The notes under the pieces were generated by a model. It was not told where the DNA came from and ran no database searches. It was given only the letters and a program-made list of their open reading frames with translations. Below, piece by piece: positions 1-64,000 of a DNA stretch of 64,000 nucleotides (position 1 is the first letter of the stretch; each line of letters begins with the position of its first letter). Source of the stretch: Crocinitomicaceae bacterium (GTDB taxonomy: Bacteria > Bacteroidota > Bacteroidia > Flavobacteriales_D > Crocinitomicaceae); NCBI GenBank assembly GCA_029254025.1, contig JAQWYK010000039.1, positions 1-64,000 on the forward strand, read 5' to 3'. Position numbers and translations under genes: made by a program.

Positions 1-158
1 TGGGTAGACGAGTAAACGTAATTACTCAAGGAACCATCCTTGAAGCTGGTCTACATAAATTCAATGTTGATGCAACATCATGGTCTAGCGGCATGTATAC
101 GTTGGTGTTAAAAACCGAAACAGAACGGAAAGCTGTAAAACTTCTCGTAAAACCATAA
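1..158 (+). CDS. C-terminal end of a T9SS-secreted protein (partial)
   Basis: This reading frame enters from before the window and stops at TAA 156-158, leaving 51 visible residues (frame begins at base 3). The tail shows the pattern of a type A T9SS sorting domain: a short strand, 'LEAGLHKFNVD', a Ser/Trp turn, 'GMYTLVLKTE' and a basic last strand ending 'KLLVKP'. In Bacteroidota this domain directs export through the outer membrane and is then normally cleaved. Nothing can be said about the cargo. It converges on recO, with 60 bases between the two stops and no obvious terminator. Confidence 0.75.
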   Translation, partial: GRRVNVITQGTILEAGLHKFNVDATSWSSGMYTLVLKTETERKAVKLLVKP

Positions 159-218
159 ATGACAGTATCTGCCTTGTTGATTGGTTAGCGATACTCAGAA
201 TGAGAAAGTACTCCTTGT

Positions 219-926
219 TTACGTCCAAATCGTCTCCAACACTTCCAATGATTTTGGCGTTTTGAATCCATCCACATGGTGTGTGTAATAGGTCAATATA
301 TCACGTAAAAGCTGTTTTCTTTCAGGCTTTGATATCGGTAAGGTGAGACCTTCTGCTTTAGGCAGCGCCAACAGTTGGTGCATCCAATTGACGGAGGAGT
401 TTTTGATATAAGCATGATTAAATGGCTTTGCGTTGGTGAGTGTTCCGTCTATCAGATCTAGGTAATGCGGTGTGTCGTCCGCGCTATGTGGGGTGCATCC
501 GATATAATGAGTGAATTCCAACAAAAACCATGCTGGGTAATTGCCAAGTTGATCGAGTTGGTCGAAATATTCCATCTCTTGGGATAGAAACTCAAAACTC
601 TGAGAATCTTGATCTTCGGACTTCAAACATGACGCAAGTAGTTCTGCAAAAAAAAAGGCTATTCCACTCTTGATGGGATGAAAAGGAATGGTTTGATAAA
701 CGTATTCCGAAGATATCTTAGCGATCTTTCCTAATTCACTGTCAGGCCGCTGAAAAGTCTCCAACTCCAACAGCGCCAGAGGCTGTAAAATATTGGCGTT
801 CTTCTTTTTACCACCAGGAAACAAATAAGCTTTAGTCCCGTGTTGTCGCGTGAAGAGCGTCACAATGAGGCTCGTTTCACTGAACGAAATGCGTTTCAAT
901 AAAATTCCGTTGACCACTGTATTCAT
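219..926 (-). CDS. recO: DNA repair protein RecO
   Basis: 235 residues, normal length for RecO, which loads RecA on SSB-coated gaps together with RecR and promotes strand annealing. The N-terminal OB-fold is clear: residues 1-45 include 'GILLKRISFSETSLIV' and the 'GTKAYLFPGGKK' loop, followed by the helical C-terminal domain. The usual four-cysteine zinc motif is not evident; only isolated cysteines are seen, as in many Bacteroidota RecO proteins. It starts at ATG 926, 17 bases after the stop of the porZ-like gene, so it is probably the last gene of a kdsB-porZ-recO transcript. Confidence 0.9.
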   Translation of the reverse strand: MNTVVNGILLKRISFSETSLIVTLFTRQHGTKAYLFPGGKKKNANILQPLALLELETFQRPDSELGKIAKISSEYVYQTIPFHPIKSGIAFFFAELLASCLKSEDQDSQSFEFLSQEMEYFDQLDQLGNYPAWFLLEFTHYIGCTPHSADDTPHYLDLIDGTLTNAKPFNHAYIKNSSVNWMHQLLALPKAEGLTLPISKPERKQLLRDILTYYTHHVDGFKTPKSLEVLETIWT

Positions 927-943
927 TGTGTATGCTTCGTGAA

Positions 944-3262
944 TTACTGAATAAAGACCACTTTACCCACTTTTCGTCCTTTACCACCTTCAATATCGAC
1001 ACTTGTCCATATCAAATACACACCAGTAGTAGCGCGTTGACCCTGATGGGTGTTGCCGTCCCAAGTTGCTGTTCCACCATTCGAAGCAGTGCGGTAAACG
1101 AGGTTACCGGCTACGTCCGTAATCTTCACTTCCGAATCCGTAGCGATGCCCTGAATTGTAATTGGACCAAAGTAATTCGGATAAACCGGATTTGGGAACA
1201 CATTTACATTCGTATATTGGTTGTCTCCCGCCGAGGCATCTGAACGATAGGAAATTAAGCCTTGATCCGTCACAAAATAAATTTCACCCGTGCGCTCGTC
1301 AATAGTTATGTCTAAAATGGTATTGGTCAACAAGGGGCTATTCTCAGCTGTAAAGTTCTCAATTAAAGTAAGTCCGTCCGAAGAAAATAAGAAAACTCCT
1401 GAACTCGCCGTACCAATCCATTTTCGATTGGCGCCATCAATTTCAATGTCTGTAATGTGCGTCGATCCCAATACGATTTCCACATTTTCGCCAAACTCAA
1501 TCAATAGTCGTTGGAAATTGTAGGATCCAGGTGCAGCGTCAAACACTCCTGTTGAATTATACAATACACGCATCCCTTCCTGAGTTCCCACCCAAATGTT
1601 GTTGTCCAAGTCAACGGCTAATGCCTCAACCGTTGTTGTTGGTAGGTTCCCCGAATTCTCCCCGGTATTCAATAATCGGTAACGATCATCCGTTAAGTCA
1701 TCCAACGTTTCGTTATCGTCAAAAGCATAAATACCTGCACCATCAATGGCCAACCACTTCACCCCATTATTGTCCACCGCAATTCGTCGCGTAAACTTAT
1801 TCCGAGAGGTAGAACCTAAATCAAAGTCGTACCAGACACCTTCCTCCGTATACGCTTTCAATGGTCGTTGACACCCCGAATTGGCAACCCACAAGTTTCC
1901 TCGGGTATCGTATTCCATATCCGAAATTTCCGACCAATCCAAGCCGCTTGTGGCCGCATCAAACCGGACCTCTAACAACGAATTATAAATACTCAGTGTA
2001 TCAGCCACTTGAGCTCCATCTCCTGTAACCACCAACGGCATCTCCGAAAAAGAACCAAACGCGACTTGGTCAGTATTTCTTGGGTTAACAGTCGTAGAAA
2101 GCCATCCGGGAATCGCTTTTCCCTGTATCATCACTTGGTTGAACATGTTAATCGATGTCCAGTTTTCCTCCTGAAATGTATATCCAGCGCGGTCTCCTGG
2201 TCCACCTGCTACCGTCAATTTCCCGCGTTGCCAATCTACGCGGTATGAAAAATTGTTATCGGGGCCTGGAAATAAAATCTGCTGCGACGCAAATGCGTTC
2301 GGTGCACGCACCAATCCCGATGACCGATCTGCAATAAAATAATTTCCGTCCACAAATGTGCCATCGACACAAGTAGGGAAACTTCCATGACTGTATTGGA
2401 AAATAATTTGATTCTGCGATAAATCATCGTCGTACACAAAAAGACCTCCATCTGTTCCGACGAGTAACTGATTATTCGCAATTGAAACATAGTTTATCTC
2501 TGTTTCAATCAGAAAAGGTGTCCACTCAAAGCCTGTTTGATCGAGCTGAAATAAGGTGTCTGCATTGTAAATTGCATCGTTGTATGCCAAGAATAATTCA
2601 TTCGAAAAGCTCGTTATAGACTTATATGTTCCCGTGGTGCTGAAATCTGGCACATAGCTCGCTTCTCGCCATTGAGACGGGTCAGCCAAAAACGGATTAT
2701 TGAGTGCTCCGACAAATAATCGGTTGGTGGTTAACGCATAAATACTATCTGATGAGAACGCGAGATCGATGATGGCCTGATTCCCGCCAGAGGGGTAATA
2801 GGTGTCTTTTACCTCTTGTTTCGCGTCATTGATTACCACAATGCCAAATCCAGTTGCGACGAATACTTCATTTCCCCTGCCTTCCATCCGATAAATTCGT
2901 TTCGAACCAGTGAGTTGTGCAGTAACAATGGAATTGAGGTTGGTGATGCCGCCGTTTTGTAAAATGTCCATATTTCCATTCGCATACCCAATATAAACTC
3001 GTTTGTTTGGCTCGTGATAGTGTACATCCGTTAATTCATTGTCCGACAAATAATCCGCTGCAGTTCGAGTGGTAATTTCTCCAGCAGATAAATCATATTC
3101 TAAGAGACCTTTAGTAAGTGCCGCATATACGGCTCCATTCCCTTGTGTAACGGCAACTGCCTTTTTTGGAGAAATGTGCATACGCCATTGACCCATACCA
3201 ATTTGAGCCAAAGAAAATTGGCTGCACGCCACAATTAGAATTAATGCTGCTATTCGATACAT
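944..3262 (-). CDS. porZ: PorZ-like T9SS attachment-complex protein (two beta-propellers plus C-terminal sorting domain)
   Basis: I choose the ATG at 3262 (772 residues), because it is followed at once by a signal peptide ('MYRIAALILIVAC...LAQ'). An upstream start at 3340 would lie inside kdsB. The mature protein begins 'IGMGQWRMHISPKKAVAV', typical of PorZ N-termini. About 650 residues of propeller repeats follow ('KGLLEYDL', 'NGVKWLAID', 'NNIWVGTQEGMRVL', 'GEIYFVTDQGLI'), then a T9SS-type C-terminal domain from 'NVFPNPVYPNYF' to the end. In Porphyromonas, PorZ is a surface member of the attachment complex with PorU, PorV and PorQ and delivers anionic LPS to the sortase. The length agrees with that protein. 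The start lies 38 bases after the kdsB stop, so both genes are probably co-transcribed. Confidence 0.85.
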   Translation of the reverse strand: MYRIAALILIVACSQFSLAQIGMGQWRMHISPKKAVAVTQGNGAVYAALTKGLLEYDLSAGEITTRTAADYLSDNELTDVHYHEPNKRVYIGYANGNMDILQNGGITNLNSIVTAQLTGSKRIYRMEGRGNEVFVATGFGIVVINDAKQEVKDTYYPSGGNQAIIDLAFSSDSIYALTTNRLFVGALNNPFLADPSQWREASYVPDFSTTGTYKSITSFSNELFLAYNDAIYNADTLFQLDQTGFEWTPFLIETEINYVSIANNQLLVGTDGGLFVYDDDLSQNQIIFQYSHGSFPTCVDGTFVDGNYFIADRSSGLVRAPNAFASQQILFPGPDNNFSYRVDWQRGKLTVAGGPGDRAGYTFQEENWTSINMFNQVMIQGKAIPGWLSTTVNPRNTDQVAFGSFSEMPLVVTGDGAQVADTLSIYNSLLEVRFDAATSGLDWSEISDMEYDTRGNLWVANSGCQRPLKAYTEEGVWYDFDLGSTSRNKFTRRIAVDNNGVKWLAIDGAGIYAFDDNETLDDLTDDRYRLLNTGENSGNLPTTTVEALAVDLDNNIWVGTQEGMRVLYNSTGVFDAAPGSYNFQRLLIEFGENVEIVLGSTHITDIEIDGANRKWIGTASSGVFLFSSDGLTLIENFTAENSPLLTNTILDITIDERTGEIYFVTDQGLISYRSDASAGDNQYTNVNVFPNPVYPNYFGPITIQGIATDSEVKITDVAGNLVYRTASNGGTATWDGNTHQGQRATTGVYLIWTSVDIEGGKGRKVGKVVFIQ

Positions 3263-3299
3263 GTTTACATGAAACGACTGTTTTTTTAATTTATTTGAA

Positions 3300-4019
3300 T
3301 TACAGCGCATCCAATACTTTTTGTACATCTTCTGGTACATCTATGTTCGGTGTTTCAATATTGGTCAACGCCACACGAATTGGGTAACCATAATACATCC
3401 AACGCAGTTGCTCTAGTGACTCCGTGTTTTCAAGGGCCTCAGAAGGAAGGGCAATCAACCTACTCAGTATATCCGCACGAAACCCATAGACTCCAATATG
3501 CTTCATGTATGGATAATGCATGGAGTTTCGTTCGAAAGGAATGGGGCTCCTCGAAAAATAAAGCGCATCTCCTTTATGGTTAACTACCACTTTAATTCGA
3601 TTCGCGTCATGTACCTCCTTCTCCGTAATATGATGAGAGCCTAAAGTTCCTATTTGAACCTGCTGGTCGTCAAATAACTCTATCAATTGTTCTAATTGGT
3701 GGGCGTCCACTAGTGGTTCGTCACCTTGAATATTGATGACAATTTCAGCTTCCGGAAAATGAGTTAATACCTCCCCACACCGATCCGTGCCTGAAGGATG
3801 TGAAGAAGCGGTTAGTACGACCTCGCCACCAAAGCCCGTTACGTGATCGAAAATACGTTGGTCATCTGTTGCTACGACTACTTTATAAAAGCGTTTCGAT
3901 TTATTCACGCCCTCATATACTCGTTGAATCATTGACTTACCCTTTAAGTCAATCAACGGCTTTCCCGGAAAACGGGTAGAAGCATAACGCGCTGGAATTA
4001 TTCCTAAAACTTTGGTCAT
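3300..4019 (-). CDS. kdsB: 3-deoxy-manno-octulosonate cytidylyltransferase (CMP-Kdo synthetase)
   Basis: 239 residues. The enzyme activates Kdo with CTP to CMP-Kdo in the cytoplasm, for the inner core of lipopolysaccharide. The N-terminal nucleotide-binding signature 'IIPARYASTRFPGKPL' is intact. 'VVVATDDQRI', 'TASSHPSGTDRCGEV', 'NIQGDEPLV' and 'YFSRSPIPFERN' are the expected family blocks. The start at 4019 is fixed by the conserved N-terminus, which makes the promoter-like TAAATTTG only four bases upstream notable. It leads the kdsB-porZ-recO unit. Confidence 0.96.
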   Translation of the reverse strand: MTKVLGIIPARYASTRFPGKPLIDLKGKSMIQRVYEGVNKSKRFYKVVVATDDQRIFDHVTGFGGEVVLTASSHPSGTDRCGEVLTHFPEAEIVINIQGDEPLVDAHQLEQLIELFDDQQVQIGTLGSHHITEKEVHDANRIKVVVNHKGDALYFSRSPIPFERNSMHYPYMKHIGVYGFRADILSRLIALPSEALENTESLEQLRWMYYGYPIRVALTNIETPNIDVPEDVQKVLDAL

Positions 4020-4023
4020 TTAA

Positions 4024-4031
4024 CAAATTTA
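4024..4031 (-). promoter_or_regulatory. -7 promoter element of kdsB, four bases before the ATG
   Basis: Read on the minus strand this is TAAATTTG, a perfect match to the Bacteroidota -7 consensus TAnnTTTG. Only TTAA separates it from the kdsB ATG at 4019, so transcription would start at or next to the start codon (leaderless mRNA). A TTTG lies 26 bases further upstream, which is longer than the usual spacer, so the -33 element is uncertain. Confidence 0.4.
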
Positions 4032-4158
4032 CGTGTAATTTTTTAATCTGAGACCAGCAAAAAACCTTCGTGCAAAATCCCCAACCTTGCTTTTCAACTC
4101 AAAAAGCAACAGTAATTGCAAAATTTTGTTAATATTGTCTAACTGTAAAACTTAAACT

Positions 4159-6531
4159 ATGACGAAATCAATACTCACTATCTTTTTGGTGTTTTTATGT
4201 GCTTTTGCGAAATCACAGGTGACAGGGGTTGTTTTAGATGGAGATACCAAAGAACCTATAATTGGAGCAAAGTTAATTGCTCTAGAAGGTAGCAGAGCTA
4301 TTACAGATTTAGATGGAGCATTCAAGTTAAACATCAAAACCTATCCTACGAATGTCATTGTATCGATGATCCAATACATCTCAGATACCATTTCCCTAAC
4401 CGGACCTGGAGAGCTCACCATCGAGCTGCTCGAACCTGCGACTAGTTTGGAAACCGTGGTCATCTCAGCTGGTAGACGAAAACAAAAAATCGAGGACGTT
4501 CAAGTGTCTATGGAAATTATTCGCCCTGAGTTGATCGATAATAAAGGAATTACTGACCTAGAAGACGCAGTAAATCAAAGTCCAGGAGTATTTACCATGG
4601 ATGGCCAAGTGAGTATCCGAGGTGGTTCCGGGTTTGCATACGGTGCTGGTAGCCGTGTTTTACTGCTCTGGAACGGAATGCCACTACTTTCAGGTTATGC
4701 GGGAGATACGCAGTGGAATGCTATCCCAATGGAGCAGGCATCACAAATTGAAGTTATGAAGGGAGCCTCTTCAGTGCTATATGGTTCTGGAGCGTTGAAT
4801 GGAGTAATTGCTCTTTCGGAAAAAGAACCGGGCCTCCAACAAGAAACAAAGGTCAAAGTGCAAGCTGGAATTTATGACAGCCCGAACAGGGCGTCCTTAA
4901 AATGGTGGGATAGAGCACCCATGTTTCAGCAAGTTGACGCTTATACTGGTAAAATGTATAAAAAATTCGGATATACCCTTTCCACCAACTTTTTTAGAAG
5001 TGAAGGTTTCAGGCAAGGTGGAACAGAGGACAGAGGGCGAATTAGTGGTTCATTGTTTTTCAGACCTGAGGGAAGAGATAGACTCAAACTTGGAGTGGGT
5101 TATAATTATCAATTCCAAAAAACAGGAAACTTTTTGATTTGGGAAAGTGCAGAACAAGGATTTGTTCCTAGTGGAGGTGCAGACACTAGCGATATTGCGT
5201 CAACGTTAACCTATAATACTGGACATCGATTATACATCGATCCTTACTTAAAATACATTGACAAACACAACAATAAACATACGCTAAAAACGCGCGTCTA
5301 TTATGCAGGAAATGACAACATCACCAACCCTTCTCAAAGTAATGGTGCAGTGATCAACTTTTCAGAATACCAATACCAAAAACAGTTTTCAAACGATATC
5401 ACGTTAACATCTGGTATTTCGAATATCTATAACGTTGTATTTTCTGAACTTTTTGGTGATCATACCTCAAATAACGTAGCTGCCTATGGACAATTCGAGC
5501 AAACATTTGGAAAATTAGATCTCAGCGCAGGAATACGGCTAGAGCATTTTCAAATGGACGGGCAAACAGGGGATTCAGATTATTATTTCGGAGAAGACTC
5601 TGCTTTTTCAATTCCAATTTATCCTGTACTCCGTACTGGATTTCATATAGAAATCACTCCGTACACACACCTGCGCGGATCAATAGGTCAAGGGGTTCGT
5701 TATCCCTCAGTAGCAGAACGTTTTACACAAACTAACGTTGGAGCGTTAAACATATTCCCTAATGCAGGGCTTCGACCAGAAACAGGATGGGCAGCAGAAA
5801 TTGGTCTTAAACAAGGTGTTCGAATTGGAGATTGGAAAGGAATGATTGATGTGTGTGGTTTTATTAACGAGTACAACAACATGATTGAATTTACATTCGG
5901 TTTATATAAACCCGATTCTATTTCACTAAATACCGACCCAAACAGTCCTGGTTACATTAATAATTTCTTAGGGTTTCAGGCGCAAAACGCCGAAAAAGCT
6001 CAAATCGCGGGTATTGAATTATCATTTAACAGTACAGGACAAATAGGAAAGTTTGAAATTATTTCATTGATGGGATATACCTTCATGAACCCAATAAGCC
6101 TGAATAACGATAGTGTATACCGCCAAACTTTCTCTGATCCAACTTCATCTATTCTGAAATACCGTTTTCGTCATTTAGCGAAACTAGATGTTGAAGTTAA
6201 CTATGAAAAATTCAGCCTTGGTTTCTCGGCCCGCTATAATAGCTTTATGGAGAACATCGATCGCTTATTCGAGATTTCTGCTGAGGAATACCTTTTTGGT
6301 GGAGCACCTGCAAATGGAGGAGGAACCTTCATTTTACCAGGAAACAAAGAGTATCGTGAAGAATTTAATGGTGGAAATCTAGTGTTCGATCTTCGTCTCG
6401 GTTATAAATTAAACGACACTTATCGCATCGGATTTATGGTAAACAACCTCTTCAATGAGGAATATACGAGCAGACCGGGAGACATTCAACCTCCTCGTCA
6501 CTATATGCTCCAAGTCCAAATGAAATTTTAG
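4159..6531 (+). CDS. TonB-dependent outer membrane receptor
   Basis: 790 residues. A signal peptide (1-20, ending 'FAKSQ') is followed by a carboxypeptidase-regulatory-like beta-sandwich (about 21-100, 'VTGVVLDGDTKEPIIGAKL'). The plug domain runs about 105-220 ('VSIRGGSGFAYGAGSRVLL', 'IEVMKGASSVLYGSGALNGVI'), then a 22-stranded barrel ends with the terminal aromatic 'QVQMKF'. This is the classical Bacteroidota receptor layout for energised uptake of iron chelates, vitamins or other bulky ligands. No SusD partner is adjacent, so it is not a polysaccharide-utilisation SusC. The ligand cannot be told from sequence. It is monocistronic and ends at a terminator. Confidence 0.9.
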   Translation: MTKSILTIFLVFLCAFAKSQVTGVVLDGDTKEPIIGAKLIALEGSRAITDLDGAFKLNIKTYPTNVIVSMIQYISDTISLTGPGELTIELLEPATSLETVVISAGRRKQKIEDVQVSMEIIRPELIDNKGITDLEDAVNQSPGVFTMDGQVSIRGGSGFAYGAGSRVLLLWNGMPLLSGYAGDTQWNAIPMEQASQIEVMKGASSVLYGSGALNGVIALSEKEPGLQQETKVKVQAGIYDSPNRASLKWWDRAPMFQQVDAYTGKMYKKFGYTLSTNFFRSEGFRQGGTEDRGRISGSLFFRPEGRDRLKLGVGYNYQFQKTGNFLIWESAEQGFVPSGGADTSDIASTLTYNTGHRLYIDPYLKYIDKHNNKHTLKTRVYYAGNDNITNPSQSNGAVINFSEYQYQKQFSNDITLTSGISNIYNVVFSELFGDHTSNNVAAYGQFEQTFGKLDLSAGIRLEHFQMDGQTGDSDYYFGEDSAFSIPIYPVLRTGFHIEITPYTHLRGSIGQGVRYPSVAERFTQTNVGALNIFPNAGLRPETGWAAEIGLKQGVRIGDWKGMIDVCGFINEYNNMIEFTFGLYKPDSISLNTDPNSPGYINNFLGFQAQNAEKAQIAGIELSFNSTGQIGKFEIISLMGYTFMNPISLNNDSVYRQTFSDPTSSILKYRFRHLAKLDVEVNYEKFSLGFSARYNSFMENIDRLFEISAEEYLFGGAPANGGGTFILPGNKEYREEFNGGNLVFDLRLGYKLNDTYRIGFMVNNLFNEEYTSRPGDIQPPRHYMLQVQMKF

Positions 6532-6566
6532 GGAGAGATACAGCTCTGATGAATAACTTCCTCGAA

Positions 6567-6597
6567 AGGGGCTCCATGTCATGGGCCGCTTTTTTTT
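6567..6597 (+). terminator. Rho-independent terminator after the TonB receptor
   Basis: A GC stem (GGC-CC paired with GGGCC, one bulged T, around a CATG/CATG centre) at 6570-6587 is followed by eight T at 6590-6597. It lies 36 bases after the receptor stop. Confidence 0.65.
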
Positions 6598-6672
6598 GTA
6601 AAAAAAGAATTTAACGCATTGTTGTAGTCAAGTATTTTGCTAAATTAGAGTACCTAACCGAATTGAATCACC

Positions 6673-7770
6673 TTGACAACAATACAACTACAGCGTGCCA
6701 TTGCGTTGCATTACCTCGCAGGTGTAGGGCCTAAAAATGCCAAGTCCCTCATTGCTTATGCCGGTGGCCTAGATGCTTTGTTTGAGAATCGCAAGCTTCA
6801 AAAACTAGATATCCCTGGTTTTTCTCCTGGTCGCCTAAAAGCACTCAATAAGAAAGAAGCACTTCTCCTCGCGGAGAAAGAACTTCACTTCATCGAACGG
6901 AATAATATTCAAACACAGTTTTATTTGGAAGAAGGTTATCCTCATCGGCTTAAAAACTGTCCGGACGCCCCATTATTGCTCTATTCGATAGGAAACGCGT
7001 CAACAAATCCCCCAAAAACAATTTCCATTGTTGGAACACGCAATATATCCACATATGGTCATATTATTGTGGAAGAATTGATTGAAGCCCTCGAACCGTA
7101 TGACGTCCAGGTTGTTTCTGGTATGGCTTATGGGGTCGATATTCTGGCACATCGAGCTTGTGTAAAGCACGGAGTATCAACCATTGGTGTTTTAGGCCAT
7201 GGTCTTGATCGTATTTATCCACATCAACACCGGTCTACAGCACAAAAAATGATAGAAAACGGTGGGTTGTTCACTGAGTTTCCTTCCGGAACCAATCCAG
7301 ATCGAGAAAATTTTCCACGAAGAAACCGTATTGTAGCGGGGTTAACTGATGCCACCATTGTCATTGAAAGCAGTTTAAAAGGCGGTTCATTAATTACAGC
7401 AAACCTAGCCAATGATTACAACAGAGATGTTTTCGCTTACCCCGGTAATGTTTTCAACACGTATTCAAAAGGGTGCAACGCATTGATCGCTTCCAATCGC
7501 GCGCACCTCGTCACTTGTGGGGCGGATATTATTCAACTTTTGGGGTGGGAAATGAAAGAAAATAAGGCTGTACAGCGGAAACTGTATCCCGATTTATCCC
7601 CTGATGAACGGAGCATTGTTCAAAGCCTTGATGCGGCTCCAGAAACAAGTATCGATGTGTTGGCTGTACGTTTAAAAAAACCGATATCCTGGCTTAGCAG
7701 CACATTACTCACGCTTGAATTACAGGGTGTAGTAATGTGTCTGCCAGGAAAAAAGTACAGGTTAACTTAG
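6673..7770 (+). CDS. dprA: DNA-processing protein DprA
   Basis: 365 residues. DprA binds incoming single-stranded DNA and loads RecA during natural transformation. The N-terminal helical/SAM-like part ('LHYLAGVGPKNAKSLIAY', 1-70) is followed by the Rossmann-like fold (about 100-300) with 'SIVGTRNISTYG', 'VVSGMAYGVDILAHRA', 'GHGLDRIYP', 'FPRRNRIVAGL' and 'ESSLKGGSLITA'. A C-terminal winged helix follows (about 310-365). The start is TTG at 6673: an in-frame TGA at 6664-6666 blocks extension, and the N-terminus aligns with the family here. The last four bases overlap the convergent bacilliredoxin gene. Confidence 0.95.
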   Translation: MTTIQLQRAIALHYLAGVGPKNAKSLIAYAGGLDALFENRKLQKLDIPGFSPGRLKALNKKEALLLAEKELHFIERNNIQTQFYLEEGYPHRLKNCPDAPLLLYSIGNASTNPPKTISIVGTRNISTYGHIIVEELIEALEPYDVQVVSGMAYGVDILAHRACVKHGVSTIGVLGHGLDRIYPHQHRSTAQKMIENGGLFTEFPSGTNPDRENFPRRNRIVAGLTDATIVIESSLKGGSLITANLANDYNRDVFAYPGNVFNTYSKGCNALIASNRAHLVTCGADIIQLLGWEMKENKAVQRKLYPDLSPDERSIVQSLDAAPETSIDVLAVRLKKPISWLSSTLLTLELQGVVMCLPGKKYRLT

Positions 7771-8180
7771 CAATACGCCTTGTATGCTTCTTTCAGGTTT
7801 TCAGCAATCATTTGTGCTGTTCCCCCTTCAATGTGATGACGCTCTAAGAAGTGAACCAACTTCCCATCTTTAAAAAGTGCTATAGATGGCGAAGATGGAG
7901 GATAAGGCAAGAAATATTTACGTGCTTTTGCTACTGCTTCACCGTCAACTCCTGCAAAAACAGTAACTAACTTTGTTGGGACAACATCATTCTGAATGGA
8001 TAATTTTACTCCTGGGCGCATGTTCCCTGCAGCACATCCACATACTGAATTGACTACCACGAGCAACGAACCAGTGGAATTGTTAATCGTTTGATCAACT
8101 TGTTCTGCGGAAGTTAACGATTCAAAACCTGCAGAAACAAGATCTTCTTTCATTGGTGCAACTAATTCTGGAGGATACAT
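7767..8180 (-). CDS. BrxA/BrxB-type bacilliredoxin (CGC motif)
   Basis: 137 residues, the usual length of this thioredoxin-like family (formerly YphP/YqiW, UPF0403). The signature 'NSVCGCAAGNMRPG' holds the C47-G-C49 redox pair. In Firmicutes these proteins remove bacillithiol from mixed disulfides; in Bacteroidota, where BrxA/B-like proteins are common, the exact thiol partner is less certain. It probably acts in the cytoplasm. It overlaps the dprA 3' end by four bases, tail to tail, and has its own promoter at 8206-8234. Confidence 0.9.
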   Translation of the reverse strand: MYPPELVAPMKEDLVSAGFESLTSAEQVDQTINNSTGSLLVVVNSVCGCAAGNMRPGVKLSIQNDVVPTKLVTVFAGVDGEAVAKARKYFLPYPPSSPSIALFKDGKLVHFLERHHIEGGTAQMIAENLKEAYKAYC

Positions 8181-8205
8181 AGTATTTCGTTTTTATTTGT
8201 TGGAA

Positions 8206-8234
8206 CAAAGATATAAACCCTTTTCCAAAATCAA
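8206..8234 (-). promoter_or_regulatory. Promoter of the bacilliredoxin gene
   Basis: On the minus strand: TTG (8234-8232), an 18-base spacer, then TATCTTTG (8213-8206). Both elements and the spacer match the Bacteroidota consensus TTG-N(17-23)-TAnnTTTG. The element ends 25 bases before the ATG at 8180. Confidence 0.6.
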
Positions 8235-8287
8235 CGATGAAATTAAGATTTATTAATAATCATTCTAAATAAAAAAGGCTGTTGAAA

Positions 8288-9334
8288 CTACTCCTCTTTA
8301 AAATACTTTTGAAATCGAACGATACTCACCTCTTCAAGGAGTTCATGATGATCGAGCAAATGCTCCACGAAATGCCGTGCAAAATAGGGAGCAATCATAT
8401 ATCCTTTTGTTCCCATTCCATTAAAAATATAAATCCCTTTGTGCTTCGGGTGTTCACCAATTAAGGGACGACGATCAGCCACAGTAGGGCGGATTCCCGC
8501 CTCGTGATCAACGACGTGAAAGGGCGTTTTAATGAGATCTGAATATTGACCAAGTAACTCCTTCTTTGCCTCTTCAGTAAGCGATATATCGGTTGTTTTC
8601 CATGTGAATGTTGCTCCTAGTTTATAAACGCCATTATGGGTTGGAAGTATAAAACATTTTCTATTCACAATTTCCTTGGTATCTAACCCTTGAATATTGA
8701 GGGTAAGCACCTCACCTTTCGTTGTTTCCAACGGTAAATACTGAAAAAAAGGGTTTAGCCCCCCCCTATATCCTTCCGCAAAAACGATAGCGTCAAAGCG
8801 CTCCCCATTGTAGGAAGATTGGTCGACGTCAAGCTGGTAGAAATCAAACTCCTCCGTCCTTAATAGACCTTTTCTACGAAAATATGTGTGGTTAGCATCT
8901 AAAAATGTTTTGGCGTCTATATAACCAGGACATTTCACCACTCCTGTACCAAACTCCTCATGGATATAAGGTGGGGTATCATCCGCTGAAAAAGGGAATA
9001 TATAGTTCCTATACTCCTCATCTCGTTCTCGCTCGAGCCAAAGCTCACGTTCATGCGCTGTTGAAAAAGCACGTCGAATCGTTCGTTCAAAAAAGAATTG
9101 TTGTCCTATTTTAAGCTCTAGGTCAGAATAAAACTCCTTTAAAAAGGGAATAAGTTCATCTCCCATCCAGGTTTTGACCATCTTGCGAAACGTCATGGGA
9201 TTAATCATTCCCGCGGCAATTGCCGAACTATGATTTATACCACTATCAATTAAGGTAACTTGACAATCTCTGCGCAATATTTCATGCGCAACACAAACTC
9301 CAGCTAGACCACCGCCTACTATTAATGTTTTCAC
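8288..9334 (-). CDS. FAD-dependent amine/D-amino-acid oxidase-like protein (DAO family)
   Basis: 348 residues. 'MKTLIVGGGLAGVCVAHEIL' is a dinucleotide-binding GxGxxG fold for FAD. 'SSAIAAGMINPMTFRKMV' resembles the MnmC C-terminal and glycine-oxidase families. The C-terminal block 'GIRPTVADRRPLIGEHP' and 'YIFNGMGTKGYMIAPYFA' closes the FAD site. The substrate is not evident; these proteins oxidise secondary or primary amines. The start codon is GTG (9334-9332): the conserved lysine and FAD motif follow immediately and no ATG is close. Confidence 0.8.
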   Translation of the reverse strand: MKTLIVGGGLAGVCVAHEILRRDCQVTLIDSGINHSSAIAAGMINPMTFRKMVKTWMGDELIPFLKEFYSDLELKIGQQFFFERTIRRAFSTAHERELWLERERDEEYRNYIFPFSADDTPPYIHEEFGTGVVKCPGYIDAKTFLDANHTYFRRKGLLRTEEFDFYQLDVDQSSYNGERFDAIVFAEGYRGGLNPFFQYLPLETTKGEVLTLNIQGLDTKEIVNRKCFILPTHNGVYKLGATFTWKTTDISLTEEAKKELLGQYSDLIKTPFHVVDHEAGIRPTVADRRPLIGEHPKHKGIYIFNGMGTKGYMIAPYFARHFVEHLLDHHELLEEVSIVRFQKYFKEE

Positions 9335-9393
9335 CTCAGGCGTTATTTGTTATTCTGTACAGATCTAACACTAGATATTTTGGAAACTGAGAA

Positions 9394-9708
9394 TTAGTCC
9401 TCAAATTTATACTCCTCCATTGGAATATTAATTTCGAACTCGTACCCATCGTAACGTGTATTCAAGAACGCAATTAAATTATTGATTTTGTTGTTGTCTT
9501 TGCCATGCAATAAGTTGAATGTTAATTCTTTAACAAGCTTACCGTCGTCATAAGCATATTCAATTGCGCTAAGCTCAGCCATGGCTTCCCCGTTGAAATA
9601 AACGGTGTTTTGCTCGGTTGTAAACCCTTCAATACTATACTGCTTCAATACGGAACAAGAAGCTAGTGCGATGAGCGAAAAAAGTAGGAAAAAGCGTTTT
9701 ATAATCAT
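9394..9708 (-). CDS. Small putative lipoprotein
   Basis: 104 residues. A lipoprotein signal peptide ('FFLLFSLIALASC', lipobox LASC with Cys about residue 18) predicts lipid anchoring after export. The remaining 85 residues are acidic, with alternating strands ('NTVYFNGEAMAELSAIEYAY', 'RYDGYEFEINIPMEEYKF'). I recognise no family. It sits 53 bases after comF and 59 bases before the FAD oxidoreductase on the same strand, so co-transcription is possible. Confidence 0.6.
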   Translation of the reverse strand: MIIKRFFLLFSLIALASCSVLKQYSIEGFTTEQNTVYFNGEAMAELSAIEYAYDDGKLVKELTFNLLHGKDNNKINNLIAFLNTRYDGYEFEINIPMEEYKFED

Positions 9709-9761
9709 ATTCGTTTGTTTTATCTGATAAAGATATATAATAAATTCGTTGAATTACTCAA

Positions 9762-10499
9762 TTACTTAGCAATTGCCAATGTAAAAATAGACACTTTTAA
9801 TGTTGGGTATTGTTCAATCAGTGTCCGCGCAGCAGCTTCCAGTGTTGCCCCTGTTGTCAACACGTCATCTACTAAAACCACATGGGAATAATGAGCCTTC
9901 ACTCGTTGGTTTACCATAAATATATTTGCTACATTATCCCATCTATCAAAACGATCCTTTTTTGTTTGCGATGCGTGATGCCTTTTTCTTTGTAATAAAT
10001 GTACCACCGGAACCCCAGATTTATCAGCCAATCCTCTTCCTATCAATTCACTTTGATTATACCCCCTACTGAATTCCTTTTTGCTGTGCAAGGGAATGGG
10101 GACGATTGCATCAACATTCTCAAGATAGCGTGTGTTTGCTAATCGACTGCCTAATCGTCCTCCAAATTCTACAGCAAGCTCTTTTGCGCCTTTGTACTTA
10201 ATTGCATGAAGAACCTTTTGAGTGGAACTACCTGTTCTAAAAAATAATAATGCATATGCTTGTTGAATAGGAACTCGTCCCCAAAATAACTCATCACACG
10301 GAGTATGTTCCACCGATCTTTCATAGTGAGTATAATCCAATTCGTTGTCACATCCGAAACAAATAAAAGGAGCTCTCTCAGTTGTTTCTCCAGAACAAAT
10401 TTCACAGGTATTTGGATAAAGCAAGGACAAAAATCCGTTCCAGTTTTTGTGTAAAAAATCGTAAGCCGCTGTCTGCTTGAATCCTAGTAGATTTGTCAT
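9762..10499 (-). CDS. comF: ComF family phosphoribosyltransferase-like protein
   Basis: 245 residues from the ATG at 10499; a TTG four codons earlier is less likely. The N-terminal zinc-ribbon-like part carries 'CEICSG' and 'CFGCDNEL' (CxxC pairs). The phosphoribosyltransferase-like domain follows, with 'VPIPLHSKKEFSRGYNQSE', 'LLQRKRHHASQTKKDR' and the PRPP loop 'VVLVDDVLTTGATLE'. ComF proteins act in natural transformation, in the handling of single-stranded DNA. dprA, another transformation gene, lies nearby but is not in the same operon. Confidence 0.92.
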   Translation of the reverse strand: MTNLLGFKQTAAYDFLHKNWNGFLSLLYPNTCEICSGETTERAPFICFGCDNELDYTHYERSVEHTPCDELFWGRVPIQQAYALLFFRTGSSTQKVLHAIKYKGAKELAVEFGGRLGSRLANTRYLENVDAIVPIPLHSKKEFSRGYNQSELIGRGLADKSGVPVVHLLQRKRHHASQTKKDRFDRWDNVANIFMVNQRVKAHYSHVVLVDDVLTTGATLEAAARTLIEQYPTLKVSIFTLAIAK

Positions 10500-10729
10500 C
10501 TCTTTTAACAACTGAATGTTCGTAAGATAACATATTTTTTTCTCATAATTGCTTCATTTTAACATAATTTTATTGGACGTTCTTTTTAATAGTAACTCTT
10601 CAGGTAGTTGGTATAAAATAGTTAAATTAAGAGATGAATCAATATTAATTTTCTGTGAATATCTTTTAATCCAGTGTTAATAAACGCCCCTTGCTCGACT
10701 AATAAAGGGTTTATAGTTTTTTCAAAATT

Positions 10730-10738
10730 TTATCCACA
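10730..10738 (+). promoter_or_regulatory. DnaA box upstream of nrdBA
   Basis: TTATCCACA, an exact match to the consensus high-affinity DnaA box, 200 bases before the nrdB ATG. DnaA is known to regulate nrdAB in Escherichia coli, so this may couple nucleotide supply to replication initiation. It is a single box, so chance is possible. Confidence 0.4.
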
Positions 10739-10908
10739 ATCTGAAACCCAATTTGTGAATTTCTTTAGTTGTAAGTGAAATAAATTTTGACAATTTTTGT
10801 ACCATTACTTCAAGCGAATAATTATTCTCAAAATTATTCTTCCCTGAGGAGTTAAAAAATTAATTTAAGGAACCAAAAAGCGTGTAATTCAGCAAATTGC
10901 ACTTAACA

Positions 10909-10916
10909 TATTTTTG
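10909..10916 (+). promoter_or_regulatory. -7 promoter element of nrdBA
   Basis: TATTTTTG matches TAnnTTTG and ends 21 bases before the nrdB ATG. No clear TTG is found at the usual distance upstream, which would fit an activator-dependent promoter or a false match. Confidence 0.4.
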
Positions 10917-10937
10917 CACTAATAAAAACGGTAACAA

Positions 10938-11912
10938 ATGGCACAAAACGAACCAATTTTAGAAGAAAACAAAGACCGATTTGTTCTCTTTCCAATTAAA
11001 CACGATGACATCTGGTCTTTTTACAAGAAGGCTGAAGCGAGTTTTTGGACAGCAGAAGAGATCGATTTATCCCCAGACTTAATTGATTGGGAAAACAAGT
11101 TAACGGAAGACGAACGATATTTCGTTAAACACGTTCTTGCTTTTTTCGCTGCATCTGACGGAATTGTAAATGAAAATTTAGCAGAAAATTTTGTAGCTGA
11201 AGTACAATACACTGAAGCTAAGTTTTTCTATGGATTTCAAATCGCAATGGAAAATATCCATTCTGAAACATACTCCCTATTGATTGATACCTACATTAAA
11301 AACACCGAAGATAAACGCGGCTTATTTAATGCTATCGAAACCATGGAGTGTGTGAAGAAGAAAGCAGACTGGGCGTTGCGATGGATTGACGAGGGAAGTT
11401 TTGCGGAACGATTAATTGCATTTTCAGCTGTGGAAGGAATCTTTTTCTCAGGATCGTTTTGTTCCATTTTCTGGTTAAAGAAAAGAGGTTTGATGCCAGG
11501 TTTAGCATTCTCAAATGAATTAATTTCAAGAGATGAAGGGTTACATTGTGACTTCGCTTGTTTGCTATATAACAACCACCTAGTAAATAAATTGCCCGAA
11601 GAACAAGTACGTTCAATTATACTTGACGCTGTAGAAATTGAAAAAGAATTCATCCTTGAGGCTCTGCCTGTTCGTCTGATTGGAATGAATTCAGATTTGA
11701 TGTCACAATACATTGAGTTCGTAGCAGACCGTTTACTTTCTGAGTTAGGCTGCAAGAAAGAGTACAACTCTACAAATCCATTTGACTTTATGGACATGAT
11801 TTCAATTCAAGGAAAAACCAATTTCTTTGAAAAACGCGTTGCTGAATACCAGAAAGCAGGAGTAATGGCAGGAAACGACAAGCAGTCGTTCTCCATGGAT
11901 GAAGAATTTTAA
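10938..11912 (+). CDS. nrdB: Ribonucleoside-diphosphate reductase beta subunit (class Ia)
   Basis: 324 residues. It carries the diiron-tyrosyl radical used by NrdA to make deoxyribonucleotides. Expected ligands are visible: D74 ('AASDGIV'), E105 and H108 with the radical tyrosine Y112 ('[10 protein letters not shown]'), E166 ('AVEGIFF'), E200 and H203 ('RDEGLHCDF'). The presence of the tyrosine argues for class Ia rather than Ic. The acidic C-terminal tail 'SFSMDEEF' is the alpha-subunit docking peptide. It is followed by nrdA after 37 bases, in the order nrdB-nrdA, the reverse of Escherichia coli. Confidence 0.97.
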
Positions 11913-11949
11913 AGAACCCTAATAAACACTAAAGATAAACGCACCACGT

Positions 11950-14310
11950 ATGTATGTAGTTAAGAGAGATGGAAGAAAAGAAGCGGTGAAATTTGACAAA
12001 ATCACTGCCCGCATCAAAAAGATGAGTTACGGATTAGATCCACTTGTATCACCAGAGGCCGTAGCCATGAAGGTGATTGAGGGTATTTTCGATGGTGTAA
12101 CAACAACACAATTGGATAGTTTAGCGGCAGAGGTTGCAGCTGCTAAAACTATTGACCACCCAGATTACGCGTTATTGGCATCGCGCATTTCAGTATCCAA
12201 TCTTCATAAGAACACCAAAAAAACGTTCTCTGAAACGATGGAAGATTTATATCACTACATCGATCCAAAGACGAATCAAAATGCATCTTTATTAGCAGAA
12301 GATGTTTTCAATATTATTCAAGAAAATCGCGACTTTTTAGATTCAAGCATCATCTATGATAGAGACTTTCGTTATGATTACTTCGGATTTAAAACATTGG
12401 AGCGTTCGTATTTATTGAAACTCGATGGTGAAATCGCCGAACGACCACAACACATGTTAATGCGTGTAGCGTTAGGAATTCATAAATCGGACATTACGTC
12501 GGCTATTAAGACCTATAATTTAATGTCAGAAGGTTGGTTTACACATGCAACCCCAACTTTATTTAACGCAGGGACACCGAAACCACAAATGTCATCTTGT
12601 TTCTTGTTAACCATGAAAGAGGACAGTATCTCTGGAATTTACCAAACATTGCAATCCTGCGCGCAAATCTCTCAATCTGCTGGAGGAATTGGACTAGCTT
12701 TACATGATATTCGTGCAAAAGGGTCTTACATTAAAGGAACAAACGGAACATCCAACGGAATCGTTCCTATGTTACGTGTATTCAATGATACCGCACGTTA
12801 CGTTGATCAAGGTGGAGGCAAGCGTAAAGGTTCTTTTGCAATGTATCTAGAACCTTGGCATGCAGATGTGTTTGACTTCCTTGAGATGAAGAAAAATCAT
12901 GGAAAAGAAGAAAACAGAGCACGTGACTTGTTCTACGCATTGTGGATTCCAGATTTATTCATGGAGCGTGTTGAATCCAATGGTGAGTGGACCTTAATGT
13001 GTCCGAACGAATGTCCTGGCCTATCCGAAACTTACGGTAAAGAGTTTGAAGCCCTTTATACAAAGTATGAATCAGAAGGAAAGGGGCGTAAAACGATCAA
13101 AGCACAGGATCTGTGGTTTAAGATTTTAGAATCGCAAATAGAAACAGGAACACCATACATGTTGTACAAAGATGCTGCAAACAGCAAATCGAATCAACAA
13201 AACCTAGGTGTTATCAAGTCTTCAAACTTGTGTACAGAAATTATTGAATACACAGCACCAGATGAAGTTGCAGTGTGTAATTTGGCTTCATTAGCATTGC
13301 CAAAATATGTAACGGACGAAGGGACTTTTGACCACGATAAACTGTTCGAAGTAACCTACCAAGCGACTATCAATTTGAATAGAATTATTGATGGTAATTA
13401 CTACCCAGTGGAAGAAGCGCGAAATTCAAACTTGCGTCACCGACCAATTGGATTAGGAGTTCAAGGTTTGGCCGATGCGTTCATTTTAATGCGTATACCA
13501 TTTGATTCCACTGAGGCAAAGCAAATGAATAAGGAAATCTTTGAAACCATCTATTATAGCGCTATGACAGCGTCGAAAGATTTAGCAAAAGAAGAAGGGC
13601 CGTATGAAACATTTGCTGGGTCTCCAGTGTCGAAAGGAGTCTTCCAATTCGATATGTGGAATGTGAAACCAACCAACCGTTGGGAGTGGGATGTATTGCG
13701 CGAAGAAGTAAAAGAACATGGTGTTCGTAACTCTTTGTTAGTGGCACCAATGCCAACAGCTTCTACTGCACAAATTTTAGGAAACAATGAATGTTTTGAG
13801 CCATATACGTCGAACATTTATACACGACGCGTACTCTCTGGAGAGTTTATTATCGTGAATAAACACTTATTAAAAGACCTTGTGAAGGAAGGTCTTTGGA
13901 ACAACACGATGCGTCAAAAATTAATGGCATCGAATGGTTCTGTTCAGGATATTCCAGAAATACCTCAACATATTAAGGACTTGTACAAAACTGCTTGGGA
14001 AATCTCTCAAAAAGCAATTATTGAACAAGCCGCTGATCGTGGTGCGTACATCTGCCAATCACAGTCATTAAACATTTTCATGGAGAACGCAAACTTTGGT
14101 AAGTTAACTTCCATGCACTTCTACGGATGGAAAAAAGGGCTTAAAACAGGAATGTATTACCTTAGAACAAAAGCTGCCACAGACGCTATTAAGTTTACAG
14201 TAGACAAAGCGCTAACGGAAAAACCCGAAGAGCTTACTGCTGAAAAAATTCAAGCGCAAGTATCGTGTTCATTGGATGATCCTGACAACTGTGAAATGTG
14301 TAGTGGTTAA
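11950..14310 (+). CDS. nrdA: Ribonucleoside-diphosphate reductase alpha subunit (class Ia)
   Basis: 786 residues. The N-terminal ATP-cone ('[16 protein letters not shown]', 1-90) suggests dATP inhibition. Catalytic residues: C217 ('MSSCFLL') and C443 ('AVCNLAS') as the redox pair, and N426, C428 and E430 ('NLCTEI'), with C428 the thiyl-radical site. The radical-transfer double tyrosine is in 'GMYYLRT'. The C-terminal swinging-arm pair is C781/C784 ('NCEMCSG'), a CxxC as in eukaryotic enzymes rather than the CxxxxC of Escherichia coli. It ends at a strong terminator. Confidence 0.97.
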
Positions 14311-14344
14311 TAATTGTGCCGTTTTTATTAAGCTACTCAATTCA

Positions 14345-14373
14345 GAAACGCGCTCCTAGGGGCGCGTTTTTTT
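14345..14373 (+). terminator. Terminator of nrdBA
   Basis: AACGCGC (14347-14353) pairs with GCGCGTT (14362-14368) around an eight-base loop, followed by a T run to 14373. It lies 37 bases after the nrdA stop. Confidence 0.85.
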
Positions 14374-14384
14374 GTTCTATGCCT

Positions 14385-15122
14385 CTAGACAGAAGCAAGG
14401 TGTTCCTCCATTTCCGGAACAGCTGCTAGCAATTGGTCAAACGACTCAATGACAAAATACTTCTCCTGTATCTTTGTATTATCAAAGTCAGTATTCATGA
14501 TTTCCTTCACATCAAACGGCAAACGTATTGGCACATCTCCTAAACTAAACTGGGTCTCTCCAATAGAAGAAAGAATACCTGCCCCATAAATCTTTAGGCG
14601 GTCAGCACCTTGTATCAATCCGAATTCTATTGTAAACCAGTATACGCGACCTAGCATTTCAATATGTTTCGGACTGTTTTCATAGTTCATCCCTATTACC
14701 CCAATACGGTGAAAAAAGTCACAAAATGTTTTGTTGGTTAACAATGGCATATGCCCAAAAGCGTCATGGAACATATCCGGCTCAGATAAGTAGTCCAGTT
14801 CCTCCATAGAACGCAGCCAGGCGGATGATGGGAATTTTCGTTCAGATAGCATTTCAAAGAAATTACGCTGATCAATTATTCCTGGAACCACAACAATCTC
14901 CCATCCAGTTAGCTCTTTTAGCCGCTGATTCACTATTCTGAAATCAGGAATTGATCCTGCAGAAAACCCAATTTTATCAAGGCCCTCCAAATAATTTTTG
15001 TCCGCAACTCCTTGCAGTTGCTTCAGCTGCCTTTCAAACAAAATTGTCCATACTTTTCTATCCTCAGGAGTATAGCGGTTATACTCCTGACGCAGTCCAT
15101 CAATTAATGCATATGTTTTCAT
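14385..15122 (-). CDS. phhA: Phenylalanine 4-monooxygenase
   Basis: 245 residues from the ATG at 15122; a TTG two codons earlier is possible. It hydroxylates phenylalanine to tyrosine with oxygen and a tetrahydropterin. The iron ligands H119 and H124 ('DMFHDAFGHMPLL') and E166 ('WFTIEFGL') are all present. It is the compact bacterial catalytic-domain form, without the N-terminal ACT domain of animal enzymes. Its 5' leader is unusual: an intrinsic terminator ends 10 bases before the ATG, leaving no room for another promoter, so expression probably depends on readthrough. Confidence 0.95.
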   Translation of the reverse strand: MKTYALIDGLRQEYNRYTPEDRKVWTILFERQLKQLQGVADKNYLEGLDKIGFSAGSIPDFRIVNQRLKELTGWEIVVVPGIIDQRNFFEMLSERKFPSSAWLRSMEELDYLSEPDMFHDAFGHMPLLTNKTFCDFFHRIGVIGMNYENSPKHIEMLGRVYWFTIEFGLIQGADRLKIYGAGILSSIGETQFSLGDVPIRLPFDVKEIMNTDFDNTKIQEKYFVIESFDQLLAAVPEMEEHLASV

Positions 15123-15132
15123 ATTCAAGCAT

Positions 15133-15161
15133 AAAAAAAGCCCGACTTTACAAGCCGGGCC
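15133..15161 (-). terminator. Intrinsic terminator in the phhA 5' leader
   Basis: On the minus strand GCCCGGCTT (15160-15152) pairs with AAGTCGGGC (15148-15140) around a three-base loop with one C/A mismatch, followed directly by seven T (15139-15133). The phhA ATG is at 15122, only 10 bases further. There is no minus-strand gene upstream for it to end, so it is a leader attenuator or the end of a small RNA. Confidence 0.75.
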
Positions 15162-15187
15162 TATGATTATTAATTCTATTTAAAGCA

Positions 15188-15223
15188 TTAGAAATCAACA
15201 CAGCATACCGACTCTCCTTTCAT
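15188..15223 (-). CDS. Possible 11-codon leader peptide upstream of phhA
   Basis: ATG at 15223 to TAA at 15190-15188 encodes MKGESVCCVDF: two adjacent cysteines, and a single phenylalanine as the last codon. It lies between a good promoter and the terminator. Upstream bases are T-rich rather than A-rich, so translation efficiency is uncertain. Codons 4-6 contain AGTCGG, the same six bases as the 3' arm of the terminator, so this segment can pair with the terminator's 5' arm instead. This may be a regulatory peptide or chance; it is too short for homology to decide. Confidence 0.35.
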   Translation of the reverse strand: MKGESVCCVDF

Positions 15224-15267
15224 AGAAGAATAATAAAGCCAATATGATTTTACGCGTCGCACAATGT

Positions 15268-15299
15268 CAAAAGTAATAGAAACGGATTAAAGCGCAAAA
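15268..15299 (-). promoter_or_regulatory. Promoter of the phhA leader transcript
   Basis: TTTTG (15299-15295), a 19-base spacer, then TACTTTTG (15275-15268) on the minus strand: a full match to the Bacteroidota consensus. Predicted transcription start is about 15263, giving a leader of about 140 bases before phhA, or a transcript of about 130 bases if it stops at the terminator. Confidence 0.6.
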
Positions 15300-15497
15300 G
15301 TTTCATTCAAATAAATGCCATTCATCAATTTATCAATCACTAGTTTTATTCGTGGGTATACCAATAATTACTCCTCAAGAAATAAAACTGAGCCGCAACA
15401 TGAAACCGGCAACTATACAACAATCATTAATTTACACCTATCCTTTTAAATATTAATACATATCACTATATTCGCACCCTTAAAGAAAAATGTAAAA

Positions 15498-17696
15498 ATG
15501 GCATTAATAGGAAAAATACGCGAAAAATCTTGGTTACTAATTGCAGTAGTAGGTATCGCAATGATTGCATTCATCCTTCCGGAAATTAACTTTAACGGAG
15601 GAGCTCAGGTTGATGAGTATGGTATTGGTACCATCAATGGTGAAATGCTGGATGATAAAGAATATGATAATCTCTTGCAGAATGCGCGTTACCAAACGTA
15701 TCAGAATAAGATGCAACAAAATAACGGACAACCTGTTCCGTTAGATGAAAATGATGAGCAAAACGCCATGGCTCAAGCTTGGAGCGCTGCTTTAGCAAAT
15801 CACATTTTGAAGCAAGAATATGCTAAAATTGGTTTAATCGTAGATGACGTCGAGTTGGAAAATATCTTGTATGGTCAAGAGGACTTTACGCCTTCGTTTT
15901 TTTCGATGAATTTCCTGGATTCTGTTACTGGTGAATTCAGCCCTACCCAGTTGCGCCAGTACATGGAAAACATGGAGCAGTCCACAGACCCAGCGGCAGC
16001 CGAACAGCTAACAACTACGCTCCGTGTGATTCGTCAGAATCGCGTAGAGGAAAAATACAATACTCTTCTTTCAAAAGGTATTCATGCAACCTCACTTGAA
16101 GGGAAAAGTGAATATATGGCGCAAAAAGAAGTTAAAAACGTAACTTACGTATACCAAAACCTCACGCGTGTTCCTCAAGACGCTATTTCTGAGGTGACAG
16201 ATGAAGAAGTTATGGCATACTACGAAGCGCATAAACATGAAAAGAAGTACGAGCAGAAGCCATATAGAAAGGTAAATTATTTTACGATTCCTGTTACTCC
16301 GAGTGACGAGGACACTGCACGCGTTATGGATCAGCTGTCAAACTTAATTCCCGCTTTTAAAAGCACAACTACTGACTCTGCGTTTGTCTTCCAGAACAGT
16401 GAAGTAAAAGAATTTTCTTCAACGGTGGCTCATCCGCAAGGAACAATGTCAGCAAATCAAACCCAGTTTGGGTACTATCCACCGAGCCTAGCAGCTCAAC
16501 TGGAAGGAGCTGAAGCAGGAACAGTTGTAGGTCCTTATGCGAATGGTCCATATGTGGCAATTTCAAAAATTATTGAGTGGAAAGGTGAGGTATATGCAAC
16601 AGTTCGTCACATCTTGCTTTCTGCCTCTGATGATGCTGCGTTTGAAGCTGCTCAGAGAAAAGCAGATAGTATAGTTGGTGTTATCCGTGCGAATAACAAT
16701 TTCGAAGAAATGGTAACATTATTCAGTGAAGACCCGGGATCAAAAAATACGGGCGGTAAATATGAAGATTTCGCAAAAGGTGCGATGGTACCAACTTTTA
16801 ATGATTTTTCGTTTGACAAAACTGTTGGTTCATTAGGTACGGTTAAAACAAGCTACGGTATTCACATTATCGAAGTGTTAGACAGAAAAACGGAACAGCG
16901 TCCTGTGCTTGCAACAGTTGCAAAAACAATTTCAACTACAAAGGCTTCTCTTGACAACATTGCAGCCGCTGCATCATCTCTTATTTACGATTTAGATGAA
17001 CTCATGACCGGAAAAACAGTGGAAGAAAAAACACAGATTTTTGACACTTTTGCAGTTGATAATGGATATGTCATTCGTTCATTAACGTTCAACATTGATA
17101 ACCCAAAGGCAACTGGATTCGGTCAAATGGCAGAAAGTCGGCTATTGCGTCTCGCTTTCGAAGATGGAGCTGAAGAAGGAATAATTTCACCTTCTCCAAT
17201 AAAAGATAACGAACAAGTGGTTATCGCATTTCTCGCGGAAATTAACGAAACGAAGGAGCCAAGCTATCAATCTGCAGAAGCTCGTATGCGTGCAGAAGTC
17301 AGAAAAGAGAAGCAGGCCCAATACTTAATCGATCAAATGGTTGGGCAAACAGACTTACAGGCTTTTTCAACGAGTTTCGGCGCACAATACCAAACTGAAG
17401 GAATCACTTTTGGGGCAAGCAATGTTGCTGTAGGAAGAGAGCCAATTCTTCTAGGTACTGCTTTTTCAGGGTTGAAGGATGGCCAAACTTCTATTCCAGT
17501 AAAAGGAACAAACGGTGTGTTTGTATTACGCGTGGATAGCACTGTGGAGGCTCCTGAAACTACTGATTACTCAACGGAGCAAACGCAACTTGCGAGTCAA
17601 GCGGCTTCTACTTTATTACAACGTTATAGAAATTCATTGATTCAAAGTTCAGAGGTAATTGATAACCGTAAACTAAGATCCTTCGGAATTCGATAA
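15498..17696 (+). CDS. Periplasmic peptidyl-prolyl isomerase/foldase (PpiD/SurA-like)
   Basis: 732 residues. One N-terminal membrane anchor (about 12-30, 'WLLIAVVGIAMIAFILP') places the rest in the periplasm, as in PpiD. A SurA_N/PpiD-like helical region follows (about 35-230). A parvulin domain sits at about 365-470 ('TVRHILLSAS', 'FSEDPGSKNTGGKYEDF', 'TSYGIHIIEVLDR'), with a further helical C-terminal region. It presumably helps outer membrane and secreted proteins fold after Sec export. It is monocistronic and ends at a bidirectional terminator. Confidence 0.9.
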   Translation: MALIGKIREKSWLLIAVVGIAMIAFILPEINFNGGAQVDEYGIGTINGEMLDDKEYDNLLQNARYQTYQNKMQQNNGQPVPLDENDEQNAMAQAWSAALANHILKQEYAKIGLIVDDVELENILYGQEDFTPSFFSMNFLDSVTGEFSPTQLRQYMENMEQSTDPAAAEQLTTTLRVIRQNRVEEKYNTLLSKGIHATSLEGKSEYMAQKEVKNVTYVYQNLTRVPQDAISEVTDEEVMAYYEAHKHEKKYEQKPYRKVNYFTIPVTPSDEDTARVMDQLSNLIPAFKSTTTDSAFVFQNSEVKEFSSTVAHPQGTMSANQTQFGYYPPSLAAQLEGAEAGTVVGPYANGPYVAISKIIEWKGEVYATVRHILLSASDDAAFEAAQRKADSIVGVIRANNNFEEMVTLFSEDPGSKNTGGKYEDFAKGAMVPTFNDFSFDKTVGSLGTVKTSYGIHIIEVLDRKTEQRPVLATVAKTISTTKASLDNIAAAASSLIYDLDELMTGKTVEEKTQIFDTFAVDNGYVIRSLTFNIDNPKATGFGQMAESRLLRLAFEDGAEEGIISPSPIKDNEQVVIAFLAEINETKEPSYQSAEARMRAEVRKEKQAQYLIDQMVGQTDLQAFSTSFGAQYQTEGITFGASNVAVGREPILLGTAFSGLKDGQTSIPVKGTNGVFVLRVDSTVEAPETTDYSTEQTQLASQAASTLLQRYRNSLIQSSEVIDNRKLRSFGIR

Positions 17697-17738
17697 TCTA
17701 CACCCTCTATTGGGGTGATATAATATGACACAACTATT

Positions 17739-17771
17739 AAAAAAGCTCTTTCGAACTGAAAGAGCTTTTTT
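17739..17771. terminator. Bidirectional terminator between ppiD-like gene and the helicase
   Basis: AAAAAAGCTCTTTC (17739-17752) pairs perfectly with GAAAGAGCTTTTTT (17758-17771) around a five-base loop. A and T runs flank both sides, so it can serve both convergent genes. Confidence 0.85.
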
Positions 17772-17785
17772 ATGAGTACGTCCTA

Positions 17786-19093
17786 CTAGTTTGAATGAGC
17801 AATTTTAAGCTTCTGTCCTTTCACTTTATGGTTGCGCAATTCTCTTAATAAGGCATCGATATCCTTCGAACAAATTGCAACATACGACGCATAATCAAGA
17901 ACGGCGATAACTCCAACATCTTCTTTTCCCAACTTTCCTTTCTGACAAATGAAACCCAGTACGTCGATTTTATTAATTTTATTCTTTTTTCCTGCACTAA
18001 AATATAACGTGTTCCATTTTGGTAAAACATAGCTTAAACTCGTTTTAAGCTCAAATGGACTTAATTTCGGTAGATCAAATTTTGGGTAATCTTCTCGAAA
18101 AACATATGCATTACCATCGGCTGCCATGCGTGCCGTTCTTCCATTTCTGTGAATAAATGCATCCTCTTTATCAGGTAGCTGAAAATGAACGATGTGCTTC
18201 ACTTCTGGAATGTCTAATCCTCTTGAACCCAAATCCGTACACACCAATACTGGACAACTCTGATTTCTAAATTTGATAAGTGCTCGTTCCCGTTCATCCT
18301 GTTCCATCCCACCATGATAACGAGTTACTGCCATCCCATTATCTGCACAAAACGCCGCAATATGGTCAACGTCTTCGCGAAAATTGCAAAACACAATAGT
18401 TGGAGCATGATTAAACTGGGTAATTAAATGACGCAGTGTTGTTAATTTATCCTGCTCAGTGAATACTTCGTAGAACCGAATGTCGGGTTGCTTTTCTTTC
18501 TTGAGTTGATCCAAATAAACAGGGTTTTTCAACCGAATAAACGATGGGAATTCATCAATGCGCGTCGCTGAGCCATAGAATGACTTTTTCAAGCTATTCA
18601 TTTGACCAATTATATGTTCAATTTCAGTATGAAAGCCTAATTCTAAGCATTTATCAAACTCATCCACCACAAAAAATGATGTGCCTTTCAATACTAAATT
18701 TCTACGGTTCAAATGGTCTGATATTCTTCCTGGTGTACCAACAATCACTGTAGGATGTGCTGCTAGGTTATTCACTTCGGTTTTCACCGAATGACCCCCA
18801 TAACAGGCGGTTATAGAAAAGTCTGTCTTCAAGGATTTAAAAACTGTTTCTATTTGCACCGCTAATTCACGCGTCGGTGAGAGAATAATTGCCTGCACTC
18901 CTCGTGAAAAGGAATCTTTCTCTGCAAGTAACTCAACCAGTGGTAAAAGAAAAGCCAGGGTTTTTCCTGAACCCGTTGGAGAATATAGCACCACTTCTTC
19001 AAAGGAGGGATATTGTTCCAATGCATCTTTTTGAATGGGTGTTAACTCTTTAATTCCAAGCTGGGCAACCAGCTGTTTTGACGTATTTCGCAT
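17786..19093 (-). CDS. dbpA: DEAD-box ATP-dependent RNA helicase, DbpA-like
   Basis: 435 residues from the ATG at 19093; a TTG two codons earlier is less likely. Helicase core: Q motif ('LTPIQKDAL'), Walker A 'SPTGSGKT' (38-45), 'PTREL', 'GTPGR', motif II as D144-E-F-D instead of DEAD, motif III 'SAT', 'VCTDLGSRGLDIP' and 'HRNGRTAR'. The C-terminal about 75 residues ('KIDVLGFICQKGKLGKEDVGVIAV') form the DbpA-type RNA-binding domain, which in E. coli recognises 23S rRNA helix 92. A role in large-subunit assembly is likely. A TAnnTTTG element sits three bases before the ATG. Confidence 0.9.
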   Translation of the reverse strand: MRNTSKQLVAQLGIKELTPIQKDALEQYPSFEEVVLYSPTGSGKTLAFLLPLVELLAEKDSFSRGVQAIILSPTRELAVQIETVFKSLKTDFSITACYGGHSVKTEVNNLAAHPTVIVGTPGRISDHLNRRNLVLKGTSFFVVDEFDKCLELGFHTEIEHIIGQMNSLKKSFYGSATRIDEFPSFIRLKNPVYLDQLKKEKQPDIRFYEVFTEQDKLTTLRHLITQFNHAPTIVFCNFREDVDHIAAFCADNGMAVTRYHGGMEQDERERALIKFRNQSCPVLVCTDLGSRGLDIPEVKHIVHFQLPDKEDAFIHRNGRTARMAADGNAYVFREDYPKFDLPKLSPFELKTSLSYVLPKWNTLYFSAGKKNKINKIDVLGFICQKGKLGKEDVGVIAVLDYASYVAICSKDIDALLRELRNHKVKGQKLKIAHSN

Positions 19094-19096
19094 GAA

Positions 19097-19104
19097 CAAA
19101 GGTA
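19097..19104 (-). promoter_or_regulatory. -7 promoter element of the dbpA-like gene, three bases before the ATG
   Basis: TACCTTTG on the minus strand, then TTC, then ATG at 19093. A perfect TAnnTTTG at this distance predicts a leaderless mRNA. No clear -33 TTG is seen. Confidence 0.4.
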
Positions 19105-19205
19105 ATCAATGAAATAGATAAATTCGTTGCATTCCGAAAAGACACTTTACCGCTTTTCATATATTCACGATGGCCTTAATCTATGCGGTTGAACATATTT
19201 TTTCG

Positions 19206-19213
19206 TATTTTTG
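19206..19213 (+). promoter_or_regulatory. -7 promoter element upstream of the gene at 19230
   Basis: TATTTTTG matches TAnnTTTG and lies 16 bases before the ATG. A TTG at 19189-19191 gives a 14-base spacer, shorter than usual. Confidence 0.35.
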
Positions 19214-19229
19214 AGATTGAAATGCCACG

Positions 19230-19763
19230 ATGCGGACGTTAGCTTCCATATTTTTACTTGCCTTATTTACGGTTCCGTTCTTTTTCGGACCCAACTGGTT
19301 GAGTATGGAACGCCGGCAAATTCAAAAGCATGTGCGAAATCAGATCCTTCCTACGCTGGACGAATCAGAATTAATCTCCTTCACTGTTTTACACATGGAT
19401 TCCACCCTGTTTTTCGATTGGGAGCACGCAAAAGAATTTGAATTTCAAGGGAAAATGTATGACATTGTCCAACGCAATATACATCAAGATTCCATCACGT
19501 ACTTGGTGTGGCAAGATGATAAAGAAACAGCCGTTAATTTGAGGATCAAACGGCTCGCAAATAGTGTTTTCACCCTATCACATGACAGCTACCATCATCA
19601 AGTCTCTTTTCAATTATTAATCAATTCTTTATACCTAGAAGATAACAGTACTGAGCTATACAGCTTCTTTTTTGAGCCATCTCGCAAATGGAATCACACC
19701 TATCAAGGTCTTCCTCATTGTGGGTTTTGCATAACGCCATTTAACCCCCCGCAATACGTATAG
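19230..19763 (+). CDS. Hypothetical exported protein
   Basis: 177 residues. An N-terminal hydrophobic segment (1-20, 'LASIFLLALFTVPFFFG') looks like an uncleaved signal anchor or signal peptide. The rest has mixed charged and beta segments ('EFEFQGKMYDIVQ', 'QDSITYLVWQDDKETAV') and a C-terminal 'GLPHCGFCITPF' with His-Cys-x-x-Cys, a possible metal or redox site. I do not recognise the family. It lies 73 bases before a hemoglobin-receptor-like TonB protein on the same strand, so a role linked to metal or haem uptake is a guess from context only. Confidence 0.65.
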   Translation: MRTLASIFLLALFTVPFFFGPNWLSMERRQIQKHVRNQILPTLDESELISFTVLHMDSTLFFDWEHAKEFEFQGKMYDIVQRNIHQDSITYLVWQDDKETAVNLRIKRLANSVFTLSHDSYHHQVSFQLLINSLYLEDNSTELYSFFFEPSRKWNHTYQGLPHCGFCITPFNPPQYV

Positions 19764-19783
19764 TTTACTTTATGCATAGCATA

Positions 19784-19799
19784 CAACCCTAAAGGGTTG
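19784..19799 (+). other. Small hairpin between the hypothetical gene and the TonB receptor
   Basis: CAACCC TAAA GGGTTG, a perfect six-base stem with a four-base loop, with no T run after it. It could be a weak attenuator between the two genes. Confidence 0.3.
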
Positions 19800-19836
19800 G
19801 GCAAAAGAATTTATTAACTATACATATGTCATTCAT

Positions 19837-22245
19837 ATGAAATTACTCTATATCGCGGTGGTGCTTGTTTTCATTCAACAAGCTGCTGCCCAAACTATAA
19901 AAATCCTTGATGTTCAAAGTCAACAACCATTGGATATGGTTCATATTGGAGCTAAAGGAGCGAAATTTAGTACCAGTACGAATTCCAATGGGTTATCTGA
20001 TATCAGTGCGCTGAGTAGTTATGATACGCTCATAATAGAGCTCTTTGGATATGAAACTCGGTACGTTTCTCAGCAAGAAATTACTGCGCTCGAAAATATT
20101 GTTTATTTAACCAGCGCAGTCTTCAACCAAGATGAATTCGTTATATCAGCGACGCGCTGGCGGCAATCCAAAAAGGATATTCCACAGCATGTTACCACAA
20201 TATCGAAAAAAGAAGTGCGCTTGCATAATCCACAAACGGCTGCCGATTTACTTTCGGTTTCAGGTGAAGTGTTTATACAAAAGAGTCAACAGGGAGGAGG
20301 GTCTCCAATGATTCGCGGTTTGGCAACCAATCGCTTATTATACACCGTTGACGGGGTGCGTATGAACACGGCTATTTTTCGAGGGGGAAACATCCAAAAT
20401 GTGATTTCCCTTGACCCATTAGCCATGGAGAATGTTGAGGTCCTTTTTGGACCTGGGGCTGTGATTTACGGAAGCGACGCCATTGGTGGAGTAATGGGAT
20501 TTCAAACATTAATACCTGAGCTTTCTTCTAATAAAGATGAGTTCGTTACAGGTACCGCTATGATGCGTCATAGTTCGGCAAACAACGAATTATCGGGGCA
20601 TGTTGACGTGAATGTTGGGTGGAAAAAATGGGCGGTGCTCACGAGTTTTTCACACAATAAATTCGACGACCTACACATGGGTGCAAATGGCCCTGAAGTT
20701 TACCTCAAGCCATTTTATGTACAACGAGTAGATAGTGTAGACCAAATGGTGACTAATAATGATCCCCGCGAGCAGGTTTCAACTGGTTACAGTCAACTCA
20801 ACCTCATGCAAAAAATCCGTTTCAAGCCGAGTAAAAAATGGGATGTTGAGTATGGCTTCCATTACTCAGAAACATCCGAGTATGCACGTTATGATCGGTT
20901 GATTGAAACCTCCTCCAACGGTCTGCCAAGAAGTGCTGTTTGGAATTATGGCCCTCAAAAATGGATGATGAATAACCTTTCTGTTACGTATTTCGGGGAG
21001 AACCAACTCTTTGATTACATGACTATTCGATTGGCACAACAGAACTTCGAAGAAAGTAGAATCGATCGTCGCTTTAACCACCATCGTCTTAGAACCCAGT
21101 TGGAACGAGTAGACGCTTATTCTGCCAATATTGACTTCGAGAAAAAAGCAGGAAAACACGAATTTTTCTATGGTGCCGAAGCAGTATTGAATGATGTCAC
21201 CTCCATTGGAAGTGCGATAGATATTACAGACAACACACCTATTCCTGTTCAAGATCGATATCCCCAATCAACATGGAGCACCTTGTCGGGATATGTAAAC
21301 TATCAATTCCACGCAACGGAAAAATTGGTCACTCAAGCGGGGCTGCGTTATTCTAGCTACACTGTATCTTCCGATTTCACCCGTCACCTCACCTTTTTTC
21401 CCTTCGATTTTACCACCGTGGAAATTAATAATGGGGCGCTAAACGGAACACTCGGCTTGACCTATAATCCAAACAAAAAATGGAGCATGAGTGTGAATAC
21501 GTCTACTGGGTATCGTGCACCGAACGTGGATGACATTGGGAAGATTTTTGACTTCTCAGCTGGCGACATAGTAGTACCCAATATTGATCTAGAAGCAGAA
21601 TATGCTTACAGTACAGAGGCAAGTCTTTCTCGTATTTTTGGGACGACTATGAAAATCGATGTATCAGGATTTTATACCTATTTAGACAATGTCATGGTTC
21701 GTCGTGAATTCACCCTGAATGGACAAGACAGTATTCTTTACGACGGTGATTTGAGCAAGGTGTTCGCTATTCAAAATGCAGCTTTTGGAACAGTTTATGG
21801 CTTCCATACGAATGTAGAGGTTAACTTAACAAAAGGATTTCGTCTCAGTTCTAAATTCAATTATCAACTGGGTGTTGAAGAATTGGAAGATGGAACGGTT
21901 GCCCGATCGAGACACGCAGCGCCTTGGTTTGGGATTACCAAGTTTTCGTATTCGAAAAAACAACTGGACCTTCAGCTTTATGCGACATACAGCGGTGAAG
22001 TGAGCGCTGAAAACCTCAATCCCGAAGAACAACAAAAACCCTTCTTGTATGCGCGTGACGAAAACGGTAATTTACATTCACCAAGCTGGTACACCCTTAA
22101 TATTAAGGCCATGTATCAGGCTGCCGAAAAGCTGTCCTTCAGCGCTGGAGTTGAGAACATTACTGATCAGCGTTACAGACCATATAGCTCTGGTTTAGCG
22201 GCTGCGGGACGAAACTTTATCCTCTCGTTTATGTTAAAGTTCTAA
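19837..22245 (+). CDS. TonB-dependent receptor, hemoglobin/transferrin-receptor-like
   Basis: 802 residues. Signal peptide (1-19), a carboxypeptidase-regulatory-like domain (about 20-95), plug domain (about 100-220) and barrel ending 'LSFMLKF'. The plug has 'SPMIRGLATNRLLYTVDGV', 'MNTAIFRGGNIQNV' and 'VEVLFGPGAVIYGSDAIGG', the pattern of the hemoglobin/transferrin/lactoferrin receptor family, so haem or iron-protein uptake is plausible. No HmuY or other haemophore is adjacent. Its stop codon shares one base with the next start, suggesting translational coupling to the NAD(P)-binding protein. Confidence 0.88.
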   Translation: MKLLYIAVVLVFIQQAAAQTIKILDVQSQQPLDMVHIGAKGAKFSTSTNSNGLSDISALSSYDTLIIELFGYETRYVSQQEITALENIVYLTSAVFNQDEFVISATRWRQSKKDIPQHVTTISKKEVRLHNPQTAADLLSVSGEVFIQKSQQGGGSPMIRGLATNRLLYTVDGVRMNTAIFRGGNIQNVISLDPLAMENVEVLFGPGAVIYGSDAIGGVMGFQTLIPELSSNKDEFVTGTAMMRHSSANNELSGHVDVNVGWKKWAVLTSFSHNKFDDLHMGANGPEVYLKPFYVQRVDSVDQMVTNNDPREQVSTGYSQLNLMQKIRFKPSKKWDVEYGFHYSETSEYARYDRLIETSSNGLPRSAVWNYGPQKWMMNNLSVTYFGENQLFDYMTIRLAQQNFEESRIDRRFNHHRLRTQLERVDAYSANIDFEKKAGKHEFFYGAEAVLNDVTSIGSAIDITDNTPIPVQDRYPQSTWSTLSGYVNYQFHATEKLVTQAGLRYSSYTVSSDFTRHLTFFPFDFTTVEINNGALNGTLGLTYNPNKKWSMSVNTSTGYRAPNVDDIGKIFDFSAGDIVVPNIDLEAEYAYSTEASLSRIFGTTMKIDVSGFYTYLDNVMVRREFTLNGQDSILYDGDLSKVFAIQNAAFGTVYGFHTNVEVNLTKGFRLSSKFNYQLGVEELEDGTVARSRHAAPWFGITKFSYSKKQLDLQLYATYSGEVSAENLNPEEQQKPFLYARDENGNLHSPSWYTLNIKAMYQAAEKLSFSAGVENITDQRYRPYSSGLAAAGRNFILSFMLKF

Positions 22246-23036
22246 TGAAGAAAATAGAACGCATAGGAATTGTTGGGTGCGGTTGGCTTGGTGCAACGTT
22301 GGCCGAATTCTATCTGGAAAAAGGCCTTGTGGTTTATGGAACCACCCGTACGCCTTCAAAAGCAGAGCAACTCACGCAAAAAGGAGTGCACATGCACCTG
22401 CTCAACGATTTTACCGATGACCTAACGTGGTTGGATTCAGTGGATATCCTCGTATTGAACATTCCACCTTCTTCATTAGGCGCTGAGTATCCTTGCTTTA
22501 TGGCCCACATAGTTCGGTTTATTGGCGGGAAAACAAACGTGATTTTCATATCTTCTACCTCAGTGTACGATAACCAAAATAGGATTGTCGACGAGAAGAC
22601 CACCGAAGTTGGAGATAGTGCGCGGGGTAAAACTGTGTATGCGGCGGAACAAGAACTTAATAGTTTGTTAGGAACGCGTTTAACTATTTTAAGAATGGCT
22701 GGTTTGGTTGGAAACAACCGGCACCCTGTGAAATTCATGACGGGAAAAAATTATCCTGGGAAGTCGGAACCCATCAACCTGATTCACCTTGAAGACTGTA
22801 TTGGGTTAATCGATGCAGTAATCGAAAATGCGTGTTGGGGAGAGACAATAAACGGTTGTGCAGGTGAGCATCCTGAAAAAGGCGAATATTACAGGTGGGC
22901 AGCAGAGAAACTTGATCTTACCGCCCCCATATTTACCACTGAAAAAACTACATTCAAAATTATTAGTAACGAAAAGTCTAGCAACCTGTTAGGATATATC
23001 TATCGCTACAATAACCCTTTCGGTTTTCCCTTATAA
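22245..23036 (+). CDS. NAD(P)-binding epimerase/dehydratase-like protein (YeeZ-like)
   Basis: 263 residues. An N-terminal Rossmann fold 'RIGIVGCGWLGATLAEFYLEK' (GxGxxG) is followed by an SDR-like body: 'VIFISSTSVYDNQN', 'RLTILRMAGLVGNNRHP' and 'INLIHLEDCIGLI'. It resembles YeeZ-type extended short-chain dehydrogenases of unknown substrate; the catalytic YxxxK is not clear. The ATG overlaps the TAA of the receptor gene by one base (TAATG), so the pair is probably co-translated. Confidence 0.8.
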   Translation: MKKIERIGIVGCGWLGATLAEFYLEKGLVVYGTTRTPSKAEQLTQKGVHMHLLNDFTDDLTWLDSVDILVLNIPPSSLGAEYPCFMAHIVRFIGGKTNVIFISSTSVYDNQNRIVDEKTTEVGDSARGKTVYAAEQELNSLLGTRLTILRMAGLVGNNRHPVKFMTGKNYPGKSEPINLIHLEDCIGLIDAVIENACWGETINGCAGEHPEKGEYYRWAAEKLDLTAPIFTTEKTTFKIISNEKSSNLLGYIYRYNNPFGFPL

Positions 23037-23062
23037 CTATTTGGACATTAATCACTCGTCAA

Positions 23063-23863
23063 TTACAGATCTCTCCGCTTTAATACTTGATAAGCGATTA
23101 CGAAAAATAAAGCCATGTAGCCGAGGCTTATAGCAATATTCGTAGATAGCTCCAATGCCGGTGGCACTTCTCCAGTTTGTTTTGCTGCAAGTGCATTCAA
23201 CTGAGACATAATTGGACTTGGTGTTAGCGTGGAAAACACATTCAACGGAAAAAACAAATAGATCTTCGCTGAAAGTGTTGCGGTAATTATAGAGCCTATA
23301 ATAGACTCTACAATGAACGAAACAATAAAGAAAATAATCGATAACGCTGTTCGCTTGACTAAAACGGCAAAGAAAAACGCGAAACTAAAATAACCTAGCG
23401 TTTGGAGGTAGTATATTAGAATGAAATAGCTGTCTTCCAACGCATTCGAAAATCCCGAGTTGATACCGCCAAAAACAAGCGCCACGATAGCTGTATAAAG
23501 CGTAACAATGGTTGAAAGCGCGAAAACCACTAAGAATTTACTAATTATCACTTCTCGCTTGGAAAGGCCATCAATCACGTTTTGCTTCATGGTGCGATAG
23601 CTATATTCGTTACATACTACAATCACAACCGTTACCCCCATCAACACATTAAAGAAACTGGCTGAGTATGTTGCAAAGTTCCAAATAGAAGGAAAACCCC
23701 ATATATCATCCAAAATCGGTATCAGTGGATGAATGACGTTATAGTAGAACGATGAAAGCATGAACATCACCAATGGAATCATAATGGCATAGACCAATAA
23801 AATGATTCGAAGGGAATTCAGCTTTTTGAGTTTTGCGTATTCTATGGATAATAGCTTCTTCAT
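23063..23863 (-). CDS. ABC-2 type transporter permease
   Basis: 266 residues with about six membrane segments (for example 'IILLVYAIMIPLVMFMLSSFYY', 'VLMGVTVVIVVCNEY', 'AISLGYMALFFVIAY'). The layout matches ABC-2 permeases that export drugs, lipids or sodium. The block 'YSYRTMKQNVIDGLSKREV' is typical of the family. It overlaps the ATPase gene by one base and forms a two-gene exporter with it. Confidence 0.85.
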   Translation of the reverse strand: MKKLLSIEYAKLKKLNSLRIILLVYAIMIPLVMFMLSSFYYNVIHPLIPILDDIWGFPSIWNFATYSASFFNVLMGVTVVIVVCNEYSYRTMKQNVIDGLSKREVIISKFLVVFALSTIVTLYTAIVALVFGGINSGFSNALEDSYFILIYYLQTLGYFSFAFFFAVLVKRTALSIIFFIVSFIVESIIGSIITATLSAKIYLFFPLNVFSTLTPSPIMSQLNALAAKQTGEVPPALELSTNIAISLGYMALFFVIAYQVLKRRDL

Positions 23864-24756
23864 TACTGTACAATTTCTAAAAAGGTGGATTCTAAATTCT
23901 TTTTGTATTCGCGCAAAGAAGAAAGGTAAATCCCTTTGTCAGCGAACATTCTGTTCACGTCGCTTGGGGTAAGCTGCTCTTCTACGGCAATCATCAATTC
24001 ACCTTGCTCCTCTTTAATAAAAATGATTTCACTCAACGCCGCGATTGCACCCATAAGTTGATCCTTCTCCTCTGATGCGACGAGCAAAATTCGGTCATGT
24101 ATCATGATTTCTCCAAGTGTTCCAACCTTTAGTAGTTTTCCATTTTTGAGAATCGCCACATGAGAACACATTTTTTCTATCTCATCCAACAAGTGAGAGG
24201 CTAAGATGATTGTTTTTCCATCTTGCGCAATTTCATTGATTAATGTGCGCATTTCCGCGATACCTTGCGGATCTAAACCATTTGTTGGCTCGTCTAACAC
24301 CAACACGTCTGGGTCTGCCAACAACGCCGCTGCCAAGGCCAATCGCTGTTTCATTCCCAGCGAAAATGTTTTGAACTTAGACTTTCTTCGCTCATACAGC
24401 CCCACCTTTTTTAAGGTCTCTTCAATGGTCGCGTCTAGGTTGTGCACTTCTTTTATCTTCCCTACCACTTTGAGGTTATCAATTGCATTGAGGTAAGGAT
24501 AAAAGTTGGGCGTTTCGAGAAGCGAACCTATATTTTTTCGTAAGTCATCGCTGTTGCCCTTTTCAAACCAACTAAAGTCACCGGCATTAGAACGCAGCAC
24601 GCCCAGAAGAATTCCTAAGGAGGTTGTTTTTCCACTGCCGTTTGGCCCTAACAAGCCAAATACTTGCCCGCTTTCAACAGTTAACGAAAGTCCTTCCAAT
24701 GCTACCACATCTCGGTATACTTTACGAAGGCCCTGAGTTGTAAGTATGTTCTGCAT
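23863..24756 (-). CDS. ABC transporter ATP-binding protein
   Basis: 297 residues. Walker A 'GLLGPNGSGKTTS' (about 35-47), signature 'FSLGMKQRLALAAALL', Walker B 'DVLVLDEPTNGLDP' and switch 'ILASHLLDEIEKM' are complete. The C-terminal 80 residues form the accessory domain common in CcmA/NatA-type exporters. It drives the ABC-2 permease encoded next. The substrate is unknown. Confidence 0.93.
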   Translation of the reverse strand: MQNILTTQGLRKVYRDVVALEGLSLTVESGQVFGLLGPNGSGKTTSLGILLGVLRSNAGDFSWFEKGNSDDLRKNIGSLLETPNFYPYLNAIDNLKVVGKIKEVHNLDATIEETLKKVGLYERRKSKFKTFSLGMKQRLALAAALLADPDVLVLDEPTNGLDPQGIAEMRTLINEIAQDGKTIILASHLLDEIEKMCSHVAILKNGKLLKVGTLGEIMIHDRILLVASEEKDQLMGAIAALSEIIFIKEEQGELMIAVEEQLTPSDVNRMFADKGIYLSSLREYKKNLESTFLEIVQ

Positions 24757-24836
24757 ACACTTAGTTTTAAGTAAATGTAATTAAAATAATATTGATGCCA
24801 GCAGAGTTTACATCACTTGTCAGGAAGAAACTTCCA

Positions 24837-24868
24837 TTTGATGATTGGTAAAATAGTTAGTATTTTTG
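24837..24868 (+). promoter_or_regulatory. Promoter of the FISUMP lipoprotein gene
   Basis: TTTG (24837-24840), a 20-base spacer, then TATTTTTG (24861-24868): a complete match to the Bacteroidota consensus. Transcription would start near 24874, leaving a leader of about 105 bases that contains a long hairpin. Confidence 0.6.
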
Positions 24869-24887
24869 AGCGTAGATAAAATACAAT

Positions 24888-24932
24888 AAAACTGTATAAT
24901 ACCGCCTTCATGTTGCGGGTTGATACAGTTTT
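24888..24932 (+). other. Structured hairpin in the leader of the FISUMP lipoprotein gene
   Basis: AAAACTGTAT (24888-24897) pairs perfectly with ATACAGTTTT (24923-24932). The 25-base interior holds a second CCGC/GCGG stem (24902-24905 with 24914-24917). It lies between the promoter and the ATG. The TTTT end of the outer stem could act as a weak terminator; it may equally protect or regulate the mRNA. Confidence 0.5.
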
Positions 24933-24981
24933 GTGGTATATATAAACGAGTTAGAGGCAATAATTAAACAGACATATAATA

Positions 24982-25737
24982 ATGAATAAAGTAATAATCG
25001 TTATATCGACTCTTTTTGTCACATCGATAATATTGGCAAGTTGTGGCGGAAATTCTCAAGAAAATAAAAAGCAAGAAGTTGAGATTAATTTCGATGTAAT
25101 TTTCTCAGAGGACAGTACTGAAATCACCTTGGGTGATCAAACCTGGATGACCATGAATTTGAACACCATGACTTTTCGGAACGGTGATTCAATACCAATA
25201 GCAAATTCTATTTCGGATTGGGAAAAAGCATCTTGGAGAGACACTCCTTTGTGTGGATACTACGACAACAACCCAAAAAATGGAGAAAAATACGGTATGC
25301 TTTACAATTGGCACGCTGTAACTGATGAACGAGGTTTGGCCCCTGAAGGGTGGCAAATTCCTAGCGACATTGCGTGGACACAATTAAAGAATTTTCTCAA
25401 CAACGAAGAAGTGGCAGGTCATTATCTAAAAAGTACAACTGATTGGGTTGAGAATGGTAACGGCAATAACGCCAGTGGATTTAATGCCTTACCTTGTGGT
25501 TGGTACTCCGATATGTCTAATGAGTACAGTGGACTTGGTGAACTTACGTCTTGGTGGAGCACAAAATCAGGGAGTACCGCTGAACTAGCGCAAGATATTG
25601 CAGCATGGGTGTGGTCGGTGGAGTTCAGTGATAGCACGTTCAGTCGAGGAGATTTTTACAAAAGTAACGGATTTTCAGTGCGTTGCATTAAGGATTCAGT
25701 TTCGAATGAGCGAGCTAGTCTAATTATTAAGAAATAA
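24982..25737 (+). CDS. FISUMP-domain lipoprotein
   Basis: 251 residues. A lipoprotein signal peptide ('VTSIILASCGG', Cys about residue 21) is followed by a 'Fibrobacter succinogenes major paralogous' domain (about 50-240): 'TLGDQTWMTMNLN', 'YGMLYNWHAV', 'GLAPEGWQIPSD', 'SGFNALPCGWY' and 'SNGFSVRCIKD'. These domains are widespread in Bacteroidota surface proteins; their function is unknown. It is monocistronic with its own promoter. Confidence 0.88.
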   Translation: MNKVIIVISTLFVTSIILASCGGNSQENKKQEVEINFDVIFSEDSTEITLGDQTWMTMNLNTMTFRNGDSIPIANSISDWEKASWRDTPLCGYYDNNPKNGEKYGMLYNWHAVTDERGLAPEGWQIPSDIAWTQLKNFLNNEEVAGHYLKSTTDWVENGNGNNASGFNALPCGWYSDMSNEYSGLGELTSWWSTKSGSTAELAQDIAAWVWSVEFSDSTFSRGDFYKSNGFSVRCIKDSVSNERASLIIKK

Positions 25738-25753
25738 AACAACATATAACACT

Positions 25754-25783
25754 ATGTAAAATGCATTAAAACGCATTTTACAT
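25754..25783. terminator. Perfect hairpin between the FISUMP gene and hutI
   Basis: ATGTAAAATGC (25754-25764) pairs perfectly with GCATTTTACAT (25773-25783) around an eight-base loop. It starts 17 bases after the FISUMP stop but lacks a long T run, so termination is likely but not certain. Confidence 0.45.
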
Positions 25784-25925
25784 TGACCGTTAAACCTACA
25801 AAACCTAAAGCGGGTAGAAGGAGAAAAAGTCGTTTCATAGAATTATCATTTCCACTAAACTACTTCCTCGAAACGACAAAAACGATGAATCGAGAAAAGT
25901 TTAGGGTTTATTCACGCATCTTATT

Positions 25926-27173
25926 TTACATCACTTTTCCTTTCAAAATAACCTGCTCAATAGAGTTCTCCCCAAAAGAATAAGGGATCCGAGCAAGCGA
26001 ACTAATGGACTTTGTAATCATTACATTCGCTCTTTTACCTAGGGAAATCGTTCCGTGTGTTTCCTCAAGCCCCATTGCGTGCGCCGTGTTGATGGTCATC
26101 GCGTTAAGTGTTTCTATGGGGGTCATTTTCATCTTTGTACAGGCAAGTGAACTCAACAACTGCATATTTCCACTTGGAGCAGAACCAGGATTGAAATCAG
26201 AAGCAAGTGCAACGGGTAAGTCATTTTCAATTAGCTCTCGTGCTTTTCCAAAAGGGATGGACAAGAAGAATGAACATCCCGGCAATAATGTGGGCATGCA
26301 CGCTGAGTCTTTTAACGCTAGAATGTCTGCGGTGTCCATTTCTTCCAAATGATCCACGGAACGAGCACCAAAATCTATCGCTGCTTTTACACCCCCCATC
26401 ACAGAAAACTGATTCACGTGCACTTTTGGCGTTAAGCTGTATTTCGCACCAGCAGTGAGTAATTGCTCCATTTCTTCTACGGAGAAATAATTGCGCTCAC
26501 AAAAACAATCGATGTAATCGGCCAAGCCTTCATCGTTAATAGCCGGAAGCATTTCATTAATGATCAAGTCGATATAACCTTGATGGTGCTCTTTGAACTC
26601 TACAGGAAAAGCATGGGCTCCTAAAAAAGTAGCTTTTATCGTCAAGGGAGAAACGGCTTTTAACCGCTTAATCACCCGCAACATTTTCAATTCGGCATCA
26701 ACCGTAAGTCCATAGCCAGATTTTATCTCAATAGCACCTGTTCCATAAGGAATAAGGTTGTGAATTCTTTCTAGCGCTTGTTCAAACAACTCGTCTTCAC
26801 TCATCGATTGAAGTTTCCGAGCAGAATTTAAAATTCCTCCACCCTTCAATGCGATCTCTTCGTACGTCAATCCTTTTATTCTGTCTTCAAACTCTTCTTC
26901 CCGTGTGGCTGCGAAAACCGCATGTGTATGCGAATCACAAAACGTAGGAAGTACATATTTTCCATCAGCGTCAATGACTTCTAAATCCCGCCAATCGTTG
27001 ATCCCTCCCCAATCTTCCATACTCCCATAGGCTACAATTATATCATCCTCTATGGCTAAAAAGGCATTTTCCATCATGCTAGGGTTGTCCATTTCCTTAC
27101 CGGCCTTAAAGACAGGAAGATCTTCTCCCACTTGAAAAAGTCCTTTAATGTTTTTGATTAGGATTTTTGACAT
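25926..27173 (-). CDS. hutI: Imidazolonepropionase
   Basis: 415 residues. It hydrolyses 4-imidazolone-5-propanoate to N-formimino-glutamate, the third step of histidine breakdown. The amidohydrolase metal motif 'DSHTHAVFAATREEEFEDR' is present, as are 'KSGYGL', 'FLGAHAFP', 'DHLEEMD' and 'ALASDFNPGSAPSGNM', which are diagnostic for HutI. The other hut genes are not in the window. It follows the PorP/SprF gene by 59 bases on the same strand; functional linkage is not expected. Confidence 0.95.
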   Translation of the reverse strand: MSKILIKNIKGLFQVGEDLPVFKAGKEMDNPSMMENAFLAIEDDIIVAYGSMEDWGGINDWRDLEVIDADGKYVLPTFCDSHTHAVFAATREEEFEDRIKGLTYEEIALKGGGILNSARKLQSMSEDELFEQALERIHNLIPYGTGAIEIKSGYGLTVDAELKMLRVIKRLKAVSPLTIKATFLGAHAFPVEFKEHHQGYIDLIINEMLPAINDEGLADYIDCFCERNYFSVEEMEQLLTAGAKYSLTPKVHVNQFSVMGGVKAAIDFGARSVDHLEEMDTADILALKDSACMPTLLPGCSFFLSIPFGKARELIENDLPVALASDFNPGSAPSGNMQLLSSLACTKMKMTPIETLNAMTINTAHAMGLEETHGTISLGKRANVMITKSISSLARIPYSFGENSIEQVILKGKVM

Positions 27174-27232
27174 GGTAAACGACGCTGTTTGTTAGTAATA
27201 ATCCTCCCTACTTAATTATTACACTTTATGAA

Positions 27233-28270
27233 TTAAATCCTAGAGCGCGTGACTTTAGTGAAGGGGTTGGGGGCTTGAAACCCAAGATAAATTTCAAAGG
27301 CTCCTCTATAATTGGAAACTTTTCTCAGGTTTGAAACATTAATATCATAACTCAAGCCTACTGTATAATTCGCATAAAGCAATTTAAAGTTGAGGATTAA
27401 AGCATCCGCCCATCTGTGATAGATCCCTCCTTGCACAGCCATTGCCGATATAAAACCCGTGTGCTTAGATTCCTCAGTAAGTAAATAACGTAACGCCGTA
27501 CCAAATTGTAACTCTTGAAACTTAGCCTGTCTTTGATAAAATAATTCTGGTATGAATGTCATTTTTGTCCTTTCAAAACCAAATTCTAGCGAAGCATAGG
27601 CTGTTTGTTTTATCCCTGTTCTTATCGTATCATAAACAAATGAATTTCTTGCCACGCCGAGATGAAAAATAGAATACCCCGCATCCATTTGAATTCCGTT
27701 ATTAGCGCGCATGTAACTTTCATCAAGTCCATAATGGTAATGAATTCCGGCGCCAACATCAAAATAGCTGTACCGAGTAAACGTAAACACCTCTCCCGAT
27801 GGAATTGAGGAATTATAGGAGCCATCATATTGATTACCCCACTTCAAACTCTTTAACCCTGAAGATCTATTCCCATAACCACCCGTTAATCCAGCACTGA
27901 AAGAACCCATATCAGAAGTTTGCAAAATAGCACTAAATACTGCATTTAACTGATTTGAAGTAACATCAGATATTCCAAATTTGTCATTTGTAAAATACAT
28001 GCCAACTGCTGGGAAAAATTTTTGATACCTATTTTTTTTATCCGCTATTTTGCCTTCAACAGCCAACGTAGAAGACTTGTAAGGAGCTCCTACCGCCCTC
28101 CATTGATCTCGATGAATCAACGTAGCTTTGACGTCTGAAGTAGAGGCACAAGAGCCAGGGTTAAAGTAAAGTAAATTTGCAGATTTCATTGAAAAGTTAG
28201 CATCTTGCGAATAACTTATCAAACTAAGCATAAGTACCGCGAAAAAAATAGTAGACTTTCTTAAACACAT
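27233..28270 (-). CDS. PorP/SprF family type IX secretion membrane protein
   Basis: 345 residues. A signal peptide ends about 'SYSQ' (residue 21). The family hallmarks follow: 'LYFNPGSCAS', 'HRDQWRAVGAPYKSSTLAVEG' split over two strands, 'GMYFTNDKFGISDVTSNQLN' and a beta-barrel-like body. SprF/PorP proteins are paired with partners bearing type B C-terminal domains and help export or anchor them. The start lies two bases after the stop of exactly such a partner, so the two form an operon. Confidence 0.92.
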   Translation of the reverse strand: MCLRKSTIFFAVLMLSLISYSQDANFSMKSANLLYFNPGSCASTSDVKATLIHRDQWRAVGAPYKSSTLAVEGKIADKKNRYQKFFPAVGMYFTNDKFGISDVTSNQLNAVFSAILQTSDMGSFSAGLTGGYGNRSSGLKSLKWGNQYDGSYNSSIPSGEVFTFTRYSYFDVGAGIHYHYGLDESYMRANNGIQMDAGYSIFHLGVARNSFVYDTIRTGIKQTAYASLEFGFERTKMTFIPELFYQRQAKFQELQFGTALRYLLTEESKHTGFISAMAVQGGIYHRWADALILNFKLLYANYTVGLSYDINVSNLRKVSNYRGAFEIYLGFQAPNPFTKVTRSRI

Positions 28271-28272
28271 AA

Positions 28273-30381
28273 TCAGCGTATTAATTGAATATTACCAGAA
28301 TAAAGTGTCGGATCAAACTCCTCTAATAGAAGAAGTTCAATTTTATAGACATAAACTCCTTCTTCCGCGTACTTACCTTTAAATGTACCGTCCCAAGCAT
28401 TATAAATTGATTCTGAATGAAAAATCATTTCTCCCCAGCGATTAAAAATTCTTAAATCAAAATCTTTCACACATTCCTCGAAAATCCTTCCGGTGAATAC
28501 ATCATTATTCCCATCGCCATTCGGTGAAAAAGCCTCTGGAACATAGAAATCCCCACATTCTAAATAACAATCAGCTGCCGCTTCAAAAAAATCAGCAACG
28601 TACAGTTGGCACAAAGTGTCCAAGGCAGTAGAGTCAGAAGAGACAATTATATCTACATCAACAAATCCTCCATCGGCCTCAAGATCTGTTAATAATATGT
28701 TTTGGGGAGAGTTTTCTATCAAAAACGCTTGGCCATTAACTATTAAATAACCTGAGTCCGGCTGGTTACTATAGTAAATAACAAGTTCTTCATCATACGT
28801 GTTGGTTACAGGATGACAATTCGACTGTGCATAAAATTGTATGCTATCTAATATACAGGGTGTTGGTGTACAGTCCACTGGGGCGGTAAACAGATCCAAC
28901 TCTGTTAAACTACAACTTGGGTCCGCATCAAAGCTTGCTGTAACATCCACTCCCAAGCCATCCGATGTAAGACCTGTTAATACAATCGTCTGTGGGCTCG
29001 TACCAATTGCAAATGTTTGACCATTTACTACTAAATTTCCCGTAGATGGTGGATTGGTATATGTCAATGTTACCTCTTGAGTGTAGGTGTTTGTTGCTGG
29101 GTCACATGGCGCTTGAACTCCTGCTGTTATTGCTGAAATTCCGCATGGTGTTGGTGTACAGTCCACTGGGGCTGTAAATAAACTAAGCTCCGTTAAACTA
29201 CAAATTGGGTCCGCATCAAAGCTTGCCGTAACATCTACACCCAAGCCATCCGATGTAAGACCTGTTAATACAATCGTCTGTGGGCTCGTACCTATTGCAA
29301 ATGTTTGACCGTTTACAACTAAATTTCCCGTAGATGGTGGATTGGTATATGTCAATATTACCTCTTGAGTGTAGGTGTTTGTTGCTGGGTCACATGGCGT
29401 TTGAACTCCTGTTGTTATATTCATTATGCTACAAGAGTTTTGGGTTATAAAACTTCCAGCCTCAAGATACACAACAGCATCGTAAGTTCCATCTGAAACA
29501 TCCGTCAACAACAGTTTAATATGATATGTTTGACCGGGAATTAAATTATTTCGAAAAGCCGTAAGAGTTATCGTATTTCCGTTAAGTTGAGTGCCATCAA
29601 TAATTCCACCAAACTCAGGAGATGGACTGTTTTGAACCCAATCTGGATTGACGCCTTGGCAAAACGAGGACCCATTGGGAACCGCACTTGAACCAACCAC
29701 ACCATTATTAACTGAATTAATACCAACAAAAGACCCATTGGCTAGGGTGGCAATGTTTTCAGCATCATTATCAAACCCCTGGCCGGCAGCTATTCCTGGA
29801 CCACTAATTAGAAAACCAAATCGATCATTGTATTCTGTACATTGATAATTTATAAACCCCCCATTGTCTTCATACTCTTCGCTTCCAAAAACGTATCTAA
29901 ATTGAACAAAATCATTCGACGGGATAAAATCAAACTCAAGAATCGCTGCGTTGTAATAATTTGCACCACCCGACAAAACGTTCAGGTCATTTACAAAAGT
30001 TCCACAGGTACCGGTTTTTCTTATCTCTCCTGCAGTACAAGAAACAAAGTTAGTTCCAATTTGAGCTACCGAGCCTGGATTAGTTCCAAGCGCTAGAGGT
30101 ATGTCGGATGTGTTTCCAGTGGACATAACGATTCCCTCAGAAAAACCCATATCACTAAGGGTAGAAGTGGCCGTTGAAAAATATCCTAGTTGATACCGAT
30201 TTGAATTGTTTAGAACCCCGCCAAATGAAATATTAGAAACAACTGTGCCACTTGCTGAAGGTATTAATACACCATCAACAAGTTGAGCAGGTGTATATGT
30301 GTTGTTATCTATTGTTATTTGAGTTGATCCAAAAAAGGACAAAACATAACATAAATAAAAAAGATAATAATTTTTACTCAT
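28273..30381 (-). CDS. Secreted adhesin with choice-of-anchor L, tandem repeats and gliding-motility C-terminal domain
   Basis: 702 residues. Signal peptide (about 1-19) and a choice-of-anchor L region (about 22-310: 'GFSEGIVMSTGN', 'FDFIPSNDFVQFRYVFGSEEY'). Three repeats of about 96 residues follow (315-411, 412-507 and a diverged one, about 508-605), each starting near a 'C...ATNTYTQEV' segment and ending 'TAPVDCTPTPC'. The type B sorting domain of the gliding-motility kind comes last ('YVPEAFSPNGDGNNDVF', 'IFNRWGEMIF', 'WDGTFKGKYAEEGVYVYKI'). It resembles small SprB-like T9SS cargo, exported with the adjacent SprF-like protein. Confidence 0.9.
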   Translation of the reverse strand: MSKNYYLFYLCYVLSFFGSTQITIDNNTYTPAQLVDGVLIPSASGTVVSNISFGGVLNNSNRYQLGYFSTATSTLSDMGFSEGIVMSTGNTSDIPLALGTNPGSVAQIGTNFVSCTAGEIRKTGTCGTFVNDLNVLSGGANYYNAAILEFDFIPSNDFVQFRYVFGSEEYEDNGGFINYQCTEYNDRFGFLISGPGIAAGQGFDNDAENIATLANGSFVGINSVNNGVVGSSAVPNGSSFCQGVNPDWVQNSPSPEFGGIIDGTQLNGNTITLTAFRNNLIPGQTYHIKLLLTDVSDGTYDAVVYLEAGSFITQNSCSIMNITTGVQTPCDPATNTYTQEVILTYTNPPSTGNLVVNGQTFAIGTSPQTIVLTGLTSDGLGVDVTASFDADPICSLTELSLFTAPVDCTPTPCGISAITAGVQAPCDPATNTYTQEVTLTYTNPPSTGNLVVNGQTFAIGTSPQTIVLTGLTSDGLGVDVTASFDADPSCSLTELDLFTAPVDCTPTPCILDSIQFYAQSNCHPVTNTYDEELVIYYSNQPDSGYLIVNGQAFLIENSPQNILLTDLEADGGFVDVDIIVSSDSTALDTLCQLYVADFFEAAADCYLECGDFYVPEAFSPNGDGNNDVFTGRIFEECVKDFDLRIFNRWGEMIFHSESIYNAWDGTFKGKYAEEGVYVYKIELLLLEEFDPTLYSGNIQLIR
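28859..29434 (-). repeat. Two near-identical 288-base tandem repeats inside the adhesin gene
   Basis: The unit starting at the shared 'ggtgttggtgtacagtcc' at 28859 recurs at 29147 (period 288 bases, 96 codons). Differences are few and mostly synonymous. The conserved protein core includes 'NPPSTGNLVVNGQTFAIG'. A third copy downstream in the protein is strongly diverged. The similarity at DNA level suggests recent duplication or ongoing recombination. Confidence 0.9.
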
Positions 30382-30466
30382 ATAATTAATCTTAAAGATT
30401 GATAAAAATATAACAATTTTTTAAACTGTTTAGAATTGAATTTAACCTAAATGATAATAACTCTGC

Positions 30467-31717
30467 TTATCTAATGTTGACCAACTGATCAAACCATATT
30501 TGATTATCGTTCAAATATTGAAACTCTATCTTGTGATCTTCCATTTTCTTCTTTAACTCATTGAGCCCTAGAGGTGAAGACAACTCCAAGCCAATAACAG
30601 CTGGAGCATTTTCACGACTATTCTTTTTAATAAACTGAAAATATGTAATGTCATCGTTAGGACCCAATACATTGGCCAAGAAGTCTTTAAGAGCTCCTGG
30701 TCGTTGTGGAAACTTGATTAAAAAATAATGCTTCAGTCCCTCAAAAAATAATGCACGTTCCTTGATTTCTTCAGTTCTCGTAATATCATTATTTCCTCCA
30801 CTTACAATACACACCACATTCTTTCCTTTAATCTCCTCCCGTTTTTGACGTAATGCAGCAATAGAAAGCGCTCCAGCAGGTTCTACAACTATTGCTTCTT
30901 CATTGTACAATTTAAGCACAACCGTGCAAGCCTCCCCTTCAGGTACCAACAACATATCATCGAGTGTTTCCTTACAGATTTGAAAGTTCAATTTACCTAC
31001 TTTTCCCACAGATGCACCATCAACGAATTTATCAATTTTACTCAGCTCTACGCGCTCCATTGCGAGTAAAGACTGAGACATAGACGGGGCTCCCGTTGGC
31101 TCAACACCGATAATTTTTGTGTTCGGACTTAACTGTTTGAATACGATTGATACACCAGCCGCTAATCCACCTCCACCAACTGGCAAAAACAAGTAATCTA
31201 TTTCTTCTGGAAACTGCTCCAAAATTTCAAGTCCAACGGTTCCTTGACCTGCAATAACTTGAGGATCGTCAAATGGATGGACAAAGGGGAACTTATTCTC
31301 CTCTGCGTACTTTATAGCCTCTGCATAAGCGTCATCGTATGTATCGCCTATCAACTCAATCTTGACACTTGACTTCCCGAAATGATAAACCTGCTTTATT
31401 TTCTGCTTTGGGGTTGTAGAAGGCATAAAAATAGTCCCCTTTAAACCCAATAGTTCGCAGGATAAAGCCACCCCTTGGGCATGATTTCCGGCACTAGCAC
31501 ATACAACTTCACGGTTGATTTTATGACTAAAATCCATGCTAGCCAATTTGTTATAGGCACCACGAATTTTATACGACCTAACCTTTTGCTGGTCTTCTCT
31601 TTTGAACCAAATATCTGCTCCGAATTCGTTCGACAAGTTCTCCGACTTATGCAGGGTAGTTTTCACCGACACTTCCTTTAGTCGGGCCTCAGCCGCTTTA
31701 ATACTTTCCAGATTCAT
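30467..31717 (-). CDS. ilvA: Threonine ammonia-lyase
   Basis: 416 residues. It converts threonine to 2-oxobutyrate and ammonia, the entry to isoleucine. The pyridoxal phosphate lysine is K50 ('VRSYKIRGAYN'); 'CASAGNHAQGVALS' and 'PVGGGGLAAGV' bind the cofactor phosphate. One ACT-like regulatory domain ends the protein (about 330-416, 'FLIKFPQRPGALKDF'), consistent with isoleucine feedback. It is the last gene of the ilv operon, three bases after ilvC. Confidence 0.95.
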   Translation of the reverse strand: MNLESIKAAEARLKEVSVKTTLHKSENLSNEFGADIWFKREDQQKVRSYKIRGAYNKLASMDFSHKINREVVCASAGNHAQGVALSCELLGLKGTIFMPSTTPKQKIKQVYHFGKSSVKIELIGDTYDDAYAEAIKYAEENKFPFVHPFDDPQVIAGQGTVGLEILEQFPEEIDYLFLPVGGGGLAAGVSIVFKQLSPNTKIIGVEPTGAPSMSQSLLAMERVELSKIDKFVDGASVGKVGKLNFQICKETLDDMLLVPEGEACTVVLKLYNEEAIVVEPAGALSIAALRQKREEIKGKNVVCIVSGGNNDITRTEEIKERALFFEGLKHYFLIKFPQRPGALKDFLANVLGPNDDITYFQFIKKNSRENAPAVIGLELSSPLGLNELKKKMEDHKIEFQYLNDNQIWFDQLVNIR

Positions 31718-31720
31718 CGC

Positions 31721-33184
31721 TTAGATATCATTTTTGGTCATTTCGCTTCTCAACCATTTTCCCACTTTTTCAATAGGATGATTCCGTATAGCCTCATTTA
31801 TTTTAATGAGTTGTTGATTGTCTACCTCATTCTCCTCAGAAAACACCTTACCTATATGCGACGTTGTAATTTGTTGCATAAACTCTTTCAACAACGGTTG
31901 ACATTCTTGATCAAATAGGTAGCAACCATACTCCGCCGTATCGGAAATGACTCTATTCATCTCATACAATTTCTTTCGTGCGATTGTATTCGCTATCAGT
32001 GGCAGCTCGTGCAGTGATTCATAATACGCAGACGCTTCTCCAATGCCTGATTTAGTCATGATTTCATAGGCTAATTCAACCCCTGATTTAACGAAGGCAA
32101 CCAACACAGTTCCGTTATCAAAGTAAACTTGATCCGAAAAAACGCCTTCCACTGCAGGAGTTTTTTCAAAAACAGTTTCCCCTGAGGCGGCTCTCCATTT
32201 TAATAGATTTTCATCATTTCTCTTCCAATCTTCCATCATGTCTTGAGAAAATTGACCTGATAAAATATTATTCATATGCTTTTGGAAAAAAGGACGCATA
32301 ATTTCCTTTAATTTTTCCGACAATCGGAAAGCTTCCAGTTTGGCCGGGTTAGATAGCCTATCCATCATATTAGTAACTCCGCCATGCTTTAACGCTTCAG
32401 TGATTCGCTCCCAACCGTATTGTATCAAATTGGCAGCGAAACCTACCTCAACACCACTTTTTACCATTTGGTTGAAACATAAGATAGACGCAGATTGCAG
32501 CACACCACACAAAATGGTTTGCTCCCCCATTAAATCTGATTTCACCTCTGCCACGAAAGAAGATAATAATACTCCTGCGCGATGACTTCCTAGACTAAAC
32601 GCGTAGGCCTTCGCCATCTCTAATCCTTTTTCATTTGGATCGTTTTCACTGTGCACTGCAATTAGTGTCGGCACACCAAAACCACGCTTATATTCTTCTC
32701 TGACCTCCGTTCCAGGACACTTGGGAGCAACCATAATAACGGTAATGTCCTCTCGGATTGTCATGTTCTCCTCTACAATGTTGAAACCATGGGAATACGA
32801 TAAGGCTGCGCCTTTCTTCATGAGTGGAACAACTCGGCTTAAAACAGCTGTGTGTTGTTTATCCGGTGTTAAATTACAAACTAAATCCGCTGAAGGAATG
32901 AGCTCCTCAATGGTTCCCGTATTAAAATTGTTTTCTTGGGCACGACGGAATGAGTCATTTTTAGCCGAAATAGATTCCTTTCGCAGTGCAAAGGCAATCT
33001 CCAAACCAGAATCTCTCATGTTTAACCCTTGATTTAGCCCTTGTGCTCCACATCCAAGAATTACAATTTTCTTTCCAGACAAAGGCTCTAGTCCTTGATC
33101 AAATTCATTAGTTGAAAGAAACTTGTTTTTTGAAAGCTCAGTGAGCTTCTCCGTAAATGTGAGTGTATTGAAATAGTTATTCAT
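31721..33184 (-). CDS. ilvC: Ketol-acid reductoisomerase (class II)
   Basis: 487 residues, the long class II form typical of enterobacteria, with a duplicated C-terminal domain. It isomerises and reduces acetolactate or acetohydroxybutyrate with NADPH. The Rossmann motif is '[19 protein letters not shown]'; the '[19 protein letters not shown]' block and the downstream metal-binding Asp/Glu ('[15 protein letters not shown]') are present. The start overlaps the ilvN stop by eight bases, so they are translationally coupled. Confidence 0.95.
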
Positions 33185-33701
33185 CTTCTAATTCTTTTAA
33201 ATAGGTTTCTAGTGTTTTCATAGGTTTGGAAATAGCGACACGACCAGATTTGACATACTCCAATATTCCATACCCTTGAAGCTCATTAAATAGCAATTTG
33301 AGCTCATCAGGTTTACCCGTTTTTTCTATGATTGTAAAGCCTTCTTCAATGGTTAATATACGCGCGTTGTGAACTCTCAAAATTCTTTCAGAAGAGCCAT
33401 TTTGTAGACTTTTCGTAGAAACTTTGTACAATGCTATTTCTTGGTAAACGACCTCATCATCTTCGTGATAAAAAGCTTTTAACACTTCTACTTGTTTTTC
33501 TATTTGACCGACTACCTTTTTTACTTGGTCCAGCGACGTATTAACCACAATGGTGTAGCGATATACCCCCTCAAGTTCGGACTCAGAAGCAGTTATGCTT
33601 TCTATGTTCAAGTGCCTTCTCGTAAAAATGATGGTTATTCGGTTAAGGATACCAATACGGTTTTCGGTGAATATCGATATGTTAAATGATGTGTTTACCA
33701 T
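33177..33701 (-). CDS. ilvN: Acetolactate synthase small (regulatory) subunit
   Basis: 174 residues. The N-terminal ACT domain ('[25 protein letters not shown]' region, residues 10-80) binds valine and confers feedback control on IlvB. The C-terminal domain (about 85-174) matches the longer IlvH-type subunit. It sits five bases after ilvB and overlaps ilvC, so the stoichiometric complex is produced from one mRNA. Confidence 0.93.
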
Positions 33702-33706
33702 GTTGA

Positions 33707-35401
33707 TTAATTTAAACGTATTTCACTCACACCTGCTCCTGTCTCCATCATTGGAAAAACATTCTCTTGCTTTCCTACAACCACTTCCAATAGATAGGCT
33801 CCATGACTATTTAGCATTTTGTCCAATGCCGAACTCAAGTCATCTCTTTCTTCAATCTTCGTGCTTTCAATTCTGTAGCCTTCTGCAATTTTTACAAAAT
33901 CCGGATTTTGAATATCGGTAAATGAATATCGCTCCTCAAAAAACAGCTCTTGCCATTGTCTGACCATTCCTAAAAAATTATTGTTTAAAATCAAGATCTT
34001 GACGTCAACATTGAATTGCATGATTGTTCCGAGTTCTTGAACCGTCATTTGAAACCCCCCGTCTCCAATCACAGCAACAACCGTTTTCTTTGGGTTTCCT
34101 AATTTTGCGCCTATAGCAGCCGGTAAAGCAAACCCCATCGTTCCTAAACCTCCCGACGTAATATTTGTTCGAGAGACTTCATATTTATAATAACGCGACG
34201 TGATCATCTGGTGTTGACCAACATCGGTTACTACCACAACATCTCCTTTGGTTTTTTCAGACAACATATGCATAACTTCTGCCATCCGTAATTCATTGGA
34301 GGAGGGGTTTATCGCGCCGTCAATTACTTGTTCATGCTCCAGTTTGTCCAATTTATGGAATTCTTCAATCCATTCACTGTGATTTCTTTGCTGACACTTC
34401 CCTTTCAGTTCAGGCAATAATTCCTTTGCATCGGCTACCAATCCGACTCTAGCGGGAATAATTTTATTTATCTCTGACGGATCAATATCAATATGAATCA
34501 CTTTCGCTTGTTTGGCGTATTTGCTAATATTACCTGTTACCCTATCGTCGAAACGCATTCCAACAGCAATCAGGACATCACATTCATTAGTCAACACATT
34601 TGGCGCATAATTTCCATGCATTCCTAAGTAACCTACATATTGAGGGTGATTAGCAGGAAGGGCGCCAAGCCCAAGAAGCGTTGATGCCACTGGAATACCC
34701 GTGTGGTTCACGAAATCTAAGAGCTCACTTTCAGCGTTCGACAGCAACACTCCCTGACCGACCAATAAATAGGGTCTTTGTGCAGAATTGATGAGTTCCG
34801 CTGCGGCATTTAGCGCAGCAACATCAATCTTTGGAACAGGAGAATAACTTCTCATTTTTAAAAATGGTTGATATTCAAATGTTGTCTCTCCAAATTGTGC
34901 GTCCTTAGTTATATCGACAAGAACCGGGCCCGGTCGACCGCTGCGTGCAATATAAAATGCCTTAGCGATTGCGCCCGGCACATCCTCTGCTCTAGTTACC
35001 TGAATATTCCATTTTGTAACAGGCATAGAGATACCGATTACATCTGTTTCTTGAAAGGCATCTGTACCCAATAAATGAGAAGCTACCTGACCCGTAATGC
35101 ACACTACGGGGGTGGAGTCAATCATCGCATCTGCCAAACCTGTAATTAGATTCGTTGCCCCCGGTCCAGAGGTCGCAAAGCACACACCTACCTTTCCAGA
35201 ACTTCTTGCATAGCCCTGAGCAGCATGTATCGCCCCTTGTTCATGCCGTACCAATAAATGGTTGACTTGATCTCTGTAACTATATAGCGCGTCATATATC
35301 GGCATAATTGCTCCTCCCGGATACCCGAATATAGTGTCTACACCTTCTTGGGTAAGGCTTTTCATGACCGCCTCAGCACCACTTATATTATTATTCTTCA
35401 T
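33707..35401 (-). CDS. ilvB: Acetolactate synthase large (catalytic) subunit
   Basis: 564 residues from the ATG at 35401, chosen because the conserved N-terminus '[18 protein letters not shown]' follows; a start at 35461 would lie deep within ilvD. The thiamine diphosphate enzyme condenses pyruvate with pyruvate or 2-oxobutyrate. Motifs: catalytic Glu in '[16 protein letters not shown]', an FAD-binding middle domain, and the ThDP motif '[12 protein letters not shown]...NNNFLGM'. It overlaps the ilvD stop by 11 bases. Confidence 0.96.
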
Positions 35402-37070
35402 CTGTAACACATCCTTTTGAGGCCGACGAAACTTGCTGGATATATTTAAATAACACACCACGTTTCACCTTCATTTCTGGCCGAACCCACTCATTTAGGC
35501 GACGCTTTAATTCGCCCTCTTCTATTTCTAAATTAATCGTGTTATTGACCGCATCGATTGTAATCATATCTCCGTCTTGAACAACCGCAATTGCTCCACC
35601 ATCAAACGCTTCGGGGGAAATATGCCCAACAACAAAACCGTGTGAGCCACCCGAAAACCTTCCATCGGTAATTAGTGCCACATCCTTACCGAGTCCTGCT
35701 CCGATAATCGCTGAAGTTGGCTTCAACATTTCAGGCATTCCCGGTCCTCCTTTTGGGCCAGAATAATTGATGACCACTACCTTTCCTTTAGCAATCTTCC
35801 CACTTTTCACGGCCTGAATCACATCATCTTCATTGTTAAAAACAACAGCCTCCCCTCGAAAAAATTCGCCTTCTTTTCCGGAAATTTTAGCTACGCTTCC
35901 TTCCGTGGCTATGTTCCCGAATAAAAATTGAAGGTGTCCCGTTTCTTTTAAAGGTTTTTCAAGTGGGTTAATTATATTTTGATCAAAAGACAAAGGAGAA
36001 ACATCTTTTAAATTTTCAGCTACCGTATTCCCGGTTGCCGTTAAGCAACTCCCATCAATCAACTTATTGTCCAACAAATACTTCATCAATGCAGGTATTC
36101 CTCCAATTCGGTGTAGGTCCTCCATTAAATATTCTCCACTCGGTTTCAAATTAGCCAAAACAGGTATACGATCGCTTACCCGCTGAAAATCTTCTAAGGT
36201 TAACGTTATTCCAACAGAATGCGCCATGGCGATTAAGTGCAACACGGCGTTTGTTGATCCACCCAAAATCGTCACAATCACTAATGCATTTTCAAACGCA
36301 GCACGTGTCATGATATCTCGCGGCTTAATATCCTTCTCAATTAGTGTTCTCATCGCTGCGCCTATCTCTTTACATTCATGCTCTTTCTTTTTACTTATTG
36401 CAGGAATAGATGCGCTTCCAGGCAAGCTCATACCCAAAGCCTCTACGGCTGAGGCTAGCGTATTCGCCGTATACATTCCACCGCAAGCACCAGCTCCAGG
36501 ACAAGCGTTTTTAATGATTCCTTTGAAGTCTTCAGGAGTGATTTCCTGATTTATTTTTTTCCCCAAAGCTTCAAAAGCAGAAACAATATTCAATGACTCT
36601 CCCTTATAATTTCCAGAATGAATCGTCCCACCATATAGCATAATTGAAGGGCGGTTTAATCGCCCCATAGCGATTACAGATCCTGGCATATTCTTGTCAC
36701 ACCCCACAATAGCCACCATGCCGTCATACCAATGCGCGCCCATAACGGCTTCCATGGAGTCAGAAATGATGTCTCTTGAAACAAGCGAGTAGCGCATTCC
36801 GGTAGTTCCGTTAGAAATTCCGTCGCTTACACCAATCGTGTTAAATATGAGTCCAACGGTATTTGCCTCTTGAACGCTTACTTTGACCAACTTCGCTAAG
36901 TCATTGAGGTGCATATTACAGGTATTCCCTTCATAACCAGTGCTCGCAATTCCAACAAATGGTTTTTTAAAATCTTCATCTGTTAGACCTATTCCGTGGA
37001 GCATTGCTTGCGCTGCAGGAAGGTTTTCATCCTCAGTAAGAACGCGACTGTATTTATTGTTTACTTTCAT
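35391..37070 (-). CDS. ilvD: Dihydroxy-acid dehydratase
   Basis: 559 residues. It dehydrates dihydroxy-isovalerate and dihydroxy-methylvalerate. Three cluster cysteines are visible: 'GNTCNMHL', 'VGCDKNMPG' and '[15 protein letters not shown]', the pattern of the [2Fe-2S] or [4Fe-4S] IlvD/Edd family. The C-terminal '[21 protein letters not shown]' stretch is conserved. The ATG shares its last base with the ilvE stop. Confidence 0.96.
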
Positions 37071-37957
37071 TAGATCAGCATTTCTCTAAATTCATTTGTC
37101 GACACACGTAATTTATACTTTCGTTGAATCAACTCGCTCACAGAGTCCTCCCATTTCATTGGGAACACTTTGTCATCTACACTTTTTATTCCGATTACCT
37201 CTGCAGCTGTTCCACAAAAGAAAGCGATATCTGCTGTATATACCTCATCTATACCAAACCATTTTTCATGAACGGGTATTTCCAACTCTTTTGCAATTTC
37301 AAAGACTGTTTGTCGAGTTATCCCCGGTAATATGTTTCCCTTGGGACAAGTAAATAATTCGCCATTCTTTTCGTAAAAGAAATTTGCACCTGGACCCTCG
37401 GCCACATTCCCCCTCATATCTGTCAAGAGCGCTTCATCGAAGCCTTTTTCCTTGGCTTCTTGTGTCGCTAAAATACTATTAGTATAGTGGCCGGTAATCT
37501 TTGCCTCAACGTGACACGATTTAGGATTTGGACGTTCAAAACTCGAGGTCATCACACGCAACTGCTCACTACCTAGGTACTGTCCCCATTCCCATGCCAT
37601 TATAATTAGCGTAGATTTCTTGGTCGCTGATAATGACATATTTGGCTCTAAGAAAACAATTGGTCGCACGTAGGCATCTGACAAATTATTTAATTCCAAC
37701 AATTTATACGTAATCTGTTCGAGCTCCTTCACTGAATAATCGAAAGGGATATACATCTTTTCACAAGAATACTTCAGTCTTTCGTAATGCTCTATTGCCT
37801 TGAAAATTCGGGTTCCATCTGGTGTATTATAGGAACGAATACCTTCAAAGGCTCCATTACCATAGTGCATTGTTTGGTTGTAAGGACTTACCATCAAATC
37901 CTTCGCTGTTACATACTCTCCGTTGGAGAATACAGTTGTAGAATCATTAAAATACAT
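37070..37957 (-). CDS. ilvE: Branched-chain-amino-acid aminotransferase (class IV)
   Basis: 295 residues from the ATG at 37957, because the family N-terminus '[16 protein letters not shown]' begins there; eight extra codons to 37981 are possible. It transaminates the keto acids to valine, isoleucine and leucine. The pyridoxal phosphate lysine is in '[14 protein letters not shown]'; 'EGPGANFF' and 'GITRQTV' are family motifs. It is the first gene of the ilv operon, 29 bases after the preceding T9SS-tail gene; I see no leader peptide or attenuator before it. Confidence 0.93.
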
Positions 37958-37986
37958 GACTTTAATTTTAGGGATGATCAAAAAAA

Positions 37987-38559
37987 TTAATGAATGATAA
38001 TCTTGGTGGTTAACACCTTACTTGCAGAAATAAGCTCAATGATAAAAATACCTTTCGCCAATGGATTATCAAGTTGAATTCGATTAGCAACTGATTTTTG
38101 AGTTGCAAATTCATTCATTGAAAGCATACATTGACCGCTTATTGAATACATATTAATGCTCTCAATATCACTTGGATTCTCTTCGTGAAACAGATGTGAC
38201 AATTTTTTGCACTCAGTTCTAATGCCCACTTCTGGCGATACTGAACCAAGAAAACAATCTCTTGCTGTCAGGGCGGTGTTTGACCAATCCTCAAAAACAA
38301 TGTCCGTACTCGTCAAAATTCCACCGTACTTAGTCGATGCGTCCTTAAAAGCTTTCATTGGGAAAATTTGAGTGAACACAGCATTACTATGCGCGCCTAC
38401 TACGCTATAAAAAAGACGTTTTGTGGTTCGGTTATCATGCACACAATTGGTAGAGAGAGCTTGGGATGGAATAACGAAACTTACGAACAAAAATATCACA
38501 AACGAGAAGGAGTTTGATTCCTCAAGCATCAACTTCATTTTAGTGATTAATTTTTGCAT
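37987..38559 (-). CDS. Small exported protein with T9SS-like C-terminal domain
   Basis: 190 residues. A hydrophobic signal segment (about 17-35, 'FSFVIFLFVSFVIPSQALS') is followed by about 90 residues of unrecognised sequence. The last 60 residues resemble a type A sorting domain ('INMYSISGQCMLS', 'LDNPLAKGIFIIELIS', final basic 'KVLTTKIIIH'). The cargo part is very short for a T9SS substrate, so it may be a remnant of a larger gene. It sits directly before ilvE on the same strand. Confidence 0.6.
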   Translation of the reverse strand: MQKLITKMKLMLEESNSFSFVIFLFVSFVIPSQALSTNCVHDNRTTKRLFYSVVGAHSNAVFTQIFPMKAFKDASTKYGGILTSTDIVFEDWSNTALTARDCFLGSVSPEVGIRTECKKLSHLFHEENPSDIESINMYSISGQCMLSMNEFATQKSVANRIQLDNPLAKGIFIIELISASKVLTTKIIIH

Positions 38560-38604
38560 AGCAAGTCGTTTGATGTGCTAAACTTACGAAGACAATTTTA
38601 GAAT

Positions 38605-38612
38605 CAAAAATA
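38605..38612 (-). promoter_or_regulatory. -7 promoter element before the small T9SS-tail gene (and possibly the ilv operon)
   Basis: TATTTTTG on the minus strand, a perfect TAnnTTTG, 45 bases before the ATG at 38559. The -33 element is not evident. As no other promoter is clear before ilvE, this may also drive the ilv genes. Confidence 0.35.
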
Positions 38613-38687
38613 AATAATGCATGCGGATGTTATAATGTGGTAAAACGTACAAACTTGGGGTAAAAGACTACTATTTGTGGTGAATGG

Positions 38688-39473
38688 TTAGCTATTTTCA
38701 AGGTTCTTATTGAGGGACTCAATATCAAATTGACGTGAAACAGGAATGGCGTCTTGGAGATGGCTCAGCTTTAATTTATAGGCTTGAGAAACGCCTAAAA
38801 CTTCGGTAATAAAGATTGGATTAACAATAAATGATTTGTGAACACGAAAAAAAATAATTCCATTACTCCTCAACAAGTCTTCTATCTTCTTCAGGGATAT
38901 GCGCTCCATTTGTTTGACAGGTTCTGAATCCTTTATAAAATGAATCATAACATAATTATCATTGGCCTCAAAAGCAATAACATTTGAGGAAGCTGCTTTA
39001 AACAAAATCTTTCCAGATGGATTTGAAATCACAATTTCTTCCCTTATAAATTCGTTTGGCTCCTCCGAATGTGAAATGGATAAAATAAGCTTGTTTTGAA
39101 TTTCTGCGAGCAAGTAAAACCAAAATACGAGCGCTACAGGTAATAAAGATACCACTAAAATGGACAACAAGAGAACCCACCCATACCCAGGTTGCATCAA
39201 ATGCGTCAATCCGAACCCTACAACTAAACTGGTCAGTAAAAAATTAATAACAGAACGTAAAAACATCTTTTCGGGATCTTTTAAAAAACTCTTCAATACG
39301 ACTGAAAATAATACATTTCCCACGAAAAAGGCTCCGACAATAATTAGGCTAAATAAGCCGTTGTATAAGTTTATAAATGAAAAACGAGTTACCTCAATCA
39401 AACTAAGCACCAACAATTGATAACCCGCAAAGAGCAAACTAACAAGAATGATATTCGATAAAACCTTTTTCAT
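38688..39473 (-). CDS. Membrane-bound LytTR-family transcription regulator
   Basis: 261 residues. Four predicted membrane helices fill residues 1-125 ('IILVSLLFAGYQLLVLSLI', 'LIIVGAFFVGNVLFSVVL', 'SVINFLLTSLVVGFGL', 'LLLSILVVSLLPVALVFWFY'). They are followed by a linker and a LytTR DNA-binding domain (about 150-255: 'NVIAFEANDNYVMIHF', 'FFRVHKSFIVNPIFI'). There is no receiver domain, so it cannot be a normal phospho-acceptor response regulator. The start overlaps the TPR gene stop by one base, which makes the TPR protein its most likely partner. Confidence 0.85.
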   Translation of the reverse strand: MKKVLSNIILVSLLFAGYQLLVLSLIEVTRFSFINLYNGLFSLIIVGAFFVGNVLFSVVLKSFLKDPEKMFLRSVINFLLTSLVVGFGLTHLMQPGYGWVLLLSILVVSLLPVALVFWFYLLAEIQNKLILSISHSEEPNEFIREEIVISNPSGKILFKAASSNVIAFEANDNYVMIHFIKDSEPVKQMERISLKKIEDLLRSNGIIFFRVHKSFIVNPIFITEVLGVSQAYKLKLSHLQDAIPVSRQFDIESLNKNLENS

Positions 39474-40594
39474 TAGTTAATAAATCTACCGATTTTTTTG
39501 AGAGATAGTACGATGAAAATAATGATGAAAATAATGACGCCTAAGATGTAAAGTATTAACCGACGCTCTAAATGCCCTAAATTATCTGACTTTTCACGTT
39601 TCATTTGTTCAAGCTCCTTCTCCTTTTGCAACGCTTCAATTTCAAATTGCTTTTTCTGAAGTTGATAATTATAACTTAACTCATCGATTCTTCTGTCAAT
39701 TTCATCCGAATTCAATCGTTCGGTCAGCTCAACGTAGCGCTTATACCAACGTGCAGCTTCCCTCCATTGTTCTTGAGCTTCTAACACCTTTATCTTTACA
39801 CGTAATAATTCTGGAATTAAATAACTCAATTCGTATTGATCTGCTATATGCATTGCAGAGTCTAGCTGTTCGCTCGAACGTGAGAGCTGCCCGATACCTA
39901 GCAAGTGTTCCGCGCTCAACTCACGATACGCAAGGCGTAACTCGATACTCATGGAAAGAAGTTGACCCCCCATTTCCTCTAATAAATATCCCAAATTTAA
40001 ATAATCTGAACGTTTCAAATAGACATTTCCTATGCCGATTTTAGCATAGATTACTCCTTCCAAATTATTATTAGCTTCTTCAATAATTAGTGAGTTCGTA
40101 AAATATGAAAGGGCCAAATTCAAGCTGTCTACTTCCAAATATGCATCGGCCAAATTATAGAGTCTAATAGAACGCTGCAATTCATTGTTCAACCCTTCTT
40201 CCAAGTGTAAACTTTGTCGAAAATAAGAAATCGCTTCGCTGTATTTTTTCTGAAGTTTATAAACTATCCCAATGTTATTTAAACAAGCACTTGACCTCGC
40301 TGTATCACCTATTTTATCGGAATATTTTAGGGCATTCAAATAGTTCTCTATAGAGGAATGATAATATCCCCTGTTTTTGTTTACAATTCCCAAAATTGTA
40401 TACGCGTTAATTTGATAGATTGAAGCACCATCTTTATTGGCAATTTCTAATATTTCCCCTGCAGCTGTTTCGGCTGCTTCATAATTGTTGCTTTCTAAAT
40501 AACTAAATGCACTGGAATCTAGGTAAGGGAAATCCCTCTGGGCAAAGGATACAACTCCTATTACCAGAAAAAGAAACGTAGTAAATATTCTCAT
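39473..40594 (-). CDS. Periplasmic TPR protein with coiled coil and C-terminal membrane anchor
   Basis: 373 residues. Signal peptide 1-18 ('LFLVIGVVSFAQ'), about five to six TPR units (25-290: 'ACLNNIGIVYKLQKKYSEAISYFRQSL'-type helices), and a coiled coil rich in K/E/Q (about 300-345). One membrane helix follows (about 347-367, 'LILYILGVIIFIIIFIVLSL') with a short basic tail. This is the sensor half of the Bacteroidota TPR-type histidine kinases but stops before any kinase domain. It is coupled to a membrane LytTR regulator, suggesting direct signalling through the membrane. Confidence 0.85.
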   Translation of the reverse strand: MRIFTTFLFLVIGVVSFAQRDFPYLDSSAFSYLESNNYEAAETAAGEILEIANKDGASIYQINAYTILGIVNKNRGYYHSSIENYLNALKYSDKIGDTARSSACLNNIGIVYKLQKKYSEAISYFRQSLHLEEGLNNELQRSIRLYNLADAYLEVDSLNLALSYFTNSLIIEEANNNLEGVIYAKIGIGNVYLKRSDYLNLGYLLEEMGGQLLSMSIELRLAYRELSAEHLLGIGQLSRSSEQLDSAMHIADQYELSYLIPELLRVKIKVLEAQEQWREAARWYKRYVELTERLNSDEIDRRIDELSYNYQLQKKQFEIEALQKEKELEQMKREKSDNLGHLERRLILYILGVIIFIIIFIVLSLKKIGRFIN

Positions 40595-41740
40595 CTATTG
40601 TGGTTGTTCCTTGTTATCCGTTTTATTTACCGCATATACATTTCCTGGAATATGCAATGTGCGCTGAGGGAATGGAATCTCGACCCCATGTTGTCGAAAC
40701 AAACGATCTATTTCGAAGCGAATATCCGACTTATGCAATTCAACTTGCCAAGTTTGGTCGGCCCAAAACAACACCTCCATCTCGAGTGCATTATCTCCAA
40801 AATCCAATAACCGCACAATAATTGGTTCCGATTTATTCACTTCCGGATGAGCTAAAGTGGCTTGTTTCAATAGTTTCTTTACCAATTCCGTATCCGAACC
40901 ATACGCGACGCCTACCTTTATATTAAATCGTGTAAGGTCAGAGCCGAAACTCCAGTTTTCAACTTGATTTTGAGTTAACATAGAGTTCGGAATAATCAAC
41001 GTATTCCCATCTCTGCTCTCGATTTTTGTGGTGCGGACATTGATTTTTAGGACGCGCGCCACCATCGGTTCTCCAGCATTAGCATTAGAAACACGGATAA
41101 TGTCTCCCACCTTAATTGTTCCTTCAAACAATAGCAATAAACCTGAAGTCATATCTCGAAAGATGTCTTGTACCCCAAATCCGAACCCGACTAATAATGC
41201 CGCCGATCCCGCTAACAAAATGCTTAAGTCAAACCCGACCACTTGAAGAGTGGTGACAATTGCAAACGTATAGATAATATACTTTGCCAACTGAACATAA
41301 ACATAGCGTGTTCCTTCGTCGAAGTCCGGATTGTCTTTAAAGCGATTCGCGATGTAAAGTCTGAAAATGTTAATTACAAAACGACTTGCTGTAAAAATGA
41401 TGGTGATGATGATGACATCTAAAAAACTCAATGTAAACCCCTTAAATTCAGGGATAATGTTGTAGCTCATGAACTCGCTCAACGAAATCTTGTCGTTTTC
41501 AATTCTAAACGCTTGAAAGGCAATTACAAAAGCAAACACATAGAGCAACTGATTCAAGATGCGCAGTGAAGTAATTCTTGTGCCTTTTATTTCAATTTTT
41601 GCGCGTTTTAAATACCGCTTCAGGTGTTTTTGAATCAATTTATGTACGACGATTGTAAAAAGTACAACAAACAACCACACTAACACTACCCAAAAAGAAG
41701 CTGAATATGGCCCAACCTGAAAATCTAAAAATAAATTCAT
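40595..41740 (-). CDS. MscS-family mechanosensitive ion channel
   Basis: 381 residues. Four to five N-terminal helices are followed by the pore-lining helix and MscS beta domain: 'LAGSAALLVGFGFGVQDIF', 'GLLLLFEGTIKVGDIIRV', 'TRTTKIESRDGNTLIIPNS' read with small changes. It releases solutes on membrane tension. Its stop is directly followed by the TPR gene start. A TAnnTTTG element lies four bases before its ATG, and recJ is 51 bases upstream. Confidence 0.92.
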   Translation of the reverse strand: MNLFLDFQVGPYSASFWVVLVWLFVVLFTIVVHKLIQKHLKRYLKRAKIEIKGTRITSLRILNQLLYVFAFVIAFQAFRIENDKISLSEFMSYNIIPEFKGFTLSFLDVIIITIIFTASRFVINIFRLYIANRFKDNPDFDEGTRYVYVQLAKYIIYTFAIVTTLQVVGFDLSILLAGSAALLVGFGFGVQDIFRDMTSGLLLLFEGTIKVGDIIRVSNANAGEPMVARVLKINVRTTKIESRDGNTLIIPNSMLTQNQVENWSFGSDLTRFNIKVGVAYGSDTELVKKLLKQATLAHPEVNKSEPIIVRLLDFGDNALEMEVLFWADQTWQVELHKSDIRFEIDRLFRQHGVEIPFPQRTLHIPGNVYAVNKTDNKEQPQ

Positions 41741-41744
41741 GCTA

Positions 41745-41752
41745 CAAATTTA
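41745..41752 (-). promoter_or_regulatory. -7 promoter element of mscS-like gene, four bases before the ATG
   Basis: TAAATTTG on the minus strand, then TAGC, then ATG at 41740. A perfect -7 consensus at this distance predicts a leaderless transcript for the mscS-TPR-LytTR unit. No -33 TTG is clear. Confidence 0.4.
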
Positions 41753-41791
41753 ATCGATTCTTTAGTTATAATCGCACGTATTCTCATTATG

Positions 41792-43537
41792 TTATCCATG
41801 AAGAACCAAAGAGGGTCTCAAGTCTTTTACATTCAACTGAAGCATCTTTCTGCCATTCCACTCATTCGTTTCTAGTGTGTAAACAACATCGATAGGGCCC
41901 CCTGATGTGCAAAATTCAAAGGCATCCGGTCTAAAAAAAGCTATGGCATCGAGCGCACAATTGGCATATTCGGGTTGAAACAACTTCAACTTAAGGTGTT
42001 GCTCTTTCAATAAACGGGCTTCTTTCACAAACACATTTCGTGTAACAAAAACAGGCTTCATGTTTCCCGGCCCATGCGGCTCAAAACGCGATAAAATGCG
42101 CTTAAACCTTGGGACTTCGTACAACGATTCGTTCTTCAAAAACAACTCATAAAAATTTAGTTCGGCCTCCAAAATTTGTTCTGGTACCAACATCTCATCG
42201 GTCACTATTTCACCCACTTTCTCGTTAAATTGCTGGATGAATTTAGGTAAGTTCTCTTTCTTCAATGACAACCCCGCAGCAAAATAATGACCTCCAAATT
42301 GCTCCAAAATTTCTGAACAACTTTCCAGCACGTCATAGACATTTACCCCATCAATGCTTCGCACAGACCCCGTTAACAATCCATTCTCTTCGATTTGCGT
42401 CAACACAACTGTTGGCCGGTGCCGATGCTCAATCAAACGAGAAGCAACAATCCCAATCACTCCTTTGTGCCATCCTTTTTTGAAAACAATATTTGCAAAA
42501 GGCAGTTTGTCTAATGATTCCTCCAACAAAATGAGCGCTTCCTCCTTTATTTCTTCATCGATGTTCCTGCGTTCATCATTCGCCGCTTGAATTTCTTCTG
42601 CAATAGCTGAAGCGTCATTGATTTGGTCGCACAAAAGCAACCGAACCGCTGTTTTAGCGTCTCCCATTCTACCCGCGGCATTAATTCTAGGAGCAATTGT
42701 AAATACCACATCCGTAAGTGTTAGCGGTGTGTTTTTCTTCGCCACATTCAACATCGCTGAAACTCCGATGCGCGTTGATTTGTTAACTTGTTTCATCCCA
42801 TAAAAAGCAAGTATTCTATTTTCTCCAGTAATCGGCACAATGTCGGCACCGATACTAATGGCCAACAAGTCCAATTGTTGAAGAAGCTCTTTTGAGTCCC
42901 AATTATTAGTTGCCCAGAGAGCCTGAAGCAACTTAAATCCTACACCACATCCCGAAAGCTCGTCGTAAGGATAATTGCAGTCCTTGCGCTTTGGGTCAAG
43001 CACAATTGCCTCTGGTAAGAGTTCTCCAGGTGTGTGATGATCACAAATAATCATATCAACACCTCCTTTCTTGGCTAAGTCAGCCATTTCGACGGCTTTC
43101 ACTCCACAGTCGAGTGTGATAATCAAAGAAAATCCGTTATCTATGGCATAGTCGATTCCTTTCTCGCTCACTCCATAACCTTCCAAATAGCGGTCGGGAA
43201 TGTAAAACGCACAATTTTTATACTTAGTAAAAAGCCTCCCGTAGAAGAGACTTACCGCGGTTGTGCCATCTACATCATAATCGCCATAAATCAATATTTT
43301 TTCATTCTTTTCAATGGCCTGATTTATTCGGAAAACAGCCAGCTCCATGCCCTTCATTCGAAACGGATCATGTAATTTTTCTAATGAAGGATTAAAAAAC
43401 TCTTCCGCTTGATCATAAGTTGTAATTCCCCTATGAACAAGCATTTTGCTTATAATTTCGGAAACATTTAACTCATGTTGTAATTTTTTAACGGTGTCCT
43501 TGTCTGAAGCATCTTTAATGAGCCATCTTTTTTGCAT
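41792..43537 (-). CDS. recJ: Single-stranded-DNA-specific exonuclease RecJ
   Basis: 581 residues. The 5'-3' exonuclease acts in RecF-pathway recombination and mismatch repair. DHH-family motifs: 'LIYGDYDVDGTTAVSLFY', 'TLDCGVK' and 'IICDHHTPGE', then the DHHA1 part with 'GWHKGVIGIVASRL' and 'QFGGHYFAAGLSL', and a C-terminal OB fold. It reads away from the gene at 43564; 26 bases separate the two starts. Confidence 0.96.
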   Translation of the reverse strand: MQKRWLIKDASDKDTVKKLQHELNVSEIISKMLVHRGITTYDQAEEFFNPSLEKLHDPFRMKGMELAVFRINQAIEKNEKILIYGDYDVDGTTAVSLFYGRLFTKYKNCAFYIPDRYLEGYGVSEKGIDYAIDNGFSLIITLDCGVKAVEMADLAKKGGVDMIICDHHTPGELLPEAIVLDPKRKDCNYPYDELSGCGVGFKLLQALWATNNWDSKELLQQLDLLAISIGADIVPITGENRILAFYGMKQVNKSTRIGVSAMLNVAKKNTPLTLTDVVFTIAPRINAAGRMGDAKTAVRLLLCDQINDASAIAEEIQAANDERRNIDEEIKEEALILLEESLDKLPFANIVFKKGWHKGVIGIVASRLIEHRHRPTVVLTQIEENGLLTGSVRSIDGVNVYDVLESCSEILEQFGGHYFAAGLSLKKENLPKFIQQFNEKVGEIVTDEMLVPEQILEAELNFYELFLKNESLYEVPRFKRILSRFEPHGPGNMKPVFVTRNVFVKEARLLKEQHLKLKLFQPEYANCALDAIAFFRPDAFEFCTSGGPIDVVYTLETNEWNGRKMLQLNVKDLRPSLVLHG

Positions 43538-43560
43538 ATTTTTACTGTAAATTAAGTTTG
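43532..43560 (+). promoter_or_regulatory. Complete promoter three bases before the ATG at 43564
   Basis: TTG (43532-43534, within a TTTTTTG), an 18-base spacer, then TAAGTTTG (43553-43560), then AAT and ATG. Both elements and the spacer fit the Bacteroidota consensus, so transcription must begin at about the start codon. The -33 part overlaps the divergent recJ start. Confidence 0.5.
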
Positions 43561-43563
43561 AAT

Positions 43564-44220
43564 ATGTTTAAGTTAACGAATAATATCTTTTTACATCTAG
43601 TTTTTTTTCAAGTATTTTTTTCCTTGGGACAGCTAAACTCTTTTGAGTTTAAAAATCCTCTTCCCCCTGGCGGACAAGAAGTGCTCTCTGTAGACGAGAA
43701 GTACTTCGGCAGTTATCAACAGGTCGGCGAAAAAGTAGATTATATCTTCGAAGACGATGGGGTATATGCTGCGTCAATCTTATATCTTAGTATTTCTAAA
43801 CAAACAATTCGTGAAAGTTCGACATATGATATGCGCGATAACTACTTGTTTGGTGTAAAGGAAAACGATAGTATTCCATGTGTCCTAGAAGACGACGTTT
43901 ATTATTACGGTTTAAAGGATAAAATTAAAATTGCCGGAACAGGCACGAACAACAAAATAGTTCGACTTTCGTCTTCCGAATATTGTATTAATTATTTCGA
44001 TAATGGAACCTATACCCCTTCACTGTTAACGTTTAAAGGAATGGAGCTTGTGCTAGCGCATTTTGATTATGAAAATGATACGCAATTATTTGAACACATT
44101 GCTGCAAAGGAACATATCAATCACCGGGTAGTTCTTGATCCTACACTAACGGAATGGCAAGCAATAAACCCTAATGAATTATTCCCGAGTCATCGACAAT
44201 TTATAAAGAATATCGATTAA
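43564..44220 (+). CDS. Hypothetical exported protein
   Basis: 218 residues from the ATG at 43564; a TTG two codons upstream overlaps the promoter. The signal peptide (about 1-22) ends 'FFSLGQ'. The mature part is beta-rich with many aspartate and tyrosine residues: 'DEKYFGSYQQVGEKVDYIF', 'EDDVYYYGLKDKIKIAG', 'EYCINYFDNGTYTP'. I recognise no family. It lies 81 bases before the VWA-like gene on the same strand. Confidence 0.65.
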   Translation: MFKLTNNIFLHLVFFQVFFSLGQLNSFEFKNPLPPGGQEVLSVDEKYFGSYQQVGEKVDYIFEDDGVYAASILYLSISKQTIRESSTYDMRDNYLFGVKENDSIPCVLEDDVYYYGLKDKIKIAGTGTNNKIVRLSSSEYCINYFDNGTYTPSLLTFKGMELVLAHFDYENDTQLFEHIAAKEHINHRVVLDPTLTEWQAINPNELFPSHRQFIKNID

Positions 44221-44301
44221 CTCGATAATTCCGTTGACACTTGTTTCAAGGCCATCTCCAATTGAATTGTTACCTTTTTCCTCTTTTGCCATTATGTAGG
44301 T

Positions 44302-45417
44302 ATGAGAAAAACGCTATCCACATTGGCATTCGTTCTATTGATAATGGAATTCGCCAGCAGCCAGGTGATTTTACGTGAGGCAATTCGATTACGCGACACT
44401 CTTAAAGTAGACAAGCACCTGCCCGTTTCTGCATTTCTAACCATTGAAAAACTATCCATGGCAGCAGGACATCACCGTTTCAAAGAACCCGAAAAAGCAG
44501 AGAAATTAAGAACGCAAGGGATTGCCGAAGTAGAGCTCGTGTACTCCGATTACCCTGTTGGCGATGACTTCTCTGAATTGAATCGAAAAAGAATACTCGA
44601 GCTGTATAAATATGTTCCCAATGCTTTCAATGATAAAAATATAAAGTGGCGCGTTGTGGTACAAACGGGTGTCGAAAAAACGGGAAATATTCACGGATAC
44701 TTCCATGGGTTTGTGGTGTATTATCGGCCTTACGACTTATCAACCGAACTGAGCACAATTAATGACGTTTTAGAGGGGAAGTCTGTGATATCAGACAGCA
44801 CGATATTAAAAACTATGGCGCGCAACCCTCACTGGAAAGAAATGTTGGTTATTGCAGACGTCACAGGCAGTATGACCCCCTACACTGCACAACTGATACT
44901 TTGGTTAAAACTCAATACAAAAGACAATCGCACAAAGCAGTTTACTTTTTTTAATGATGGGGACAGGAAAAGTGGTAGGAAAGAAGTAGGCAAAACGGGA
45001 GGTATATATTCTATTTCCTCCAATAATTATCAAAAAGTTGCTGAAAAGGCAATTGAAGCGATGAAAAACGGAAGCGGGGGAGACATGGAGGAAAACGACA
45101 TAGAAGCAGTTCTAAAAGGAATCAAGGAATGTCAAGAGTGTAAAAACATTGTACTGATCGCAGATAATTTTGCCCCTGTTAGGGATGTGGAACTGCTCAA
45201 ACAAGTAAAAAACCCCATTAAAATCATTCTTTGTGGTACCGCAATGGGGATTAATACCCAATGCTTAGATATCGCGCGTGCCACTGGGGGTTCTGTGCAT
45301 ACCATGGCAAGTGATTTAGACGCGTTAATCAAAAAAAATGAAGGGGACTTGATCGAACTCGATGGAATCCAGTATAGAATTGTAAAAGGAAAATTTGTGC
45401 AAGTAAAGTCAACTTGA
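44302..45417 (+). CDS. Exported protein with von Willebrand factor A-like domain
   Basis: 371 residues. Signal peptide (1-20, 'LAFVLLIMEFASSQ'). The C-terminal half (about 190-345) has a VWA/Rossmann-like layout: 'EMLVIADVTGSMTPY' gives a DxTGS variant of the MIDAS DxSxS metal motif, 'FTFFNDGDRKSG' follows, and 'NIVLIADNFAPVRD' and 'IKIILCGTAMGINTQCLDIA' supply later strands. The N-terminal region is unrecognised. VWA proteins usually bind protein partners through a metal. Partners here are unknown; the flanking small genes are candidates. Confidence 0.7.
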   Translation: MRKTLSTLAFVLLIMEFASSQVILREAIRLRDTLKVDKHLPVSAFLTIEKLSMAAGHHRFKEPEKAEKLRTQGIAEVELVYSDYPVGDDFSELNRKRILELYKYVPNAFNDKNIKWRVVVQTGVEKTGNIHGYFHGFVVYYRPYDLSTELSTINDVLEGKSVISDSTILKTMARNPHWKEMLVIADVTGSMTPYTAQLILWLKLNTKDNRTKQFTFFNDGDRKSGRKEVGKTGGIYSISSNNYQKVAEKAIEAMKNGSGGDMEENDIEAVLKGIKECQECKNIVLIADNFAPVRDVELLKQVKNPIKIILCGTAMGINTQCLDIARATGGSVHTMASDLDALIKKNEGDLIELDGIQYRIVKGKFVQVKST

Positions 45418-45505
45418 TCAATTAACACGTAGCGGTTATTAATTAATTGAAGCAGGCCTATATTTAACTTAAAGTATCCGCTAATTTTACCTCAAAGAAT
45501 AAAAG

Positions 45506-45691
45506 ATGACAGAACAAGAAGTAATGCAAGAGATTTTAGTCTTGAAGAGCCAATTAACCGGTAACATTTTCGAGGACGGAGAAGTTCAGCAAAAAATCTA
45601 CGACCTTAAAAAGACGTTACGTCCAGAAATTGAAGCCAATCCTGAATTGGATGATTTCGACAACGAAGGATGCTTATATTGCGGGAGCTAG
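45506..45691 (+). CDS. Small hypothetical protein with C-terminal CxxC
   Basis: 61 residues: an acidic helical protein ('EVMQEILVLKSQLTG', 'VQQKIYDLKKTLRPEI') ending 'DNEGCLYCGS'. The CxxC at the very end could bind metal or take part in thiol exchange. Good codon structure and a normal start support a real gene, but I recognise no family. It follows the VWA-like gene by 88 bases. Confidence 0.6.
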   Translation: MTEQEVMQEILVLKSQLTGNIFEDGEVQQKIYDLKKTLRPEIEANPELDDFDNEGCLYCGS

Positions 45692-46097
45692 TCGCTGTGC
45701 GCTATGAGAATTTTGCCGTCATTTTTGTTGTTTCGTCCACCCTTAAAGGTTGTATTGAGATAATTGAAGACTTACCCTGCCGTTAATATTTCAAAAAAAC
45801 AAACTCGCTGGCATTTACCGCACTAATATACTTGACCTCCTGCAGAACAAAGTATCTGCCTATTACATCATCAATTTAGATTGATCTATAAATTTCCAGA
45901 AATCTCCCGTGTGAATGCTGGAGCAAGCAAGGCACAGCACCGTTGGACAAAAAAGAAATACAAGAGCCGTAAGCCTCAAGGCATTTAATGGAACTTCATT
46001 TGTCTTCCAAAAAACCCGCATCAAATCTTAACATTATTCAGTGAACAAATCGTATGTTTATTCTGTATATTTGTCGTCCATAAATTAACTAGAACGC
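45692..46097. other. Intergenic region before gcvP
   Basis: 406 bases. Only a -7 promoter element (46066-46073) is recognised. I find no tRNA, no credible open reading frame and no glycine-riboswitch-like pair of aptamers. The GC content around 45900-45990 is higher than in the rest, without a clear structure. Confidence 0.4.
46066..46073 (+). promoter_or_regulatory. -7 promoter element of gcvP
   Basis: TATATTTG, a perfect TAnnTTTG, 24 bases before the gcvP ATG. The -33 TTG is not evident. Confidence 0.4.
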
Positions 46098-48977
46098 ATG
46101 AGTGCATTTTCAACCCGTCACATTGGCCCTTCGGAAGCGGAGAAGTCAGCTATGCTTGAAAAAATCGGCGTAGCCTCCATCGATGAATTGGTTAAAAAAA
46201 CCATCCCGTCTGGCATCCGTTTGTCAAAGGAGTTATCCGTAAGTTCAGCCCTAACTGAAAAGGAATATTTAGACCATATTTCAGTCTTAGCAGCAAAAAA
46301 CAAAGTATTCAAGTCATATATTGGTCTGGGATATAGTGAGACGAACGTTCCTCCGGTTATTCAACGCAACGTGTTGGAAAATCCAGGATGGTATACGGCT
46401 TATACTCCGTACCAAGCAGAAATCGCACAGGGAAGATTAGAAGCACTCTTGAACTTTCAAACAATGGTGATGGAGTTGACGGGTATGGAAATTGCCAACG
46501 CATCATTATTGGATGAGGCTACTGCTGCTGCTGAGGCGATGATTATGTTCTACAACGCACGAAGCAGACAAGCTGTAAAAGACAATCGTAAAAAGTTTTT
46601 CGTATCTGAATTCTGCTACCCTCAAACGATTGATGTCGTTGTAGGACGAGCAGAAAACCTAGGGATCGAACTTGTTTTTGGAAATCCTGAAACAGCACAC
46701 ATAGATCAAACATATTTCGGTGCGTTAATTCAATACCCTGATGCATTAGGGAGAGTAAAAGAATTAGCCCCATTTATTCAAGGCTTAGCGACTAAAGAGG
46801 TGGCTGTTGCTGTTGCTGCAGATATTATGTCACTAGTTGTATTAGAAGCTCCAGGAAAACTAGGTGCCGACGTTGTGTGTGGTTCTACACAGCGCTTCGG
46901 TGTTCCCATGGGTTATGGTGGTCCACATGCGGCATATTTTGCTACGAAAGAAGCTTATAAGCGCCATATTCCTGGTAGAATCATAGGTGTGTCAAAAGAT
47001 GCTGATAACAACACTGCGCTAAGAATGGCGTTGCAGACGAGAGAGCAGCACATTAAGCGCGACAAGGCGACCTCAAATATTTGTACTGCCCAAGCTTTAT
47101 TGGCTGTGATGGCGGGGATGTATGCCGTATATCATGGGCCAAACGGTCTCTGTGAAATTGCGCAAACGATCCATAATCAAGCAGCAACCATTCACAAACA
47201 CATTGAAACCTTCGGGTATAGTGTTTTACACGCTGATTATTTCGACACCATTTGGGTAAAAACTCCAACCGGCGTTTCCTGTGCTGATGTAAGTGCCATA
47301 GCAACTGGTCATATGATTAACTTACGTTACATCGATGATACTACTTTCACCATTAGTATTGGTGAACGCACCAATAAAACTGAAGTGAACGAACTTATTC
47401 AGGTTTTGGCAAAGGCTGCTGCTAAAGAGGTCGGTGAAGTGGAAACAATCTCATCTCCAATCAATGCCAAGTATGAGCGAAAAGACGCTGTATTGACGCA
47501 TGAAGTATTCAACACGTATCATTCTGAATCAAAAATGATGCGTTACCTTAAAAAATTGGAGAACAAAGATTTATCCCTTGTGCATTCGATGATTCCATTG
47601 GGGTCTTGTACTATGAAATTAAACGCTGCTGCGCAATTGATGCCAATCACTTGGCCTTCTTTTGCCAACATGCACCCGTTTGCTCCGACTTGGCAAGCAG
47701 AGGGTTATTTCGAAATGTTCAAGGAGTTGGAGAAAGATTTATGCGAAATCACTGGATTTGCAGCCGTTTCTTTACAACCGAATTCCGGTGCACAAGGAGA
47801 ATACACTGGTCTTATGGTTATTAAAGCATACCATGAAGCCAACGGAAACCCAGAGCGCAACATTTGCATCATCCCTTCTTCCGCACATGGAACTAATCCC
47901 GCGTCTGCTGTTATGGCCGGTTTTGAAGTGGTGGTGACGAAGTGTGACGACGGTGGAAATATTGACATTGAAGACCTGCGTGAAAAAGCAGAGCTGCACA
48001 AAGACCGTCTTGGGGCTTTAATGGTGACATATCCATCGACTCATGGCGTATTTGAGGCGGGGATCAAAGAAATTACAAAAATCATCCATGACAGAGGTGG
48101 GCAAGTATACATGGACGGTGCCAACATGAACGCGCAGGTAGGCTTAACCAATCCTGGAAACATTGGAGCTGACGTATGTCACTTGAACTTACACAAGACG
48201 TTTGCTATTCCTCATGGTGGTGGTGGACCTGGAATGGGACCTATCGGTGTTGCGGCTCACTTAGCGCCTTTCTTACCAGGAAGTGTGTTGGTTGCAGAAG
48301 CAGGTGGAGAAAAGGGAATACATGGTGTTTCAGCTGCCCCTTTTGGAAGTTCATTGATTTTACTTATCTCTTACGCTTACATAAAAATGTTGGGTGCTAA
48401 AGGGTTGAAACATGCCACTGAAATGGCAATTGTGAATGCCAATTACATCAAGGCGCGCCTTGCCGGTCATTATGACGTTTTGTATATGGGAGAAAACAAT
48501 ACCGTGGCACACGAAATGATCCTCGATTGTAGAGACTTCAAGCGCACAGCGGATGTTGAAGTGGCAGATATCGCGAAACGCTTAATTGACTTCGGATTTC
48601 ATGCTCCTACCGTATCTTTTCCAGTAGCCGGAACGTTGATGATTGAGCCAACAGAATCGGAAGATAAAGATGAGTTAGACCGTTTTTGTGATGCAATGAT
48701 TAAAATTCGTGAAGAAATTCGTGAAATCGAAAATGGCCATGCAGATAAAGTTAATAACCTATTGAAGAATGCACCACACACTGCTGATTGCATTATCAAT
48801 CGTAACTGGAATTATCCTTACTCACCTCAAGAGGCAGCTTATCCACTCGATTATGTGAAAGAGAATAAGTTCTGGGTAGCAGTGCGTAGAGTGGACAACG
48901 CATATGGGGATAGAAACTTAATTTGTTCTTGCCCTTCTATCGAGAGTTATGAAACAGAGAATGGGGCAATTGCATAA
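46098..48977 (+). CDS. gcvP: Glycine dehydrogenase (aminomethyl-transferring), P protein
   Basis: 959 residues, the fused homodimeric form. It decarboxylates glycine and passes aminomethyl to the lipoyl group of GcvH. The pyridoxal phosphate lysine is K700 ('NLHKTFAIPHGGGGPGMG'). The N-terminal half starts 'FSTRHIGPSEAEKSAML', and 'SMIPLGSCTMKLNAA', 'LQPNSGAQGEY' and 'HGTNPASAVMAG' are diagnostic. GcvT and GcvH are not in the window; LipB, encoded at 57626-58318, supplies octanoyl groups for the lipoylation of H proteins. Confidence 0.97.
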   Translation: MSAFSTRHIGPSEAEKSAMLEKIGVASIDELVKKTIPSGIRLSKELSVSSALTEKEYLDHISVLAAKNKVFKSYIGLGYSETNVPPVIQRNVLENPGWYTAYTPYQAEIAQGRLEALLNFQTMVMELTGMEIANASLLDEATAAAEAMIMFYNARSRQAVKDNRKKFFVSEFCYPQTIDVVVGRAENLGIELVFGNPETAHIDQTYFGALIQYPDALGRVKELAPFIQGLATKEVAVAVAADIMSLVVLEAPGKLGADVVCGSTQRFGVPMGYGGPHAAYFATKEAYKRHIPGRIIGVSKDADNNTALRMALQTREQHIKRDKATSNICTAQALLAVMAGMYAVYHGPNGLCEIAQTIHNQAATIHKHIETFGYSVLHADYFDTIWVKTPTGVSCADVSAIATGHMINLRYIDDTTFTISIGERTNKTEVNELIQVLAKAAAKEVGEVETISSPINAKYERKDAVLTHEVFNTYHSESKMMRYLKKLENKDLSLVHSMIPLGSCTMKLNAAAQLMPITWPSFANMHPFAPTWQAEGYFEMFKELEKDLCEITGFAAVSLQPNSGAQGEYTGLMVIKAYHEANGNPERNICIIPSSAHGTNPASAVMAGFEVVVTKCDDGGNIDIEDLREKAELHKDRLGALMVTYPSTHGVFEAGIKEITKIIHDRGGQVYMDGANMNAQVGLTNPGNIGADVCHLNLHKTFAIPHGGGGPGMGPIGVAAHLAPFLPGSVLVAEAGGEKGIHGVSAAPFGSSLILLISYAYIKMLGAKGLKHATEMAIVNANYIKARLAGHYDVLYMGENNTVAHEMILDCRDFKRTADVEVADIAKRLIDFGFHAPTVSFPVAGTLMIEPTESEDKDELDRFCDAMIKIREEIREIENGHADKVNNLLKNAPHTADCIINRNWNYPYSPQEAAYPLDYVKENKFWVAVRRVDNAYGDRNLICSCPSIESYETENGAIA

Positions 48978-48994
48978 CATGTTTTGAACATACA

Positions 48995-49025
48995 CAAAGC
49001 TGGCTTGAATAAGCCAGCTTTTTTT
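48995..49025 (+). terminator. Terminator of gcvP
   Basis: AAAGCTGGCTT (48996-49006) pairs perfectly with AAGCCAGCTTT (49011-49021) around a GAAT loop, followed by a T run to 49025. Confidence 0.88.
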
Positions 49026-49081
49026 GTTCCTGATGAAAACAAAAATACATTGTGAATATTGTCCTTATCTTTACCTCTTAA

Positions 49082-51847
49082 ATGACTCAACTTAAAGACA
49101 CTACACACTACTCGATAGCAAAAAAACAACCCGTTCTCATCGCAGGGTCTTTATATACTATTCTACTTATTATTTGTTTTTTTCCCTTGTTCTTTGGTAC
49201 CGCTAGTCTCAACTGGGACGCATTTGACCTGTGGATGCCCTGGAAGCACTTCATTGTTGAAGAGTTCTATGCTGGTGATTTACCCCTTTGGAATCCCTAT
49301 TTTAGAGATGGGTTTCCCCAACATGGAGACACGATGACTTGGTACCCCATTAGTTGGGCAATTGGATTTTTGTTTGGCGGGTATAACCTGCACGCATTGA
49401 ATGTAGATTATTTACTTCATTTACTGGTGGCCGGAACCGGAATGTTTGCCCTCACCAAGCGATTTTACTCCAAGAACACCATTAACTTTCTGTTAGGACT
49501 TAGCTTTATGCTATCGGGGTTTATGATTGGTAATGCACAACACATCTCCTGGATTATCAGTGCGGCCTGGATTCCATGGTACTTTTTAGCTATTTTCCAA
49601 CTCCGAGACAAACAACAAATCAAACAACTGCTCCACTTTGCTGTTGTTGGTTACTTGCTGTTTTCTGGAGGATATTTAGCCATTTTTTTTGTACTCGTAT
49701 ACCTAACATTGCTGCTGCTTATTTGGTTTTACCTTAATCGTGCGAGCCGAGCTGTTACTGTTTTTTATCGGTATTTTGCGGTAGGCGTTCTTCTTATAGC
49801 GTTGCTATCCCTACCCTTACTATTGTCTGCCTTCGAACTGTTTCCATTGTTTAATCGCTTTCAGGTAAAGGAAGTAAGCGTCTCATTAGATATTCATCTT
49901 GGTGCTACTCCTTGGAATGGAATATTATCTATACTCTTCCCTCTTTCTTCTGGAATCTATAATGTACCTGAAACTGAATTTGGTACCTTTTCTACGTATT
50001 TCGGTCTTATTCCGTTTTTGCTACTTGTCGCAAAATTCAAAACGATTTATATCAACCGTCGATTTCTCTTTCTCTTTATTGTTGCGCTTCTTGCACTAAT
50101 GTGTTCTATGGGTGACGTGTTTCCTGTTCGAAAAATTGTCAGCCTCCTCCCTCTCTTGGATTTATTTCGCTACCCTGCGCTTTTTCGACTATTTTCAATT
50201 TTTATTGCACTGGTTCTGTTAGCTATGGTGTTGGAACGATCACCGCTGCAAAAGAGTATCCCTACCACCTCCGCCGCGCGTTGGGGGCTCATTACCACAG
50301 GAGTGCTTCTCCTCATTACTTCTGGGTACTTATTGATGCACTCCGAAGTATTGACTAACCTCAGTTATTTTAAAACTATTCCCTACACTAAGCCGCTAGA
50401 AAACACCTCATTTATTGACCGGCTCGGTCTGAATTTAGGCATTTTGGGAATGCTTCTAACAGGGCTTTCCGTATGGTGGATCAGAAAAAAATATGTCACG
50501 TTCAATTCCTTTCTATTTCTAGTGTGGGGCCTTGAACTGTTAGTGGTAGTGGCAACCTCTGCGCCTCATACTGTTTATCACCCTGTAAATGTTCCTTGGG
50601 CCAACCATATCATTCGTTCGCAACCATTAAAACATCCTCCATTGATTTCTGATCATGCGAAACAAGAGGCGATTAACTGGAAAGATTACTTGGGTTTCTC
50701 CTGGCAATCAAAAACCTTTTATACCAAGCAATTTAGCAGCCTATGGTACAACCCTCTTCATATTAAGTCTCCTACAGTCGGGGCGGATGTTATCCCTATT
50801 CATCGTACAGAAAACACGCCCATCATAGGGCGGCTAGTCATGGACTCAGTTGGAAAAATGTCGGTTGTAAAGGATGAAACGATTTCCCTTAAGATGCTAT
50901 CCAATCAACATTGGACTATTTCTTATCCATCAACGCTGCCCAAAGGAAGTCTTCTCTTTATCAAGCAACACTATGTTCCAGAATGGGAGGTGATTTCAGA
51001 GAAGGGTAAGTTGCCTCTAAAACAAAGCGATGAAGGGTTTCTTCTACTAGAAGTTGATCCTTCCGAATATACAACATTTGACCTCGTATATTCCCGTTCT
51101 CCTTACCTTATTACATTTTGGATTTCCCTTAGTTTATTTTGTCTTTTCCTTTTTATACTGCTGTTAGTACATCCGAACAAATGGCTTTGGTTTACGACTT
51201 TTGCGGTGCTATTCATTCTTGGTTTTCTGAATAATCGTCCACGCATCTTCGCACAATCATCCGTGGAGATCTCGGAGTATAATACGCTCACTCCATCGGA
51301 TTTCGAAACTTCAATATTTTCATCCACCGAATTTTGGAAACAGAAAAGCGACACGCTCTATGTTCCTACCGAAATTCCGAAAACAGACCGAGAAATTGCC
51401 TATTTACAGCTGAATGCTCCAACGACTTTGACCACCGTCAAAATTAACGATGTGCTGTACCAACAACACATCAAAAAATCGCTAGATCAGCCCATCAAAG
51501 CCATCGCTAGCAATGATGACTCTACCCGTTTTCAGTTCGACTTACATACTGTATTAAGACAACATCAGCTGTTTGACAAAGTACTTCTCTTTTCTTTCAA
51601 TTATTCTGCATCCCAAGAAACCGCTCTTCAGTTTTGGATAGCGCATAAACGTGAAGGAAAGTGGATTAATGGAAATGCTTGGCCGCTTTCGTCTTCCGTG
51701 GGATCGACTCAACAACATGTTTCTGCCGTCGACATTTCCTCCTATGACCTATTGCCGTCGGATGAATTAACCCTTTTTGTATGGGGAGAAGAAGATCCTC
51801 AATTTTCCTGGAAGGACTTTTCAATCCATGTGATTACAGCGCCATAA
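49082..51847 (+). CDS. Large integral membrane protein, YfhO/GT-C-like
   Basis: 921 residues. About 11-13 membrane helices in the first 490 residues (for example 'LYTILLIICFFPLFFG', 'FAVVGYLLFSGGYLAIFFVLVYL', 'LFLFIVALLALMCSMG') are followed by a soluble beta-rich domain, two further helices (about 675-720), and another soluble C-terminal domain. The early extracytoplasmic loop 'NWDAFDLWMPWKHF' and 'PLWNPYFRDGFP' match the YfhO/GT-C glycosyltransferase-like family, in which acidic residues follow the first helix. It probably modifies cell-surface glycans or lipids; the substrate is unknown. The 3' end overlaps the convergent LD-carboxypeptidase gene by 14 bases. Confidence 0.8.
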   Translation: MTQLKDTTHYSIAKKQPVLIAGSLYTILLIICFFPLFFGTASLNWDAFDLWMPWKHFIVEEFYAGDLPLWNPYFRDGFPQHGDTMTWYPISWAIGFLFGGYNLHALNVDYLLHLLVAGTGMFALTKRFYSKNTINFLLGLSFMLSGFMIGNAQHISWIISAAWIPWYFLAIFQLRDKQQIKQLLHFAVVGYLLFSGGYLAIFFVLVYLTLLLLIWFYLNRASRAVTVFYRYFAVGVLLIALLSLPLLLSAFELFPLFNRFQVKEVSVSLDIHLGATPWNGILSILFPLSSGIYNVPETEFGTFSTYFGLIPFLLLVAKFKTIYINRRFLFLFIVALLALMCSMGDVFPVRKIVSLLPLLDLFRYPALFRLFSIFIALVLLAMVLERSPLQKSIPTTSAARWGLITTGVLLLITSGYLLMHSEVLTNLSYFKTIPYTKPLENTSFIDRLGLNLGILGMLLTGLSVWWIRKKYVTFNSFLFLVWGLELLVVVATSAPHTVYHPVNVPWANHIIRSQPLKHPPLISDHAKQEAINWKDYLGFSWQSKTFYTKQFSSLWYNPLHIKSPTVGADVIPIHRTENTPIIGRLVMDSVGKMSVVKDETISLKMLSNQHWTISYPSTLPKGSLLFIKQHYVPEWEVISEKGKLPLKQSDEGFLLLEVDPSEYTTFDLVYSRSPYLITFWISLSLFCLFLFILLLVHPNKWLWFTTFAVLFILGFLNNRPRIFAQSSVEISEYNTLTPSDFETSIFSSTEFWKQKSDTLYVPTEIPKTDREIAYLQLNAPTTLTTVKINDVLYQQHIKKSLDQPIKAIASNDDSTRFQFDLHTVLRQHQLFDKVLLFSFNYSASQETALQFWIAHKREGKWINGNAWPLSSSVGSTQQHVSAVDISSYDLLPSDELTLFVWGEEDPQFSWKDFSIHVITAP

Positions 51848-52727
51848 GTGAACACCCCTTGATCGTTGCTTTGAAAACAACCGTTTCACCAAGTAGAAGG
51901 GCCCTGTTGTCATCGCAGTGTCCCGCTGGGAAATCAAAAGCAACTGGAATATTTCGGTAGTTAAAGTGTGCTAATATGATTTGTTGTAGCGATTTTCCAA
52001 AAGGCGTTTCTGTATCCTTAATCGATGAAAAGCTCCCAACAACAACGCCACTAATCTTATCTAACATGCCCGACTTAGATAACGTGTAAAACATTCTATC
52101 GATCGCATATAGGTGCTCCCCAACCTCTTCTACAAACAAAATAGCATTGGTATAATCCGGCATCGAATTTGTGTTGATCAATCCCGTCAGTACAGCTAGG
52201 TTTCCTCCAAGCAACTTACCCGTTGCCTCTCCTTCTTTAACGGTATCTGAAGACCAGTTGTACCGCATTGGACTTCCGGTAATCACCTCCAACACACTTT
52301 GAAGAGCAGCATCACTATTTGTAGAATAATTAAGGGGCATTGTGCCATGAACCCCTAGGATTCCCATTCGATTGACGTGCTGAAGAAAAACAGTCACATC
52401 ACTAAACCCTATTACCCATTTTGGATGATCCACCATGACGGACCAATTCAATCGGTCTACCAGCCGAACACAACCGTAACCACCTCTTGCACAAACAATG
52501 GCTTTAACATCTTCGTCGTCCAACGCGCGTTGAAAATCCTGTAACCGCTCCGCATCTGTGCCTGAAAAATAATAATGCTCCCCTGAGACATTCTTTCCTA
52601 ATTTTACGGTATACCCTGCCTCTTCCCAAAATGATTGAGCAGCAAAAACAAGCTCTTCACTAATCGCTTTTGCTGGAGCAACGATAGCAATGGTATCTCC
52701 TTTTTTTAGGTGTTGAGGGCGCTTCAC
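51834..52727 (-). CDS. LD-carboxypeptidase (family S66)
   Basis: 297 residues. It trims the terminal D-alanine from murein tetrapeptides during cell-wall recycling. The nucleophile is S109 in 'WVIGFSDVTVF'. 'FVEEVGEHLYAIDRM' and 'FPAGHCDDNRALLLGE' supply the Glu and His of the S66 triad. There is no signal peptide, consistent with a cytoplasmic LdcA. It is coupled to the ChaN-like gene by a one-base overlap. Confidence 0.92.
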   Translation of the reverse strand: MKRPQHLKKGDTIAIVAPAKAISEELVFAAQSFWEEAGYTVKLGKNVSGEHYYFSGTDAERLQDFQRALDDEDVKAIVCARGGYGCVRLVDRLNWSVMVDHPKWVIGFSDVTVFLQHVNRMGILGVHGTMPLNYSTNSDAALQSVLEVITGSPMRYNWSSDTVKEGEATGKLLGGNLAVLTGLINTNSMPDYTNAILFVEEVGEHLYAIDRMFYTLSKSGMLDKISGVVVGSFSSIKDTETPFGKSLQQIILAHFNYRNIPVAFDFPAGHCDDNRALLLGETVVFKATIKGCSLMAL

Positions 52728-53590
52728 TATTTGTATGTTGACGTCATTTCATGATCAACCGCCAAAATAAAATCAGCCGTTTCAAATTCACTCTTGTCTA
52801 CGCTGTTGATATCTTCAACAAGTATCGTATTGATCGTTTTTATCCTTGTTTCTGGTCGATATTGTTTGATGTACCAGTAAATCCCTTCGTAATAATTACT
52901 GTGGAACGAACCGTTAAAATGTATAAAGGTTGTGTTTTCGATGAATCCTGATACGATTCTATGGGCCATCGTTGCGTCTTTAATCGCTTGAGCTTTTGGG
53001 AACTTTTCCCCACCATGTCCCCCCATCATTTCGAGCATGGCTTGGTATTGGGAAAGATTCGCATCATACGGAATCGGGAGGGGTGCAAGCCAATTCTTTT
53101 CATCATCGGGCAGCTCGTTCAACGCTTCAAACCCGTTCTTGTAGACAATGCTGGCATATTTTCTCGGTACATTACACGCAATAAACCGAATTCCTTCTTG
53201 TTTTGCGTATTCAACAAGAGGGGCGTAATCTGTTGCATAATTGCTCCACAAGCGTGCCAATGTATCAAATCCTTTCTGATCAATTTCTCCTACCAAATAT
53301 TGGTTCAGTTGCGCTTGGTTATCGGTTTCGAACATCTCTGCGCCAAGGACGACTCCTTTTTGTTTATGAATTGATTGGGTTACCTTGAGCTGCATCCAAT
53401 GGGCAATAGGGTTGTCGTGCAGCTCGCCAAAGAGAACAACGTCGCTCTCTGCAAGGACTTTTATCATCTTTTGGTAAGCTACTTTTTTTCCTTTTTTATC
53501 GTAGAGTTGAAAAGCTGCGTCATGTTGACCGTAGGCAAATACTACGGATACCAACCAACAGCTTAGTAGTGCTATCCATTTGTTGTTCAT
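52727..53590 (-). CDS. ChaN-family haem-binding-like exported protein
   Basis: 287 residues from the ATG at 53590, which opens a signal peptide ('WIALLSCWLVSVVFAYGQ'). ChaN/DUF399 features are 'DVVLFGELHDNPIAHWMQLK', 'VVLGAEMFETDNQAQLNQYL' and 'FIHFNGSFHSNYYEGIYWYI'. Members such as ShuA-linked ChaN bind haem at the surface; others are of unknown function, so haem handling is an inference. It lies 45 bases after icd and just before the LD-carboxypeptidase. Confidence 0.85.
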   Translation of the reverse strand: MNNKWIALLSCWLVSVVFAYGQHDAAFQLYDKKGKKVAYQKMIKVLAESDVVLFGELHDNPIAHWMQLKVTQSIHKQKGVVLGAEMFETDNQAQLNQYLVGEIDQKGFDTLARLWSNYATDYAPLVEYAKQEGIRFIACNVPRKYASIVYKNGFEALNELPDDEKNWLAPLPIPYDANLSQYQAMLEMMGGHGGEKFPKAQAIKDATMAHRIVSGFIENTTFIHFNGSFHSNYYEGIYWYIKQYRPETRIKTINTILVEDINSVDKSEFETADFILAVDHEMTSTYK

Positions 53591-53634
53591 CCCTGCTCTT
53601 TTAATTATTTCCCTCTTGTGAGCGTGCAATTCAA

Positions 53635-56371
<2,737 letters not shown>

Positions 56372-56409
56372 CTGCTTTTTATCGTCCTATTTTTAGATTC
56401 TGTTCCCGT

Positions 56410-57633
56410 TTAACGGTCTAATAGTTGTTGCGCAATGTCCAAGTATAAAAACAAATCCATTGGGTGATCCAACATATATTCTTCTCCGGTTTTCACATTT
56501 TCTTCCCCTGCTTTTTCTAAGCGCTTGTGTCCAGTGCGAACTATCACTACATCTAAATCTGGAATGGAAATTACATACTGCCCTTTAATCCCGCGGGCAT
56601 AAATAACCTTTTGACTTGGGTCCTTTAAGATCCAATAGTGTAACCCGTACCGGTGATTTTCTCTATTTCCATCCAACATATAGTTCGTGGTAATTTCTTC
56701 GAGCATAAAGTTCGAAATAATGGTGTCTGCTCCCCATGTCCCCCCATTAATAATGAGTTGACCTAATCGCGCATAATCCCTTGTTGTTGAATAGAGACAA
56801 CAAAACGCTTTCTCCGAGCCGTTTTCACTGTCCAAACTCCACAAAGCGTCGGATTCTGCATGTATTTTCTGCCAGAGATTTTCAGACATAAACTCAGAAA
56901 CTGTTTGACCAGTTGCTTTTTCTAAGATAAACCCAAGAAGCTGACTGTTTCCACTCGCATAATCGAACACTTTATTGGGACTACCCTTAAACGGTTGCTT
57001 CTGCATCGTTGCGCGCAGGTCACTTCCATAATATGCCTCAGCATTGTCAGAAAAAGGATTGGCTCCACTTTCGCTCCAATCGATATCGCTCGTCATACCC
57101 AGCAAATGACGTATGGTTACAATGCTGTCCTTAGGCGCGATAAAGTCTAAAAAGTCTGTTATTGGTTGATCAAGCGATTCAATAAGTCCTTTGTCAACAG
57201 CTATTCCTATGAGCAATCCAATAACACTTTTTGCAGCAGAGAAACTATTCGACAACGTATTTTTAGTGTGTGCGTTAAAATAATGCTCAGCTACAATTTC
57301 TCCGCGCTGAATAACCAAAAAAGACGTGGTTTCTAATTCTTTCAGTGCTTGTAGTTGGTCCGCGTCAAGTGCCTTTGCTTTTCCTTCGCGCAGCCACCCA
57401 TCCGTGTCGTTAGACCCAGGAATTGTTCGGCTCGGAAACACCAAAGAATCGTATATTCCTGGGCCTGAGCGACCAATTAAATAGGTTTCCTTAATTCCCT
57501 TATACATATATGTTCTTCCGGTAAGAAGAATAAATGCATTCGCAGCGATAACTAAAAAAAGAAGCGTGAGGCCTAGACGTCTCAACCATCTGCCCATAAA
57601 ACTTGATGATTTTTTACTGTTCTTGTTAGACAT
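56410..57633 (-). CDS. Membrane-anchored serine hydrolase, class C beta-lactamase-like
   Basis: 407 residues from the ATG at 57633; a TTG four codons earlier is less likely. An N-terminal helix (about 23-40, 'LTLLFLVIAANAFILL') anchors or exports it. The nucleophile motif is S132-A-A-K135 ('NSFSAAKSVIGLLIGIAVDK'), with 'FDYASGNSQLLG' as the Tyr-box. These proteins are usually esterases or peptidases acting on cell-wall or other esters, not antibiotic-resistance enzymes. The start overlaps the lipB stop by eight bases. Confidence 0.85.
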   Translation of the reverse strand: MSNKNSKKSSSFMGRWLRRLGLTLLFLVIAANAFILLTGRTYMYKGIKETYLIGRSGPGIYDSLVFPSRTIPGSNDTDGWLREGKAKALDADQLQALKELETTSFLVIQRGEIVAEHYFNAHTKNTLSNSFSAAKSVIGLLIGIAVDKGLIESLDQPITDFLDFIAPKDSIVTIRHLLGMTSDIDWSESGANPFSDNAEAYYGSDLRATMQKQPFKGSPNKVFDYASGNSQLLGFILEKATGQTVSEFMSENLWQKIHAESDALWSLDSENGSEKAFCCLYSTTRDYARLGQLIINGGTWGADTIISNFMLEEITTNYMLDGNRENHRYGLHYWILKDPSQKVIYARGIKGQYVISIPDLDVVIVRTGHKRLEKAGEENVKTGEEYMLDHPMDLFLYLDIAQQLLDR

Positions 57634-58318
57634 ATTCGTATCCAAATTGTTGTGCTAAATAATATTTTAACCTTTCCTTTACTCCCTGTAATTCAACAGG
57701 TTTATTAAGCTCTAATTCAAGTGAAGTTACAGATTTATCTTGAATTCCACAAGGAACAATATGTGAGAAATATGAAAGATCTGTGTTTACGTTAAATCCT
57801 ATTCCATGCATCGTTACCCATCTCGAGGACTTTACGCCCATCGCGCAAATTTTTCTTGCTTTAGGGGTCTCAGGTTCAATCCAAACACCAGTGAAACCTT
57901 CTTGCCGTCCTCCAATAACACCATAGTCCGCAATTGTTCTTATAACAGCTTCTTCTAAATAACGCATGTATTTATGAATGTCAGTGAAAAAATACTCTAA
58001 ATCAAAAATTGGATAGGCCACCAATTGTCCTGGACCATGGTAAGTAATATCTCCCCCTCGATTAATTTTATAATATGCAGCTCCCAATGATGAAAGCTCA
58101 TCACCCTGAGCTAAAAGATGACTTTCGTTTCCACTTTTTCCCAGGGTGTAAACATGCGGGTGTTCACAAAACAATAAATAGTTTCGGGTGCTTTCATCAG
58201 TCTCTCCTTTGCGTTTTTGAATCTTACACTGTATAGCCTCAGTAAATAGTTTTTCTTGATACTCCCAAGCCTCTTTGTAGTCAATTTTGCCCAAGTCTTG
58301 AAAATTTACACTCGTCAT
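57626..58318 (-). CDS. lipB: Octanoyl-[acyl carrier protein]:protein N-octanoyltransferase
   Basis: 230 residues. It transfers octanoate from ACP to lipoyl domains, the first step in making protein-bound lipoate. 'RGGDITYHGPGQLVAYPI' is the lipoyl-binding signature. The catalytic lysine is in 'MGVKSSRWVTMHGIGFNV' and the cysteine in 'IVPCGIQDKSVTSLE'. It is four bases after the SIS-isomerase gene and overlaps the next gene. It should serve GcvH and the 2-oxo-acid dehydrogenases. Confidence 0.96.
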   Translation of the reverse strand: MTSVNFQDLGKIDYKEAWEYQEKLFTEAIQCKIQKRKGETDESTRNYLLFCEHPHVYTLGKSGNESHLLAQGDELSSLGAAYYKINRGGDITYHGPGQLVAYPIFDLEYFFTDIHKYMRYLEEAVIRTIADYGVIGGRQEGFTGVWIEPETPKARKICAMGVKSSRWVTMHGIGFNVNTDLSYFSHIVPCGIQDKSVTSLELELNKPVELQGVKERLKYYLAQQFGYEYV

Positions 58319-58321
58319 ATA

Positions 58322-59308
58322 TTAGAGTTTGCTTAGTTGGTCTTTCAGGTAATCTATAACCTTAATATCAATAGTATCAGCATTATTGAGTTCTGCTAAA
58401 AACAATGAGGCCCAATCCACAATGTGAATAAAATAGAATGACTCTTCAAACAAATTTTCTCCAGCACCTTCGATGAGCATACAATGCGGTGTGTGTTGCA
58501 TCACAGTGTCTCTAGTTATTGATAATCTCAGCTTATTTCGCTCCGAGATAAATTTGGACACAAAGAAAACTACTGCATGGGATGCTTTTCCTCCTCCCCA
58601 TCCAACTAACTCATTATGATTCATTTCTGGAATTACATGATGCCAACACAATTGCTTTGAGTTCTCATTAAACTGTTGCCGTGCGCGAATGATGACAGCT
58701 TCATGATTCGATGTAGAATACAATATTAATTGCTTCTCATGTGCAAATTTCGCTAGCTTTTTCGCTTCTTCTTTAATGCTCACTAGCTCTTTAGTCAACA
58801 AATTCCGACACTTATCAATCTTTGTTAAAGCATCTGCTGGAATAACTTGAGCATTGGATAAAATATTCACTAATTGAATAACTGAGAAAGCCAACATCGT
58901 CCTTGGCGGATTACCCCCAGGGACTTTTACAACATGAAATGCATGTTCCTGACAAAATTTGTAGAGTTCCCCTCCAGAGCACACAGCAACTATTTTCGCA
59001 CCAGATTTCGCAGCTTTCTGCACGGCTGTCATTGTCTCTTCTGTATTACCTGAATATGACGAGGCAATAAATAGTGTTTTTCCAGAAATAAAACCAGGAA
59101 TGTCGTAGTCCTGAACCAAGTAGATCGGGACCTTCGATTGCTGAGAAAACCACTGATTGACCATCTTCCCGCCAATTCCGGAACCCCCCATTCCACAAAT
59201 AACGACATTGGCAAACGAATACTCATTTAAGCCAGAAAATTCTGAAGATCGCGCAATTTCGAGAGCTTCTGAAATATGTCTTGGGAATTGGGCTACAAGT
59301 TTTTCCAT
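58322..59308 (-). CDS. Bifunctional phosphoglucose/phosphomannose isomerase-like SIS protein
   Basis: 328 residues. The SIS domain is at about 20-150 ('VVICGMGGSGIGGKMVNQW', 'FIASSYSGNTEETMTAVQKA'), followed by the second SIS-like PGI/PMI C-terminal domain ('HHVIPEMNHNELVGWGG', 'DWASLFLAELNNADTIDIKVIDYLK' region). The archaeal homologue isomerises glucose-6- and mannose-6-phosphate, which would feed glycan synthesis. It heads the tightly packed set with lipB and the serine hydrolase. Confidence 0.88.
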   Translation of the reverse strand: MEKLVAQFPRHISEALEIARSSEFSGLNEYSFANVVICGMGGSGIGGKMVNQWFSQQSKVPIYLVQDYDIPGFISGKTLFIASSYSGNTEETMTAVQKAAKSGAKIVAVCSGGELYKFCQEHAFHVVKVPGGNPPRTMLAFSVIQLVNILSNAQVIPADALTKIDKCRNLLTKELVSIKEEAKKLAKFAHEKQLILYSTSNHEAVIIRARQQFNENSKQLCWHHVIPEMNHNELVGWGGGKASHAVVFFVSKFISERNKLRLSITRDTVMQHTPHCMLIEGAGENLFEESFYFIHIVDWASLFLAELNNADTIDIKVIDYLKDQLSKL

Positions 59309-59393
59309 GCGTTAAATGAGTTTTTTTACTGAAAAAATAAATTGTACTCGGCTACGTAAATTTGGTTACGAAATTCGCTAAAAAAAAGACTCT

Positions 59394-59429
59394 AAAAAAG
59401 AAAGGCACGCTTTATTTTAAAACGTGCCC
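59394..59429 (-). terminator. Terminator of the large protease gene
   Basis: On the minus strand GGCACG (59428-59423) pairs with CGTGCC (59409-59404), with an A/T-rich interior, followed by a T-rich run to 59394. It lies 23 bases after the stop of the protease gene. Confidence 0.75.
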
Positions 59430-59451
59430 TCCTAATTATTATGAATTAGTT

Positions 59452-62400
59452 CTACATTTTAGAAATTTTGTATGTAACAAACCCCATTGGCGTAGATACT
59501 GTCAATTGGTAAATTCCTGTCGCTAACGAACTTGTAGAAAGTTTCAATTCAGATGCGTTACTGTCCTCTAGTTCAAATACAAGTTTTCCACTTGCATCAT
59601 ACAGCCTCAAAGCTACTTTTTCTAGTACTGTGTTAAACACAACATTTAATTCATCGCTCACCGGGTTTGGATAAAGCATTAACCCATTCAGCCCACCATT
59701 GTTTTCTAACCCAACATTGTCTTGAACAGTTACCTCAACCTGACATGCGGCAGTATTACCACAATCATCCGTAACAACTACTTGAACTGTATTCAATCCA
59801 ACGCTTAACGGTGTGCCAGAAGGTGGGGTTTGTGTTATTGTCAAGTTGTTTGTGCAGTTATCCGTTGCCGTTACAGTTGATGTATAATCTGGACAATTCA
59901 CCCCACTCGTCGTAAACAACTCATCGGTAGTTTGATTACACGTGATTACTGGATCTGTGTTGTCATTTACTGTAATAGTTTGTGTTACCGTAGTACTATT
60001 TCCGCAGTCGTCCGTAATTGAATATGTTCTAGTAATTACCTCTGGGCATGTAGTTCCACTAGAAACATCTCCTACGTGGGCTACAGTAGGGTTAGCAGTA
60101 CAGTTGTCTGAAACGCCGGTTAACGCATTTGGATCAGCGGCTGGAACATCTTCTATACAGGCAACAGTTACTGTCGCAGGCGCTACTCCCACTGGGAAGG
60201 TGGTGTCCACAACAGTTATTACTTGTTGATACGTTTCTGTGTTTCCACAGCCGTCCGTAATAGTCCAAGTTCTCGTGATAGCAACTGGGCATGTACCGCT
60301 AGTTGCATCTGCATAGGTAATCACGGTTGTACCCGCACAAGATGTAGTCGCAGCAAGTTGTCCAGTGTTGGTTGGGTCCGTTGATTCATCGCACTCAATT
60401 GTTGTATTTGCTGGTGCATTAGTGATTGTGATTCCATTATCATTGATAATTGTTAGCACGATAGAACAAGAGTTCGAATTACCACATTCATCAACAGCAG
60501 TAATTGTAATAGTATGTGTTCCTGTGGCTAGGGCCGTTCCTGCTGTCGGAGATTGCGTAATTGTCATATCACCGGTTGCGGAGCAGTTGTCAGAAATAGT
60601 TGCTCCTCCCAAATAATTAGGAACTTGTGCTGAACCAGTGGATGTGTTTAATTGATCGGTTGACTGGCCGCACACCACAACAGGAGCGGTATTATCAGCA
60701 ACCGTAATTGTTTGTACAAGTGTTTCAGTATTACCACAGTTGTCTGTCGCTGTCCATGTACGTTCAATAGTATATGAATTCGCACAAGCACCCGCTGTAA
60801 TTAAATCGTTTGACGCAATAACCAAACCTCCAGTTGCACAAGAAGTCGTTGCTGTGAATTGGCCTGTATTTCCCGGCGCCGCAGACTCATCACATTCAAT
60901 TGTAACGTTAGCTGGTGCGTTCGTCACCGTAATCACTTCGCTGTTGTTTACTGTAACACTTATCGTACAGCTACCAACATTTCCACACTCGTCAACAGAC
61001 TCAATTGTTACAGTATAGCTTCCAGCAGTCAAAATTGTACCAGCTGAAGGCGATTGTGTAATAACCAGCGATCCATTTGTGCTACAGTTATCGGTAATTG
61101 TTGCGCCAGGAATGTAGTTTGGAAGAGCTACTGATCCACCGGCAGTATTAATTACGTCTGTAGCAACCCCGCATGTTACAACTGGCGCCGTATTATCTTC
61201 TACTGTAATTGTTTGTACATGCGTTTCGTTTCCACCACATCCATCTATTACCGTCCATGTCCTTTCGATTGTGTAAGCATTCGCGCATGAGCCAGCTGAA
61301 ATCACATCAGAATATGAAATAGTTTCTCCCCCAACACAACCTGTGGATGCCGTTAACTGACCCGTATTTGTTGGGTCTGTTGAGGCATCGCAATCTACTG
61401 ATACATCAGCTGGTGCATTTGTAATTGTTAATACCGAAATACTTCCTGAAATGTTAATCGCATCTATTGCAACATAAAATTGATCAGGATCACTTGAACA
61501 ATGCCAACCAAAATAATATGTTCCTGATGCTGGCACTGTAAAATTAATTACCTCTTCGACCCATGTGTTATCTTGAATAGCATTTAATTGTTGAAGGTTA
61601 GTGGTCATGCCAAGTGGCTCTTGAGATTGACCTATAAATACACCCAGATTCTCTGGATAAGTAGCATCTGTTATTCTCCAATAAGAAAGTGTGTAATCTA
61701 CCCCTGATAAAAGATCAAAACAACCCGATATTAACCAATCATTTCCTCCGGTAACAGCGTCTGTATTATACTGATAAAGCGCAGCATTGTTCCCGTTTTG
61801 AGCCCCAAACCCTGTTCCTGATAAGTCGTAAATTCCCCATGGAAATGAATCTCCATTAGAGTCGTAAACCACCCATTGAGAAAGATCTTCGCCTGTTTCG
61901 AAACTCATACTGTAATTCGTAGTTACTGGGTCCGAACAAACAATTTCAATCACCTCAATGTAATCCGTTTTAGTTTCTGTGTCTGAGCCAAACGCATTAG
62001 AAGCTGTTAAACTCACCGTGTAAAAACCTGGGGTTGTAAACAATACCTCCGGGTTTTGAGAGGCGCTTGTCGTTGCATTAGTATATTCCCACTCTACGGT
62101 GTTCGTTCCTGGAGTAATTGTCCAAGACCAAGTATCAGGAACACCTGAAGTTAAATCGGTAAACTGGACTATTGTACCCTCTAGTACTGACGTTTGGTTC
62201 GCCACAAAATCAGCAACAGGCAAAGCCGGAGCAGAACAAGGATCGTCAGAACCGTCAATGACTAAAGCCCCCGTATTCCCCGGATCTAGAAACGGCTTTA
62301 ACTGTTCTGTAGTGGGTGCTCCGTTGGATTGCCAGTGATATGACATTTTACCATATTGATCTGGGTTATTTGGAGTTGTACAAAAAGAGGAGCCTCCTGT

Positions 62401-63672
62401 TAATGTCCCCATAATTCTTCCATTGTTGCGGAATATTGGACTACCTGAAGAACCCCCTTCGGTTACTCCATGTCCGTTGGTTGTAGCCGTCCACGTAACT
62501 CTCCAGTGAGATCCTGTTGCAGAGCCCCATTGAGTAGTAATAAGGTTTGACGAATAAGTTGAAATCTTTTTGATGTCTCCTGCTGGATGGTGAATACTCA
62601 CCCCTTGACTAGAAGTGATATTATTTGCATCCCAACCATTCCATCTGGCATTGTATGATTTTAATGTATTTACTGTCGTCGCTTCATTCGCTGAAGAACC
62701 AAGCTGAAGCAGTAAAAAGTCGGATCCTGAGGTTCCACCACCATCGTTTGAGTCAGATTTTTTTACACAGCCCGTAATCGTGGAAGTGGCGAGTGAGCCT
62801 TGTGTCGCAGGGTTTGTACAGCCTGGAGCTTCATAGTTAAAATAAAAAACCCATTGATTAAAGTTAGCCGCAGAAGCACCGTCTCCACAGTGCAGCGCAG
62901 TTAAAAAATACGGCTTACAATCCTGTGCTGTATTATTTACAAGAGAACCCGTACACCAACCTCCTGAACCACCAACAACAACGAAAATTCGCGCAACACC
63001 CCTGCTTTCGTCTAACCAGTTATCTCCCTCTGGAGAGCAATTTACATTCACTTCACACGGATCAGAATCTCCAAAATCTTTTTCTATCATTGGGTTACCT
63101 GATTCTCTATATACATAAAACACTTGGTCAATTGTTGCTTGAACTGACTGAATAGCATTTGCTGGTTCAGTGAATTCTAAGACGATTTCATCGCCATATA
63201 CCATTGGCAACATAAAACTGTTGTCCTCTCGGTTGTCCTGAGAGGAATAGCTTTTTGAAAAATGCCACTGCTCTGTATTGAACGCTCTAAAAGTAGCGCC
63301 TTGAGGTAAATGAAAGTTAGTGAACGATATGGCTAGCGCCTCCGCTCCTGAACTCTTCACCTTCATACGAAGCACTTTAGTTCCATCCGAGAGCGTTTTC
63401 CATGTGGCCATAGCGTTAATATCAGCAATTGATGTTACAGCCTCTGCAATTCTGAATAACTCACCATTGTGATCTCGAGAAATATCTTCGGTCATTAATG
63501 CCTGCACGTCAGGAGCAGGAACCGTCAAGCTCGGAACACCTTTCTTGACATCTACTTTTTCTACTACGTTTCCTGATTTGACCAAAGACAATACTTCAGT
63601 TTGGGAAACCGATAAGAACGCAGAGCTGAACAATACAGCACACGTCAACACTCTAATTGTGTAAAGTTTCAT
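59452..63672 (-). CDS. T9SS-secreted lysyl-endopeptidase-like serine protease with immunoglobulin-like repeats
   Basis: 1406 residues. Signal peptide (1-23), a pro-region (about 24-200), then a trypsin-fold domain of the Achromobacter lysyl endopeptidase type (about 205-470). It has H261 ('LTALHCG'), D318 ('SGSDFLLLQL') and S409 ('EGGSSGSPIF'). A PKD domain follows (about 485-576, 'PVADFVANQTSVLEG'), a jelly-roll adhesion domain (about 590-745), three HYR-like modules (750-1320) and a T9SS type A tail (1332-1406, 'LMLYPNPVSDELNVVF' to 'KISKM'). It is probably secreted to digest protein outside the cell, with the repeats as spacers or binding modules. Confidence 0.9.
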   Translation of the reverse strand: MKLYTIRVLTCAVLFSSAFLSVSQTEVLSLVKSGNVVEKVDVKKGVPSLTVPAPDVQALMTEDISRDHNGELFRIAEAVTSIADINAMATWKTLSDGTKVLRMKVKSSGAEALAISFTNFHLPQGATFRAFNTEQWHFSKSYSSQDNREDNSFMLPMVYGDEIVLEFTEPANAIQSVQATIDQVFYVYRESGNPMIEKDFGDSDPCEVNVNCSPEGDNWLDESRGVARIFVVVGGSGGWCTGSLVNNTAQDCKPYFLTALHCGDGASAANFNQWVFYFNYEAPGCTNPATQGSLATSTITGCVKKSDSNDGGGTSGSDFLLLQLGSSANEATTVNTLKSYNARWNGWDANNITSSQGVSIHHPAGDIKKISTYSSNLITTQWGSATGSHWRVTWTATTNGHGVTEGGSSGSPIFRNNGRIMGTLTGGSSFCTTPNNPDQYGKMSYHWQSNGAPTTEQLKPFLDPGNTGALVIDGSDDPCSAPALPVADFVANQTSVLEGTIVQFTDLTSGVPDTWSWTITPGTNTVEWEYTNATTSASQNPEVLFTTPGFYTVSLTASNAFGSDTETKTDYIEVIEIVCSDPVTTNYSMSFETGEDLSQWVVYDSNGDSFPWGIYDLSGTGFGAQNGNNAALYQYNTDAVTGGNDWLISGCFDLLSGVDYTLSYWRITDATYPENLGVFIGQSQEPLGMTTNLQQLNAIQDNTWVEEVINFTVPASGTYYFGWHCSSDPDQFYVAIDAINISGSISVLTITNAPADVSVDCDASTDPTNTGQLTASTGCVGGETISYSDVISAGSCANAYTIERTWTVIDGCGGNETHVQTITVEDNTAPVVTCGVATDVINTAGGSVALPNYIPGATITDNCSTNGSLVITQSPSAGTILTAGSYTVTIESVDECGNVGSCTISVTVNNSEVITVTNAPANVTIECDESAAPGNTGQFTATTSCATGGLVIASNDLITAGACANSYTIERTWTATDNCGNTETLVQTITVADNTAPVVVCGQSTDQLNTSTGSAQVPNYLGGATISDNCSATGDMTITQSPTAGTALATGTHTITITAVDECGNSNSCSIVLTIINDNGITITNAPANTTIECDESTDPTNTGQLAATTSCAGTTVITYADATSGTCPVAITRTWTITDGCGNTETYQQVITVVDTTFPVGVAPATVTVACIEDVPAADPNALTGVSDNCTANPTVAHVGDVSSGTTCPEVITRTYSITDDCGNSTTVTQTITVNDNTDPVITCNQTTDELFTTSGVNCPDYTSTVTATDNCTNNLTITQTPPSGTPLSVGLNTVQVVVTDDCGNTAACQVEVTVQDNVGLENNGGLNGLMLYPNPVSDELNVVFNTVLEKVALRLYDASGKLVFELEDSNASELKLSTSSLATGIYQLTVSTPMGFVTYKISKM
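59713..61425 (-). repeat. Three-module HYR-like repeat region in the protease gene
   Basis: Modules start with 'TNAPADVSVDC' (residue 751), 'TNAPANVTIEC' (about 917) and 'TNAPANTTIEC' (about 1084), a period of 166-167 residues, about 500 bases. Each holds paired sub-domains ending 'VDECGNVGSC' or similar. The third module is followed by a variant without the 'TNAP' start. The conserved cysteines suggest disulfide-stabilised beta-sandwiches. Confidence 0.85.
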
Positions 63673-63697
63673 AGGATATTTTATTATTTTAGCGCTA

Positions 63698-63705
63698 CAA
63701 AGCTA
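63698..63705 (-). promoter_or_regulatory. -7 promoter element of the protease gene
   Basis: TAGCTTTG on the minus strand, a perfect TAnnTTTG, 25 bases before the ATG at 63672. No correctly spaced TTG is clear. It sits in an 86-base space between divergent genes. Confidence 0.4.
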
Positions 63706-63758
63706 TTATTTTCCAACAGAAAACCTAATTCTCCAATGAAATTTCTCATTTTTGCGCC

Positions 63759-64000
63759 ATGTATAACATTCTATTGATTGAGGATGAGGAGACGCTCAAT
63801 GAGGTGGTTACGATGAACCTTCAGTTGGAGGGTTATCGGATTGAGCAGGTTTATAAAGGTTCTGACGCGCTGAGCTACCGAGATAAACTAGATAATTTTG
63901 ACCTCGTTATTCTCGATGTGATGTTGCCCGATATCAGCGGTTGGGAACTGTGTGAAAAATTTAAAGAAAAATCAACTACACCTATTCTGTTCGTGTCGGC
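63759..64000 (+). CDS. Response regulator, receiver domain (partial)
   Basis: 80 residues are visible before the window ends. The receiver signature is complete so far: acidic pocket D9/E10 ('LLIEDEETL'), phosphorylation site D53 ('VILDVMLPDISG') and the switch Ser in 'PILFVSA'. The spacing and 'LPDISGWELCEKF' suggest an OmpR/PhoB-type regulator; the output domain lies outside. CATTTTTG lies four bases before the ATG, one base off the -7 consensus. Confidence 0.88.
   Translation, partial: MYNILLIEDEETLNEVVTMNLQLEGYRIEQVYKGSDALSYRDKLDNFDLVILDVMLPDISGWELCEKFKEKSTTPILFVS

Follow-up and report, generated by a model that had tools for sequence, protein, structure and literature searches.

A predicted tyrosine-codon transcription attenuator ahead of phhA in Crocinitomicaceae and other Bacteroidota

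On the minus strand of the analysed window, the whole 64-kb stretch of DNA, lies phhA (14385-15122, ATG at 15122), the putatively regulated gene, whose 245-residue product is identified as phenylalanine 4-monooxygenase by NCBIfam (NF008877 and TIGR01267, above cut-off) and Pfam (PF00351) profile matches. Phenylalanine hydroxylase converts phenylalanine to tyrosine. A strong terminator hairpin at 14344-14371 separates phhA from the converging gene for the ribonucleotide reductase large subunit. Upstream of phhA, and likewise on the minus strand, we find a promoter, a short open reading frame and an intrinsic terminator, and a scan for the combination of an exact -7 box, a short ORF and a terminator recovers only this one such unit in the window.

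The promoter, placed at 15299-15268 by the first-pass annotation, is confirmed by direct reading as TTTG-N19-TACTTTTG of the Bacteroidota type (15268-15298), with the -33 TTTG at 15298-15295, a 19-nt spacer and the -7 element TACTTTTG at 15275-15268; TAnnTTTG is moreover conserved before the leader in relatives. A sigma-70 scan called TTGACA/CATATT, overlapping the leader ORF, which in our view is this promoter with its boxes set at the wrong positions, and TTTG-N19-TAnnTTTG is preferred. Because the flavobacterial TAnnTTTG box sits at -12 to -5 according to PMC9723704, the promoter predicts +1 at 15263.

The leader ORF (15188-15262), delineated by translation and by homologous leaders, opens with GTG at 15262, one base past the predicted +1, and extends over 24 codons (peptide MRRVKSYWLYYSSMKGESVCCVDF) to a TAA stop at 15190-15188. 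An 11-codon mini-ORF at 15223-15188 had previously been taken as the unit, which turns out to be the in-frame tail of this longer frame: the ATG at 15223 lies inside the frame and is replaced by ACG in a 93%-identical sister (L037/L082), and homologous leaders begin just after the promoter. The sister's own leader has its ATG immediately behind the promoter and encodes MQHINSYWLYYSSTKEQSVCCVVF. A GTG start is usually weaker than ATG, a point that speaks against the window leader operating as a tyrosine attenuator.

In the relatives, the start codon most often follows TAnnTTTG by 4 nt (18/41 leaders), and by 4 or 5 nt in 25/41, compared with 5 nt in the window; a 4-nt gap would set the AUG exactly at the predicted +1. 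The start codon is hence predicted to coincide with the 5′ end of the transcript or to lie no more than a few nt from it, which would make the message effectively leaderless. In Flavobacterium psychrophilum, only 5.5% of mRNAs are leaderless, as given in PMC9723704. Within the genome studied here, TAnnTTTG-N4-ATG occurs 99 times versus 39 times for the reversed pattern (approximately 2.5-fold), which suggests that initiation at +1 is frequent in this genome, and several of these sites read into full-length genes; no second clear amino-acid leader was detected among the loci of this type that were read.

The terminator (15133-15162), recovered by scan and fold, consists of the stem AGGCCCGGCTT-gta-AAGTCGGGCTT (15162-15138) and a seven-T run (15139-15133). 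As proposed earlier, it ends 10 nt ahead of the phhA ATG, and its fold is well beyond chance, at -16.4 kcal/mol with a z of -3.6 and 3 of 200 shuffles as good. Together with the ORF it yields the classical layout of four regions, with the Tyr codons as region 1, the ORF tail as region 2 and the terminator arms as regions 3 and 4. Region 1, CATATTGGCT (15237-15246), pairs with region 2, AGTCGGTATG (15204-15213), in 10/10 bases, and region 2 can alternatively engage region 3, CATAGGCCCGGCT (15153-15165), as an antiterminator, region 3 being at the same time the partner of region 4 in the terminator. In the relevant window segments each of the three pairings is the minimum-energy fold, with -17.1 kcal/mol for 1:2 (fold of 15262-15196), -16.8 kcal/mol for 2:3 (fold of 15217-15150) and the above value for 3:4. 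The pairing of AGTCGG with CCGGCT of the terminator 5′ arm, which the first-pass annotation had pointed out, is apparent on reading and is lengthened by TATG:CATA.

The codons that would be sensed specify Tyr-Trp-Leu-Tyr-Tyr (15230-15244, with Tyr at 15244, 15235 and 15232), as recognized from the Tyr cluster in the leaders of relatives. Viewed in isolation the window cluster is modest, three Tyr among five codons with a Trp adjoining, and this argues against the tyrosine-attenuator interpretation. To place it in a broader context, phhA loci were gathered from the family, the order and the class as well as from GTDB contigs, resulting in 177 distinct upstream regions, and scanned for ATG-initiated ORFs of 10-45 codons located 2-11 nt after an exact TAnnTTTG, where Tyr-clustered denotes at least three Tyr within six residues. 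Of 47 promoter-led short ORFs upstream of phhA, 43 are Tyr-clustered, with Asn as the next most frequent clustered residue (4/47). As a control, 1.54 Mb of other strand-bases scanned in the same way gave 67 ORFs with three Tyr clusters, all of which are duplicate phhA loci, leaving no other Tyr-clustered promoter-led ORF in this material. Judging from the family labels of the collected loci, at least ten families have Tyr leaders ahead of phhA, with a run of Tyr codons exemplified by MNKQMHISTYYYQFLNPGTE. Conversely, the candidate signals suggested earlier, Phe and Cys or thiols, find no backing, as the terminal Phe codon and both Cys codons lack conservation beyond the genus; what is conserved is the Tyr cluster, situated in the N-terminal half that the shorter ORF had missed.

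Could the Trp codon rather be the sensor, reporting on tryptophan or general aromatic supply? Tyr-Trp is common to the nearest relatives (the window, L082-L085, L003 and L170) and the Trp codon is found within region 1. However, most leaders lack Trp while all keep Tyr (1.3% versus 19.6% of leader residues), and the product of PhhA is Tyr, not Trp, and we therefore judge Trp sensing to be improbable.

A wider scan, in which a terminator was additionally required and no particular residue demanded, identified 68 units, comprising 48 Tyr-clustered leaders, 16 with a mixture of His and Tyr in Algoriphagus and relatives, and four with fewer Tyr or His. In Algoriphagus and its relatives (L173, L041, L026, L022, L008 and L166), the mixed peptide upstream of phhA is of the MNPTPRTFVHHSYYHLR type and is positioned 4 nt past the promoter box, with a region 2, GGAATAGG, just past the stop codon that pairs with CCTATTCC of the terminator. 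About 110 of the 177 phhA upstream regions are without such a unit in a strict scan, which weighs against the tyrosine-attenuator interpretation. The unit is also absent from the most distant phhA homologues (31-43% identity; L147-L163, from another family of the order), which may form a separate subfamily. A search with the pattern TTTG-ATG-TAYTAYTAY over 100 genomes came out close to background and offers no evidence on other genes.

The alternative pairings were assessed in 41 non-redundant leaders, where both exceed dinucleotide shuffles, 2:3 with a mean z of -1.48 (p 1e-10) and 1:2 with a mean z of -1.80 (p 2e-8), shared ancestry meaning that these p values overstate the independence of the leaders. 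The spacing is similarly constrained: the first base of region 2 falls 10-16 nt past the last clustered Tyr codon in 32/41 leaders, versus 16% of shuffles, and the leader stop is separated from the terminator by 25 nt in the window, with a median of 25 nt in relatives. Six motif-anchored leaders further reveal covariation of regions 1, 2 and 3, which read GGCT/AGTC/GGCT in this genus and GGT/ACC/GGT in relatives; both helices, 1:2 and 2:3, contain double-sided changes, and sliding the partner by 1-3 nt abolishes the pairing. The first-pass annotation had made its idea of attenuation hinge on conservation of the hairpins in relatives; the hairpins are conserved and the idea survived. Against the tyrosine-attenuator interpretation, the pairing is significant alone (p <= 0.05) in just 18 of 50 leaders, and related leaders are non-independent.

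These data also bear on whether the terminator instead ends a free-standing small RNA, or just trims the 5′ RNA, with phhA expressed by constitutive partial read-through and the ORF being incidental. Constitutive partial termination would likewise give a short RNA from this promoter, yet conservation specifically upstream of phhA extends to the Tyr ORF, its location at the promoter, the 2:3 pairing and the fixed spacing, and Rfam small-RNA models score sub-threshold only, making this scenario very improbable. Even less credence is given to a ligand-binding riboswitch or a protein-binding leader for Phe, a pterin or thiols, with the ORF left untranslated. The region does lie between promoter and terminator, and the ligand had been left open by the first-pass annotation, but no Rfam family matches the phhA leader at gathering score. 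Furthermore, the reading frame is conserved with synonymous variation, both Tyr codons being in use (128 TAT and 25 TAC), and the short pairings differ in sequence between lineages, without a conserved aptamer core.

With a matching promoter, an ORF enriched in Tyr codons, a terminator, mutually exclusive pairings, conserved spacing and covariation all present at the sequence level, we consider it highly probable that the leader controls phhA by ribosome-mediated transcription attenuation of the trp/phe type, with Tyr codons as those sensed. The original suggestion of attenuation at phhA thus holds in its core, the antiterminator formed by the ORF tail being strongly supported across Bacteroidota, whereas the ORF start was wrong and the Phe, Cys or thiol signals are unsupported. 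The trp and phe attenuators serve as the model from which ribosome stalling, the way the response runs, and Tyr as signal in place of Trp are deduced. On this model, transcription would begin about 1 nt ahead of the leader's first codon, and RNA polymerase would be followed by a ribosome translating the 24-codon leader. When charged tRNA-Tyr is scarce, the ribosome would stall at the Tyr codons and cover region 1, leaving region 2 free to pair with region 3, so that no terminator forms, phhA is transcribed and Phe is converted to Tyr. When Tyr is plentiful, the ribosome would instead reach the stop codon and mask region 2, permitting 3:4 to form and terminate transcription before phhA. Without translation, 1:2 would form, and termination is expected to follow too.

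The gene content of the family is informative for this logic. Among 150 family genomes, phhA is present in 40 (E <= 1e-40), prephenate dehydratase in 22 and prephenate dehydrogenase, over cut-off, in three. phhA and prephenate dehydratase tend to co-occur (12/40 versus 10/110; Fisher p 0.003, relatedness ignored), and 11 of the 12 genomes with both lack a prephenate dehydrogenase over cut-off; therefore tyrosine would have to come from phenylalanine. Neither of the two prephenate enzymes reaches cut-off in the genome studied here (99.9% complete), which would need imported phenylalanine for its tyrosine. Switching phhA on when tyrosine is short would be sensible in this setting. Most family genomes likewise show neither enzyme over cut-off and, from their gene content, seem incapable of producing Phe or Tyr out of prephenate. 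A search for homogentisate dioxygenase gave weak sub-cut-off matches in nearly all genomes; these are uninformative as to whether PhhA is anabolic or catabolic, and a catabolic role is compatible with the gene content.

In animals, phenylalanine hydroxylase supplies tyrosine. If the tyrosine attenuator is true, the leader tells the direction in which PhhA works in these bacteria, namely supply of tyrosine when short, rather than mainly degradation of phenylalanine, a role that agrees with the genomes without prephenate dehydrogenase. The many leaders with a start codon at the predicted 5′ end would also represent a simple system for transcription-translation coupling without a Shine-Dalgarno site. 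More speculatively, and with considerable doubt on our part, there may be a widespread Bacteroidota attenuator class that reads tRNA-Tyr charging via an effectively leaderless peptide mRNA, most commonly with the AUG at +1, and places phhA as a tyrosine-supply enzyme under tyrosine control, including a His/Tyr version of the MNPTPRTFVHHSYYHLR type in Cyclobacteriaceae that reads two amino acids or a property common to tRNA-Tyr and tRNA-His.

Attenuation by leader peptides has been described for several amino acids, but to our knowledge no such system is built on tyrosine codons. A literature search covering the main texts of openly accessible papers turned up neither a tyrosine-codon attenuator nor a case of attenuation at phhA. 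At relaxed thresholds, Phe_leader (RF01859, 21.4 of 55 bits) and Trp_leader (RF00513, 22 of 41 bits) appear below the gathering cut-off among many chance matches, Bacteroid-trp (RF01692) matches neither at gathering score nor at E <= 10 for the region, and there is no T-box match in Rfam at the phhA leader. T-boxes bind tRNA directly and need no leader peptide. In this respect tyrosine T-boxes, named as RNA control of tyrosine genes in a comparative study from 2005 (PMC1262725), are unlike the phhA leader, although both would respond to tRNA-Tyr charging. Closer in phylogeny are the listed Bacteroid-trp motif (RF01692; PMC2864571) and the leader-peptide attenuators of amino-acid operons reported for F. 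psychrophilum in PMC9723704, the main text of which names no phhA or tyrosine case; they are from the same phylum and share with the phhA leader the predicted attenuation of amino-acid genes. The classical ribosome-mediated attenuators of Proteobacteria (Trp_leader RF00513, Phe_leader RF01859 and Thr_leader RF00506) resemble it in the leader peptide, where the sensed codon occurs in a run, in the ORF tail as region 2, in the exclusive 1:2, 2:3 and 3:4 helices and in the terminator ahead of the first gene. They differ in that the phhA leader has Tyr codons instead of Trp, Phe or Thr, targets phenylalanine hydroxylase, and is predicted to begin its ORF at, or close to, the 5′ end of the transcript after TAnnTTTG, with no Shine-Dalgarno site. 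Aggregated, the predicted mechanism is of a known kind, and what would be new is the tyrosine signal, the phhA target and the near-leaderless start.
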